DNA of 43,533 bases from a candidate division FCPU426 bacterium (GTDB lineage Bacteria > Oederibacteriota > Muellerivitia > Muellerivitales > Muellerivitaceae), in assembly GCA_030041545.1 (NCBI GenBank), contig JASHNQ010000065.1, positions 1 through 43,533 on the forward strand, read 5' to 3'. Each line of letters starts with the position of its first letter. Position 1 is the stretch's first letter. Positions 1 to 43,533 of the stretch are shown one piece after another. The notes under the pieces are model-generated. The model did not search any database. It was not told where the DNA came from and was given only the letters and a program-made list of their open reading frames with translations. The position numbers and the translations under genes are program-made.

Positions 1-13
1 AGGAGTAGGCTTC

Positions 14-1033
14 ATGGCGGAAACCAAAAAGAAAGCTGCGTTGACGGGTGAGCAAAAAGCCGCGGCCCTCCTCATTTCCCTGGGGCCGGAGTTGGCTGCC
101 AAGATCTACCAGCATCTGAAAGAGGAGACGGTCGAACAAGTCACCCTCCAGATCGCCAACTTAAGGAAGATCACTCCCGAAGAAAAAGACTCGGTGATGC
201 AAGAGGTCCTCAACATCGCCGCGGCGCAGGAATATATCTCCCAGGGCGGCGTGGAATACGCCCACGAAATCCTGGAAAAGGCCCTGGGAGCCAACAAGGC
301 GATGGAGATCATCAACCGCCTGCAGGGATCCCTGCAGATGACACCGTTTGATTACATCAAACGCACTGATCCCCAACAGCTGTTGAATTTCATCCAGGCC
401 GAGCATCCCCAAACCATCGCTTTGATCCTGGCGCACCTGACGCCGGATCACGCGGCCACCATCCTCGGGGCCCTGCCCACGGATATCCAGGTGGATGTGG
501 CCACCCGCATCGCCATCCTGGACCGCGCCGCGCCAGACGTGGTCATGGAAATCGAGCGCGTTCTGGAGCGCCGCATTTCCTCCATCTTCACCCAGGAATT
601 CACAGCGGCGGGCGGTGTCCGGTCCCTGGCCGAAGTGCTCAACCGGGCCGACCGCTCCACCGAAAAGGCCATCATGGAAAAACTGGAGGAGGTCAATCCC
701 GAATTGGCTGAGGAAGTCAAGCGACTCATGTTCGTCTTCGACGACCTGGTGGCCTTGGACAACCGCACTATCCAACAGATACTGCGCGAGGTGGACGCCA
801 AGGATTTAGCCTTGGCTTTGAAAGGGGCCAAGGAGGAGGTAAAGGAACATATCCTAAAAAACATGTCGAGCCGCGCCAAGGCCATGATCCAGGAGGACAT
901 GGAAGTCATGGGCCCCGTCCGCTTAAAGCACGCGGAAGAAGCCCAACAAAAGATCATCAACGTCGTCCGGCAGCTTGAGGAAATGGGAGAGATTGTGGTC
1001 GCCCGCGGCGGCGAAGAAGAGGTTATGATTTAA
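14..1033 (+). CDS. fliG: Flagellar motor switch protein FliG
   Basis: FliG forms the upper part of the cytoplasmic C-ring. It joins the MS-ring protein FliF and carries the torque helix that meets MotA. The 339 residues match the usual length (about 335). The N-terminal domain spans roughly residues 10-100; the middle domain contains the EHPQ motif at 130-133, which contacts FliM; the C-terminal domain holds MFVFDDL (239-245) and the charged torque region around 265-305. AGGAG at positions 1-5 lies 8 bases before the ATG. The stop shares one base with the fliH start, so translation is probably coupled. In most such clusters fliF lies just upstream, which here would be outside the window. Confidence 0.98.
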   Translation: MAETKKKAALTGEQKAAALLISLGPELAAKIYQHLKEETVEQVTLQIANLRKITPEEKDSVMQEVLNIAAAQEYISQGGVEYAHEILEKALGANKAMEIINRLQGSLQMTPFDYIKRTDPQQLLNFIQAEHPQTIALILAHLTPDHAATILGALPTDIQVDVATRIAILDRAAPDVVMEIERVLERRISSIFTQEFTAAGGVRSLAEVLNRADRSTEKAIMEKLEEVNPELAEEVKRLMFVFDDLVALDNRTIQQILREVDAKDLALALKGAKEEVKEHILKNMSSRAKAMIQEDMEVMGPVRLKHAEEAQQKIINVVRQLEEMGEIVVARGGEEEVMI

Positions 1034-1950
1034 TGGGCCGGGGGGTTCTCTCTAACCAGGATTACCAGTATTCGAAGCAAGGTTACCTGGTGGATAACGT
1101 CCCTTGGCAGGAGGAAATCCAAAGACGGCTCAAGGAAGAGATCAAAAAAAGGATATCCGAGCCCAGACCCACCCTGGACACGGATGAATTCCAGCCCTTT
1201 TTGCTTCCGGAAAACCCGGAAGCCGTCGAGGTGAAGGAGGCGGCTCCGCCTCCGGAACCCGCACCGGAAGAAATAGCCGAAAAGACCAGGGTCGAGGCCG
1301 AGGAGAAAGCCAAGGCCATTGAACAGACAGCCCGGAAGAATGCTTATGAGATCGTGGAGCAAGCCCGTTGGGAAGCCAGTGACCTGATCGCCAAGGCCAA
1401 GGAAGAAGCCGAAAAAGAAGTCCAGGCTTTGAAGGAAGGGGCCGTTGAAGAGGGCCGCCGGCAGGGAGTCGAAAAGGGCCGGCAAGAAGGGATGGAAAAG
1501 GGACGAGAGGAAGGCCGGCAGGTCTATGTGGAAGCCGTCAAGAAATGGAACGGCATGGCGGAGGGGGCGGCGCAAGAGCGCAAAAGGCTCCTGGGGGAAA
1601 TGCAACCCATCTTGGTGGAATTGGTCGGGGAAGCGCTTCACAAGTGCCTTCAAAAAGAAGCTAAGCGGCATCATCAGATGGTTTTGGATTTGGCCCAAGA
1701 AGTCATCAAGAAAGCCCAGGATCAGGTGCACCTCAAATTGCGCCTAAATCCTGAGGATGTGGAGGAAGTAGAAGCCCAAAAAGAACAGTTGCAGTTGTCC
1801 GTCGGCGCGGGGGATTTGGAAATCGTTCCCGATGCCCGGATTGAGCGGGGTGGCTGTATTTTGGAAACCGAGGCGGGCTCGGTGGACGCCCGCTTATCCA
1901 CGGTGGTGGACCAGGTGAAAGAGTCCTTGAAAGAAGGCATGTCCCTTTAA
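1033..1950 (+). CDS. fliH: Flagellar assembly protein FliH, export ATPase regulator
   Basis: FliH binds the export ATPase FliI and links it to the C-ring. The protein has 305 residues. A Pro/Glu-rich stretch lies near 55-80, followed by a long charged coiled coil (about 80-165). Glycines at 141, 145, 149, 153, 157 and 161 form an unbroken run of GxxxG steps, the hallmark of the FliH helix. The C-terminal domain carries the conserved ERGGC patch near 271-275 and an AGSVDARL patch near 281-288. The chosen ATG overlaps the fliG stop by one base. No strong Shine-Dalgarno is seen inside the end of fliG, so coupling is likely. A slightly later start cannot be excluded. Confidence 0.93.
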   Translation: MGRGVLSNQDYQYSKQGYLVDNVPWQEEIQRRLKEEIKKRISEPRPTLDTDEFQPFLLPENPEAVEVKEAAPPPEPAPEEIAEKTRVEAEEKAKAIEQTARKNAYEIVEQARWEASDLIAKAKEEAEKEVQALKEGAVEEGRRQGVEKGRQEGMEKGREEGRQVYVEAVKKWNGMAEGAAQERKRLLGEMQPILVELVGEALHKCLQKEAKRHHQMVLDLAQEVIKKAQDQVHLKLRLNPEDVEEVEAQKEQLQLSVGAGDLEIVPDARIERGGCILETEAGSVDARLSTVVDQVKESLKEGMSL

Positions 1951-1979
1951 GTTGGGAAAGAGGGTTGGGAGGGAAAACC

Positions 1980-3320
1980 ATGAATCCAGTTTTAAACGAC
2001 ATTCTCCCCCCGCTGGAGGACTTGAAGAAGAGATTGAAGGATACCGACATCACCCGGGTGAACGGACGGGTGGAACAAGTAGTGGGGCTGGTGATTGAAT
2101 CCTCCGGGCCTGCCGCTTCCGTGGGCGAAGCCTGTTGGATCACGGCCGCCAACGGAACGGGCGAGCCAGTTTTGGCCGAAGTCGTAGGGTTTCGGCAGCA
2201 CCGGGTTTTATTGATGCCCTTGGGCGAAATGAGGGGCCTGGGACCTGGCAGCGAAGTGGTGCGGACGGGCCAACCCTTCAAAGTGGCCGTGGGCGACGCC
2301 TTATTGGGCCGGGTGGTCGATGCCATGGGGAAACCGTTGGATGGCAAAGGGCCTTTGGGCCCTACGCGGGAAAACTACCCCATCCACCGCGAGCCGCCAC
2401 CCGCCATGGAACGCCGCCGCATCACCCAGCCGGTGGTGACCGGTGTGAGGGCCATTGACGCGCTTTTGACCCTGGGCGAGGGACAGAGGCTGGGGCTTTT
2501 CGCGGGTTCGGGCGTGGGTAAAAGCACCCTTTTAGGGATGGTCGCCCGCAACACGGAAGCGGATATCAACGTCATCGCGCTGGTGGGAGAGCGCGGAAGG
2601 GAAGTGAGGGACTTCTTAGAGAGGGATTTGGGGGAAAAAGGCCTGAAGCGCAGCGTGGTGGTGGTGGCGACTTCCGACCAGCCCTCGCTGATCCGAATCC
2701 AGGCCGCTTTGGTGGCCACGGCCGTGGCGGAATACTTCCGCGACCAGGGCAAGCGCGTGATGCTGATGATGGATTCCATCACCCGTTTCGCCATGGCCCA
2801 GCGGGAGGTGGGGCTGGCCATCGGCGAGCCGCCCACGACTAAGGGCTACACCCCCTCGGTGTTCGCGCTTTTGCCGAAGCTCCTTGAAAGGGCGGGCACG
2901 ACCTCCCACCAGGGCAGTATCACGGGGATTTACACCATCCTCGTGGAAGCGGACGACATGAACGAACCCGTGGCTGACGCCTGCCGGGCCATCTTGGACG
3001 GCCACGTGGTCTTGTCGCGGGAGTTGGCTTCGCAGAATCACTATCCCGCCATCGACGTCTTGGAAAGTGTTTCCCGCGTGATGCGGGATATCGTGGGAAA
3101 GGAACAATTGGAAGCGGCTGCCCGCATCCGTTCGGTGCTGGCGACCTATAAAGGCGCGGAGGATTTGATTTCGATTGGGGCCTACGTGAAGGGAAGCAGC
3201 CCGAGGGTGGACGACGCCCTCAAACGGCTGGACGCCGTGCAAAACTTCCTCCGGCAACAGCGCGAGGAAACCGCCACTTGGCCCGATACGCTTCAAAAAA
3301 TGAAGGGCTTTCTGGCCTAG
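1980..3320 (+). CDS. fliI: Flagellum-specific export ATPase FliI
   Basis: FliI is the F1-beta-like ATPase that helps deliver and unfold export substrates at the cytoplasmic face of the basal body. It has 446 residues, the usual size. Walker A is AGSGVGKST (175-183), Walker B lies in the RVMLMMDSITRF stretch, and the GEPPTTKGYTPSVF motif typical of FliI/SctN follows. The reading frame is open from a TTG at 1965, but the ATG at 1980 is preferred because GGGAGGG stands 6 bases before it. The gene sits between fliH, its regulator, and fliJ, its stalk-like partner. Confidence 0.97.
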   Translation: MNPVLNDILPPLEDLKKRLKDTDITRVNGRVEQVVGLVIESSGPAASVGEACWITAANGTGEPVLAEVVGFRQHRVLLMPLGEMRGLGPGSEVVRTGQPFKVAVGDALLGRVVDAMGKPLDGKGPLGPTRENYPIHREPPPAMERRRITQPVVTGVRAIDALLTLGEGQRLGLFAGSGVGKSTLLGMVARNTEADINVIALVGERGREVRDFLERDLGEKGLKRSVVVVATSDQPSLIRIQAALVATAVAEYFRDQGKRVMLMMDSITRFAMAQREVGLAIGEPPTTKGYTPSVFALLPKLLERAGTTSHQGSITGIYTILVEADDMNEPVADACRAILDGHVVLSRELASQNHYPAIDVLESVSRVMRDIVGKEQLEAAARIRSVLATYKGAEDLISIGAYVKGSSPRVDDALKRLDAVQNFLRQQREETATWPDTLQKMKGFLA

Positions 3321-3328
3321 GGAGCGCC

Positions 3329-3820
3329 ATGGCAAAGAGGTTTCGGTTCCGTTTGGGACAAATTTTGAGGCTTCGCGAGCAAATGGAGGAACTCCGGGTG
3401 CGGGAACTGGCCCAGGCCCAAGGAGAACTCTTGAAAATTGAGGATTCCCTGAAGGCCCATGCCGAGGAAGAAAAAACCTTCCTGGAGCGATACGGCGATT
3501 TCGAAAAAACAGGCGCTTTCAACGCCGACGATGTCATGGCCTATTGCCAGTACAGGGACTGGCTTTTAAGGCGGGAAAAGGAACTGCGCCGCCGCGAGAA
3601 GGAATGGATGAAGGAAGTGGAACGCCGGCGGCAGGCCGCCGTGAAAGCTTCCCGGGAGAAGCGGCTCTTGGAAAATTTGAGGGAAAAACAACTCCGCGCC
3701 CACGCCCAGGAAGTCCTGGGCGAGGAACAGCGGTTTTTGGACGAGATTTCGTCCATCGCTTTCGTTCGGAGGGCACGGGCCCTCCAAACCGCGGAAGTCC
3801 ATGAAAATTTAGGGAGGTGA
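3329..3820 (+). CDS. fliJ: Flagellar export protein FliJ
   Basis: FliJ is a small antiparallel coiled coil that inserts into the FliI hexamer and also touches FlhA and export chaperones. The 163-residue product is almost wholly helical and charged (rich in Glu, Arg, Lys, Gln) and opens with the FRFRLGQILRLRE pattern typical of the family. The frame is open upstream into fliI, but the ATG at 3329 is chosen. It has GGAG 5 bases upstream, directly after the fliI stop, and family similarity begins there. Identification rests on this N-terminal pattern, coiled-coil composition, length and position after fliI. Confidence 0.88.
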   Translation: MAKRFRFRLGQILRLREQMEELRVRELAQAQGELLKIEDSLKAHAEEEKTFLERYGDFEKTGAFNADDVMAYCQYRDWLLRREKELRRREKEWMKEVERRRQAAVKASREKRLLENLREKQLRAHAQEVLGEEQRFLDEISSIAFVRRARALQTAEVHENLGR

Positions 3821-3824
3821 TATT

Positions 3825-4637
3825 GTGGATTTAGCAACGGTCATCGGTCTTGCAATCGGTTGGATTGGGGTCGTGGGTGGATCGCTCTTGGACCACTTGG
3901 ATCCCAGGGCCCTTTTGCAGCTGCCCGCCTTCATCATCATCTTCCTGGGGACGTCCGGCGCCACCATGATGAGCTTCCCCTTCGACACCGTCAAGGAAGT
4001 TTGGCCGGTTTTGAAAAAGGCCTTCAAACGTCAGGAGTTGGACCCGGCGGCCATTGTGACCCAATTGGTGGGCTTTGCCACAAAGGCTCGACGGGAAGGC
4101 TTGCTGGGCTTGGAAGAAGAGGCGGAGGCTATCCAAGACCCCTTCCTCAAGAAGGGACTTCAACTGGTCGTGGACGGCACGGACATTGAAATGATTCGCA
4201 ATATCATGGAAACCGACATCGCTTTCTTGGAATCCCGGCACAAGGTGGGGGAGAGTGTTTTCGGGACTTTCGGCGGTTTCGCCCCGACCTTGGGCATCAT
4301 CGGGACCGTCATCGGTCTTATTCACGCCTTGTCCTCCTTCGCATCTGGGGAAGCCGATCCGGTGGCCCTGGTGGGCGCCATCGCCACCGCCTTTATCGCG
4401 ACCTTTTACGGTATTTCCTTTGCCAACCTGATCTTCCTGCCGATTTCCTTTAAGTTGAAGCAAAACAGCCAAGCGGAAGTTTTGCTGCGAGAAGTCATGC
4501 TGGAAGGCATCCTGGCCATCTCGGCGGGTGACAACCCCCGCATTGTTGAGGAAAAGCTGAAAGCCTTCCTGCCGCCCCGGATGAAGATGGACATGGAAGC
4601 CGCCAAGGCGCAGGAAGGTGGCGAAAAAGAGGAATAA
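3825..4637 (+). CDS. motA: Flagellar stator protein MotA
   Basis: MotA forms the ring of the inner-membrane stator that converts ion flow into torque on FliG. The 270 residues contain four hydrophobic segments: about 4-20, 31-50, 147-170 and 181-206. The cytoplasmic loop has R89/R90 and E97-E99 at the place of the charged residues that interact with FliG. The conserved prolines of TM3 and TM4 appear as P154 (in APTLGIIGTVIG) and P206. The start is GTG. A perfect GGAGGTGA (3813-3820) covers the fliJ stop and ends 4 bases before it. motB follows after 54 bases. The sequence does not settle whether the coupling ion is H+ or Na+. Confidence 0.96.
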   Translation: MDLATVIGLAIGWIGVVGGSLLDHLDPRALLQLPAFIIIFLGTSGATMMSFPFDTVKEVWPVLKKAFKRQELDPAAIVTQLVGFATKARREGLLGLEEEAEAIQDPFLKKGLQLVVDGTDIEMIRNIMETDIAFLESRHKVGESVFGTFGGFAPTLGIIGTVIGLIHALSSFASGEADPVALVGAIATAFIATFYGISFANLIFLPISFKLKQNSQAEVLLREVMLEGILAISAGDNPRIVEEKLKAFLPPRMKMDMEAAKAQEGGEKEE

Positions 4638-4691
4638 TTCTTACATTGATTCCGCCCCTCGTCGAGGGAGAATGAAGTCGGAGACTTAGAA

Positions 4692-5465
4692 ATGCCAAAA
4701 CGCAGAAAAGGAGGCCACGAAGCGGGATTAGAGTTGGAATCCGGCGGAATGATGCGCTGGCTTTTGACTTACGCCGACCTGATCACGCTCTTGTTGGCAA
4801 CCTTCGTCATCCTTTTCGCAACGGCCACCCAAAGCAAGGCCATTGTGGAGGAAATCAAGGCCCAAATCCGGGCGGTCTTCGGACCTATCCAGGGTAACAC
4901 GGCCATTTTGCCTTCCCAAAGTTCGAACGCCGGGGAGAATTACAAGATCATCCCGGGTGAACCACGGGAGGGAGGGCCGGTTGGCGGACCGATCAAGCCA
5001 AAATTGAATCCCCTGGGCGATATGGAAAAGGGAATCGTGCACGCCTTGCAGCCGCAGTTGGGGGCCAATAAGGTTTTTATCCGCAAGGAAGCCCGCGGGC
5101 TTGTGATCAGTCTCTTGACCGATAAGGTCCTATTTGATATCGGCGACTACCATTTGAAGCCGGAAGGAAAGGAACTCCTCGACAAAATCGCGCCTATTTT
5201 GAAGAAGGACGCGAGTAAGAAAATAGCGGTGGAAGGCTACACGGACGACCTTTCCGTCCATACGGGCAGACTACCCAGCAATTGGGAGCTTTCCGCACTT
5301 CGAGCCACCGCCGTGGTAAGGTATTTGGTGTCGGAAAAGGGCTTGGATCCCAGCCGTTTCTCGGCGGCGGGCTATGGGGAATACCAACCCTTGGTTCCCA
5401 ACATCAGTGAAGCGAACCGTCGGCTCAATCGACGGGTCGACATTGTCATCATGAATTTGGATTAA
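4692..5465 (+). CDS. motB: Flagellar stator protein MotB
   Basis: MotB is the plug and peptidoglycan-anchor subunit of the stator. It has 257 residues, one N-terminal transmembrane helix (about 24-44) and the ion-binding aspartate D29 in the TYADLITLLL stretch. A periplasmic linker with the plug region follows, then an OmpA-like peptidoglycan-binding domain (about 136-254) with NWELS at 197-201 and arginines at 204 and 247-248. GGAG at 4680-4683 lies 8 bases before the ATG. The 54-base gap after motA holds a small GC-rich inverted repeat (CCCTC/GAGGG) and no gene. Confidence 0.96.
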   Translation: MPKRRKGGHEAGLELESGGMMRWLLTYADLITLLLATFVILFATATQSKAIVEEIKAQIRAVFGPIQGNTAILPSQSSNAGENYKIIPGEPREGGPVGGPIKPKLNPLGDMEKGIVHALQPQLGANKVFIRKEARGLVISLLTDKVLFDIGDYHLKPEGKELLDKIAPILKKDASKKIAVEGYTDDLSVHTGRLPSNWELSALRATAVVRYLVSEKGLDPSRFSAAGYGEYQPLVPNISEANRRLNRRVDIVIMNLD

Positions 5466-5485
5466 TAAATTAAGGAGGGATGAAA

Positions 5486-5962
5486 ATGGCAGATCAAGGT
5501 GAGAGTGGCGCAAGGGGGCTGTTGACGATTTTACTGATCATCAGCGCGTTGACGCTGGCCGGGTTGGTCGGGTTGGGAGCCTTGGTCTTTACCAAGATGG
5601 GTGCCATGGCCAATCCCCAGAAGGAAGCCAAGGTCATCGAGCAAAAGCCCGAACCCGGCAAAATCTATGACCTTGGGATTTTCACCGTGAACCTGGCTGA
5701 CGAGGAAGCCTCACGTTACGTTCGGGCGCAGGTTGAGCTGGAATACAGCCCTGTGAATACCGAGTTAGACAAGGAAATCAAGCTTCGGGACGCCCAGTTC
5801 AAGGATATGGTCAACAGCCTCTTGAACGACCGCACGGCCGCGGAATTGGCCACTTCCGAGGGCAAGGAACAATTCCGCCGCGAATTGCAGCTGAAGATCA
5901 ATGAAGCCCTGAAGTACGGGGCCATTACGAATGTCTACTTGACCCAATTTGCGGTCCAATGA
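5486..5962 (+). CDS. fliL: Flagellar basal body-associated protein FliL
   Basis: FliL is a single-pass inner-membrane protein that rings and stabilises the stator. The 158 residues have a transmembrane segment at about 11-36 and a periplasmic domain with a conserved beginning (YDLGIFTVNL) and end (TNVYLTQFAVQ). Two starts are possible. AGGAGG at 5473-5478 is 7 bases from the ATG at 5486 but only 1 base from an ATG at 5480, so 5486 is preferred. It follows motB by 20 bases, the expected stator neighbourhood. Confidence 0.92.
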   Translation: MADQGESGARGLLTILLIISALTLAGLVGLGALVFTKMGAMANPQKEAKVIEQKPEPGKIYDLGIFTVNLADEEASRYVRAQVELEYSPVNTELDKEIKLRDAQFKDMVNSLLNDRTAAELATSEGKEQFRRELQLKINEALKYGAITNVYLTQFAVQ

Positions 5963-5985
5963 TGTAAAGGCAGTTTGGAGCTCTT

Positions 5986-6074
5986 AGTTTTAAGTGTTGA
6001 GTTATTGAAATTTTGGATTCGTTTACGAATCCAAAAAAACTTCAACTTAGATTTAAAACTCAAAACTTAACACT
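5986..6074. repeat. Long imperfect AT-rich palindrome between fliL and fliM
   Basis: The 139-base gap between fliL and fliM is occupied by nested inverted repeats. The outer arms 5986-6003 and 6057-6074 match at 16 of 18 positions. Inner arms 6005-6009 and 6041-6045 match perfectly. The central arms 6011-6021 and 6026-6036 form a perfect 11-bp stem around TTTA. The whole is much richer in A+T than the flanking genes. It could be a miniature mobile or REP-like element, or a processing hairpin in the transcript. It lacks a GC-rich stem directly followed by a T tract, so a simple intrinsic terminator is less likely. Confidence 0.7.
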
Positions 6075-6101
6075 GTTCTTTGGGTGGAAGGGGGGAAAAA
6101 C

Positions 6102-7136
6102 ATGGATGATTTGCTATCCGACGGCGAAGTAAGCGCATTGCTTTCCGAATTGGACGTGGGCATGGCGGGTGCCGGCGCCTCTGAGCCTTCCGCTTCGGTT
6201 GCGGCCGCTGTCCCGGAAGCCGGGATTACGGTGGATGAGCAGGGGCGTAAGATCAAGACCTACGACTTCAACCGGCCCAACCGCTTTTCCAAGGATCACA
6301 TGCGGACCCTGGAAATGTTGCACGAGATCTTTTCAAGGGGTTTTACCGCATCGGTGGCTGCCTATTTGCGCACTGTGGCGGAAATCAAGGTGGTTTCGGT
6401 CACCCAAAAGCCTTTCCGCGAATACACCATGTCGCTTCCCCGGCCCGACTGCATTTTTGTGTTGAAAATGGAACCCTTGGACGGCTCCTTCCTTTTGGAG
6501 ATCAACCCCGAACTGGTGCTCACCCTGATCGACCGCATCCTGGGCGGTCCGGGTAAGGCCCCGACCGCCCCGCGGGAATTGACCTTGATCGAGCAGTCGG
6601 TCATTGAAAAGATTGTCAACCGGGGTTTGGAAACCCTGCAGGAAGCCTGGCTAAAGGTGGGCCATTTCCAGCCCAAACTCACAGGCTACGAGACCACCGC
6701 ACAATTTGTGCAGGTCGTGGCGCCCAATGAAATCTCCGCGGTCATCGAGTTTGAGGTGAAGGTCAATGAGGTGACGGGAAAGATGTCCATGTGCATCCCC
6801 TACGTTGTCCTGGAACCCATCATCGGCGACTTGTCGGCCCAAAAATGGTTCACGGTGGGGAAAAAGGAGTCCACGGCAGAAACCGTAGAAAGCCTCACCA
6901 AGGTGATGCGCGAGGCCATGATGCCCATCGTCGTCCGGGTCGGCTCGGCTCAGATCGCTGTGCAGGAAATGCTCAGGTTGAGGGCGGGCGACGTGATCCG
7001 GCTGAATACAAGCCCCCACCACGAGATCGAGGTGTTAATCGAGGGACTGGTCAAATTGAAGGGGCGTCCCGGCGTTTCCTCCAAAAAGAAAGCCCTTCAA
7101 GTGACAAAGGTTTATTCGCCGGAAGAGAAGATATAG
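6102..7136 (+). CDS. fliM: Flagellar motor switch protein FliM
   Basis: FliM is the middle part of the C-ring and receives phosphorylated CheY. It has 344 residues. The N-terminal peptide LSDGEVSALL (5-14) corresponds to the CheY-binding LSQxEIDALL motif. A linker leads to a CheC-like middle domain (about 45-235, with GGPGKAP) and a C-terminal SpoA domain (about 255-335) that pairs with FliN. The frame is open from a GTG at 6084, but the ATG at 6102 is preferred: it follows AAGGGGGG by 5 bases and puts the CheY peptide at the true N-terminus. The intact peptide implies chemotactic control, though no che gene lies in the window. Confidence 0.96.
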   Translation: MDDLLSDGEVSALLSELDVGMAGAGASEPSASVAAAVPEAGITVDEQGRKIKTYDFNRPNRFSKDHMRTLEMLHEIFSRGFTASVAAYLRTVAEIKVVSVTQKPFREYTMSLPRPDCIFVLKMEPLDGSFLLEINPELVLTLIDRILGGPGKAPTAPRELTLIEQSVIEKIVNRGLETLQEAWLKVGHFQPKLTGYETTAQFVQVVAPNEISAVIEFEVKVNEVTGKMSMCIPYVVLEPIIGDLSAQKWFTVGKKESTAETVESLTKVMREAMMPIVVRVGSAQIAVQEMLRLRAGDVIRLNTSPHHEIEVLIEGLVKLKGRPGVSSKKKALQVTKVYSPEEKI

Positions 7137-7159
7137 AGAAGATATAAGGAAAGGCTTCC

Positions 7160-8131
7160 ATGGCCGATACGGAAAAACTTCAAAGTTTCGGGGAAGAGGC
7201 CGCGATGGATTTGGCCCAATTCCTGACAGGCCTTTTGGGCCGCGACGTGGGGGTGGCCTTGGCCCAGGTTTCCGAGACGGATCCTGCCTCCGTGTCCTCA
7301 GCCCTTGATTCCCCCTATTTGTTTTCCTCCTTCAAAGGGACCGGTGGCGTGGACGGTTCGGCACTCTTCTTGGCCAAGGAAAAGGATGCCGCCATCATGT
7401 CCGACCTCTTGATCGGGCAGGACGGAACCAGCGCGCCGGACAAAATGACCGAAATGCACCTTTCGGCTTTCGGGGAAGTGGTCCACCAAGCCGCGGAGAT
7501 TTTCACCCGCGGAGCTAAAAAAATGGCCGGTTCCAAGGCCCTTTGGGAGGCCGGGGAAACAACGGTCCAGGATCCCTTGACGGGAGGCCAAAGCCTCTCC
7601 CGGCTGGGAGGGGCCTTGACGGTTTTCACTTTTAATGTTTTTATCCAGGATCTTTTATCCAGCGAACTGTTGTTTTGCCTTCCCGACCCGGTGGCGGCCA
7701 AACTCACCTCCGGGGGGGGAAAGGGGGCGGCGGGCACCGGCGTTGGCGCCGGGACATCCCCCCGCCCTCAACCATCCGGTGTTTCAACCGTAAACACCCA
7801 ACCGTGGGCAGGAGGTGCTCAAATGGAACCGTTAGAGAATGAATTCGCAGGGTCGGTCCGGCCGGCCGGAGGCAACATCGGCCTGCTGTTGGATGTTCCC
7901 CTGAAGCTCACAGTGGAGTTGGGGCGCACCACCAAGCTGGTGAAGGAAATCCTGGCCTTGGCGCCAGGATCGGTGGTGGAACTGGACAAACTGGCCGGTG
8001 AAGCCGTGGATATCCTGGTGAACGAAAAATTGATCGCCAAAGGGGAAGTGGTCGTGATCGACGAGAATTTCGGCGTCCGCATCACGGAAATCATCAATCC
8101 CGAGGAACGGCTGAACGCGGTCCAGCCTTAA
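7160..8131 (+). CDS. fliN: Flagellar motor switch protein FliN with CheC-like N-domain (FliY type)
   Basis: The 323-residue product forms the base of the C-ring. The C-terminal SpoA domain (about 239-315, starting [18 protein letters not shown]) is clear FliN. The N-terminal ~180 residues resemble the CheC-like half of FliY, joined by a Gly/Pro/Thr-rich linker (about 184-235). In active CheC/FliY phosphatases a conserved ExxN pair acts on CheY-P. Here the matching place reads E106-V-V-H109, so catalysis is doubtful. The start follows AAGGAAAGG by 4 bases. A perfect internal Shine-Dalgarno lies in the linker (see the entry at 7810). FliN is the safe name; FliY describes the architecture. Confidence 0.93.
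7810..7825 (+). promoter_or_regulatory. Internal ribosome-binding site and ATG inside fliN
   Basis: AGGAGGTG (7810-7817), a perfect anti-Shine-Dalgarno match, is followed by an ATG at 7823. Seven bases separate AGGAGG from the ATG. This ATG is in frame with fliN (codon 222) and stands exactly between the linker and the SpoA domain. Starting here would yield a 102-residue stand-alone FliN. This internal signal is stronger than the one before the full-length start. Internal starts of this kind are known in type III secretion SctQ genes. Use of this one is inferred. Confidence 0.7.
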
Positions 8132-8158
8132 TCCGGGGGCGGGAAGACGCAGATCCCC

Positions 8159-8854
8159 ATGGACATGACCCGTTCATCCCACTGCAACTTCTGGAACCTT
8201 TCCTTCCTTCTTTGGCTGGGGTTGGTTTTAGGGATTTGTTATTTCCTGCCCGGGGCATCTTTCGTTCAGGCGCAAGTGGACGAAAAAAGCACATTGTTTC
8301 AGCAGGGACCCTCGACCTCCTTCCATTCGGCGCCTGTTTCCCAGCCGATGGCCCTTCCTGAGGAAGCCTCCACTCCTTCCCCCGGCCTATTTTCCGCCTT
8401 CGCAAGGCTGGTTTTGGCCCTGGCCGTCACCATCGGTTTGATCGTTGTCACCGTGTGGGGATTGAAATGGATTTGGGAAAGGAGGGGCCTGGGCCAATGG
8501 GCCGAGGAAGGGAAAGCGATTCGAGTTTTGGCCTCTGCCTTTCTATCCCCCCGTAAGTCCATCTACCTGGTGGAAGTGGGAAAACGGATCCTAGTGGTGG
8601 GCGTGGGCGGGGAAGAAATGACTTGCCTGGACGTCATCCGGGAGGAGGGAGAAGTGGAAGCTTTGCGGGGCGCCACCCAGCAAGGATTTCCGGGGGTCTT
8701 CAACCGAGTGATGCAGAACCACCAGACCGCCGACACGGAGGCCGAAGCCAAGCGCATCCTTGAGGAAAGCAACCAGGCGGTCGGCGGTTACGTGGCCCAA
8801 CTAAGGAATATGAAGAAGAAAAGCACTCCTGAATCAACGGAAGGAAAAAAATGA
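8159..8854 (+). CDS. fliO: Flagellar biosynthetic protein FliO
   Basis: FliO is the membrane assembly factor for the FliP ring of the export gate. The 231-residue product has an N-terminal hydrophobic segment (about 14-38) ending in a possible signal cleavage site, a polar periplasmic stretch, and a second transmembrane helix (about 79-102) followed by KWIWERRG. The cytoplasmic part contains the VEVGKRILVVGVGGEEMTCL pattern typical of FliO. Two nearby ATGs (8159, 8165) are both possible and neither has a strong Shine-Dalgarno. The stop overlaps the fliP start (ATGA), and fliO-fliP-fliQ-fliR is the classic order. Confidence 0.9.
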   Translation: MDMTRSSHCNFWNLSFLLWLGLVLGICYFLPGASFVQAQVDEKSTLFQQGPSTSFHSAPVSQPMALPEEASTPSPGLFSAFARLVLALAVTIGLIVVTVWGLKWIWERRGLGQWAEEGKAIRVLASAFLSPRKSIYLVEVGKRILVVGVGGEEMTCLDVIREEGEVEALRGATQQGFPGVFNRVMQNHQTADTEAEAKRILEESNQAVGGYVAQLRNMKKKSTPESTEGKK

Positions 8855-9606
8855 AGGTGCGACTCTCCAGGGTCACCGGCTTAATCTCGTTTTTTTTCCT
8901 CAGCGCCGCCATAAGGTCTTGGGCCGCCGATATCCCTTTCCCGGCCATTCGTGTCGGAGTGGACCAGGCCAAAACCCCGCAGGACGTGGCCATGAGCCTC
9001 CAAATCCTGCTGGTGTTGACGGTGCTTTCGCTTGCGCCGGCCATCCTGATCATGATGACTTCTTTCACCCGTATCGTGATCATATTGTCTTTCTTGAGGC
9101 AGGGTTTGGGGACCCAACAGACCCCCCCCAACCAGGTTTTGGTGGGCCTGGCGCTTTTTCTGACCTTTTTTACCATGCAACCCACCTTTGAGCGGATCGA
9201 TAAAGAGGCCCTAATCCCCTACCTATCTGGAAAACTGGGCACCTCCGAGGCGTTCCAAAAGGCCCAGGATCCTTTGCGGGAGTTCATGTTCAAGCAGGTC
9301 CGGGAAAAAGACCTGGCCCTCTTCGTGGCTTTGTCCAAATCCAGCCGTCCCCGTACACCCGCGGATATCTCCACCTGGGTGCTCATTCCGGCTTTCGTGA
9401 TCGGGGAACTGAAGAAATCCTTTGAAATGGGGTTCATTATCTTTATCCCTTTCCTTATCGTCGACATGGTGACGGCCTCGGTGCTGATGTCCATGGGCAT
9501 GCTCATGCTGCCGCCCGTGCTCATTTCATTGCCGTTTAAAATTTTACTTTTCATCATGGTGGATGGTTGGAACCTGGTGGTCCGGTCCATCGCATTAAGT
9601 TTTTAA
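8851..9606 (+). CDS. fliP: Flagellar biosynthetic protein FliP
   Basis: FliP provides five subunits of the FliPQR export gate. It has 251 residues, a cleavable signal peptide (about 1-25, ending SWA) as is usual for FliP, and four hydrophobic helices. The family signature is easy to read: MMTSFTRIVIILSFLRQ (68-84), then QTPPNQVLVGLALFLTFF (about 90-107). The C-terminal part contains the MGMLMLPP motif. The ATG lies in an ATGA overlap with fliO, so translation is coupled. The following gap (9607-9720) has no gene. Confidence 0.97.
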   Translation: MKVRLSRVTGLISFFFLSAAIRSWAADIPFPAIRVGVDQAKTPQDVAMSLQILLVLTVLSLAPAILIMMTSFTRIVIILSFLRQGLGTQQTPPNQVLVGLALFLTFFTMQPTFERIDKEALIPYLSGKLGTSEAFQKAQDPLREFMFKQVREKDLALFVALSKSSRPRTPADISTWVLIPAFVIGELKKSFEMGFIIFIPFLIVDMVTASVLMSMGMLMLPPVLISLPFKILLFIMVDGWNLVVRSIALSF

Positions 9607-9720
9607 AAGGCGGGCTCCGGGTTTCAGGCGTCAGGTTTCAACAAAAGATGACTACCCGGTCTTAGGTCTTTGCTGACAGCTGATGCCCGATTCCCGACAC
9701 CTTCCGTTGAGGAGACGTTG
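9607..9720. other. Gap between fliP and fliQ with short direct repeats
   Basis: This 114-base stretch breaks an otherwise tight fliOPQR order. It contains GGTTTCA twice (9620-9626, 9634-9640) and GCTGA twice (9672-9676, 9679-9683). No promoter or terminator is convincing. It looks like decayed interspersed-repeat DNA, but that is inference. Confidence 0.4.
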
Positions 9721-9990
9721 ATGTCCGTTGAATTTGTCGCCGATTTGGCCAGCCGGGCCCTTTGGATCACCATTTTGGTATCGGGGCCCGTTTTGGGGCT
9801 TGGGCTCTTGGTGGGCGTGGCGGTTTCCATTTTCCAAGCCGTCACCCAAATCCAGGAGATGACGCTGACCTTCATTCCCAAGATCCTCGCCATCTTCGTG
9901 GCCTTCCTGGTTTTTGGAAAATGGATGATATTGATGCTTTTGAATTTCACCTCAAACCTTTGGATCAATTTGCCCAATTACGTGAAGTGA
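9721..9990 (+). CDS. fliQ: Flagellar biosynthetic protein FliQ
   Basis: FliQ wraps around the FliP/FliR cone of the export gate. It has 89 residues, the usual length, with two transmembrane helices (about 14-37 and 52-74). The typical features are a GPVLGLGLLVGVAVSIFQA first helix and a loop TQIQEMTLTFIPK that reads as the FliQ signature. The frame is open from 9670, but the ATG at 9721 is chosen: GAGGAGA at 9709-9715 precedes it and it gives the canonical N-terminus. Confidence 0.95.
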   Translation: MSVEFVADLASRALWITILVSGPVLGLGLLVGVAVSIFQAVTQIQEMTLTFIPKILAIFVAFLVFGKWMILMLLNFTSNLWINLPNYVK

Positions 9991-10020
9991 GGGGCGAAAG
10001 GATGGTTGGGAATTCTCTCC

Positions 10021-10053
10021 CCCATTTATTTTTTGAAGAAAATAAATGATGGG
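10021..10053. other. AT-rich hairpin between fliQ and fliR
   Basis: In the 163-base gap, ATTTATTTT (10024-10032) pairs perfectly with AAAATAAAT (10039-10047) around a 6-base loop. CCC (10021-10023) can extend to GGG (10051-10053) across a bulge. No T tract follows, so it is unlikely to be a classic terminator; it may be an mRNA processing or stability element. The rest of 9991-10153 shows nothing else recognisable apart from the fliR Shine-Dalgarno. Confidence 0.5.
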
Positions 10054-10153
10054 TGTGGGACTATACCGATCTCTCTAATTTTGGAAGATCGACATGGGCC
10101 GGAGGCTCAAAAACTAAAGAATTTTGTGATGGCGGTTTCAGAAAAGGATTCCT

Positions 10154-10939
10154 ATGCCGGCTAATCCATTCCAATTCGACCCCAAAGATGTGGTGGCTTT
10201 TGTACTGATCTTTATGAGGATCGCGGGAATCTTCCTGACGACGCCAGTTTTCTCCAGCGGCAATATACCGGCCATGGTGAAGGCGGCCTGGATCCTTTTG
10301 GTGACTTTTTTGCTTTTCCCAGTGGTGGATTTTAGGGGTTTGGCCCTGCCTGCCGCGGGGCTTCCGCTGGCCCTGGGCGTGGCACGGGAGCTTTTGATCG
10401 GTTTGTCCATCGGCTTGGGAGCGACGTTGATTTTCACCGGCATCCAATTGGCCGGCGAGATCGTGGACATGCAAATGGGGTTGGGCCTGGCTAATGTCAT
10501 CGACCCCACCACCAACACCCAGGCTTCGGTTATCAGCCAATATTATTACATGATCGCCATGCTGGTGTTCCTGGCGGTCAACGGCCACCATGTCCTTTTA
10601 ACGGGTGTGGCGGACAGTTTCAATTTGGTCCCATTGGGCCAAGCCCATTTCACCACGGCCTTGGATACGAAAATGATGGATCTCTTTTCCCAGGTATTTT
10701 TTATCGCCTTCCGCGTGGGGGCTCCCGTGATCGGGGCCCTCTTTATCACCAATATGGCCCTCGGGGTGGTGGCCCGTACCGTCCCCCAAATGAACGTTTT
10801 CATCGTAGGGATGCCGTTGAACCTGGCGGTGGGATTTCTCGTCACGGCCGTCTCCATGAGCTTCTTCGTGTTTATCTTGGAAGGACTGTTCCAGGGGATG
10901 TACCGGGATGTGGCCATTTTGATTCGGGCCATGCGTTAA
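10154..10939 (+). CDS. fliR: Flagellar biosynthetic protein FliR
   Basis: FliR is the single-copy subunit that completes the FliPQR export gate. The 261 residues form about six hydrophobic segments, with family features such as FMRIAGIFLTTPVFSS near the N-terminus and GLGLANVIDPTTNTQ in the middle. The C-terminal part (QMNVFIVGMPLNLAVG) is highly typical. AAAGGAT at 10143-10149 precedes the ATG by 4 bases. flhB follows after 60 bases; the two proteins contact each other in the assembled gate. Confidence 0.96.
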   Translation: MPANPFQFDPKDVVAFVLIFMRIAGIFLTTPVFSSGNIPAMVKAAWILLVTFLLFPVVDFRGLALPAAGLPLALGVARELLIGLSIGLGATLIFTGIQLAGEIVDMQMGLGLANVIDPTTNTQASVISQYYYMIAMLVFLAVNGHHVLLTGVADSFNLVPLGQAHFTTALDTKMMDLFSQVFFIAFRVGAPVIGALFITNMALGVVARTVPQMNVFIVGMPLNLAVGFLVTAVSMSFFVFILEGLFQGMYRDVAILIRAMR

Positions 10940-10999
10940 GAGCAAAACACGGTTTATAACTTGAACTAAGAATTTAAAACTTAGAACTGGAGTTGAGGG
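10940..10999. other. Short AT-rich gap before flhB with an ACTTA/TAAAACT motif
   Basis: The sequence AATTTAAAACTTAGAACT (10971-10988) resembles the 3' arm of the palindrome before fliM (6052-6074). It may be a fragment of the same repeat family. GGAG (10989-10992) serves the flhB GTG start. Confidence 0.4.
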
Positions 11000-12073
11000 G
11001 TGGCGGATCCGGCACGCAGTGAAAAAGCGACGCCCCGAAGGCGGTTAGAAGCCAGGGAAAGGGGCCAGGTGGCCCGTTCGGTCGAGGTCAACTCGGCTTT
11101 AGTCCTTTTGGCGGCCTTGACGGCTTTCCGTTTTGCCGGCCCTTACATCTTGGATTCGATCAACCAAACGGCGGTGTTCGCCTTTCAAAACATGAACGCG
11201 ACCTTCGGAATGGAGAACGTCTCCACCATGACGGTTTTTTACATGTGGCAGGTCTTCAAGATCATCGCCCCGGTCCTGGGAACCGTCCTGCTGGTGGGCC
11301 TGCTGGTTAATTACCTGCAGGTAGGCGTTTTGTTCACGGTGAAGCCCTTGGCACCCAAGTTCAACAACATCAATCCCATCAGCGGCTTCCAGAAGATTTT
11401 TTCCCGAAGGTCAGCCATCGAGTTTCTGAAGTCCCTCGTGAAACTTTTTTTTATCGGATGGATCGCCTATATCGGGGTCAGGGACGCCCTTCCCCAGTTG
11501 GTGCCGACCATGGACATGCCGGGAGTGGGGCCGCTGATATTTGTGGGACAATTGACCCTAAAAATCATTTATTGGATCATTTTCACCTTGGCGGCCTTGG
11601 CGTTTTTGGACTACCTCTACCAAAGGTGGGAGTATGAGGAAAGCCTGAAGATGACCAAGCAGGAAGTCCGTGATGAGCACAAGCAAACCGAGGGCGACCC
11701 CATGGTCAAGGCCCGGATCCGCCAAATCCAAAGGGAGTTGGCCCGGCGGCGCATGTTCGAGGCCATTCCCCGCGCGGACGTGGTCATCACCAACCCCGTC
11801 CACGTGGCCGTGGCCCTGGAATATAAACAGGGGATGAAGGCGCCCGTGGTTTTGGCCAAGGGGGAACGGGTGATCGCGGAGCGGATCAAGGAAACGGCCA
11901 AAAGACACAACATTCCCATTGTGGAAAATCCGCCCTTGGCCCGGGCTCTTTTGAAACAATGCCCGGTGGGAATGCCTATCCCTCCCGACCTTTTCGAGGC
12001 CGTGGCGGAAGTTTTGGCCTTCGTTTACCGGATGAACAAAAAAGTAAAGGGGATTTCTCCGGCTTTCCCCTAA
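11000..12073 (+). CDS. flhB: Flagellar export switch protein FlhB
   Basis: FlhB switches the exporter from rod/hook to filament substrates. It has 357 residues. The N-terminus (SEKATPRRRLEARERGQVARS) is typical, four transmembrane helices fill about 30-205, and the cytoplasmic domain carries the self-cleavage site. That site reads N265-P266-V267-H268, not the common NPTH. Asn and Pro, which are needed for cleavage, are kept. A Thr-to-Ala change at the third position slows cleavage in Salmonella, so the effect of Val is open. The start is GTG with GGAG 7 bases upstream. A second, shorter FlhB-like protein is encoded at 21096. Confidence 0.97.
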   Translation: MADPARSEKATPRRRLEARERGQVARSVEVNSALVLLAALTAFRFAGPYILDSINQTAVFAFQNMNATFGMENVSTMTVFYMWQVFKIIAPVLGTVLLVGLLVNYLQVGVLFTVKPLAPKFNNINPISGFQKIFSRRSAIEFLKSLVKLFFIGWIAYIGVRDALPQLVPTMDMPGVGPLIFVGQLTLKIIYWIIFTLAALAFLDYLYQRWEYEESLKMTKQEVRDEHKQTEGDPMVKARIRQIQRELARRRMFEAIPRADVVITNPVHVAVALEYKQGMKAPVVLAKGERVIAERIKETAKRHNIPIVENPPLARALLKQCPVGMPIPPDLFEAVAEVLAFVYRMNKKVKGISPAFP

Positions 12074-12074
12074 A

Positions 12075-12089
12075 GGCGGGCAGGCCGCC
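12075..12089. other. Small GC hairpin after flhB
   Basis: GGCGG (12075-12079) pairs with CCGCC (12085-12089) around GCAGG, two bases after the flhB stop. No T tract follows. It may slow 3' decay or weakly attenuate transcription. Confidence 0.35.
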
Positions 12090-12120
12090 CACTAAGGACG
12101 TTTAAAGCGGCAAAGTTGGG

Positions 12121-12148
12121 TGAACAATTAAGGAAATAGGGATACAAT
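12121..12148 (+). promoter_or_regulatory. Possible housekeeping promoter before flhA
   Basis: A -10-like TACAAT (12143-12148; 5 of 6 to TATAAT) is preceded after 16 bases by TGAACA (12121-12126; 4 of 6 to TTGACA). It lies in the 118-base gap between flhB and flhA, about 43 bases before the flhA ATG. It could start a flhA-flhF-flhG-fliA unit. The -35 match is modest. Confidence 0.45.
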
Positions 12149-12191
12149 ACAGGTCCGTCCGGCTACGCGGCGGAATCGCTCCGAGGAAATT

Positions 12192-14276
12192 ATGGCTGAA
12201 GCCACAACCCTAAGCACCATCCAGAAAAACAGCGATTTGTTCGTCGCCTTCGCGGTGATTTTGGTCGTGCTTATGCTCATCATACCCCTGCCGTCCGTGT
12301 TCCTGGACATCCTTATCTCCTTCAACATCACTATGGCCTTGGTGGTAGCTTTGATCACCATGTACACGCTGGAGCCCCTTCATTTTTCGATCTTTCCAAC
12401 CCTACTTCTGATTACCACCATTTTCCGGCTTGCCTTGAACATCTCCGCCACCCGGCTGATCCTGCTCCACGGCAACACCGGGCCTTCGGCCGCGGGGCGG
12501 GTAATTGAGACCGTGGGAAGCTTCGTTGTGGGAGGGAATTACTGGGTCGGTTTCGTCATTTTCCTCATCCTCATTATCGTTCAATTCGTGGTCATCACCA
12601 GCGGCGCCCAGCGCGTGGCGGAGGTGGCGGCACGGTTCACCTTGGACGCCATGCCGGGTAAACAAATGGCCATCGACGCCGACCTGAATTCCGGTCTCAT
12701 CACCGACGACCAAGCCCGTAAGCGGCGCAAGGACATCGAAAAGGAAGCGGATTTTTATGGCGCGATGGACGGCGCCAGCAAATTTGTCCGCGGGGACGCC
12801 ATTGCGGCCATCATCATCGTGGTGATCAATATCCTCGGCGGCTTTGCCGTAGGGCTCTTGAGCGGCGGCATGACCCTGCTGGAGGTCCTTCAACGCTACA
12901 CGCTTTTAACCATCGGCGACGGTCTGGCCACCCAGATCCCGGCGCTCCTTCTTTCCTTCGCCACCGGCGTGGTGGTGACCCGGGCCGCTTCGGACAGCAA
13001 CCTGGGAACGGACTTGGTCAAGCAAATCATGTCCCAACCCCGGGCCCTTTGGATCGCCTCGGCGGTCCTGCTATTCGCGGGAATCATTCCGGGACTGCCC
13101 CACCTAGCCTTCATCCTTGTCGCCCTCATGACGGGGGGGTTCGCGTATTTCGTCCAAAGGACCTTGCGTGAGGAAATCGAAGCCGCCGAAAAGCCCGCCG
13201 CGCCGCCGGGCGCCGAGAAGAAGAAGGAGCCGGAAAACGTCACCTCGCTCTTGCAGGTGGATCATTTGGAAGTGGAGATCGGCTACAGCCTGATTCCCCT
13301 TGTGGACGAGGACCAGCATGGCGACCTGTTGGAACGAATCACGGGCATCCGCCGCCAGATGGCCAGCGACCTGGGGCTGGTGGTCCCGCCCATCCGCATC
13401 CGGGACAACATGCAGTTGCAGCCCGCGGAATACGTCATTAAAATAAAGGGCGTGGAAGTCTCCCGGTGGAAGATCATGCCGGGCCACCTCTTGGCCATGT
13501 CCACCGGGCCCAAGCTTCCCGTCTTGAAGGGCATTGAAACCAAGGAACCCACCTTCAACCTGACCGCCTATTGGATCACCGACGAGGAAAGAGGCATGGC
13601 CGAACAGGCGGGATATTCGGTGGTGGACGCCTCCACGGTCATCGCCACCCACTTAACCGAAATTATCCGCAACCACGCCCACGAATTTTTGACGCGCCAA
13701 AATGTATCCAAGCTGCTAGACACGGTGAAAAAGGAATCCCCTGCGGTGGTGGACGAACTGGTGCCGTCCCAAATTTCCGTCGGGGACCTGCAAAAAATCC
13801 TCCAAAACCTCCTGAAAGAGCACCTTCCCATCCGGGATCTTGAAAGTATTTTGGAGGCGGTGGCCGACCACGCGCGTGAAACCAAGGACATCCAGGTTTT
13901 GACTGAATACGCGCGCCGGGGCTTGGCCCGTTCCATTACCAAGGCGCACCAAGCCGCTGACGGCAAGGTTTACGCCTTGACGCTCGATCCCCGTTTTGAG
14001 AAGAAAGTCATGGACTCCGTACAGGCCGCCGAAAGCGGCGCCGCGACCGCGCTGGATCCCACATTGCTCCAAAAGATGTTCCGCAGCCTCTCCCAGGGCA
14101 TCGATAAAATGGCCGGCGCCAGCCGCCAGCCCTTGGTGCTTTGCTCGCCCAATGCGCGGCCCTATTTCAAGAAACTCGTGGAACGGTTCATCCCCCATTT
14201 GGCGGTGATATCCTTCAGTGAACTCCTGCCGAGGACGGAAATCCAGTCCGTCGGCGTGATTGAGGCCGGGGAATGA
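12192..14276 (+). CDS. flhA: Flagellar export gate protein FlhA
   Basis: FlhA forms the nonameric export ring that uses the proton gradient and docks chaperone-substrate complexes. It has 694 residues, as expected. The N-terminal half (about 15-330) holds eight transmembrane helices and the FHIPEP-family signature, including RLILLHG (88-94) and MPGKQMAIDADL (154-165). The cytoplasmic half (about 350-694) is the typical four-subdomain region. GAGGAAA precedes the ATG by 3 bases. The stop overlaps flhF (ATGA). The gap upstream contains a possible promoter. Confidence 0.98.
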   Translation: MAEATTLSTIQKNSDLFVAFAVILVVLMLIIPLPSVFLDILISFNITMALVVALITMYTLEPLHFSIFPTLLLITTIFRLALNISATRLILLHGNTGPSAAGRVIETVGSFVVGGNYWVGFVIFLILIIVQFVVITSGAQRVAEVAARFTLDAMPGKQMAIDADLNSGLITDDQARKRRKDIEKEADFYGAMDGASKFVRGDAIAAIIIVVINILGGFAVGLLSGGMTLLEVLQRYTLLTIGDGLATQIPALLLSFATGVVVTRAASDSNLGTDLVKQIMSQPRALWIASAVLLFAGIIPGLPHLAFILVALMTGGFAYFVQRTLREEIEAAEKPAAPPGAEKKKEPENVTSLLQVDHLEVEIGYSLIPLVDEDQHGDLLERITGIRRQMASDLGLVVPPIRIRDNMQLQPAEYVIKIKGVEVSRWKIMPGHLLAMSTGPKLPVLKGIETKEPTFNLTAYWITDEERGMAEQAGYSVVDASTVIATHLTEIIRNHAHEFLTRQNVSKLLDTVKKESPAVVDELVPSQISVGDLQKILQNLLKEHLPIRDLESILEAVADHARETKDIQVLTEYARRGLARSITKAHQAADGKVYALTLDPRFEKKVMDSVQAAESGAATALDPTLLQKMFRSLSQGIDKMAGASRQPLVLCSPNARPYFKKLVERFIPHLAVISFSELLPRTEIQSVGVIEAGE

Positions 14277-15481
14277 GGATCAAACGATACGAAGCCCCCA
14301 CCATCCAGGAAGCCTTGATGAAGGTGAAGAAGGACTTGGGGCCGGAGGCGGTTATTCTGTATACCAAGACTTTCCGCAAAGGAGGGGTACTCGGCTTTTT
14401 TGGCCGCCCCATGGCGGAAATTACGGCCGGCGTGGACTTGAATCTCATGGACGATTTGGCCAAACGGAAGTCCGCTTCCGTGCCTCCCCCGGCCGCCGTG
14501 GGTTCTTCCGAATCTCCCTTGGCCAAAGCCGCCGCCACGGCGACTCTCACCCTCGTCCCGCCTCCCCCGACGGGCTCCTTGGACCCAGCCCGTGCTAAAG
14601 TCAAGGCGCTCCAGCGCGAATTGAATGAAATGAAAACATCCAGCCTAGCCACGGTTTTAAGGGATTTGAACCCTGCTGAAACTTCCGTGATCCTGTCCGA
14701 GGGGTTCAACAAAATGAGGAAAAAAATGGCCCGCCAGGAAGTCGAGGATTTCCTCATTCAAAGGATCATCAAAGGCATGATCGCCGAAAAGGTCGACCCG
14801 GAGAAAAATGAGGAATTGTCCGCCTGGCTCAAGCGTTTCGTGGCCGGAACGATCAAGTTCGCCCCTCCGGCTGCCGCAGTTCATTTCCAGAAAGTAGTTG
14901 CCTTCGTGGGACCCACGGGTGTGGGCAAGACCACGACCTTAGCCAAGCTGGCCGCCCGATACAGCCTGATGGAACGCAGGAAGGTGGCCATGGTGACGGC
15001 CGACACCTACCGGATCGCGGCCACCGAACAGCTGAAGACCTACGGCCGAATCATGGGCATTCCCGTGGAAGTGGCGGATTCGGCGGAGGACATCACCGGC
15101 ATCCTGGCCAAATATAAGAATATGGATTTGATACTGGTGGATACAGCCGGCCGCAGCCCCTCCAATGAGGAGCAATTGGAGGAACTGAAGCGTTTTATCG
15201 CCAAGAGCCAGCCCGACGAAATCCACCTCGTTTTGTCCGCGACGACCAAATACTACGATATGATCCGTATCATCGAGCGCTTCGGAGCCGCGGTGCCCAT
15301 CAACCGCATGATCTTCACCAAATTAGACGAAACGCGCTTCTATGGGGCCTTCCTCAACTTGATGAACAACTTCCAGATTCCACTTTCATATTATTCTACG
15401 GGGCAAAACGTGCCCGACGACCTGGAAATACCGGAAACCCATTCCTTGGCCGATCGCATCACGAGGGCGCTTTTAAGCTAG
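14273..15481 (+). CDS. flhF: Flagellar placement GTPase FlhF
   Basis: FlhF is an SRP-type GTPase that sets flagellar position, usually at the pole. It has 402 residues. A variable basic and Pro/Ala-rich N-terminal region (about 1-115) is followed by a helical N domain and the GTPase domain with GPTGVGKT (213-220), DTAGR (290-294) and TKLDE (349-353). It overlaps flhA by 4 bases. flhG follows after 9 bases. The N-terminus (MRIKRYEAPTIQEAL) is the standard FlhF beginning. Confidence 0.96.
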   Translation: MRIKRYEAPTIQEALMKVKKDLGPEAVILYTKTFRKGGVLGFFGRPMAEITAGVDLNLMDDLAKRKSASVPPPAAVGSSESPLAKAAATATLTLVPPPPTGSLDPARAKVKALQRELNEMKTSSLATVLRDLNPAETSVILSEGFNKMRKKMARQEVEDFLIQRIIKGMIAEKVDPEKNEELSAWLKRFVAGTIKFAPPAAAVHFQKVVAFVGPTGVGKTTTLAKLAARYSLMERRKVAMVTADTYRIAATEQLKTYGRIMGIPVEVADSAEDITGILAKYKNMDLILVDTAGRSPSNEEQLEELKRFIAKSQPDEIHLVLSATTKYYDMIRIIERFGAAVPINRMIFTKLDETRFYGAFLNLMNNFQIPLSYYSTGQNVPDDLEIPETHSLADRITRALLS

Positions 15482-15490
15482 GGGGACGCC

Positions 15491-16387
15491 GTGCAGGATC
15501 AAGCCGAAAAACTGCGAGAGATGATGGAACGGATGGGAGCGCCAGCGGCTTTGGAAAAGCCGACAGGCCCTTCTTCGTGCCGGCTTATCGCGGTGACCAG
15601 CGGCAAGGGCGGGGTTGGAAAAACCAATATTTCGGTCAATTTGGCTCTGGCATTGGCCCATAAAGGCAAGAACGTCCTTTTGTTTGACGCGGACATGGGC
15701 TTGGCCAATGTGGATGTAATGCTCGGGCTTATCCCCCAGTACACGTTGTTAAACGTCCTGAACGGCCAGAAAAGGCTTTCCGAGATCGTCACCGAGGGGC
15801 CGGGGGGAATCAAGATCGTGGCTTCGGGATCTGGCGGCGTGCAGGAACTGGCGGATTTAAATGAATCCCAACGCGCTAAATTTTTGGATGCCCTTATGGA
15901 ACTCCAACACCAGGCCGAAGTCATCCTCATCGACACCGGAGCCGGGTTGCACCGCAACGTGCTGGCCTTTGCGCTGGCCGCGGAGGAAGTAGTGGTGGTC
16001 ACCACCCCCGAGCCTACGGCCTTAATGGACGCCTACGGCATGATCAAGATACTGCACCGTGAAAGACGCGACCCCCAAATCCATGTAGTGGTCAACATGG
16101 CCTCAAGCCCCTCGGAAGCCGACGAGGCCGGCCAGAAATTGGTGGTCTTGGCCAAACGATTTTTGGACTTGAAGGTGGAGTACTTGGGCTTCCTTTTGCG
16201 GGATCCGGGAATGGTGCGGGCGGTGAAGGAACAAAAACCGGTTATGCTCTCCTCTCCCATGAGCCCTTCGGCCTTGAGCCTGGCCCGCTTGGCGGACGGC
16301 CTTTTGTCCGGAAAGTCCGGAGCGGTGGACGGCAATCTATTTCAGTTTTTTAAGAAGGTCACACAAATTTTCGTCGGGAAGGACTGA
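15491..16387 (+). CDS. flhG: MinD/ParA-type ATPase FlhG, flagellar number regulator
   Basis: FlhG limits flagellar number and stimulates the FlhF GTPase. It has 298 residues. The N-terminal peptide D3-Q-A-E-K-L-R9 is the DQAxxLR motif known to activate FlhF. The deviant Walker A is SGKGGVGKT (37-45), followed by the FDADMGLANVD block (65-75). A C-terminal amphipathic helix for membrane binding is expected near 270-298; the sequence ends in FFKKVTQIF. The start is GTG, two bases after a short G-rich stretch behind the flhF stop. It overlaps the PilZ gene by one base. Confidence 0.95.
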   Translation: MQDQAEKLREMMERMGAPAALEKPTGPSSCRLIAVTSGKGGVGKTNISVNLALALAHKGKNVLLFDADMGLANVDVMLGLIPQYTLLNVLNGQKRLSEIVTEGPGGIKIVASGSGGVQELADLNESQRAKFLDALMELQHQAEVILIDTGAGLHRNVLAFALAAEEVVVVTTPEPTALMDAYGMIKILHRERRDPQIHVVVNMASSPSEADEAGQKLVVLAKRFLDLKVEYLGFLLRDPGMVRAVKEQKPVMLSSPMSPSALSLARLADGLLSGKSGAVDGNLFQFFKKVTQIFVGKD

Positions 16388-16779
16388 TGGCGGAATCCAA
16401 GAAGATTCAAAACAGGCGTTTTGTCCGGCTGGACGTGGTGCTGCCGGTGAAATACCGCAAGTATACGGGCAATCCCGTCTTTCACGAATTTTTCAATGTG
16501 GGGCGGACCAATGATCTTTCCGTCGGCGGAATTAAAATGGCCGTCAGCACGCCCATCCCTGCCGGAACCAAGTTGGATATGGAAATCGAATTGGGGGAAG
16601 AGGTTAGGCCCTATGTCGTTGGAAAGGTTTTGGACGGCGAGGACAGAGTGATGGACGGTATTCCACGACGAGTCGAAAAGGTGAGTTTCATAGAAGTGGA
16701 TTCGGAGGCCCAGGATATGATGATGAAGTTTATTTTCGATCACCAGCGCAAGGAAGTGCGCAAAGATAAAAAGAAGTAA
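16387..16779 (+). CDS. PilZ-domain protein, probable c-di-GMP receptor
   Basis: This 130-residue protein has both parts of the PilZ c-di-GMP-binding signature: R10xxxR14 and D43-x-S45-x-x-G48. The rest fits a single PilZ beta-barrel with a C-terminal helix and a Lys/Arg-rich tail. It is too short to be a YcgR-type motor brake with an extra N-terminal domain. Its start overlaps the flhG stop by one base, so it is translated with the flagellar placement genes. A role in c-di-GMP control of motility is inferred from that context; the direct partner is unknown. Confidence 0.88.
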   Translation: MAESKKIQNRRFVRLDVVLPVKYRKYTGNPVFHEFFNVGRTNDLSVGGIKMAVSTPIPAGTKLDMEIELGEEVRPYVVGKVLDGEDRVMDGIPRRVEKVSFIEVDSEAQDMMMKFIFDHQRKEVRKDKKK

Positions 16780-16791
16780 CGGGGGAAAAGG

Positions 16792-17223
16792 ATGGCAAAG
16801 CGAGTGAAAGACCGGATGTATTACGAAATCACGAGGGAAAAACCCTTTGGCCATTTCCAAACATTGATGGTGGGAGGAGCGGCGGGATCGATGGCGGGCT
16901 TCCTTATCGCGTCCCTGGTGGGGGCTTGTTCCGGCTTAGACATGGACACGATCGTTTTGGCCTTTTTGGTGGCCAGTTTCCTGGGTTTCTTTTTCGGCGG
17001 GATTTTTACTTGGATTGCCCTCCGCTATTTTGGGAAATGGGTTTCGGAAACCTCCTTGCCTGGCGCCCCGGGGGCTCCCGAGATACCGGCTGAAGCTTCC
17101 GAACAGGGCCTGGAGGCCGTGGAGGGGATTCCGGGTGAAACGGCTCCGGTTGACGAGGGTGATGAGGCCAAGGGAAAGTCGGTGGACTTTGTTTTTCCCG
17201 AACTTTCGCCCGACAAGCAATAG
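16792..17223 (+). CDS. Small membrane protein of unknown function in the flhF-fliA unit
   Basis: The 143-residue product has a basic N-terminus and two hydrophobic helices (about 25-45 and 52-80, with Gly-rich faces). A Pro/Glu/Ala-rich acidic linker (about 86-125) follows, then a short conserved-looking end reading SVDFVFPELSP. I do not recognise the family. G-rich sequence (GGGGG and AAAAGG) stands before the ATG, 12 bases after the PilZ gene, and the sigma-factor gene follows. It could be a membrane anchor or partner for the neighbouring regulators, but nothing in the sequence proves this. Confidence 0.75.
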   Translation: MAKRVKDRMYYEITREKPFGHFQTLMVGGAAGSMAGFLIASLVGACSGLDMDTIVLAFLVASFLGFFFGGIFTWIALRYFGKWVSETSLPGAPGAPEIPAEASEQGLEAVEGIPGETAPVDEGDEAKGKSVDFVFPELSPDKQ

Positions 17224-17232
17224 TTGGGTTAA

Positions 17233-18072
17233 ATGCCCGACGGGAACTTGAACCCAATTTGGGCGCGTTTTTTAAGGCAGAAAAAAGACTTGAAAGCGCG
17301 GGATAAGCTGGCCAGGGCTTATTTTTTCCTGGTCGAAGCCGAAACCCGCCGGATGCTGGCCCGGTTACCTTTGAGAGCCTATTGGGAAAAGAAGGAAGAT
17401 CTCGGATCGGCGGGCGTGATCGGCCTGTTGCAGGCCTTGGATCATTTCACACCTCCGAAGGACAAACGCCATGATCCGGGCCGGGCTTTCGAGGCTTACG
17501 CCCGTTACCGCATCCGAGGGCAGATGGTGGACGAATTGCGGAACTTGGATTTCGCACGCCGCAACCTGCGCAAACAGGCCCGGGCCATCCAAGAAGCGGA
17601 AAGAAAGCTGGAGGCCCGTTTGGGACGTTCTCCCCGTGAAGAGGAAACGGCCAAGGCCCTGGGCATCCCCTTAAGCGAGCTTTACGACTGGGTTGCCGAG
17701 ATCAACATGTTGAACCTTCTTTCGTTGGACGCGGAAATCGCCGAAGGAGGGGAAGGCGGCTCTTGGGCCGACCTACTGGCGGACGCTAAGGCCGAGAATC
17801 CGCTTGATAAAGTTGAGAAACAGGAGAAAATTGAAAAGGTCGCGGAAGCCCTCAAGTTTTTGGGGGATGCGGAGCAAAAAGTACTCCATTTTTATTACGT
17901 CGAGACGCTGACTTTCAAGGAAATCGGAAAGATTTTGAAAATTAGCGAATCGAGGGTTTGCCAGGTTCACCATATGGCTGTTTTTCGTCTGCAGGAGATG
18001 TTGGACGAAAGGAGGAAGCATGGCGTTGCTCAAGGACGTGAACGGATACACGACCATCACTACCGAAAGTGA
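17233..18072 (+). CDS. fliA: RNA polymerase sigma factor for flagellar genes (FliA/WhiG, sigma-28)
   Basis: The 279 residues show the FliA layout. Region 2 (about 25-105) includes the block FEAYARYRIRGQMVDELRNLD, region 3 has LRKQARAIQEAERKLEARLGR (about 112-132), and region 4 ends in a helix-turn-helix (about 228-252, TFKEIGKILKISESRVCQ). It should direct the promoters found before flgM, flgD and flgE. Its anti-sigma FlgM is encoded at 30902. The 3' end overlaps the next gene by 53 bases, an unusually long overlap. The Shine-Dalgarno before the ATG is weak. Confidence 0.95.
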   Translation: MPDGNLNPIWARFLRQKKDLKARDKLARAYFFLVEAETRRMLARLPLRAYWEKKEDLGSAGVIGLLQALDHFTPPKDKRHDPGRAFEAYARYRIRGQMVDELRNLDFARRNLRKQARAIQEAERKLEARLGRSPREEETAKALGIPLSELYDWVAEINMLNLLSLDAEIAEGGEGGSWADLLADAKAENPLDKVEKQEKIEKVAEALKFLGDAEQKVLHFYYVETLTFKEIGKILKISESRVCQVHHMAVFRLQEMLDERRKHGVAQGRERIHDHHYRK

Positions 18073-19699
18073 TGGGGTTTATTTAACGGTTTTTCCTCCT
18101 TCCGGCCAGGGTTCCCGCGTAACCCTGGACGAGGTTAAAAAGGAGTTACAGAAATACAACATCCAGGCTGATAATCCCGCCATCCTGAACCAGGCCGTGG
18201 CCCAAGCTTCCGGCAAGCCCCAAAAAGTAACCAGTTCCAAGCCCGACACCTCCCAAGAGCAGGTTTTTGTCGAGATCAGCGACGATGAAATGCAGGCCAA
18301 GGTGACCGTGGTCCCTCCTCAAAGCGAAAACGACCATTTCGCCACCATTGACGACGTCCGCAACGCCTTGAAGCGCCGCAATGTGGTTTACGGCGTCGAT
18401 GAAACGCGTTTGGCCGAACTTTCCGCAAAGCTTGCCCAGCTCGAAACCACCAAAAATATCAATGAACCCATCGAGATGGAAATCGCGCTGGGGACGCCGG
18501 TCACCAACGGCGAGGACGCGCGCATCGAGTACCTTTTCAAGAAAGCGGAGGAGGAGTCCCCGGCCCCCGTGGCCGAGGATGCGGAAGGCCGGGTGGATTA
18601 CCGCGCGGCACATAAAATCAACAATATCGCCAAGGGAACCCTTTTGGCCCGGAAGATCCCCCATGCCAAGGGCATGGCGGGAATGACCGTCACGGGGAAA
18701 ACCCTGGCCGCGGTGGACGGCAAGGATATCGACGTCACCATCGGCAAGGGCGTGGTGGTTTCACCCGACAATAAGGATGAATGGATCGCCGACACCGACG
18801 GGCAGGTCATCATTAAAGACAACAAGATTTCCGTCCTGGCCCTCTACGAAATCCCGGGCGACGTGAACCTTTCCACAGGAAACATCGATTTTATCGGCAC
18901 GGTCATCGTTCGGGGGGACGTGAAGGACGGGTTTAAGGTTTACGCCGGGGAGGATTTGGTGGTGAACGGCGTGGTGGAAGGGGCGGAACTCAAGTGCGGA
19001 GGCAAATTGTCCATCGCGGGAGGGGTCAGCGGTAACGACAAAGCCAAGATCATCTGCGCCGGGGAGGCCAACATCAAGTATGTCCGAAACGCCGGGGTCG
19101 AGGTGGGTGGAAGCCTCACCTGCGGCCAAGCCATCATGCACAGCAAGGTCAATGTGGCCAAAAAAGTTTCCGTGGCGGGTCAGAAGGGCGTCATCGTGGG
19201 CGGGCAGATCATCGCCGGGGAGCAGGTCCACGCGGCCTCCATGGGGTCCAACTTCGCCACCCCCACGGAAATCATCGTGGGCGAGGCGGTCGGCTTCCGG
19301 GACGAACTCCAAAAGATGGAGAATGAATTGAAGGTTTCCCTGGAGAACCTGGATAAAACCAAAAAGGGGATACAATTCCTCAAGGATCTTCAGACGAAAA
19401 TGGGCGGAAACCTGCCCCCCGATAAGAAGGAGCTTTTGACCAAATTAACCCGCGCCCAATTCAAATTGATGGCCGACAGCAAGACGCTAGCCGAAAAAAA
19501 ACAGGAGCTGGAAAAAAGGGAGCAGGAAACTTCGGAGGAAAGGCGCCGTCACGCGAAAGTCACCTGCATGGGCGTCATCCATACCGGCGTCAAGATCACG
19601 ATCAACAAGGCTTCGAGGGTGATCTCGGAAGAATTGAAGTACTGCACATTGACCGAGTCCGACGGAGAAGTCAAAGTCGGCCCCTTCCGGGGGAATTGA
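18020..19699 (+). CDS. FapA/DUF342-family polymerising protein
   Basis: The 559-residue protein matches the FapA (DUF342) plan. The N-terminal domain (to about 190) is followed by the DYRAAHKINNIAKGTLLARK stretch, a Gly-rich right-handed beta-helix core (about 220-430, repeated VNG, GGS and GGQ turns) and a C-terminal coiled coil (about 430-515) with a small end domain. FapA proteins are common in flagellar clusters of Firmicutes and Vibrio, with a poorly defined role near the pole or envelope. AGGAGG lies 4 bases before the ATG, inside the end of fliA, so the 53-base overlap is probably real. Confidence 0.88.
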   Translation: MALLKDVNGYTTITTESDGVYLTVFPPSGQGSRVTLDEVKKELQKYNIQADNPAILNQAVAQASGKPQKVTSSKPDTSQEQVFVEISDDEMQAKVTVVPPQSENDHFATIDDVRNALKRRNVVYGVDETRLAELSAKLAQLETTKNINEPIEMEIALGTPVTNGEDARIEYLFKKAEEESPAPVAEDAEGRVDYRAAHKINNIAKGTLLARKIPHAKGMAGMTVTGKTLAAVDGKDIDVTIGKGVVVSPDNKDEWIADTDGQVIIKDNKISVLALYEIPGDVNLSTGNIDFIGTVIVRGDVKDGFKVYAGEDLVVNGVVEGAELKCGGKLSIAGGVSGNDKAKIICAGEANIKYVRNAGVEVGGSLTCGQAIMHSKVNVAKKVSVAGQKGVIVGGQIIAGEQVHAASMGSNFATPTEIIVGEAVGFRDELQKMENELKVSLENLDKTKKGIQFLKDLQTKMGGNLPPDKKELLTKLTRAQFKLMADSKTLAEKKQELEKREQETSEERRRHAKVTCMGVIHTGVKITINKASRVISEELKYCTLTESDGEVKVGPFRGN

Positions 19700-19770
19700 T
19701 GGGTTTGAGGGCGTCGGTGAAAGGACCTTAAAGTGGCGCCTGGGCTCTCATATTGATATAAGGACGCGAA

Positions 19771-20403
19771 ATGAATTTTTTCCTTGTCCTACAAATTTTT
19801 TTTGATGCGGTTTTGCTGTTTGGCATCCTGTTTTTATTCCATTTTTCCGTCCACCATACCCAGAAAAAAAAAGAGGAATGGGACATCCTGAGGAACGCGC
19901 AAGTCCAGGAAATCAAGGAAAACCTGCAGGAACTTTTGATGACCCTCAAGCAATTGGGCAAGGAAGTTTCGGACAACATACAGGAACAAGTGAGGGAAGC
20001 CGAGGAAAAGACCGAAGCCTTTAAGAAAATTAACTTAAAGCTGCAAAAGGATCTCCAGAAGGTTTCACGATTGGCTGCTGAGGTGGACGCCGAGAAGGCT
20101 CGCCTGGAGGAAAAAATCGCGGCCATCCAAACAGCTAAGGGTAAAACTTCCAAGTCCACGGCTGCGTCGGAAGCCCGGAAGCCTCAGGACGATGCGAATG
20201 ACGAAGCGCCCGGCTCCCCGGGGCTGGATTTGGGTTCCCCTGAGGGGGGCCTGGGCTTTTCCTCTAGGATCGTGCGTGAGGTTTACCGCCTTTCGGACAA
20301 AAAAATGGAAATGGGCGAGATCGTCCAACGCACGAAGTTGAGCCGGGCGGAAATCCAATTGATCCTGAATTTACGGGGGAACGGTTTTACGACTCCCAAT
20401 TGA
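19771..20403 (+). CDS. SwrB-like membrane-anchored coiled-coil protein
   Basis: The 210-residue product has one N-terminal transmembrane helix (about 4-27), a long charged coiled coil (about 30-120), a flexible Pro/Gly/Ala linker and a compact C-terminal helix-turn-helix-like end (about 165-205, VYRLSDKKMEMGEIVQRT then LSRAEIQLILNL). This plan, and the place shortly after the flagellar sigma gene, matches Bacillus SwrB, which activates the flagellar export apparatus, and also the DUF2802 family. Homology is inferred from layout; the sequence alone does not prove it. AAGGA (19760-19764) precedes the ATG. Confidence 0.7.
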   Translation: MNFFLVLQIFFDAVLLFGILFLFHFSVHHTQKKKEEWDILRNAQVQEIKENLQELLMTLKQLGKEVSDNIQEQVREAEEKTEAFKKINLKLQKDLQKVSRLAAEVDAEKARLEEKIAAIQTAKGKTSKSTAASEARKPQDDANDEAPGSPGLDLGSPEGGLGFSSRIVREVYRLSDKKMEMGEIVQRTKLSRAEIQLILNLRGNGFTTPN

Positions 20404-20412
20404 AAGCACCAA

Positions 20413-20446
20413 GTCGGTTCGTGGCGCGTTCCGTCGCTTAACCGAC
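20413..20446. other. Inverted repeat before the FliK-like gene
   Basis: GTCGGTT (20413-20419) and AACCGAC (20440-20446) form a 7-bp stem with a 20-base loop in the short gap after the SwrB-like gene. Function is unknown. Confidence 0.3.
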
Positions 20447-20459
20447 AAGGAAAAGAGGG

Positions 20460-21092
20460 ATGGAGAGAATCTTCCCGGTCCAAATGAACGCCCTTCCCAA
20501 ACCCCCAGCGGGTTTGGCGGCCGATTGGTCCCCTTCCGGGTTTAAATTGGGAAGGATTGATGCCATCCTGGAACCCGGGAAATTCGTGGTGGAATTAGAA
20601 AACGGGGTTCGAGTCACGGCCAGTGGATCCCGGGCCTTGAAATTAGACAGCCGGGTGCGGGTTTTTCCGCCTGCGGCCACCCTGACGGGAGGGGCGGAAA
20701 AAGAACAACCACTTCCCTTGAGGGAAAAAAATTTTTCTTGGAAGGCCTTGTTCCCCTTGGGGTTCGGCGGGAGAAAAGCCTCGGCACGGTTGCATGTATT
20801 CTTGGAGGAAAGGCCGGAATCGCTTTGGGACAAAAGCCCAAGGGCCGTTTATTTCGTCATTTGGACCAGGACCGAAAAACTGGGTGAAATCCAATGGAGC
20901 ATTTATTTGAAGGGAAGGCAGGCTTCCATCCAGGTTTTCGCAGAGACCGGAGGGAAAGACGTCTTAAAAGAACTTGTCTCGGGCGTCGAAAGGAACCTGA
21001 AGGGCCTGGGTTTTGTTTTGGCGGCTCCCACCCTTTATTTAAGCCGGCCTTTTAAGGCGCCGGAGGGTTTCCGCCTGAACGTGAGGGGATGA
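20460..21092 (+). CDS. FliK-like C-terminal-domain protein (YlqG-like), uncertain
   Basis: The 210 residues have no signal peptide or membrane segment. The N-terminal part (about 25-70) looks like a small beta domain (GRIDAILEPGKFVVELENGVRV). The C-terminal part (about 130-195) reads LGEIQWSIYLKGRQASIQVFAE, then a helix and GLGFVLAAPTLYL. This resembles the globular domain of hook-length protein FliK (LGxVxVxIxLxxxxxxVxFxxE). It lies directly upstream of a free FlhB C-terminal domain, the same order as Bacillus ylqG-ylqH. The pairing suggests an accessory substrate-switch module. Family assignment is tentative. Confidence 0.6.
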   Translation: MERIFPVQMNALPKPPAGLAADWSPSGFKLGRIDAILEPGKFVVELENGVRVTASGSRALKLDSRVRVFPPAATLTGGAEKEQPLPLREKNFSWKALFPLGFGGRKASARLHVFLEERPESLWDKSPRAVYFVIWTRTEKLGEIQWSIYLKGRQASIQVFAETGGKDVLKELVSGVERNLKGLGFVLAAPTLYLSRPFKAPEGFRLNVRG

Positions 21093-21095
21093 TCC

Positions 21096-21401
21096 GTGAG
21101 CCCCGAGCCACGTTTACCCAAACGACGCAGCGGCCGGAAGGCCGCCGTGGCGCTGCAGTACGACCGCCAGACGATGCGGGCCCCCAAGGTCGTAGCCAAA
21201 GGAAGGGGGATTTTGGCCGAGCGCCTAATCGCCATGGCCCGGGAAAACAACATTCCGGTGGTGGAGGACAAGCTGTTGGTGGAAGCCCTGGACCAGTTGA
21301 ACCTGAACCAGGAAATACCAGGGGAGCTTTACCAGGTGGTGGCGGAAATCCTGGTGGCGGTTTACAAAGCGGAGTCGGCTTCGAAGAGAAGGAGCCCGTG
21401 A
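21096..21401 (+). CDS. Stand-alone FlhB C-terminal domain protein (FlhX/YlqH type)
   Basis: The 101 residues match the part of FlhB that follows the NPTH cleavage site. Residues 16-90 (AAVALQYDRQ, then RAPKVVAKG, GILAERLIAMARENNIPVVED and LYQVVAEILVAVY) align with residues 269-345 of the FlhB encoded at 11000. There is no NPxH motif and no membrane part, so it resembles a permanently cleaved FlhB fragment. Such paralogues (EscU/YscU/HrpU family) can partly replace the FlhB end in other bacteria. The start is GTG, 3 bases after the preceding gene. Confidence 0.92.
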   Translation: MSPEPRLPKRRSGRKAAVALQYDRQTMRAPKVVAKGRGILAERLIAMARENNIPVVEDKLLVEALDQLNLNQEIPGELYQVVAEILVAVYKAESASKRRSP

Positions 21402-21445
21402 TTCTTGATCGGCGCCGGCTTTGGCGGCGCGGGAGAGGCCTTTTC

Positions 21446-23596
21446 GTGCGACATATTCAATCACGCTTGGACCAACTGTGGGAGGGGCTTGCGACACGTT
21501 ATGGGGGAGCGCTGGTGGGGCTCCTTCTTGCAGGAGCCCCCTTGATAGGATGGGCCCAAACCTTCAATCCCAATACCAACTGGGTGTTTGGACAGCCGAA
21601 CTCCTTGGGAGTCGGCGTGAGGGCCATGGGCATGGGCGGCGCCTTCACCGCCATTGCGGACGACGACTCCGCCGCTTACTGGAACCCCGCGGGTTTGGTA
21701 CAGTTAACCTCCTACGAAATTACCGCTTCCAGCGCGCCGGTTTATTTCGACAATGGCCTGGTGCCGTCGTCCCCCAGCGGGCAGAGCCCCAGTTGGCAGG
21801 GATTCGATTTTCCCTGGTACGAATCCCTCCAATTCATGTTCCCCATCACGAGGGATAACACCCTGGGTATTTCCTTTTGGCGTCCCTACCACCCCCAAAG
21901 CGACTTTTTACAGGGAACTAACTTCAGCCTGGCCGAGCGGGAGGAAGCCAGTTATATCCTCAATCCCACCCTGCAGGAAAGCGTCATTGCGCTTTCCTAT
22001 GCCGCCCGCATTGCGGCCGTTAAGGATTTTTCCATCGGGATCAATGTCAAGCGGGTGACCAACGACCCCTATTACCTCCTTCCCATCAACTCGGAGCTGG
22101 CCTCGCAGCTTTCCGGCGTCCCCCGCCTCATCGGCTACGGCGTTGACTTGGGGCTTTTGTACCGCATCCCCGTCACGAAATACACCGAGGAGGTCCGCTT
22201 TGGCCTCGATGTGACGGACCTGGTCACCCGGGTTTCCATTCCCAACACGGTCACGATCAACGATCCAACCTTTTCAACGCCACTGGTCTTGGCCGCCGGA
22301 AGCGATGTTCCCCTCCCCCCGCAAATCACCCTCGGCATCGCCTACAAAAACAATTACCTTTTCAATGTCCGCAACATCACGGCGTTTGACTTCGACCAGA
22401 TTTCCGATACCCGGTTCACCGGCGGAAATAACGGGGGCCAAAACGCGATCCTGCGCTTTGGGACCGAGTTTTGGTTTTTCAGGGACGTGCTGGGAATAAG
22501 GGGAGGTTATTGGTCCCAATTGAACCAGCCCGGTTACTTCAGCCTTGGGGGTAGCATTCGCGCCTTGGGGGGCGATTTCCAATTGGACGGCGTCTACCTG
22601 ATGCCGATACAGCAAGAGGCAACCCTTCAAAACGGCACCTCCATAGCGTCCACGAACACCAGCGACTGGTATTTCGAGCCCTTCCATTTGGAACTGACCT
22701 ACCGGTTCGGCGGCGGGGAGGAAATCCCCCCGCCGAAGGTGAATGCCTTTGTCAGGCCCCCTTCCTTCACTCCTTCCCAAGGGGAAAAGGCTACCTTTTA
22801 CTTGGATACCACGGAGGATATTCCCCTTAAACGCTGGAGCGTTTTGATTTACGACTCCTCCAATCACTTAATCAGGGGTTTGAGAGGAATGGGTTCCCCG
22901 CCCACCAAACTGGTTTGGGGTGGGGAGAACGACCAGTATGAGCCCCTTCCCCCGGCGGTTTATACCTGGTCTTTCCAAGTCCAGGACAACCTGGACCACA
23001 TCGGTTCAACACCGGTCCAAACCGTCGAGATTTTAGGACCGCCCGAGGCCCCGGCCGCCCGGGATCCCGCCCAGCTACTGGCCTTACGGCAGCAACAGGC
23101 GGCGCTTCTGGCCCAGGAACGGCAAGAGTTAACGGCTTTGGCCCAACAGAACCTTCAAAACCTGTTGGGAACTGAGGCTGCTACGCCGACGGCGACTCCT
23201 CCCTTGGAAGCCAATGGAAACACCCTGGCGCCGGAAGCCTGGGGAGCGCCGGCCATTGGTTTCACCAACTTGACCCCCGACCAGCTTTTGGCGGCCCATT
23301 TTGATAAGAATGCCAAGGGGGAGCCGATCGTGGCAGTGAGCTACCGGTCCCAATTGACTTATGGGCCTTATCTCTACCAGGAAGCGGCCGATGTGATCAA
23401 AGCCAGCGTGAAAACCGTAGGAACAGGTTTAAAAGCGATTACAACTCGTGTATATTATGGGAAAAATGAGTTGACATTGGAAACGCCCACGGAAGTGGCG
23501 GCCAATTATGCCACCGGCAGGATCAGCGAGCCTCAGTTGTTGCAATTATCGGATGTCCATATCAACGGGGTAAAGGTGGGACCGAATGTTCAATAG
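21446..23596 (+). CDS. PorV/PorQ-family outer-membrane protein with FlgD-like Ig and extra C-terminal domain
   Basis: The frame is open from 21089, but the part overlapping the FlhB-like gene is unlikely to be translated. A GTG at 21446, 7 bases after GGGAGAGG, gives 716 residues. It begins with a signal peptide (to about 38, ending GWAQ). Next comes the PorV mark VRAMGMGGAFTAIADD with AAYWNPAGL (about 58-84) and a beta-rich barrel (to about 425). A FlgD-type Ig-like domain (about 428-530), a Gln/Ala-rich helix (about 532-582) and a C-terminal domain I do not recognise (about 605-716) follow. PorV proteins are known from type IX secretion and surface anchoring; no other T9SS gene is here. The exact start is uncertain. 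Confidence 0.82.
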   Translation: MRHIQSRLDQLWEGLATRYGGALVGLLLAGAPLIGWAQTFNPNTNWVFGQPNSLGVGVRAMGMGGAFTAIADDDSAAYWNPAGLVQLTSYEITASSAPVYFDNGLVPSSPSGQSPSWQGFDFPWYESLQFMFPITRDNTLGISFWRPYHPQSDFLQGTNFSLAEREEASYILNPTLQESVIALSYAARIAAVKDFSIGINVKRVTNDPYYLLPINSELASQLSGVPRLIGYGVDLGLLYRIPVTKYTEEVRFGLDVTDLVTRVSIPNTVTINDPTFSTPLVLAAGSDVPLPPQITLGIAYKNNYLFNVRNITAFDFDQISDTRFTGGNNGGQNAILRFGTEFWFFRDVLGIRGGYWSQLNQPGYFSLGGSIRALGGDFQLDGVYLMPIQQEATLQNGTSIASTNTSDWYFEPFHLELTYRFGGGEEIPPPKVNAFVRPPSFTPSQGEKATFYLDTTEDIPLKRWSVLIYDSSNHLIRGLRGMGSPPTKLVWGGENDQYEPLPPAVYTWSFQVQDNLDHIGSTPVQTVEILGPPEAPAARDPAQLLALRQQQAALLAQERQELTALAQQNLQNLLGTEAATPTATPPLEANGNTLAPEAWGAPAIGFTNLTPDQLLAAHFDKNAKGEPIVAVSYRSQLTYGPYLYQEAADVIKASVKTVGTGLKAITTRVYYGKNELTLETPTEVAANYATGRISEPQLLQLSDVHINGVKVGPNVQ

Positions 23597-25142
23597 GATT
23601 TCAGCCGCCTCGCTTGCGGCCATTTTCTTGGCGGTTTCCACGGGGCAAGCGGCTTTTGACAAGGGCGGGGTTTCCGGTATCGGTGCCAGGCCCTTGGGCA
23701 TGGGCGGGGCCTTCGCCTCGATTGCCGATACCGGGGACGCGATTTTCTACAACCCGGCGGGTTTGGTCCAAGTCTTGAGGCCCGAGATATCCGGCATGGG
23801 GGCGGTCATCCTCGACGGAAAGGAGGATTTGTTTGACTTGGCCTATGTCCAGCCTTTTGGCGACCAGATGGCCTGGGCCCTTTCAACCTCACAACTCCTT
23901 TTCACCGATGGCTCCGAGAATGAAAGGATTTATTTGGGCACCTTCGCGGCCCCCCTCGCCATCGATAAATCGATTTCTTTCGGCATGAACGTCAAGCTTT
24001 ACGGCGTGGATTCGGCCACCCAACCCGGCCAACAGGCCAGCGGTTTAGGCTTGGATATGGGCTTTTTATACCATTTGCCCATTTTGGACCCCCGTTACGG
24101 CAAACAAATCAATATCGGGTTATGCGCCCAGGACTTGGACACTACCATCACCTACCAATCCGGTGAGCAAGAACCCGTGGCCTTGAGCGTGAAAGGGGGA
24201 GCCAGCTACGAGTTCAACGATGATTTGATCACGGCCTGGGAATTTGAAAATATCAACGATCCCAATGTGGGCGATCATACCCTCCTGCACGCTGGAATTG
24301 AGGGATGGTTTTTTGAGGACCACTTGGGTTTAAGGACCGGTTATAGCGATTTCATGACCCTGCCCGGACAATTTACGGCGGGCATCAGCTACCGTTCCAA
24401 CAGCTGGGGCATCGATTACGCCTATATCGGACATCCCCAATACCTGGGTTCCTCCCATAGGATTTCGGCCAGCTGGAGGTTCGGCGAATCCTTCTTGGGC
24501 AAAGTGAAAAGTTTCATTCCGGAGGGCGTGAACGCCTCGGTGGAGGGGGACATTATCACCTTGAAGTGGATCAATTCCCCATCCCTTTCCTTGGCGGGTT
24601 ATAACGTTTATTTCAGCAAAGTTTCAGGCGGGGGGTACGTCAAGATCAACTTAAATCCCATCAAGGCCAATTATTATTCCCTGCGGGGGCTTGAGAAAAA
24701 CACGCATTACTACTTCGTCGTGACCTCGGTCACGAATACCATTCCACCGGTGGAAAGCCAGTATTCCCGCGAAGTCCTGGCCGGCACCACAGCGGCTCCA
24801 AGCGCCCCGTCGGTAGTCCAGAGTGAAATCCAAAACGAGGGCGTGATCGATATCGCCAAACAAATCGGCATGGCGGGTTTCCCCGACCCGGCCAAGAACG
24901 GCTTGAAAGGGTACAATGTTTACATCTCGGAAGTTTCCGGCGGCCGGTTTGACAAGGTGAACCCTCAGCCCGTCGCCAATGTCCCAACCTATTTGGTGCG
25001 TAAACTGAAAGTCGGTCAAAGATATTATTTCACCTTTACCAGCGTGGGAACCGACGGCACCGAAAGCGCCCACTCCAAGGAAGTGAGTTTCGTGGCGCTT
25101 CCTTACAGCGCGGTATTGTCGCCGGCTAACCCGGCCCGTTGA
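23586..25142 (+). CDS. PorV/PorQ-family outer-membrane protein with two fibronectin type III domains
   Basis: The 518-residue product has a signal peptide (to about 22, ending GQA), then GARPLGMGGAFASIADTG and IFYNPAGLVQ, the PorV/PorQ signature. The beta-barrel region runs to about 305. Two fibronectin type III-like domains follow (about 312-401 and 417-508), each with the GYNVYxSxVSGG strand. It overlaps the preceding PorV-like gene by 11 bases and has a GGTGGGA Shine-Dalgarno. The pair probably arose by duplication and then gained different C-terminal domains. flgF follows after 30 bases, so it is transcribed with rod genes. Its place in the flagellum, if any, is unknown. Confidence 0.85.
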   Translation: MFNRISAASLAAIFLAVSTGQAAFDKGGVSGIGARPLGMGGAFASIADTGDAIFYNPAGLVQVLRPEISGMGAVILDGKEDLFDLAYVQPFGDQMAWALSTSQLLFTDGSENERIYLGTFAAPLAIDKSISFGMNVKLYGVDSATQPGQQASGLGLDMGFLYHLPILDPRYGKQINIGLCAQDLDTTITYQSGEQEPVALSVKGGASYEFNDDLITAWEFENINDPNVGDHTLLHAGIEGWFFEDHLGLRTGYSDFMTLPGQFTAGISYRSNSWGIDYAYIGHPQYLGSSHRISASWRFGESFLGKVKSFIPEGVNASVEGDIITLKWINSPSLSLAGYNVYFSKVSGGGYVKINLNPIKANYYSLRGLEKNTHYYFVVTSVTNTIPPVESQYSREVLAGTTAAPSAPSVVQSEIQNEGVIDIAKQIGMAGFPDPAKNGLKGYNVYISEVSGGRFDKVNPQPVANVPTYLVRKLKVGQRYYFTFTSVGTDGTESAHSKEVSFVALPYSAVLSPANPAR

Positions 25143-25172
25143 CCTAGTCTTTTAACTCAAAAGGAGAAACGG

Positions 25173-25976
25173 TTGCCCAGCGGACTTTACATCGCAGCCT
25201 CGGGAATGGACGCCGCCCTGATGCGGCAAGACGTCATCGCCAACAACCTGGCGAACGTCAACACGGTTGGGTTCAAGCAGAACCGGTCGGTGGATATCGC
25301 ATTCCCAACCTACCTCATTGCCCGCCTCCATGATCAGCGCATTAACACGCTGGATGGAACGGCGGAAATCCGGCCGAATATCGGCGTCATGGGCGGGGGT
25401 GTCATTCCCCAGGAGGTCACCACTGATTATTCGCAAGGTCCCCGCGAGGACACCAAAAACCCGCTTGATTTCGCCGTGAACGGGGCGGGATACTTTTTTA
25501 CCGTCTTAAACCCGGAAGGGAAGACCTTCCTCACTCGCAACGGAAATTTCAGCCTGGACGGCGACGGCCGCTTGGTGACCCAGGACGGCCTGCCGGTTTT
25601 GGGCCACAACGGCGAAATCTACATCGACGGCGACCAAGTAACGGTGGACAAGGAAGGGAACATCAGCGTGGACGGAAAGGCCGTGGACCAACTTCAGGTG
25701 GTCCGAGTCCCGGATCCGGGCAAGCTGACGAAACTAGGTCACTCCCTGTTTTCGGCCGCTCCTGGCACCAAAGTCGACATGGCGCCAGATGACGATGACA
25801 TACAGGTCCAGCAGGGAACCTTGGAACAATCCAACGTCGATTCCATCCGGGAAATGGTCAACATGATCGATAACTACCGCGCCTATGAGCTTAATTCAAG
25901 GGTCATTTCCTCCTATGACGACATGTTTTACATGGCGGCCACCGAAATTGGGACCTTGACCCCGACGACGGGTTGA
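25173..25976 (+). CDS. flgF: Flagellar rod protein FlgF
   Basis: FlgF is a proximal-rod subunit between FlgB/FlgC and FlgG. It has 267 residues with the N-terminal axial-protein motif ANNLANVNTVGFK (23-35) and the matching C-terminal helix IREMVNMIDNYRAYELNS (about 228-245). Both pack together in the rod wall. The start is TTG with AAGGAG 6-7 bases upstream, and the N-terminus (PSGLYIAASGM) is typical of FlgF/FlgG. It is called FlgF because the next gene is the better FlgG match. flgB and flgC are not in the window. Confidence 0.92.
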   Translation: MPSGLYIAASGMDAALMRQDVIANNLANVNTVGFKQNRSVDIAFPTYLIARLHDQRINTLDGTAEIRPNIGVMGGGVIPQEVTTDYSQGPREDTKNPLDFAVNGAGYFFTVLNPEGKTFLTRNGNFSLDGDGRLVTQDGLPVLGHNGEIYIDGDQVTVDKEGNISVDGKAVDQLQVVRVPDPGKLTKLGHSLFSAAPGTKVDMAPDDDDIQVQQGTLEQSNVDSIREMVNMIDNYRAYELNSRVISSYDDMFYMAATEIGTLTPTTG

Positions 25977-26036
25977 GGAATGAACCGGGGGGTGACAGTT
26001 GAGAAGGGCGGTGAAGGTTTGAGCTTTTAAGGGCTT

Positions 26037-26081
26037 GATGGCAACAAACGGCCGGACTGCATGGCAGAGGCCGTTCCCATC
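26037..26081. ncRNA. Possible structured RNA element before flgG
   Basis: In the 176-base gap between flgF and flgG, three stems nest. GATGG (26037-26041) pairs with CCATC (26077-26081), AACGGCC (26047-26053) with GGCCGTT (26069-26075), and CTGC (26057-26060) with GCAG (26064-26067) around ATG. The stacked 5+7+4 base pairs make a stable hairpin in the flgG leader. No T tract follows and it does not fit the c-di-GMP-I riboswitch consensus. It may be an mRNA leader structure; no known family is claimed. The rest of 25977-26152 shows nothing else. Confidence 0.45.
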
Positions 26082-26152
26082 GCCGAACGATTGAGGCGGT
26101 GGAAAAATCGCGGGGGCGGCGTTGAGTCCCTTGCGAACCTTGAGGAGGCTTT

Positions 26153-26947
26153 ATGCAGTCACTGTACACCGCGGCCACGGGGATGTCCGCGCAAGACTTA
26201 AACATCGACACCATCTCCAACAACCTGGCCAACGTCAGCACCACGGGCTACAAGGAACAACGGGTGAACTTCCAGGACCTGATGTACATCAACCTGAAAC
26301 CCGTAGGCACGCCCACCTCCCCTGAAACCGACACGCCCATCGGCCTTCAAATCGGCGAGGGCGTCAATCCGGTCGCCACCCAGCGCATCTTCACCGAAGG
26401 CCCCATCGAAAACACGAGCAACCCCCTGGACCTCCTCATCGAGGGAAACAACGGTTTTTTCCAGATAACCCTGCCCAACGGCCAGACGGCCTATACCCGG
26501 GACGGCACCTTCCAAGAGGACGGGAACGGCAACATCGTGACGGCCAACGGTTATTTTTTGAACCCGCCCGTCCAACTCCCGGCGCAAACCACGTCGGTCG
26601 AAATCACCTCCACGGGCCAGGTCCTGGTCAACGTGGACGGTTCCTCCCAGCAAGAGCAGGTGGGGCAGATCGAACTGACCAATTTCGTCAACCCGCCGGG
26701 CTTGCTGGCCATCGGCGACAATTTGTTCCAGCAAACGGCGGCCTCGGGAGAGCCGATCGTGGGAACTCCCGGCTCCGCCGGTTTCGCCAGCATCCAGCAG
26801 GGTTCCTTGGAACAATCCAATGTCGACCTGGTGAGCCAAATGGTGGATATGATCGTGGCCGAGCGGGCCTATGAAATGAACTCCAAGACCATTTCCACGG
26901 ACGACGACATGATGGAGACCCTGTCCAACATGAAACAGTTCCCGTGA
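26153..26947 (+). CDS. flgG: Flagellar distal rod protein FlgG
   Basis: FlgG builds the distal rod that passes the peptidoglycan and outer membrane. It has 264 residues, the standard size. It begins MQSLYTAATGM with SNNLANVSTTGYK (22-34), has the GFFQITLPNGQTAYTRDGTF core block, and ends with QSNVDLVSQMVDMIVAERAYEMNSK, all hallmark FlgG segments. GAGGAGG lies 6 bases before the ATG. The gap upstream contains a candidate RNA hairpin. Confidence 0.97.
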   Translation: MQSLYTAATGMSAQDLNIDTISNNLANVSTTGYKEQRVNFQDLMYINLKPVGTPTSPETDTPIGLQIGEGVNPVATQRIFTEGPIENTSNPLDLLIEGNNGFFQITLPNGQTAYTRDGTFQEDGNGNIVTANGYFLNPPVQLPAQTTSVEITSTGQVLVNVDGSSQQEQVGQIELTNFVNPPGLLAIGDNLFQQTAASGEPIVGTPGSAGFASIQQGSLEQSNVDLVSQMVDMIVAERAYEMNSKTISTDDDMMETLSNMKQFP

Positions 26948-26963
26948 GGACCGCCGCCGCTTC

Positions 26964-27941
26964 ATGAGAGGGGCCAGCGCTTTTTGGAGTTTATGTTTCC
27001 TGGGGTTGGCCTTGCGGTCCGCCGGGGCCGAGGAAGGGGTGCTCCTCCAGCTCCCGGAAAAAGCCACGGTGGTCGGTCCCCAAATCAGCCTGGGCGAAAT
27101 CGCGGAGGTCATCGCCCAAAACGGCGCCACGGCCGAACGGCTCCGCCGCCTGACCTTGGGGAGGGCCGCCCCGGCCGGGATGACGGTTAAACTGACCTTG
27201 GGGTACCTCAAAATCGCCTTACGGCGGGAGGGCTATTCCCTCGGGGACTTCGCCTTCAGCGGGGCGCAAACGGTGGAGGCGCTGACGCAAAGCCAGGCCT
27301 TCGATCCGTCCGGTTTGTCCGCGCAAGTGAAGGCTTTCATCGTGGACCAGACGGGGGAGCGGCCGGAAGACGTCGAGGTCAAGATGGAGGATTGGGAAAA
27401 GAAAATCCTCTTGCCGGCGGGCAAAGTGACCGCCCATTTCAGGCCTTCCTTGACGGGGGACTACCAGGGAACGGTTTTCCTGACCACGGAACTTCAAGTA
27501 GACGGCCGCTTGGTGCGGGTTTTACCGGTCCGGGCCGATGTTGAAATTTATCACCCGGCCGTGACGGTCGTAAGGGCCATGGGCAAGGGGGAAAAATTCA
27601 CCAACGATAACGTGCGGTTGGCGCGCGTTCCCGGTTCCCAGATCACGAACGGTTGTTTCCGGAAGTTGGATTACGTTTTGGGACGCTCGGCGTCCATGCC
27701 CCTGCCGGCCGGAACGATCCTCCGGGTCAGCGACCTTTTTGACCCGCCCGTTATAGAGCATGGACAGGTCGTCCAGGGCGTCGTGGAACGGGGGAATATT
27801 GAACTGACGGTCGAGGTAAGGGCCCTGGAGGACGGGAAGGCGGGCGACACGATCCAGGTGGAGAACACCGACTCCCATACCATCCTCCGGGGCAAGGTTT
27901 TGGATGAGAAGACAGTATTGATCACCAGCGGGGGGCCGTGA
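26964..27941 (+). CDS. flgA: Flagellar P-ring chaperone FlgA
   Basis: FlgA is the periplasmic chaperone for P-ring assembly. The 325 residues start with a signal peptide (about 1-22, ending SAGA). A longer N-terminal part precedes the SAF-type domain (about 195-325), where VVRAMGKGEKFTNDNVRLARVP, the LGRSASMPLPAGTIL block and GKAGDTIQVENTDSHTILRGKV are easily recognised. It is longer than the 219-residue enterobacterial form. GAGGA upstream is 13 bases from the ATG, a poor spacing, so the start is less certain. flgH begins just after the stop. Confidence 0.92.
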   Translation: MRGASAFWSLCFLGLALRSAGAEEGVLLQLPEKATVVGPQISLGEIAEVIAQNGATAERLRRLTLGRAAPAGMTVKLTLGYLKIALRREGYSLGDFAFSGAQTVEALTQSQAFDPSGLSAQVKAFIVDQTGERPEDVEVKMEDWEKKILLPAGKVTAHFRPSLTGDYQGTVFLTTELQVDGRLVRVLPVRADVEIYHPAVTVVRAMGKGEKFTNDNVRLARVPGSQITNGCFRKLDYVLGRSASMPLPAGTILRVSDLFDPPVIEHGQVVQGVVERGNIELTVEVRALEDGKAGDTIQVENTDSHTILRGKVLDEKTVLITSGGP

Positions 27942-27961
27942 GAGCGGGAGGAGGTTGGAAG

Positions 27962-28585
27962 ATGAAAAAAACAATCGGGTTACTGGCCGCGGTCGTCGGG
28001 ATCGCCCTCTCGGAGGGTCAAGCCTTGAGGGCGGATTCGATTTATCCCGCCGAGGGGACCAATTCGCTTTACACGGAAAAGAGGGCGAGGAAAGTGGGGG
28101 ATGTCATCACCGTCATGATCGAGGAAACCAACCAGGCGACCAACGCGGCCGGCAGCCAGGACCAAAAGGCCTCGAGTGTGGGCGTCGGCGCCGGAAGCGG
28201 CTATTTGGGGGCCGGGGTTTACGGCAGCAGCGTCCTGAGTAACATTCAAAACCAGTTTGGGGTGGGAGGCAGCACCTCCAGCCAGGGCCAGGGAAGCTCC
28301 AGCCGGGCCTCCACCATCACGGGCCAAATGACCGCTAAAATCATTTCCATTTTACCCAGCGGGAATTACCAGATCCAAGGGTCACGCGTGATGGAAGTGA
28401 ACGATGAAAAGCAAACCATTGAAGTCACGGGCGAGATAAGGCCGGACGACATTTCCAGCGACAACATCGTCTTGTCCTCCCGTGTCGCGGATGCCCGCAT
28501 CAAGTTCACGGGAGTGGGCCCGGCCACCGAAACGGCCCAAGTCGGCCTTCTCACGCGGGTTTTAAGCTGGCTGGGCCTTTTTTAG
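27962..28585 (+). CDS. flgH: Flagellar L-ring protein FlgH
   Basis: FlgH forms the outer-membrane L-ring. The 207-residue protein has a signal peptide (about 1-24) and the family blocks KVGDVITVMIEE, GQMTAKIISILPSGNYQIQG and RPDDISSDNIVLSSRVADARI. FlgH is usually a lipoprotein, but there is no cysteine in or near its signal peptide, so it cannot be lipidated in the usual way. The frame is open from a GTG at 27938; the ATG at 27962 has GGAGGAGG 7 bases upstream and is preferred. The longer form also lacks a cysteine. Confidence 0.94.
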   Translation: MKKTIGLLAAVVGIALSEGQALRADSIYPAEGTNSLYTEKRARKVGDVITVMIEETNQATNAAGSQDQKASSVGVGAGSGYLGAGVYGSSVLSNIQNQFGVGGSTSSQGQGSSSRASTITGQMTAKIISILPSGNYQIQGSRVMEVNDEKQTIEVTGEIRPDDISSDNIVLSSRVADARIKFTGVGPATETAQVGLLTRVLSWLGLF

Positions 28586-28600
28586 CGAAGGAGTCGGGAA

Positions 28601-29773
28601 ATGCATAAAAACCTTAAGTTTCAGGCCGTTCTCCTGGCCGGACTTTTGCTGGAAGCCGGCGCGGCGGGGGCGGCGCAGGTGCGGTTGAAAACCATCGCCC
28701 AAATCAAGGGCGTCCGCGAAAACCAACTGATTGGATACGGCTTGGTCGTGGGCTTGAACCGGACCGGCGATACCGAGCGGGTTCTTTCCACCATCCAAAG
28801 CGTCACCAACATGCTGTTGCAGTTCGGGGTCAAAATACTGCCCGACCAGGCCAATTACATGCAACAAAACCCTTACAGCCTCCAAAACAACAGCTACATG
28901 ATGCAAAACATCACCAAAAACGTTGCGGCCGTCATGGTGACGGCCCAACTGCCGCCCCTTCTGAAGTCGGGCGACAAAATCGACGTGACGGCCTCCTCGA
29001 TCGGCGACGCCCGGAGCCTCCAAGGCGGCACCTTGTTGATGACCCCGCTCCAGGGCCCGGACGGCCAGGTTTACGCGGTGGCCCAAGGCCCCCTGGCGGT
29101 CGGCGGCTTCACGGACAATACGGGGGAGTTTCCCTTGATCCAAACGAGCCAGACGACCGTGGGGCGCGTTCCGAGCGGGGCTTTGGTGGAAAGGGAAGTG
29201 CCTTCCACCTTCGTGGACAACAACACCATTTCGGTGCTCCTCGACCACCCGGATTTCGGCCAAGCCTCGCTGGTCACGCAGGCGTTGAACCAGCAGTTCG
29301 GCCAGCCCGTGGCGGCGGCCGTGGACGGGGACCAGATCGACGTGAAGATACCCTACAATTACCAGGAAAACGTGGTGGACTTCCTGGCCGCGGTGGAAGA
29401 CACGCAAGTGATGACCGATTCCCCCGCCAACCGGGTCGTGGTGAATGAAAGGACGGGAACGGTCGTCTTGGGGCAGGACGTGCGCATCGACGCGGTGGCC
29501 ATCGCCCACGGGAACCTGCGCCTGGTCATCAAGAAGACGACCCAGGTCACCCGTGACGCGGTTTTCGGCCACGACGAATTGACCCATACCACGACGGTGT
29601 CCGCCTCGGACACGGGAAAGCAGGGCAACCTGGTGGTTATGCCGGAAGGCGCGACCTTGATGGATTTGGTAACGGCTATCAACACGGTTGGCGCCACTCC
29701 GAGGGACTTGATATCCATTCTCCAGGCGATCAAGGAAGCCGGCGCCCTGCACGCGGAATTAAGCATCATTTAA
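28601..29773 (+). CDS. flgI: Flagellar P-ring protein FlgI
   Basis: FlgI forms the periplasmic P-ring around the rod. It has 390 residues with a signal peptide (about 1-22, ending AAGA). The mature start AQVRLKTIAQIKGVRENQLIGYGLVVGLNRTGD and internal blocks such as SSIGDARSLQGGTLLMTPL are diagnostic. AAGGAG lies 8 bases before the ATG. The flgA-flgH-flgI set confirms an outer membrane and a conventional P/L bushing. Confidence 0.98.
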   Translation: MHKNLKFQAVLLAGLLLEAGAAGAAQVRLKTIAQIKGVRENQLIGYGLVVGLNRTGDTERVLSTIQSVTNMLLQFGVKILPDQANYMQQNPYSLQNNSYMMQNITKNVAAVMVTAQLPPLLKSGDKIDVTASSIGDARSLQGGTLLMTPLQGPDGQVYAVAQGPLAVGGFTDNTGEFPLIQTSQTTVGRVPSGALVEREVPSTFVDNNTISVLLDHPDFGQASLVTQALNQQFGQPVAAAVDGDQIDVKIPYNYQENVVDFLAAVEDTQVMTDSPANRVVVNERTGTVVLGQDVRIDAVAIAHGNLRLVIKKTTQVTRDAVFGHDELTHTTTVSASDTGKQGNLVVMPEGATLMDLVTAINTVGATPRDLISILQAIKEAGALHAELSII

Positions 29774-29821
29774 CCGGGGCTTGGAACGAAGCCGTTCGAA
29801 GTGTGATCCAAGGAATTCGAG

Positions 29822-30292
29822 ATGAACCTTCCCAACCAAGTCCTTCCAGCGGCCACGGTGGGCCTTTCCGGGGGCCCGCAGAGCCTTCCCTTGTCCCGCC
29901 TGGGAAATGTTTTTTCGATGGACCCCTCCTTCGCGGCGCAGGAGGCCGGCCCGGTTTTAATGGGCACTTCCGGGTTGACCCACCTCACCAAAAGCCTGTC
30001 GCCCGCCTCCTTGAACCCCTTGTCCGGGCTCCCCAACCACTCCGACGCCGAACTCAAGGTGGTGTCGCAAAACTTCGAAGCGATCTTCATGCGGATGTTG
30101 ATGAAGGAAATGCGTAATTCCGTGCCCAGATCCAAATTATTGGGCAATTCCCAGGAAATGCAGTTTTTTGAAAGCATGTATGACGACCAATTGTCCCAGA
30201 AACTGGCCTCCGCCGGGGGCATCGGAATAGGCCGTATGGTTTACCAAAGGCTCAAGCAAGTCACGCAGTCCCACCAAAAAACCTTCTCATGA
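29822..30292 (+). CDS. flgJ: Rod-binding protein, FlgJ N-terminal domain type
   Basis: The 156-residue product has an unstructured N-terminal half and a helical rod-capping domain (about 75-150): LKVVSQNFEAIFMRMLMKEMRNS, then FFESMYDDQLSQKLASAGGIGIGRMVY. It lacks the C-terminal muramidase of enterobacterial FlgJ, so cell-wall opening must rely on another enzyme. AAGGA precedes the ATG. Its stop overlaps the following zinc-protein gene (ATGA). Confidence 0.9.
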   Translation: MNLPNQVLPAATVGLSGGPQSLPLSRLGNVFSMDPSFAAQEAGPVLMGTSGLTHLTKSLSPASLNPLSGLPNHSDAELKVVSQNFEAIFMRMLMKEMRNSVPRSKLLGNSQEMQFFESMYDDQLSQKLASAGGIGIGRMVYQRLKQVTQSHQKTFS

Positions 30293-30714
30293 GCCTTGCC
30301 AACTGCACCCGTTGCGGCAGGGTTTACACCTTGGTCCCGGGCGGGAGGGATGTTTGCCCGGCCTGCATCAAGGAAGAAGACGACAACTACCTCAAAATTT
30401 TCCACTACCTTTCCACCCGCCCCAGCGCGACGGCCCAGGAAATCGCCGGGGCCACGGACGTCGACATCAAGGAAATCTACCGCTATCTCCGGGAAAACCG
30501 CCTCCGCCTGGTCCAAGGCGACACGGGCCTGCGGTGTGAAAGCTGCGGAATGCCCATTTCCCAGGGCAAAATGTGTGAAAATTGCGCCAAGAAGCTATCG
30601 GAGGAAATCAAAAGCGATATTGAGAAATTCAAGCAAAACAAACCAAAAGAAGTTCCCCCCGGAGGGAGCCGGGATCCCAAATACTTGAAGGAAAGGCGGG
30701 GAAAGGATAAATAG
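30289..30714 (+). CDS. Flagellar operon zinc-ribbon protein (YvyF/TIGR03826 type)
   Basis: The 141-residue protein has two zinc-binding cysteine sets: C6, C9, C23, C26 and C83, C86, C96, C99. A winged-helix-like segment lies between them (about 42-73, ATAQEIAGATDVDIKEIYRYL), and the C-terminus is charged. The same layout occurs in YvyF, encoded just before flgM in Bacillus, and in TIGR03826 flagellar operon proteins. Here too flgM and flgN follow, after a 187-base gap with a sigma-28 promoter. The DNA-binding appearance suggests a regulator, but its target is unknown. It overlaps flgJ by 4 bases. Confidence 0.85.
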   Translation: MSLANCTRCGRVYTLVPGGRDVCPACIKEEDDNYLKIFHYLSTRPSATAQEIAGATDVDIKEIYRYLRENRLRLVQGDTGLRCESCGMPISQGKMCENCAKKLSEEIKSDIEKFKQNKPKEVPPGGSRDPKYLKERRGKDK

Positions 30715-30720
30715 GCAGAA

Positions 30721-30743
30721 AAAAAGCGTTTTTGCGGCTTTTT
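30721..30743 (+). terminator. Possible weak terminator after the zinc-ribbon gene
   Basis: AAAAAGC (30721-30727) pairs with GCTTTTT (30737-30743) around a 9-base loop, right after the stop at 30714. The stem is A/T-rich, so termination would be weak. It separates the rod/ring unit from the flgM promoter. Confidence 0.4.
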
Positions 30744-30808
30744 AGGCCGAAATTGGGGAACACCCACCTACAAGGGGTTGATGGGGAACGTTTTGAGGCC
30801 CCTACCCC

Positions 30809-30835
30809 TCAAGTTTTGCCCTCCAGAACCGTTAG
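30809..30835 (+). promoter_or_regulatory. Sigma-28 promoter for flgM-flgN-flgK-fliK
   Basis: The -35 box TCAAGTTT (30809-30816; 7 of 8 to TAAAGTTT) is followed by exactly 11 bases and the -10 box ACCGTTAG (30828-30835; 5 of 8 to GCCGATAA). Two further sites in this window share the same spacing and the CGTTAG ending. Transcription would begin about 60 bases before the flgM ATG. FlgM inhibits FliA, so this would be a feedback loop. Confidence 0.78.
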
Positions 30836-30901
30836 AAATAACAGAAAAGGGTTTCCCGGCTTTCCCTGGGCGGCCCAGTTTTAAGTTTTAAGGAGTCAGC
30901 T

Positions 30902-31195
30902 ATGCGCATAGACGGGTTTCAAAACATTCCGGCCGTGCTTCAATCCTACCAGTCCGGTCCATCATCCCAAAATGGTTCCGCCAACAACGCAAATGGATCG
31001 GCCGCTTCGGTTTCGTTGAGTTCCTTCGCCGAGATCCTGCAAAACCTCCAGAGGGAAGCGGCCCAGGCTGGGGCGAATCGCCAGGGAAAGGTGGAACAAC
31101 TGGCCCAACAGGCGCAAAACGGCGGTCTATCCGTGGATTTGGAAAAGCTGGCCACGAACCTGGTGAACGCCCAGGTGGTCAACACCCAGGGATAA
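30902..31195 (+). CDS. flgM: Anti-sigma-28 factor FlgM
   Basis: The 97-residue protein has a Ser/Asn/Gln-rich, probably disordered N-terminal half. The C-terminal part carries the FlgM pattern: R60-Q-G-K-V, then GLSVDLEKLATNLVNAQV (75-92), matching RxxKVxxL, then VDxxKIAxxL in known FlgM. It would bind FliA (17233) and be exported through the hook-basal body to release it. TAAGGAG precedes the ATG. The flgN chaperone and flgK follow, as in many bacteria. The family is divergent, so the call also uses context. Confidence 0.85.
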   Translation: MRIDGFQNIPAVLQSYQSGPSSQNGSANNANGSAASVSLSSFAEILQNLQREAAQAGANRQGKVEQLAQQAQNGGLSVDLEKLATNLVNAQVVNTQG

Positions 31196-31198
31196 GGG

Positions 31199-31684
31199 AT
31201 GAGCGAACTGATCCAATCCCTCGTGGAAAGCCTGAGGCAGGAGGCCGGGCATTACCGCCGTTTGGCGGCGCTGGCCGACCAGCAAAGGGAACTGCTGGTG
31301 GCGGGAAAACTGGAATCCCTGCCGGGAAACCTCCGGCTGGAGGAGAAAGAGGTCTTCGAGCTGACGCCCCTGGTGGCGGCGCGCAACGGATTTTTGGACA
31401 AGATCGCGAAGACCCTGGGGATGGAGAAAATCGGTTTGGGGGAAGCCTTGGAAAAGTCCCCCGCGGACCAGGCGGGGGAATTGAGGGCGGCGGTCACGGA
31501 ATTGGTGCGGTCCGCCCGGCGGTTGGAGGAGATCAACCGCCTCAACGAGAAACTTTTGGGCAACGCGATGGCGGAAGTGAAATTCACCTTACGGGTGATC
31601 CGAAACGGCGGCAAAGCCAAGTCACCCGCAATTCCGGGCGCGCCGGAAGGCAACAAGCCTTCCTACGTGAACCGGGTCGTTTAA
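31199..31684 (+). CDS. flgN: Flagellar export chaperone FlgN
   Basis: FlgN is the cytoplasmic chaperone of the hook-filament junction proteins FlgK and FlgL. The 161 residues are mostly helical: LIQSLVESLRQEAGHYRRLAALADQQRELLV at the N-terminus, then a charged three-helix pattern and LNEKLLGNAMAEVKFTLRVI near 120-140, typical for the family. The C-terminal tail is Pro/Gly-rich. It starts 3 bases after flgM and is followed by its client gene flgK after 10 bases. Confidence 0.9.
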   Translation: MSELIQSLVESLRQEAGHYRRLAALADQQRELLVAGKLESLPGNLRLEEKEVFELTPLVAARNGFLDKIAKTLGMEKIGLGEALEKSPADQAGELRAAVTELVRSARRLEEINRLNEKLLGNAMAEVKFTLRVIRNGGKAKSPAIPGAPEGNKPSYVNRVV

Positions 31685-31694
31685 GGAGGCCGGT

Positions 31695-33956
31695 ATGATC
31701 AACAGTTTACAAGGCATCTACACCATCACCAGCGGGCTGATCCTGCAAGAATTGGAACAGGAAATCACCGCCTCCAACATCGCCAACGCCGGTTCCTCCG
31801 TGGATTCGGACGGGTATTTGATGAACAGCCTTGAGCAAGTGAACGTGGGTTCGGGGACGGAACTGACGCTTTCGAGCGACGGGAGCTATTACCAAGTGGG
31901 GACCGGCCCCACCGTGGAATCCGTCACCAGCTTGCGCAGTTCGTTCCTGGACTCCCAAATCCAGCAGGAAAGCACGATCGTGGGCTATTACGAGATGCTG
32001 GCGAATTCCCAAGGGACCGGCGTCCTGAATTCCATCGAAAATATCGTGGACGGCTCCACGACGCTGAACACGGCCTTGGATAATTTCGCCTCGGCTTGGG
32101 CCGCCCTGGGGTCCAACGCCGATCCCGCCACGGACACGACCGACGAGGCCAGCGTGGTGCAGGCCGGTGAAGCCTTCGCCCAATTGGCCAACAGCCAGTT
32201 CAACCAGTTGGAGAACCTGCAGACCTCCAATAGCCAGCAAATCAACAGCACGGTGACGCAGATCAACACCCTCCTCCAAGACCTGTCGTCCATCAACCGG
32301 CAGCTTTTGAGCACGCCGGGCTCCAACCAAAACAGCCTTTTGGACGCCCGCGATTACGACTTGGACAGGCTTTCCCGCCTCGTCAACATCCAAAGCAATT
32401 ATGGCACTAACGGCACGGTCAGCGTGTATTTAAGCGGCAGCAACGTGACCCTGGTGGACGCGTCCGGGGCGGCCATCTTCCAAACCAATGTCACCAACGC
32501 CAATTACCCCAACCTGGTGGGCATCAGCATCCAAACCCCCGAGGGGGGAACTTACAGCTCGGACGCCAACGGAACCCCCACGGACGAGATCGCGCAGTAC
32601 ATTACGGGGGGCAATTTAGGCGGGGAACTGCAGGGCCAAAACACCATTTTAAGCTATATGGAGCAGGTCGACCAAATCGCCACTTCCGTTATCAACGTGA
32701 CCAACAACCTCGAGGAAGCCGGCTACGCGTCGGATGGAACCACCACGGGGACTCCTTTCTTCACGGGCACGGGCGCGGCTAGCATCGGCGTCAACGAGGC
32801 CATCATCAACAACAACTCCTTGATCGGCGCCGCGATCAGCCCCAACAGCCCCACGAACGGGCAGGTGGCCCAGTTCCTGGGTAATTTGCCCAACATCATG
32901 GCCGATAACTTCGTGGAAAGCGACATCAGTATCGGCGCCGGTATCAATCCCGCGGAGGCCATCGGGGCCCAAAATTTCAACACTGCCCCAAGCGCGGCCG
33001 GCGAATTCACGGTTAATGGCGTGGCGATCAATTGGACCAACACCGAAAGCATCGACCAAATCCTCAGTCAAATCAATTCGGTTTCCAACGTTTACGCCGT
33101 CTACAACGCCACCACCAACCAGTTTTACATGTATTCCGACAATCCGATCACCATCACGAATGTTTCGGGCAATTTCACGACTTGGGGCGATATCGCCAAC
33201 GTCCTGACCAGCAGCATTCAAATGAATAATTATGAGGCCGGCGATACGCCCCTGATCGACGCGGGCCCTTTTTTCGGCGGCAATCCCGCCGCGTCGCCCA
33301 TGGATTCCACCGTGCCGGATTCCGCCCCCTACTATGACACCGGCCCTAACAGCATCGCCTTTAAGGTGGTGCCCAGCGCGAGCGGCGAGTTCACGATCAA
33401 TGGCCAGGACTTTTCTTGGACCAATAAGATGTCCTTGAATCAAGTCGGCGCCTTGATCAACAACGCCAATTGGACCGGGGGTTACAGCATCGCTTTTAAT
33501 TTCAATCCGGCCACCCAGACCGTCACCTTGACTTCCGCCCAAAATACCCCCAACGGCTCACCCGAACCCATTGAAATCAGCGATATCACCGGCAACTTCA
33601 CGGTGTTCACGGGCCTGAACGCCTCCAACGAGACGCTCGGGGGCCTGACTTCGGGTTTGACCAGCCAAATCGCCTCCAATACCTCGGCGGAGCAGAGCCT
33701 GCAAAGCCAGGCCCAAAACTCGTTAACCCAACTGAACAACGCCCAGGCCAATATCGCGGGGGTGTCCACCTCGAGCGGCCAGGCGGGGGTTTCCATCGCC
33801 ACCCTCGAGGAGGATGCCACGCAATCCATGATCGCTTACAACGCCATGCTGGAGGTGTTGCAGGCGATCGACGACATGTACGTGGATTTGGTGAACGTCT
33901 TGGGCGGGGCCGCCTCGGCCCCCACTTTGACCCAGGAGTCAACGTCGACGACGTAA
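31695..33956 (+). CDS. flgK: Hook-filament junction protein FlgK (HAP1), enlarged
   Basis: FlgK joins hook and filament. The N-terminal domain has TASNIANAG (25-33) in place of the usual SNNIANAN. Junction-protein blocks follow, such as NSIENIVDG, ALDNFASAW and LLDARDYDLDRLSRLVNI. The C-terminal helix includes VSIATLEEDATQSMIAYNAMLEVLQAIDDMY. At 753 residues it is longer than the usual 550. The excess lies in the centre, where two related domains (about 425-510 and 552-645) repeat the pattern ASGEFTINGxxxxWTNxxSxxQ, like the flagellin-IN domain. AAGGAGG precedes the ATG. flgL is not adjacent. Confidence 0.93.
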   Translation: MINSLQGIYTITSGLILQELEQEITASNIANAGSSVDSDGYLMNSLEQVNVGSGTELTLSSDGSYYQVGTGPTVESVTSLRSSFLDSQIQQESTIVGYYEMLANSQGTGVLNSIENIVDGSTTLNTALDNFASAWAALGSNADPATDTTDEASVVQAGEAFAQLANSQFNQLENLQTSNSQQINSTVTQINTLLQDLSSINRQLLSTPGSNQNSLLDARDYDLDRLSRLVNIQSNYGTNGTVSVYLSGSNVTLVDASGAAIFQTNVTNANYPNLVGISIQTPEGGTYSSDANGTPTDEIAQYITGGNLGGELQGQNTILSYMEQVDQIATSVINVTNNLEEAGYASDGTTTGTPFFTGTGAASIGVNEAIINNNSLIGAAISPNSPTNGQVAQFLGNLPNIMADNFVESDISIGAGINPAEAIGAQNFNTAPSAAGEFTVNGVAINWTNTESIDQILSQINSVSNVYAVYNATTNQFYMYSDNPITITNVSGNFTTWGDIANVLTSSIQMNNYEAGDTPLIDAGPFFGGNPAASPMDSTVPDSAPYYDTGPNSIAFKVVPSASGEFTINGQDFSWTNKMSLNQVGALINNANWTGGYSIAFNFNPATQTVTLTSAQNTPNGSPEPIEISDITGNFTVFTGLNASNETLGGLTSGLTSQIASNTSAEQSLQSQAQNSLTQLNNAQANIAGVSTSSGQAGVSIATLEEDATQSMIAYNAMLEVLQAIDDMYVDLVNVLGGAASAPTLTQESTSTT

Positions 33957-33964
33957 GGGAAAAA

Positions 33965-36900
33965 ATGAGCAGCCTGAGTAAACTTTTAAACTTACTTTCA
34001 ACTTCCCCTAAGGACGCCACCGGCGTTTTGGGGGGACAGGGTACGGTCGCGCCCAATGGCTCCCCGACGGGGGGCAACGGGTCCTTCCAGGATGTCCTGG
34101 CCCGCCTCGCCAACGGGAACCAGGGCGCTTCCAATCCCGTTACTACCCCCCCGGGTTCCACTTCCCAGGCCCCGGCCGGGCAGCCGGGGTTGACCGCCGA
34201 TGCTTTGGGAGGGGGTGGGCCCGTCGAGGCCTTTTCCGAAACAACGATCGCGGTCGCCGAATCCGTCAAGGCCTCCAACCCCCAACAGATCAACCAGGCG
34301 GAGCAGGCGCTGGCCTCCCTGGTGGTGGGTGTGGCCCACGTCATCAGCCTCCTGTCCCAAATGCAGCAAGGAAATGCCCAACAGGCCCAGGACAGCCTCA
34401 AAGCCTTGGGAGCGGGCCAGGCCGCCCTCCCGGGCCTCCAAAATCTCCTCAACCAGGCGCAGGCCCATCTCCAAAACCTTCCCGCGGGGCAGAACCCCCT
34501 GGCCCTCCAAACCGGCCAGCAAACGGCCCTTTTGGGGCAAATGTTCCAGCAGATGGTCCAAAACCAGCAGGTCCTTTTAGGCGTTGCCCCGGCCGCCCAA
34601 ACGACCGGTTCCAATGCCGCCCAAACCGGAACGGGGGGCGGAGCCGCGTCGAACGCCGTGTTGCAAGTGCTCTTTTCGGAGGCCCAGGCCGACGTGACCC
34701 AGGGACAGGGCCTCCAAGCTTCCCAGGTTTTCATCAACCTGCAGACGTTCAAGATGACGGCCACCTTTATCCAGGCGGGCCAGGGCGCCAACCCCCAGGC
34801 CCAACCCCTCCAGTCCCAGGCGTTGTTGAACAACTTGAACCAGGCTTTGGCCAACCTCGCCCCCGCCAACAACGCGGCAACGGGCGCGAATACGGCGCAA
34901 GCGGTTCCAGCCGCGGGCGCCTTGGCCGCCGCTTCCCAAAGCGACTTGGACCAGAACTTCAAGAACCTGGTCCAGATCCTCATGCAATCGGGGGTGGGGC
35001 AGGCGACCTTGACGACCTTTATGCACCAGCAGCAAGCGGCGAATTTGCCCCCCGCGGCGGGCCAAGCCACGGCAACCCCCGCCGCCGTTTCAGCCAATAA
35101 CCTCACCCAGGCTCCCGCAGCCGAAGCCGAGATCCAGCCGGCCAACCCGGTCGAATGGACGGCGGCGGCCGCCAACAACGCGGATACCTTGGCCGGGCGG
35201 CAACCCGTTGAAAATGCGGCTCAACAAGCCGCCGTCAACCTGGTTGCCCCAACCGCGAACTTAGGCGCCCAAACACCCTTAAATCCGGCTCAGGGAAACC
35301 AGGCGGCGGCCGCCAACAACGCGGATACCTTGGCCGGGCGGCAACCCGTTGAAAATGCGGCTCAACAAGCTGCCGTCAACCCGGCTGCCCCAACCGAGAA
35401 CTTAGGAGTCCAAACGCCCTTAAATCCGGCTCAAGGAAACCAGGCGCCCGCGGCGCCACAACAGCCCCAGGCGGTTGAAGGGTTGAACCCCAATGAGGCG
35501 GCTAACCATGCGATGGCTCCCGCGAATGCTCCTTTGCCGGCCGCTGCTCCGGGCGCTAACGCCAACGCCCTGGGGGAGGAAAACCCCCAAAACCAGGCGA
35601 ATGGAGCCGGGGCCCAAGCCCCCCCTCCCCAAGCCGGGGGTTTGACCGCCGGGGAAATCACGGCCTTGAACGATACGGTGGCGCGGTTGAACGCCACCGC
35701 TTTGAACGCGGTGGGGGGGGGCGCGGGCGGCAATGCCGCGCCTAACGGTCCCACCCTCACTATGGACCAACTCCTGTCTTCCTTGGCCGCAACGCGCGTG
35801 GGAGGGGGCCAACCGCCCACTTTCGGGAACCCCTTCCCCGTTAATCCGCCGGCCGCTCTGGCCCAGGCGAATTTGCCGGTCAACAACGCCGCTCCTGCCC
35901 AGCCGAACTTGATTGTCAACACGGCCGCTCCCGCCAACCCCGGGGTTCCGCTCCAGGCCACGGCCAACGCCGCAGTAGGCCTGACCGGCCTCACCAACAC
36001 AACCCCATCGGTCGGTACTTCCTCGGGGCCGGCCTTGAGCGTTTCTCCCCTTTTGGTGGAACCGATCACCCCCTCCACCCAGCCCGGGCTTCCGGCCGAG
36101 GGCGCGGCGCCGGTCAACCCGACTCTATTCGCAAATGGCGCCGGGGCCTTGAACCTCTTGGGAAACAACAACGCCAATCCCGCGGTTGTGCCCGGTGAGG
36201 TCGTCGCCAACGCCGTCAATCCCAATCCGGCGCCGGCCGCCTCCGCCACGACCGTTGTGCCCCTGCCGCAGCCCGCGACCCTTCCCGCGGGTGTTACCGT
36301 TCCGGCGGGGCAGGCCAACACTCCCGCCGGGTTGGGCCCAGCCGCCCCCACGATCTTGAACCAGGCCATTAATCCCGCGCCCACTTCCCAGGCCCCGGTT
36401 GTTCCCACGGCCGCCATGGCGGGAGAGGGGATGAAAACCGAGATTCCCGCGACCACCGCGCAAGGAAACGTGAATTTCGCCAATCCCTCGGCGGTGGCAA
36501 GCGCCCAGCCTTTATCCTCCGTTATCCCCGTTGCCCCGGAGGCGGTCGCTCCCGCGGGAACGGTTTTGGAAACGGGGCAGGGTACCCTTAACGCCTTGGA
36601 CGCAAACAGCCTGAACAACTCGGCCGTCTTGCAAGCGGGGACGCTTTTGGCGCTTTCCAACGCCGCCAACCAAGCCGCGGGAAACACCCATACCACCTCC
36701 CCGGCGGCCCTTTCCGTGGCTTCCGGCGGCAACTTTGACACGGTCAGCCTTTTGGGACAGATTTCCCAACAGATCGCGGCCCAAACGGCCCAGGCCGGCG
36801 CCGTCTCCCGGCTGAATTTCCAGCTTATTCCCGAAACCCTGGGGCGGGTGACGGTGCAAATCGCGCTGGTGGACCAATCGGTTTCCGCCCGCATCGTGGT

Positions 36901-37180
36901 CACCAACCCGGACGTCCGGGATGCCCTCCAATCCCATATGGTGGACCTGAAATCGGCCTTGAACCAGGCCGGCCTCCAAATCGACCAGTTACAGGTGCAG
37001 GTGGGGGGCGGAGGGGGCAATCTTTTGGCCCAGTACTACCAGTACCAGCAGGAAGGCTCTGGATACCGCCTTCCGGTCTCCCTGGCGGCCACCGGCACCG
37101 AAGGGGCCCAAACCACTGAAAATACGGCGAATACAGGGGGCATAGCAGGGCGGTTGTCCTTGGTCGATGTCTTGGTCTAA
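33965..37180 (+). CDS. fliK: Flagellar hook-length control protein FliK, very long
   Basis: FliK measures the hook and triggers the FlhB switch. The C-terminal domain (about 915-1025) is clear: VSRLNFQLIPETLGRVTVQIAL, then RDALQSHMVDLKSALNQAGLQIDQLQVQV. Ahead of it lies a very long low-complexity region rich in Ala, Asn, Gln, Pro and Gly, bringing the total to 1071 residues; most FliK proteins have 300-500. A 47-residue unit is tandemly duplicated at about 400-493 (DNA 35161-35442). The N-terminal start (MSSLSKLLNLLS) follows flgK by 8 bases. A terminator lies downstream. Antisense frames open across it are composition artefacts. Confidence 0.92.
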   Translation: MSSLSKLLNLLSTSPKDATGVLGGQGTVAPNGSPTGGNGSFQDVLARLANGNQGASNPVTTPPGSTSQAPAGQPGLTADALGGGGPVEAFSETTIAVAESVKASNPQQINQAEQALASLVVGVAHVISLLSQMQQGNAQQAQDSLKALGAGQAALPGLQNLLNQAQAHLQNLPAGQNPLALQTGQQTALLGQMFQQMVQNQQVLLGVAPAAQTTGSNAAQTGTGGGAASNAVLQVLFSEAQADVTQGQGLQASQVFINLQTFKMTATFIQAGQGANPQAQPLQSQALLNNLNQALANLAPANNAATGANTAQAVPAAGALAAASQSDLDQNFKNLVQILMQSGVGQATLTTFMHQQQAANLPPAAGQATATPAAVSANNLTQAPAAEAEIQPANPVEWTAAAANNADTLAGRQPVENAAQQAAVNLVAPTANLGAQTPLNPAQGNQAAAANNADTLAGRQPVENAAQQAAVNPAAPTENLGVQTPLNPAQGNQAPAAPQQPQAVEGLNPNEAANHAMAPANAPLPAAAPGANANALGEENPQNQANGAGAQAPPPQAGGLTAGEITALNDTVARLNATALNAVGGGAGGNAAPNGPTLTMDQLLSSLAATRVGGGQPPTFGNPFPVNPPAALAQANLPVNNAAPAQPNLIVNTAAPANPGVPLQATANAAVGLTGLTNTTPSVGTSSGPALSVSPLLVEPITPSTQPGLPAEGAAPVNPTLFANGAGALNLLGNNNANPAVVPGEVVANAVNPNPAPAASATTVVPLPQPATLPAGVTVPAGQANTPAGLGPAAPTILNQAINPAPTSQAPVVPTAAMAGEGMKTEIPATTAQGNVNFANPSAVASAQPLSSVIPVAPEAVAPAGTVLETGQGTLNALDANSLNNSAVLQAGTLLALSNAANQAAGNTHTTSPAALSVASGGNFDTVSLLGQISQQIAAQTAQAGAVSRLNFQLIPETLGRVTVQIALVDQSVSARIVVTNPDVRDALQSHMVDLKSALNQAGLQIDQLQVQVGGGGGNLLAQYYQYQQEGSGYRLPVSLAATGTEGAQTTENTANTGGIAGRLSLVDVLV
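35161..35442 (+). repeat. 141-bp tandem duplication inside fliK
   Basis: Copy 1 is 35161-35301 and copy 2 is 35302-35442, each exactly 141 bases (47 codons). By eye they differ at about 8 positions (roughly 94% identical), with the first half identical. Each copy encodes the pattern from AAANNADTLAGRQPVENAAQ to LNPAQGNQ. The unit keeps the frame, so it lengthens the linker of FliK. Confidence 0.95.
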
Positions 37181-37218
37181 AGGCAGGATGAGTCCTGAAA
37201 GCTTGGTCTTTTGGTATG

Positions 37219-37245
37219 AAAAAGCCCTGAAATGATGGGTTTTTT
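37219..37245 (+). terminator. Intrinsic terminator after fliK
   Basis: AAAAAGCCC (37219-37227) pairs with GGGTTTTTT (37237-37245) around a 9-base loop, with one G-T wobble; the T tract is part of the arm. It ends the flgM-flgN-flgK-fliK unit, 38 bases after the fliK stop and just before the flgD promoter. Confidence 0.7.
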
Positions 37246-37248
37246 CAA

Positions 37249-37275
37249 TTAAGTTTTTGGCTTAAGAGCCGTTAG
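37249..37275 (+). promoter_or_regulatory. Sigma-28 promoter for flgD
   Basis: TTAAGTTT (37249-37256; 7 of 8 to TAAAGTTT), then 11 bases, then GCCGTTAG (37268-37275; 6 of 8 to GCCGATAA). This is the best of the three sites. It begins 4 bases after the fliK terminator, and transcription would start about 20 bases before the flgD ATG. Confidence 0.82.
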
Positions 37276-37302
37276 AAAACTTTAGAAAGAGAGGTGGTTG
37301 AA

Positions 37303-37749
37303 ATGGCAATTTCAGGAGTCGGGAGTTCGAGTTCCAACAGCAGTAGTGCGGTCGCCAATGAGCTCGCTGCGACGTCGAACAACAGCCAATTCGTTTCCGA
37401 GAACGAGTTTTTAACGCTTCTGGTCGCGCAGTTGGAGAACCAAGACCCGTTGAACCCGCAGGATCCCACCCAGTTTGTCAGCGAATTGGCTTCGTTTTCG
37501 TCGCTGACGGAAATGACGCAGATGAACCAAAACTTCAGCAGCGTGCTGGATAATTCGGCGGTGAGCCTGATCGGCCAGACGGTCACGGTGGCGGACTCGA
37601 GCGCTCAATCGGGATACACGACGGGCGTGGTTTCCGGAGTTGTTTATTACTCCAATACGCCGGCGGTCCAGGTGGATGGGGTGAATTACCCCTTGTCGGC
37701 CATCCAAAACGTCGGGAGCGTCAGTTCGGACGCGTCCACGGGCGGGTGA
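37303..37749 (+). CDS. flgD: Flagellar hook-cap protein FlgD, short form
   Basis: FlgD caps the growing hook. The 148 residues keep the conserved N-terminal part NEFLTLLVAQLENQDPLNPQDPTQFVSELASFSSLTE (about 40-76). After it come only about 70 residues, including the start of the Tudor-like part (SLIGQTVTV). The Ig-like domain of larger FlgD proteins (about 230 residues) is missing, as in some Firmicutes. The frame is open from a GTG at 37294; the ATG at 37303 has AGGTGG 7 bases upstream and is preferred. Confidence 0.93.
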   Translation: MAISGVGSSSSNSSSAVANELAATSNNSQFVSENEFLTLLVAQLENQDPLNPQDPTQFVSELASFSSLTEMTQMNQNFSSVLDNSAVSLIGQTVTVADSSAQSGYTTGVVSGVVYYSNTPAVQVDGVNYPLSAIQNVGSVSSDASTGG

Positions 37750-37785
37750 CGACCATTAAGTTTTAGAAGGGCGGGTGAGGACAAA

Positions 37786-38196
37786 GTGGTACAGCAGGTC
37801 AACTTTAACAACCCGCCTTCCAACGCGGTGGAGAACGCCCAAAGCCAGGCCCAGTTGCAGATCATGCAGCAACAGGCCAGCCAGGCGGCCCAAACCGCGC
37901 AACCCTTCGACGCGATCCTGCAATCGACGGTGGGGAACACGGGGGCGCTGAAGTTTTCGGCCCACGCGAAGGAGAGGTTGAACCTGAGGAACATCAACCT
38001 TTCGGCGGACGACTTGGACCGCATGAACGACGCGGTCAACATGGCGGCCTCCAAGGGGGCCCAGCAGTCCCTGCTGGTGATGAACGACCAGGCTTTCATC
38101 GTGAGCGTGCCCAACCGCACGGTCATCACGGCGATGGACAGCGGAAGCATGAAAGAGAACGTCTTCACCAACATTGACAGCGCCGTGATTGTTTGA
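37786..38196 (+). CDS. Flagellar operon protein TIGR02530 family
   Basis: The 136-residue product has a Gln/Ala-rich N-terminal part. The conserved block starts near residue 56: KFSAHAKERLNLRNI, then DLDRMNDAVNMAASKGAQQSLLV, and ends with ENVFTNIDSAVIV. This matches the TIGR02530 (putative flagellar) family, encoded between flgD and flgE in many bacteria, as here. Its function is not established; a role in hook assembly is inferred from position. The start is GTG with GTGAGGA 4 bases upstream. Confidence 0.87.
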   Translation: MVQQVNFNNPPSNAVENAQSQAQLQIMQQQASQAAQTAQPFDAILQSTVGNTGALKFSAHAKERLNLRNINLSADDLDRMNDAVNMAASKGAQQSLLVMNDQAFIVSVPNRTVITAMDSGSMKENVFTNIDSAVIV

Positions 38197-38197
38197 C

Positions 38198-38224
38198 TCA
38201 AGAAATACCGGATGTGGACGTTAG
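38198..38224 (+). promoter_or_regulatory. Sigma-28-type promoter for flgE
   Basis: TCAAGAAA (38198-38205), 11 bases, then GACGTTAG (38217-38224). The -10 ends in CGTTAG as in the flgM and flgD sites, and the spacing is identical; the -35 keeps TNAAG. It starts directly after the stop of the TIGR02530 gene. The leader would be about 95 bases and include both hairpins below. Confidence 0.68.
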
Positions 38225-38250
38225 GTGTTGGGAGTTTTGAAGTAGCAATA

Positions 38251-38312
38251 CGGGCTGGACCTCCTTGAGGGAGCCCGAAATCCGGATGGGCTGATCGCCC
38301 ATCCCCATTTTT
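38251..38312 (+). promoter_or_regulatory. Two tandem hairpins in the flgE leader
   Basis: Hairpin 1: CGGGCT (38251-38256) pairs with AGCCCG (38272-38277), with an inner CCTC/GAGG stem (38260-38263, 38267-38270). Hairpin 2: GGATGGGC (38284-38291) pairs perfectly with GCCCATCC (38297-38304) around TGATC. Hairpin 2 is followed by TTTTT (38308-38312) and then AGGAGG, 6 bases before the flgE ATG. It could attenuate transcription or control ribosome access. Confidence 0.6.
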
Positions 38313-38324
38313 AGGAGGAAGAAC

Positions 38325-40316
38325 ATGGGTCTTCGAGACATGTACAGCGCGATTTCCGCACTCGACGCCGACAGCACGTGGCTTGACGTGATCGGAAACA
38401 ACATTGCCAACGTCAACACGGTGGCCTACAAGGCCAGCCGGGTTGAGTTTTCGGACCAATTCAGCCAGACGCTTGACGGCGCGACCGGGGACGACCCGGC
38501 GATCGGCATGGGCGGAACGGACCCCGAGCAGGTCGGCCTGGGGACGAGGATTAACGCCATCCAGACGCTTTGGACGGAAGGCACCTTGCAGAACACGGGC
38601 GTTTCCACGGACATGGCCATCGTGGGAGACGGGTTTTTGGTTTCCAAGCAAGGGGACCAAACCTACCTGACCCGCGCGGGCGACCTGACCTTCGACAGCG
38701 CCGGCAACCTGGTCGACGCGAACGGCGGCCTCATCCAGGGGTTGACGGCCACCATCCAATACACCTCGAAGGATATCGGGTTCGACCAGGGTTTTGGGGC
38801 CCCCAACCCCTTGCCCACGGGAATAGCCGACACCGCCGCCAACGAAGCCGATCTTTGGCTCACCAGCGCCTCGTTGGGCTTTGCCACCGACAGCGCCTCG
38901 GACGCCACGGACATCAATATCACGCGGACCATGACCATGCCGGCCAGCGCGACTTCGGTCATCAATTTCTCCGGCAACCTGGATTCCTTCCTACAGGCGA
39001 CCGATAACGCGGAGGGCGGCGTCTTTAACCTGGGGGACGGAACCGTGGCGGACCCGGCCACGCTGCCCCTTGGGTTGGCGGGCGCGACTTTCAACGCGCC
39101 TCAAGGCGACGCGGTCTTCGACTTTGATGAGCCGGCCGCGGGCGAGAAGTATCTCCAGCAACTGCGGAACGCCAATACGGGGTTGTTTGGTGTCGCGACG
39201 AACGCGGGGAACGTAGCCGATTATAAGACCGATGTGGAGACCGAGGCGTATCTGGCGACTCCCGTCGGGAACGTGCAAACGATCCAGGCGGCGCAAGCGG
39301 CCGGAGAGACGGATTTTGTTTGGGACCAGCAGCCCCCGGAAACTCCTGCCGACCAGACCACGGAAACGGTTTACGGTTCGAACGGCAATCCCTACCAGAT
39401 CACCATCCAATTTTACCAGGTGAACGATTTGGGCGACGGGGGAGTCAATAACCCTAACGGGCCCAACCAAGCGGTTTACGCCTGGTACGCCTTCAACACC
39501 ACCAACGGAGCCGCGGTTTCAACGGCCACCTTGGTGGGCGGTACCGGCATCCTGGAGGGGGACGTCAATGGCGCGGCCTATAACCGCGGACAAGATGGCG
39601 CCTCGTTCTGGGGCGACTTTTTGGTCTTCAATACCAATGGCACGCTCCTCTCCACGGGAGGGGCGGAAAACAACGGCGCGCAGGCCGTCCCGGATATTTA
39701 TATTCCAAACGAGAACGTGAACGGCGCCGTTCCTGGGCTCAACGGGGATATTGCCCCATCTTCGCCCCTGCCAACCCAGGGCTCGCAGGTTGTTCAAATC
39801 TCCCTCAACTTCGGCCAGGCGGGCATTTTGGGGGACGGCGAGAGCAACGGCCTTTATAGCGAGGCCGAGGGAACCTACCAGATCGTCAACGGCGTCAACA
39901 CCTATGTGCCCAACTCCACGGCCTACGCCGCGAGCCAGAACGGTTTCACGGAAGGCCAGCTTGAGAGCGTCCAATTCAACTCCGCGGGGCAGATCGAGGG
40001 GACCTTCTCCAACGGCCAGACCACGGCCATCGCCCAAGTGATCCTCGCCATGCCGAACAACCCCGGCGGGTTGATCAGCGTGGGGGACAACTACTACCAG
40101 GCTTCGTCGAATTCCGGCGCCATGTTCGTGGGGTTCGCGGGCCAGGAGGGCGTCGGCACCGTCCAAGGGGACACTTTGGAGCTTTCCAACGTGGACCTGA
40201 CCACGGAGCTGACCAACATGATCATCGCGGAACGCAGCTTTGACGTGAACTCCCGCGTGATCGCCGTTGAGAACGCCGACCTGCAGACATTGGCCCAGTT
40301 GGGCCAGGGCGGCTGA
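38325..40316 (+). CDS. flgE: Flagellar hook protein FlgE, enlarged
   Basis: FlgE builds the hook. The ends are canonical: GNNIANVNTVAYK (24-36) and VDLTTELTNMIIAERSFDVNSRVI (about 625-648). The block TEGTLQNTGVSTDMAIVGDGFLV (about 84-106) is the usual hook/rod core. At 663 residues it exceeds the usual 400, with large Asn/Gly/Thr-rich surface domains in the middle. AGGAGG at 38313-38318 lies 6 bases before the ATG. The gene has its own sigma-28-type promoter and structured leader, and a strong terminator follows. Confidence 0.95.
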   Translation: MGLRDMYSAISALDADSTWLDVIGNNIANVNTVAYKASRVEFSDQFSQTLDGATGDDPAIGMGGTDPEQVGLGTRINAIQTLWTEGTLQNTGVSTDMAIVGDGFLVSKQGDQTYLTRAGDLTFDSAGNLVDANGGLIQGLTATIQYTSKDIGFDQGFGAPNPLPTGIADTAANEADLWLTSASLGFATDSASDATDINITRTMTMPASATSVINFSGNLDSFLQATDNAEGGVFNLGDGTVADPATLPLGLAGATFNAPQGDAVFDFDEPAAGEKYLQQLRNANTGLFGVATNAGNVADYKTDVETEAYLATPVGNVQTIQAAQAAGETDFVWDQQPPETPADQTTETVYGSNGNPYQITIQFYQVNDLGDGGVNNPNGPNQAVYAWYAFNTTNGAAVSTATLVGGTGILEGDVNGAAYNRGQDGASFWGDFLVFNTNGTLLSTGGAENNGAQAVPDIYIPNENVNGAVPGLNGDIAPSSPLPTQGSQVVQISLNFGQAGILGDGESNGLYSEAEGTYQIVNGVNTYVPNSTAYAASQNGFTEGQLESVQFNSAGQIEGTFSNGQTTAIAQVILAMPNNPGGLISVGDNYYQASSNSGAMFVGFAGQEGVGTVQGDTLELSNVDLTTELTNMIIAERSFDVNSRVIAVENADLQTLAQLGQGG

Positions 40317-40334
40317 GGTTAAAAGTTGAAGAAC

Positions 40335-40364
40335 GGTTCAGCTTCGACGCTTGGAAGCTGAACC
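40335..40364. other. Perfect 11-bp inverted repeat after flgE
   Basis: GGTTCAGCTTC (40335-40345) pairs perfectly with GAAGCTGAACC (40354-40364) around an 8-base loop, 18 bases after the flgE stop. It lies just before the terminator hairpin and may protect the 3' end of the flgE mRNA. Confidence 0.65.
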
Positions 40365-40371
40365 TTGATCC

Positions 40372-40409
40372 AAGCGGCGCTCCTTGTGGGGAGCGCCGCT
40401 TTTGTTTTT
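40372..40409 (+). terminator. Strong intrinsic terminator of the flgD-flgE unit
   Basis: AAGCGGCGCTCC (40372-40383) pairs perfectly with GGAGCGCCGCTT (40390-40401) around TTGTGG, followed by TTTGTTTTT. The GC-rich 12-bp stem with a T tract is a classic Rho-independent terminator. It marks the end of the flagellar structural operon. Confidence 0.92.
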
Positions 40410-40423
40410 AAAGGTTGGCGGCC

Positions 40424-41464
40424 ATGACGCAAAAGACGAGCCTTTTCATTTTCGCCGCGCTTTTCCTGGCGTCGGGTATGAGCTGCACCAAATCCCCGAC
40501 CTCGCCGGGGGTGGGGAAATGGGAGGAAGCCACCTCCGATGCCTTTTCCGCGGGCCGTTACGGCCTGGCGGGGACGGTGTTCAACGACGCCATGTGGGCC
40601 ATCGGGGGGGCCAGTGGGCCCGTGACGACCTATTACAGCGACGTTTATTCCTCCGGGAACGGCTCGAATTGGACCAAGGTCAACGGGAACGCCCCCTTCG
40701 GGGGCCGTTACGGCAGCCAGGCGCTTTCCTACAACGGCCAATTATGGCTGATCGGCGGGAACAACAGCGGGACCTTGATGAACGACGTTTGGAGTTCCCC
40801 GGACGGGAACAACTGGACCCAGGTTTTGGCGCCCAGCACGATAGTGTCCACCAGCCAATTCACGCCGAGGGAGGATTTTGGGGCATTGGTTTTTAACAAC
40901 GCCATGTGGGTCATCGGCGGTTTCAGCGGCGCCGGCCCCAACAACGATGTTTGGACGTCCACCAATGGAACGAGTTGGACCGAGGTGCTCGCCGATGGCG
41001 CGGGGGGGGCCAACCAATTCCAGGAACGTTGGGGCCTTTCGACCGCGGTTTATGACAACCTGATGTGGGTGATCGGGGGGGCTTCCGGCCCATCCTCCGG
41101 GTCCGTCAGCGCGGCCTTTGACGACGTTTGGAACAGCGCCAATGGAAGCGCCTGGACCCGGGCGGCCGTTTCCACGCCCTTTGGCGGGGCCTATTATGAG
41201 CAAACGGCGGTGAACGCCGAGAACCTGCTGGCGGTGACGGGGGGCGCCTTGTACTACGATGGGACCTCGACCTCCGAATACGAGTACGACACCAGCGGCA
41301 ACGGCGTCAATTGGAACACGGCTTTGGCCCCTTTCCCCCCCCGCTTTTACCATTTGAGCCTCGCGTACGATAACTACGTTTGGGTCATCGCGGGTTGCGA
41401 TAATTTCTGCGACAGCCCCAGCTGCGGTGTCACCTACTTGAACGACGTTTGGTACACCCAATAG
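40424..41464 (+). CDS. Kelch-repeat beta-propeller, probable lipoprotein
   Basis: The 346-residue protein has a signal peptide with C21 in ASGMSC, a loose lipobox. About six Kelch repeats follow, each with a W-x-IGG strand and a DVWxSxNGxxWTxV strand, such as MWAIGGASGP, LWLIGGNNSG, MWVIGGFSGA and MWVIGGASGP. They would close into a six-bladed propeller at the cell surface or in the periplasm. A TTG at 40415 is possible, but the ATG at 40424 with AAAGG upstream is preferred. It lies between the flgE terminator and flbD. A flagellar role is not shown; similar propellers occur widely in surface proteins. Confidence 0.8.
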   Translation: MTQKTSLFIFAALFLASGMSCTKSPTSPGVGKWEEATSDAFSAGRYGLAGTVFNDAMWAIGGASGPVTTYYSDVYSSGNGSNWTKVNGNAPFGGRYGSQALSYNGQLWLIGGNNSGTLMNDVWSSPDGNNWTQVLAPSTIVSTSQFTPREDFGALVFNNAMWVIGGFSGAGPNNDVWTSTNGTSWTEVLADGAGGANQFQERWGLSTAVYDNLMWVIGGASGPSSGSVSAAFDDVWNSANGSAWTRAAVSTPFGGAYYEQTAVNAENLLAVTGGALYYDGTSTSEYEYDTSGNGVNWNTALAPFPPRFYHLSLAYDNYVWVIAGCDNFCDSPSCGVTYLNDVWYTQ

Positions 41465-41519
41465 TCCCTTAACTCGTAAAATCTTCCACAAAAGGATGAA
41501 GGTTTTCCGAGTCAAGGGA
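41465..41519. other. Inverted repeat after the Kelch gene
   Basis: TCCCTTAACTCG (41465-41476) and CGAGTCAAGGGA (41508-41519) match at 11 of 12 positions. The loop contains a smaller CTTC/GAAG stem. No T tract follows. It starts immediately after the stop and may be a 3' stabiliser or a weak terminator. Confidence 0.5.
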
Positions 41520-41549
41520 CCCCGGGCGCTATTACCGTGATTCCGCCCA

Positions 41550-41576
41550 TCAACTTGAGGATTTGACCCCCGTTGG
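41550..41576 (+). promoter_or_regulatory. Weak sigma-28-like site before flbD
   Basis: TCAACTTG (41550-41557), 11 bases, then CCCGTTGG (41569-41576) has the spacing of the three stronger sites but poorer boxes (about 6 of 8 each to TYAAGTTT and GCCGTTAG). It lies 29 bases before the flbD ATG. It is listed as possible only. Confidence 0.25.
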
Positions 41577-41605
41577 TTCCGGCTAGTCCGGGTTAGGATG
41601 TTCCA

Positions 41606-41800
41606 ATGATCCCCGTCACCAGGCTCAACGGCCAGGAAGTTTACGTCAACGCCGATTTGATCTTGTTTTTGGAAAGCTCCCCCGAGACGATCCTCACCCT
41701 CCAAAACGGCAAGAAAATAACGGTGAAGGAAACCATCCCCCAGGTGGTGGACCGTGTGGTGGAGTTCAAGTCCCGCTGTTACCCGAAAGTCAGCCCTTAA
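41606..41800 (+). CDS. flbD: FlbD/SwrD-family small flagellar protein
   Basis: The 64 residues read as a typical FlbD (PF06289) protein: IPVTRLNGQEVYVNADLILF, then LESSPETILTLQNGKKITVKET and VVDRVVEFKS. Bacillus SwrD belongs to this family and raises motor torque by supporting stator function. It is not the NtrC-like FlbD of Caulobacter. AGGA lies before the ATG. It usually sits near flgE and the motor genes, which fits. Confidence 0.9.
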   Translation: MIPVTRLNGQEVYVNADLILFLESSPETILTLQNGKKITVKETIPQVVDRVVEFKSRCYPKVSP

Positions 41801-41804
41801 ATAA

Positions 41805-43533
41805 ATGAACGCAACCCCCATTCGGTGCTATTTCCTCCAGGAAAGCGGACGCAACACCGGATTTTGGGAGGGGATCCTTTCCCGGATCAGGGACGAGGCC
41901 GTGGAATTCCTCCACCTCCAAGGCCTGGAGGACGCCCGACGGGCCATTGGGGAAAGGGCCCCGGACGCCGTCGCAGTTGGCCTGCCCGGGCAGGAGAGCC
42001 TCCCGTTTTTCCTGGAAGCCAACCAATTGGCCCCCGGGGCGCCTTTCATCGCCGTCACGGACAACGGCGATCCCAAGTTGCCCTACCTCGCCGTCCAGGA
42101 GGGCGCCGAGCACTGCCTGGTCAAGGGGGAAGGGGAGGCGGATTCCCTCGGGCGCAGGCTATCCCTCGTGGTCCGGCGGCATGTCCTTTGGGGGCGGTTG
42201 CGCCGGCTTGCCGGCCTGGAAGCGGACCCCACGGACCTGGCGGCCGCCCGGCAGCGGTATGAAGCGGTATGGGGGACCGCGAGGGAAATACTGCGGGTGT
42301 CGCAATTGGCCGACCTCGAAGACATGGAAGTGCGCCTGTTGGCGTTGCCCCACGACGTGGAAGCCCATTTTTACCGGGCGCGCCTGTTGAAGGAACTGGG
42401 CCGGATCCCGGAAGCGTTGCCGGCTTTTGGACGGGTCCTGGAACTTTCGCCCTCCCAGTTGGAAAAGACGGGCGATCCCGGCGGGTTTTTCCTGTGGGCC
42501 CTTCAAGAGGCGCTGAGGCACCACCCCGGGCACGTCCAGGGACATTTGAGCCTGGCCGGCCTGCTGCGGGAAAAAGGAAGGACCGGGGCGGCGCGCGCCG
42601 AGTACGAAACGGTCTTGAAACTGAAACCCGATTGCGGGGAGGCCCGCCAGGCCCTGGCCCTCCTGCCGCCGCCGGAGGCCGGGGCCAAGACCCGGCGCGG
42701 CGCACCCCGGCCCTTGCCGGTGCTTCAGTTAACCACTACGTTCGACGGCAACAGTCCCTTGTACCACATGCTGGCCGACGGGACCTTCCTTCCCACGTCG
42801 CTGGTGGTCGATTTTTGCCGCCCCCACCAGCCCCTCCCCCCGCACCGCCTGGCGGTCAACTGCATCGGGGATGCCGACCTTTGCGGCCCTTCTTTGCGCG
42901 CCGCCCAAGCCATCCTCGCCCGGTCCAGCGCGCCTATCGTCAACCCGCCTTCTTTGGTGCTGGCCACCCGCCGCGCCGAAAACGCGCTGCGCCTGCGCGG
43001 ACTCCCGGGCGTCGTCACTGCCAGCATCGCCAGCCTGCCCAAGGACCTGCTGGCGAAACCGGACGGTTACGCCGAAGTCGTCCGGAGGGGGTTTTCCTAC
43101 CCGTTCCTCCTGCGCTCGCCGGGATACCACTTGGGCCGTTATTTCCGACTGGTTTCCAATGAAAGGGAACTGGCCCCGGCGGTGGCGTCCCTTCCCGGAG
43201 AGGCGCTGAACGTGATCCGTTACCTGGACGGCCGGGGCAAGGATGGGAAGACGCGGAAATACCGGGTCATGATGATCGGCGGGGAGCTTTACCCGGCCCA
43301 CTTGGCCCTCTCCGGGGATTGGAAGGTGCATTATTTCACCGCCGACATGGACGACCAGCCGGAAAACCGGGCCGAGGACGAGGCCTTCCTTGGAGACATG
43401 AGGTCCGCCATCGGGGAACGGGCCTTGCGGGCCCTGGAGGCCATCCGGGACCAATTGGGCCTCGACTACGCGGGCGTTGATTTCGGCCTGGACGGGGAAG
43501 GCAACCTCCTGTTTTACGAAGCCAACGCCTGCA
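41805..43533 (+). CDS. Pseudo-receiver/TPR/ATP-grasp fusion protein, truncated at the window edge
   Basis: The frame is open from the ATG 4 bases after flbD to the window end: 576 codons with no stop. Residues 5-126 follow the response-regulator receiver pattern (ARRAIGERAPDAVAV, FIAVTD, GAEHCLVKG). The phospho-acceptor position is G59, not Asp, while T85 and K107 remain. TPR-like helices follow (about 184-217, 240-288). A linker domain (about 304-415) leads to an ATP-grasp-like domain (about 425 onward) with FLLRSPGYHLG and the D559/E572/N574 set in VDFGLDGEGNLLFYEANA. ATP-grasp enzymes ligate carboxylates to amines or thiols. The substrate is unknown. The 3' end is missing. Confidence 0.78.
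   Translation, partial: MNATPIRCYFLQESGRNTGFWEGILSRIRDEAVEFLHLQGLEDARRAIGERAPDAVAVGLPGQESLPFFLEANQLAPGAPFIAVTDNGDPKLPYLAVQEGAEHCLVKGEGEADSLGRRLSLVVRRHVLWGRLRRLAGLEADPTDLAAARQRYEAVWGTAREILRVSQLADLEDMEVRLLALPHDVEAHFYRARLLKELGRIPEALPAFGRVLELSPSQLEKTGDPGGFFLWALQEALRHHPGHVQGHLSLAGLLREKGRTGAARAEYETVLKLKPDCGEARQALALLPPPEAGAKTRRGAPRPLPVLQLTTTFDGNSPLYHMLADGTFLPTSLVVDFCRPHQPLPPHRLAVNCIGDADLCGPSLRAAQAILARSSAPIVNPPSLVLATRRAENALRLRGLPGVVTASIASLPKDLLAKPDGYAEVVRRGFSYPFLLRSPGYHLGRYFRLVSNERELAPAVASLPGEALNVIRYLDGRGKDGKTRKYRVMMIGGELYPAHLALSGDWKVHYFTADMDDQPENRAEDEAFLGDMRSAIGERALRALEAIRDQLGLDYAGVDFGLDGEGNLLFYEANAC

Follow-up and report, generated by a model that had tools for sequence, protein, structure and literature searches.

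A textbook case of a structure that controls its own genes is the coupling between a finished hook and the export of FlgM. Within the three-class hierarchy of the enteric bacteria (Salmonella/E. coli), flgM of Salmonella also has a class 2 promoter, and FliK serves in Salmonella as the ruler of hook length. Campylobacter, Helicobacter and Vibrio possess a sigma-54 middle class, whose rod and hook genes are held back until the export apparatus is in place.

Sigma-28-type factors have been connected with hook genes in Bacillus subtilis and Clostridioides difficile. The fla/che genes of B. subtilis are transcribed from a sigma-A promoter, PA, and from an auxiliary sigma-D promoter, PD3, a weak promoter before flgB that gives positive feedback and is insufficient for motility (PMC3874003). 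Sigma-D activity in B. subtilis waits for hook completion (PMC4526659). In C. difficile, SigD sites lie before flgM and flgK and sigD is found in the early operon; without SigD the hook-basal body genes, which start from a SigA-like promoter, drop less than 2-fold (PMC3865298).

The locus analysed here, referred to as the window, is a 43.5 kb stretch of DNA, contig C107 of a draft genome (G000; 3.8 Mb, 98.5% complete) of the family Muellerivitaceae (FCPU426). Eight genomes of this family were compared, all of them draft MAGs. The FCPU426 cluster has been merged with Goldbacteria, and flagellar genes were already noted there (PMC7031533).

The window resembles the enteric hierarchy in encoding FliA, FlgM, FlgN, FlgK, FliK and an FlhB with an N-P motif. 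It differs in that its hook genes (flgD, flgE, flgE2) carry sigma-28-like sites, that flagellin and FliD, sigma-28 targets in enteric class 3, as well as FlgL, were not found in the window's family, and that an early promoter of flgM, present in Salmonella, was not detected in the window. As with fla/che of B. subtilis, a sigma-28-type factor would help transcribe the hook genes and its own gene sits in the early operon. B. subtilis has flagellin, however, whereas the window's family has separate sites directly before flgM, flgD and flgE and a hook block outside the early operon. PD3 of fla/che is a partial precedent for sigma-28-type control of hook genes. The SigD regulon of C. difficile shares the site before flgM and the sigma gene in the early operon, but hook genes there depend only slightly on SigD. 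As in Campylobacter, Helicobacter and Vibrio, a second sigma factor would gate the hook genes at a stage before the filament genes; unlike there, the sites of the window are sigma-28-like, and a sigma-54 site before flgM, flgD or flgE was not found. Our search of the open-access literature returned no description of this hook/sigma-28 arrangement.

Organization of the flagellar gene cluster

The flagellar cluster fills the window apart from the final 3 kb, in the order fliG-H-I-J-motA-B-fliL-M-N-(O)-P-Q-R-flhB-A-F-G-PilZ-fliA-fapA-...-flgF-G-A-H-I-J-...-flgM-N-K-fliK-flgD-TIGR02530-flgE. The identities of FlgM, FlgN, FlgK, FliK, FlgD, TIGR02530, FlgE and FliA were assigned by HMM.

14–30714, + strand: early cluster fliG-H-I-J-motA-B-fliL-M-N-P-Q-R-flhB-A-F-G-fliA-fapA-flgF-G-A-H-I-J
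17233–18072, + strand: fliA, sigma-28, inside the early cluster (TIGR02479, 202.9 bits); sigma-28 site not found nearby
30902–31195, + strand: flgM, anti-sigma-28 factor (PF04316, 1.6e-09; TIGR03824, 40.6 bits against a cut-off of 40.75)
31199–31684, + strand: flgN, export chaperone (PF05130, 3.4e-16)
31695–33956, + strand: flgK, hook-associated protein 1 (PF22638, 3.4e-36; TIGR02492)
33965–37180, + strand: fliK, hook-length control, 1071 aa (PF02120, 1.2e-17)
37303–37749, + strand: flgD, hook cap (PF03963, 1.7e-20)
37786–38196, + strand: TIGR02530 flagellar operon protein (TIGR02530, 116 bits)
38325–40316, + strand: flgE, hook protein, 663 aa (TIGR03506, PF06429, PF22692)

FliA of the window aligns with solved FliA (6pmi/6pmj, 1rp3) across regions 2–4 and, judged by this alignment and its TIGR02479 score, is a good sigma-28 with the expected regions present. 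The idea that FlhB had lost its cleavage site was considered and rejected, as the N-P motif reads NPVH in the window and NPTH in relatives.

Three sigma-28-like sites before flgM, flgD and flgE

An earlier sequence-only reading of the window had placed three sites before flgM, flgD and flgE and had stated that FliA and FlgM are both encoded here. The sequence agrees with the former, all three lying at the stated coordinates on the + strand, and the HMM matches agree with the latter.

30809–30835, + strand: predicted sigma-28-like promoter of flgM, TCAAGTTT-N11-ACCGTTAG, -10 end 66 nt upstream of the ATG
37249–37275, + strand: predicted sigma-28-like promoter of flgD (with the TIGR02530 gene), TTAAGTTT-N11-GCCGTTAG, -10 end 27 nt upstream of the ATG at 37303
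38198–38224, + strand: weak sigma-28-like site of flgE, TCAAGAAA-N11-GACGTTAG, one base past the TIGR02530 stop codon

The flgM and flgD sites follow TNAAGTTT-N11-NCCGTTAG, which agrees with the sigma-28 layout (-35 TAAAGTTT-like, 11-base spacer, -10 GCCGATAA-like), and the -35 of the flgE site is TCAAGAAA. Only the flgD site, among the three, has three or fewer mismatches to the full enteric sigma-28 consensus. For the flgM site, gene order suggests an operon running on through flgN-flgK-fliK as the probable unit.

The genome-wide motif proposed in the sequence-only reading (TNAAGWWW-N11-NCGTTAG) is one base short as written and gave 0 matches. With the spacing restored, TNAAGWWW-N13-CGTTAG matched exactly at 6 positions in the 3.8 Mb genome versus 0 for the reversed control pattern, and 3 of these 6 fall in the window contig, which makes up 1.1% of the genome. 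Random occurrence across the genome, on which that reading would have been given up, was checked and did not occur. The enrichment it proposed to look for, of flagellin, fliD and chemotaxis genes, was absent; other matches lie upstream of a second flgE and of proteins that look secreted. One exact match, on contig C29, lies inside a coding gene with a score of 8.7 and was rejected as chance. A search allowing two mismatches was uninformative (21 matches versus 45 in controls).

A weight matrix was then trained on 17 sites, all taken from other genomes of the window's family, the window's own genome being left out. At 27.4 and 26.4 bits, the flgM and flgD sites exceed the best of 19.7 million random positions (23.5 bits) and are far beyond chance. 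The flgE site scores 9.7 bits, a value of which about 2.8 occurrences are expected in each window. Its credibility comes mainly from the strong sites that relatives carry at the same position. The window thus holds two strong sites and one weak site with positional support. In the ~30 kb of early genes, the matrix scan found no sigma-28-like site of at least 12 bits.

Conservation in the family and relocation of the hook block

The motif precedes flgM in each of the six family species where this gene was seen (G000, G025, G027, G028, G029, G030), and it lies at the same place before flgD in all four genomes that have flgD (G000, G025, G029, G030). At flgE the position is occupied in three of four (G000, G029, G030), strongly in G029 and G030; a sigma-28-like site is absent from flgE of G025. 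In the flagellar clusters of four genomes scanned, the strong matrix sites are all at flgM, flgD and flgE. Among 45 FCPU426 genomes, the strict motif TNAAGTTT-N12-CCGTTAG matches exactly at 12 positions, distributed as 11 in the window's family, 1 in its sister family and 0 in the remaining 36 genomes. With one mismatch allowed, it gives 35 matches versus 14 control matches in the window's family, and 20 versus 79 in the other genomes. The earlier proposal of FliA promoters on the hook genes finds good support in the comparison with relatives; its flgE site is weak by sequence.

The hook genes themselves have changed place between families, a before and after that is visible in the gene order. 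In genomes of five families (G001, G038, G044, G013, G016), the early operon holds flgD and flgE between fliG-H-I-J and motA, and TIGR02530 also belongs to this fliJ-motA hook block in three of the five. In the window's family motA directly follows fliJ, and the genes fliK-flgD-TIGR02530-flgE come after flgM-flgN-flgK, adjoining the sigma-28-like sites. Of all the signs that the hook genes entered the late class, this relocation is the strongest.

Second flgE and other genes behind the motif

A second full-length FlgE gene of G000, on contig C66, has the motif (1 mismatch) 64 bp upstream. The flgE2 genes of G027, G028, G029 and G030 are also preceded by sites found with the matrix, and these paralogue sites were not used in building its first version. 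For two further proteins of G000, on C46 (126 aa) and C79 (141 aa), the orthologues in G028 and G027 have the motif as well. Both genes (L002:1600-1980 and L003:1780-2205) lie behind sigma-28 sites and encode small proteins that look secreted and belong to no Pfam family; their products are candidate flagellar export substrates.

The motif is also found upstream of a threonine/proline-rich secreted protein in G025, G027, G029 and G026. Genes for this protein were located on G025 C23, G027 C29, G029 C16, G026 C87 and G000 C66:8226-10277, and in G000, G025 and G029 it shares a contig with second FlgE genes. Loci L155, L156, L158 and L159 encode secreted-looking proteins, several with Thr/Pro-rich stretches, which carry a domain like the FlgE middle (D2) and are without D0 ends; the one from G027 (L155) has a sigma-28-like site upstream. 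A 111-aa mini-FlgE that consists only of N- and C-terminal D0-like ends is encoded behind a sigma-28-like site on C5 of G024 (L167:2951 onward).

Filament genes, FlgE copies and FliK length

Flagellin_N (PF00669), which also detects FlgL, was found in none of the eight genomes of the window's family, and neither was FliD_C (PF07195), all eight being draft MAGs. The same PF00669 search was positive in E. coli, B. subtilis, Caulobacter, Thermotoga and four other genomes of the FCPU426 phylum; PF00669 and PF07195 are both present in G013, G016 and G020. All 8 family genomes encode CheW-type proteins, and 7 of them FlhA.

Most well-assembled genomes of the family contain two to three full-length FlgE, and most other families one. 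The additional copies are 47–56% identical to FlgE1 of the window. FliK measures 1013–1079 aa in four family genomes, twice the length of FliK in the flagellin-bearing relatives G013 (492 aa) and G016 (479 aa). If FliK is a ruler as in Salmonella, its length suggests a longer hook.

Across the whole phylum, FlhA occurs in 26 of 45 FCPU426 genomes, flagellin in only 4 and FliD in 3. By these gene counts, filament-less flagellar gene sets are common in FCPU426, beyond the window's family. G023 of the sister family (97% complete; L164-L165) has a fliG-to-flhF cluster, yet is without a FlgD, FlgE or FlgG match. Might it build a motor and an export apparatus but neither rod nor hook? For G024, true loss of FlgD and FlgG was considered and set aside, as the cluster runs to the contig end and the absence looks like an assembly gap.

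A probable FliA class of hook genes

We consider it probable that the sites are promoters for FliA (17233–18072) and that the FliA class in the window's family is hook, not filament. On the best reading, the regulon would comprise flgM-flgN-flgK-fliK, flgD-TIGR02530, flgE, the second flgE and a few secreted-looking proteins. The hook genes, the cap and the ruler thus appear to be made by the very sigma factor that the coupling should restrain. The sequence-only reading saw in this a circular dependency, unless, among other ways out, the checkpoint differs. The strict paradox is not supported: as flgM itself is behind a sigma-28 site and an FlgM-independent promoter was not found, FliA could act before FlgM accumulates, unless transcripts of the upstream genes read through into flgM. 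Nor does its premise hold that the hook comes first and the filament after it, since the searches of the family detected neither flagellin nor FlgL nor FliD. The evidence favours the branch in which the checkpoint differs, and we infer that a hook-first checkpoint must work differently in this family.

In the proposed mechanism, FliA would be made together with the early basal-body genes and would fire first, so that flgM and the hook genes are switched on together. FlgM would then damp sigma-28 up to the moment of its own export through the basal body. The circular dependency would become feedback, and the export checkpoint, if any, would precede hook completion. Because FlgD, FlgE and FliK would themselves be sigma-28 products, hook completion as understood in enteric bacteria could not be the switch that frees FlgM. 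The FlgM-export checkpoint should lie at or before completion of the basal body or rod, and FlgM would likely be released once one of these is complete. More tentatively, and with greater doubt than confidence, gene content suggests that the external part of the flagellum may be built of hook proteins without flagellin, with FlgE in two or three paralogues, FlgK and a FliK ruler of doubled length. The FliA-FlgM switch would have been rewired from gating filament building at the hook stage to gating hook building at the stage of the basal body. The family would be a natural setting in which to ask which checkpoint parts are indispensable, and whether hook protein as the sole outer component is enough for a rotary flagellum to work or to be reused.

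The main rival to FliA control of hook building keeps the checkpoint unchanged: an early upstream promoter would mainly read the hook genes, and the sigma-28 sites would be auxiliary promoters providing positive feedback, as PD3 of fla/che does (PMC3874003). The genes all share one strand and the gaps between them are short, a strong conserved terminator before flgM or flgD was not found, and flgE of G025, being without a site, must be read from upstream. Against such a reading, the hook block left the early operon for sigma-28 units, each with its own conserved site; a terminator-like hairpin is found upstream of flgD in G000, and flgE2, on another contig, has a site without an early operon upstream. 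We regard it as unlikely.

Chance matches in AT-rich intergenic DNA have next to no probability. The flgE site alone scores no better than chance, and the C29 match, one of the six exact ones in the genome, falls inside a coding gene, but the scores of the flgM and flgD sites, their positional conservation and the family specificity of the motif refute chance for flgM and flgD. A real conserved motif read by a factor other than FliA is hardly more attractive, and we judge it very improbable. Its -10 part, CCGTTAG, is unlike the enteric GCCGATAA, and the guessed flagellin promoters of other families differ (TAAG-N15-NNCGAA). The two-box layout with its 11-base spacer fits sigma-28, however, the sites stand at flgM, and the motif is nearly absent outside the window's family. 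Residues in FliA regions 2.3–2.4 differ between the window's family and others, which could explain the shifted -10.

Other promoters, hairpins and the flgE leader

Simple consensus searches upstream of flgM, flgD and flgE found no sigma-70- or sigma-54-like promoters. Terminators isolating flgM and flgD were considered and rejected: no clear terminator was found upstream of flgM, and the single hairpin, before flgD in G000, is not convincingly conserved.

37216–37247, + strand: terminator-like hairpin GAAAAAGCCC..GGGTTTTTTC between fliK and flgD, from its fold; conservation in relatives not clear
38251–38304, + strand: conserved two-hairpin 5' leader of the flgE mRNA, second hairpin terminator-like in G000

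The flgE leader matches no Rfam family. Its two-hairpin form occurs in four family genomes (the window, L090:2477-2556, L092:10110-10189 and L087:2965-3040), and the second hairpin shows a compensatory change, judged by eye. Attenuation or translational control of the hook appears as a possible role for this leader.
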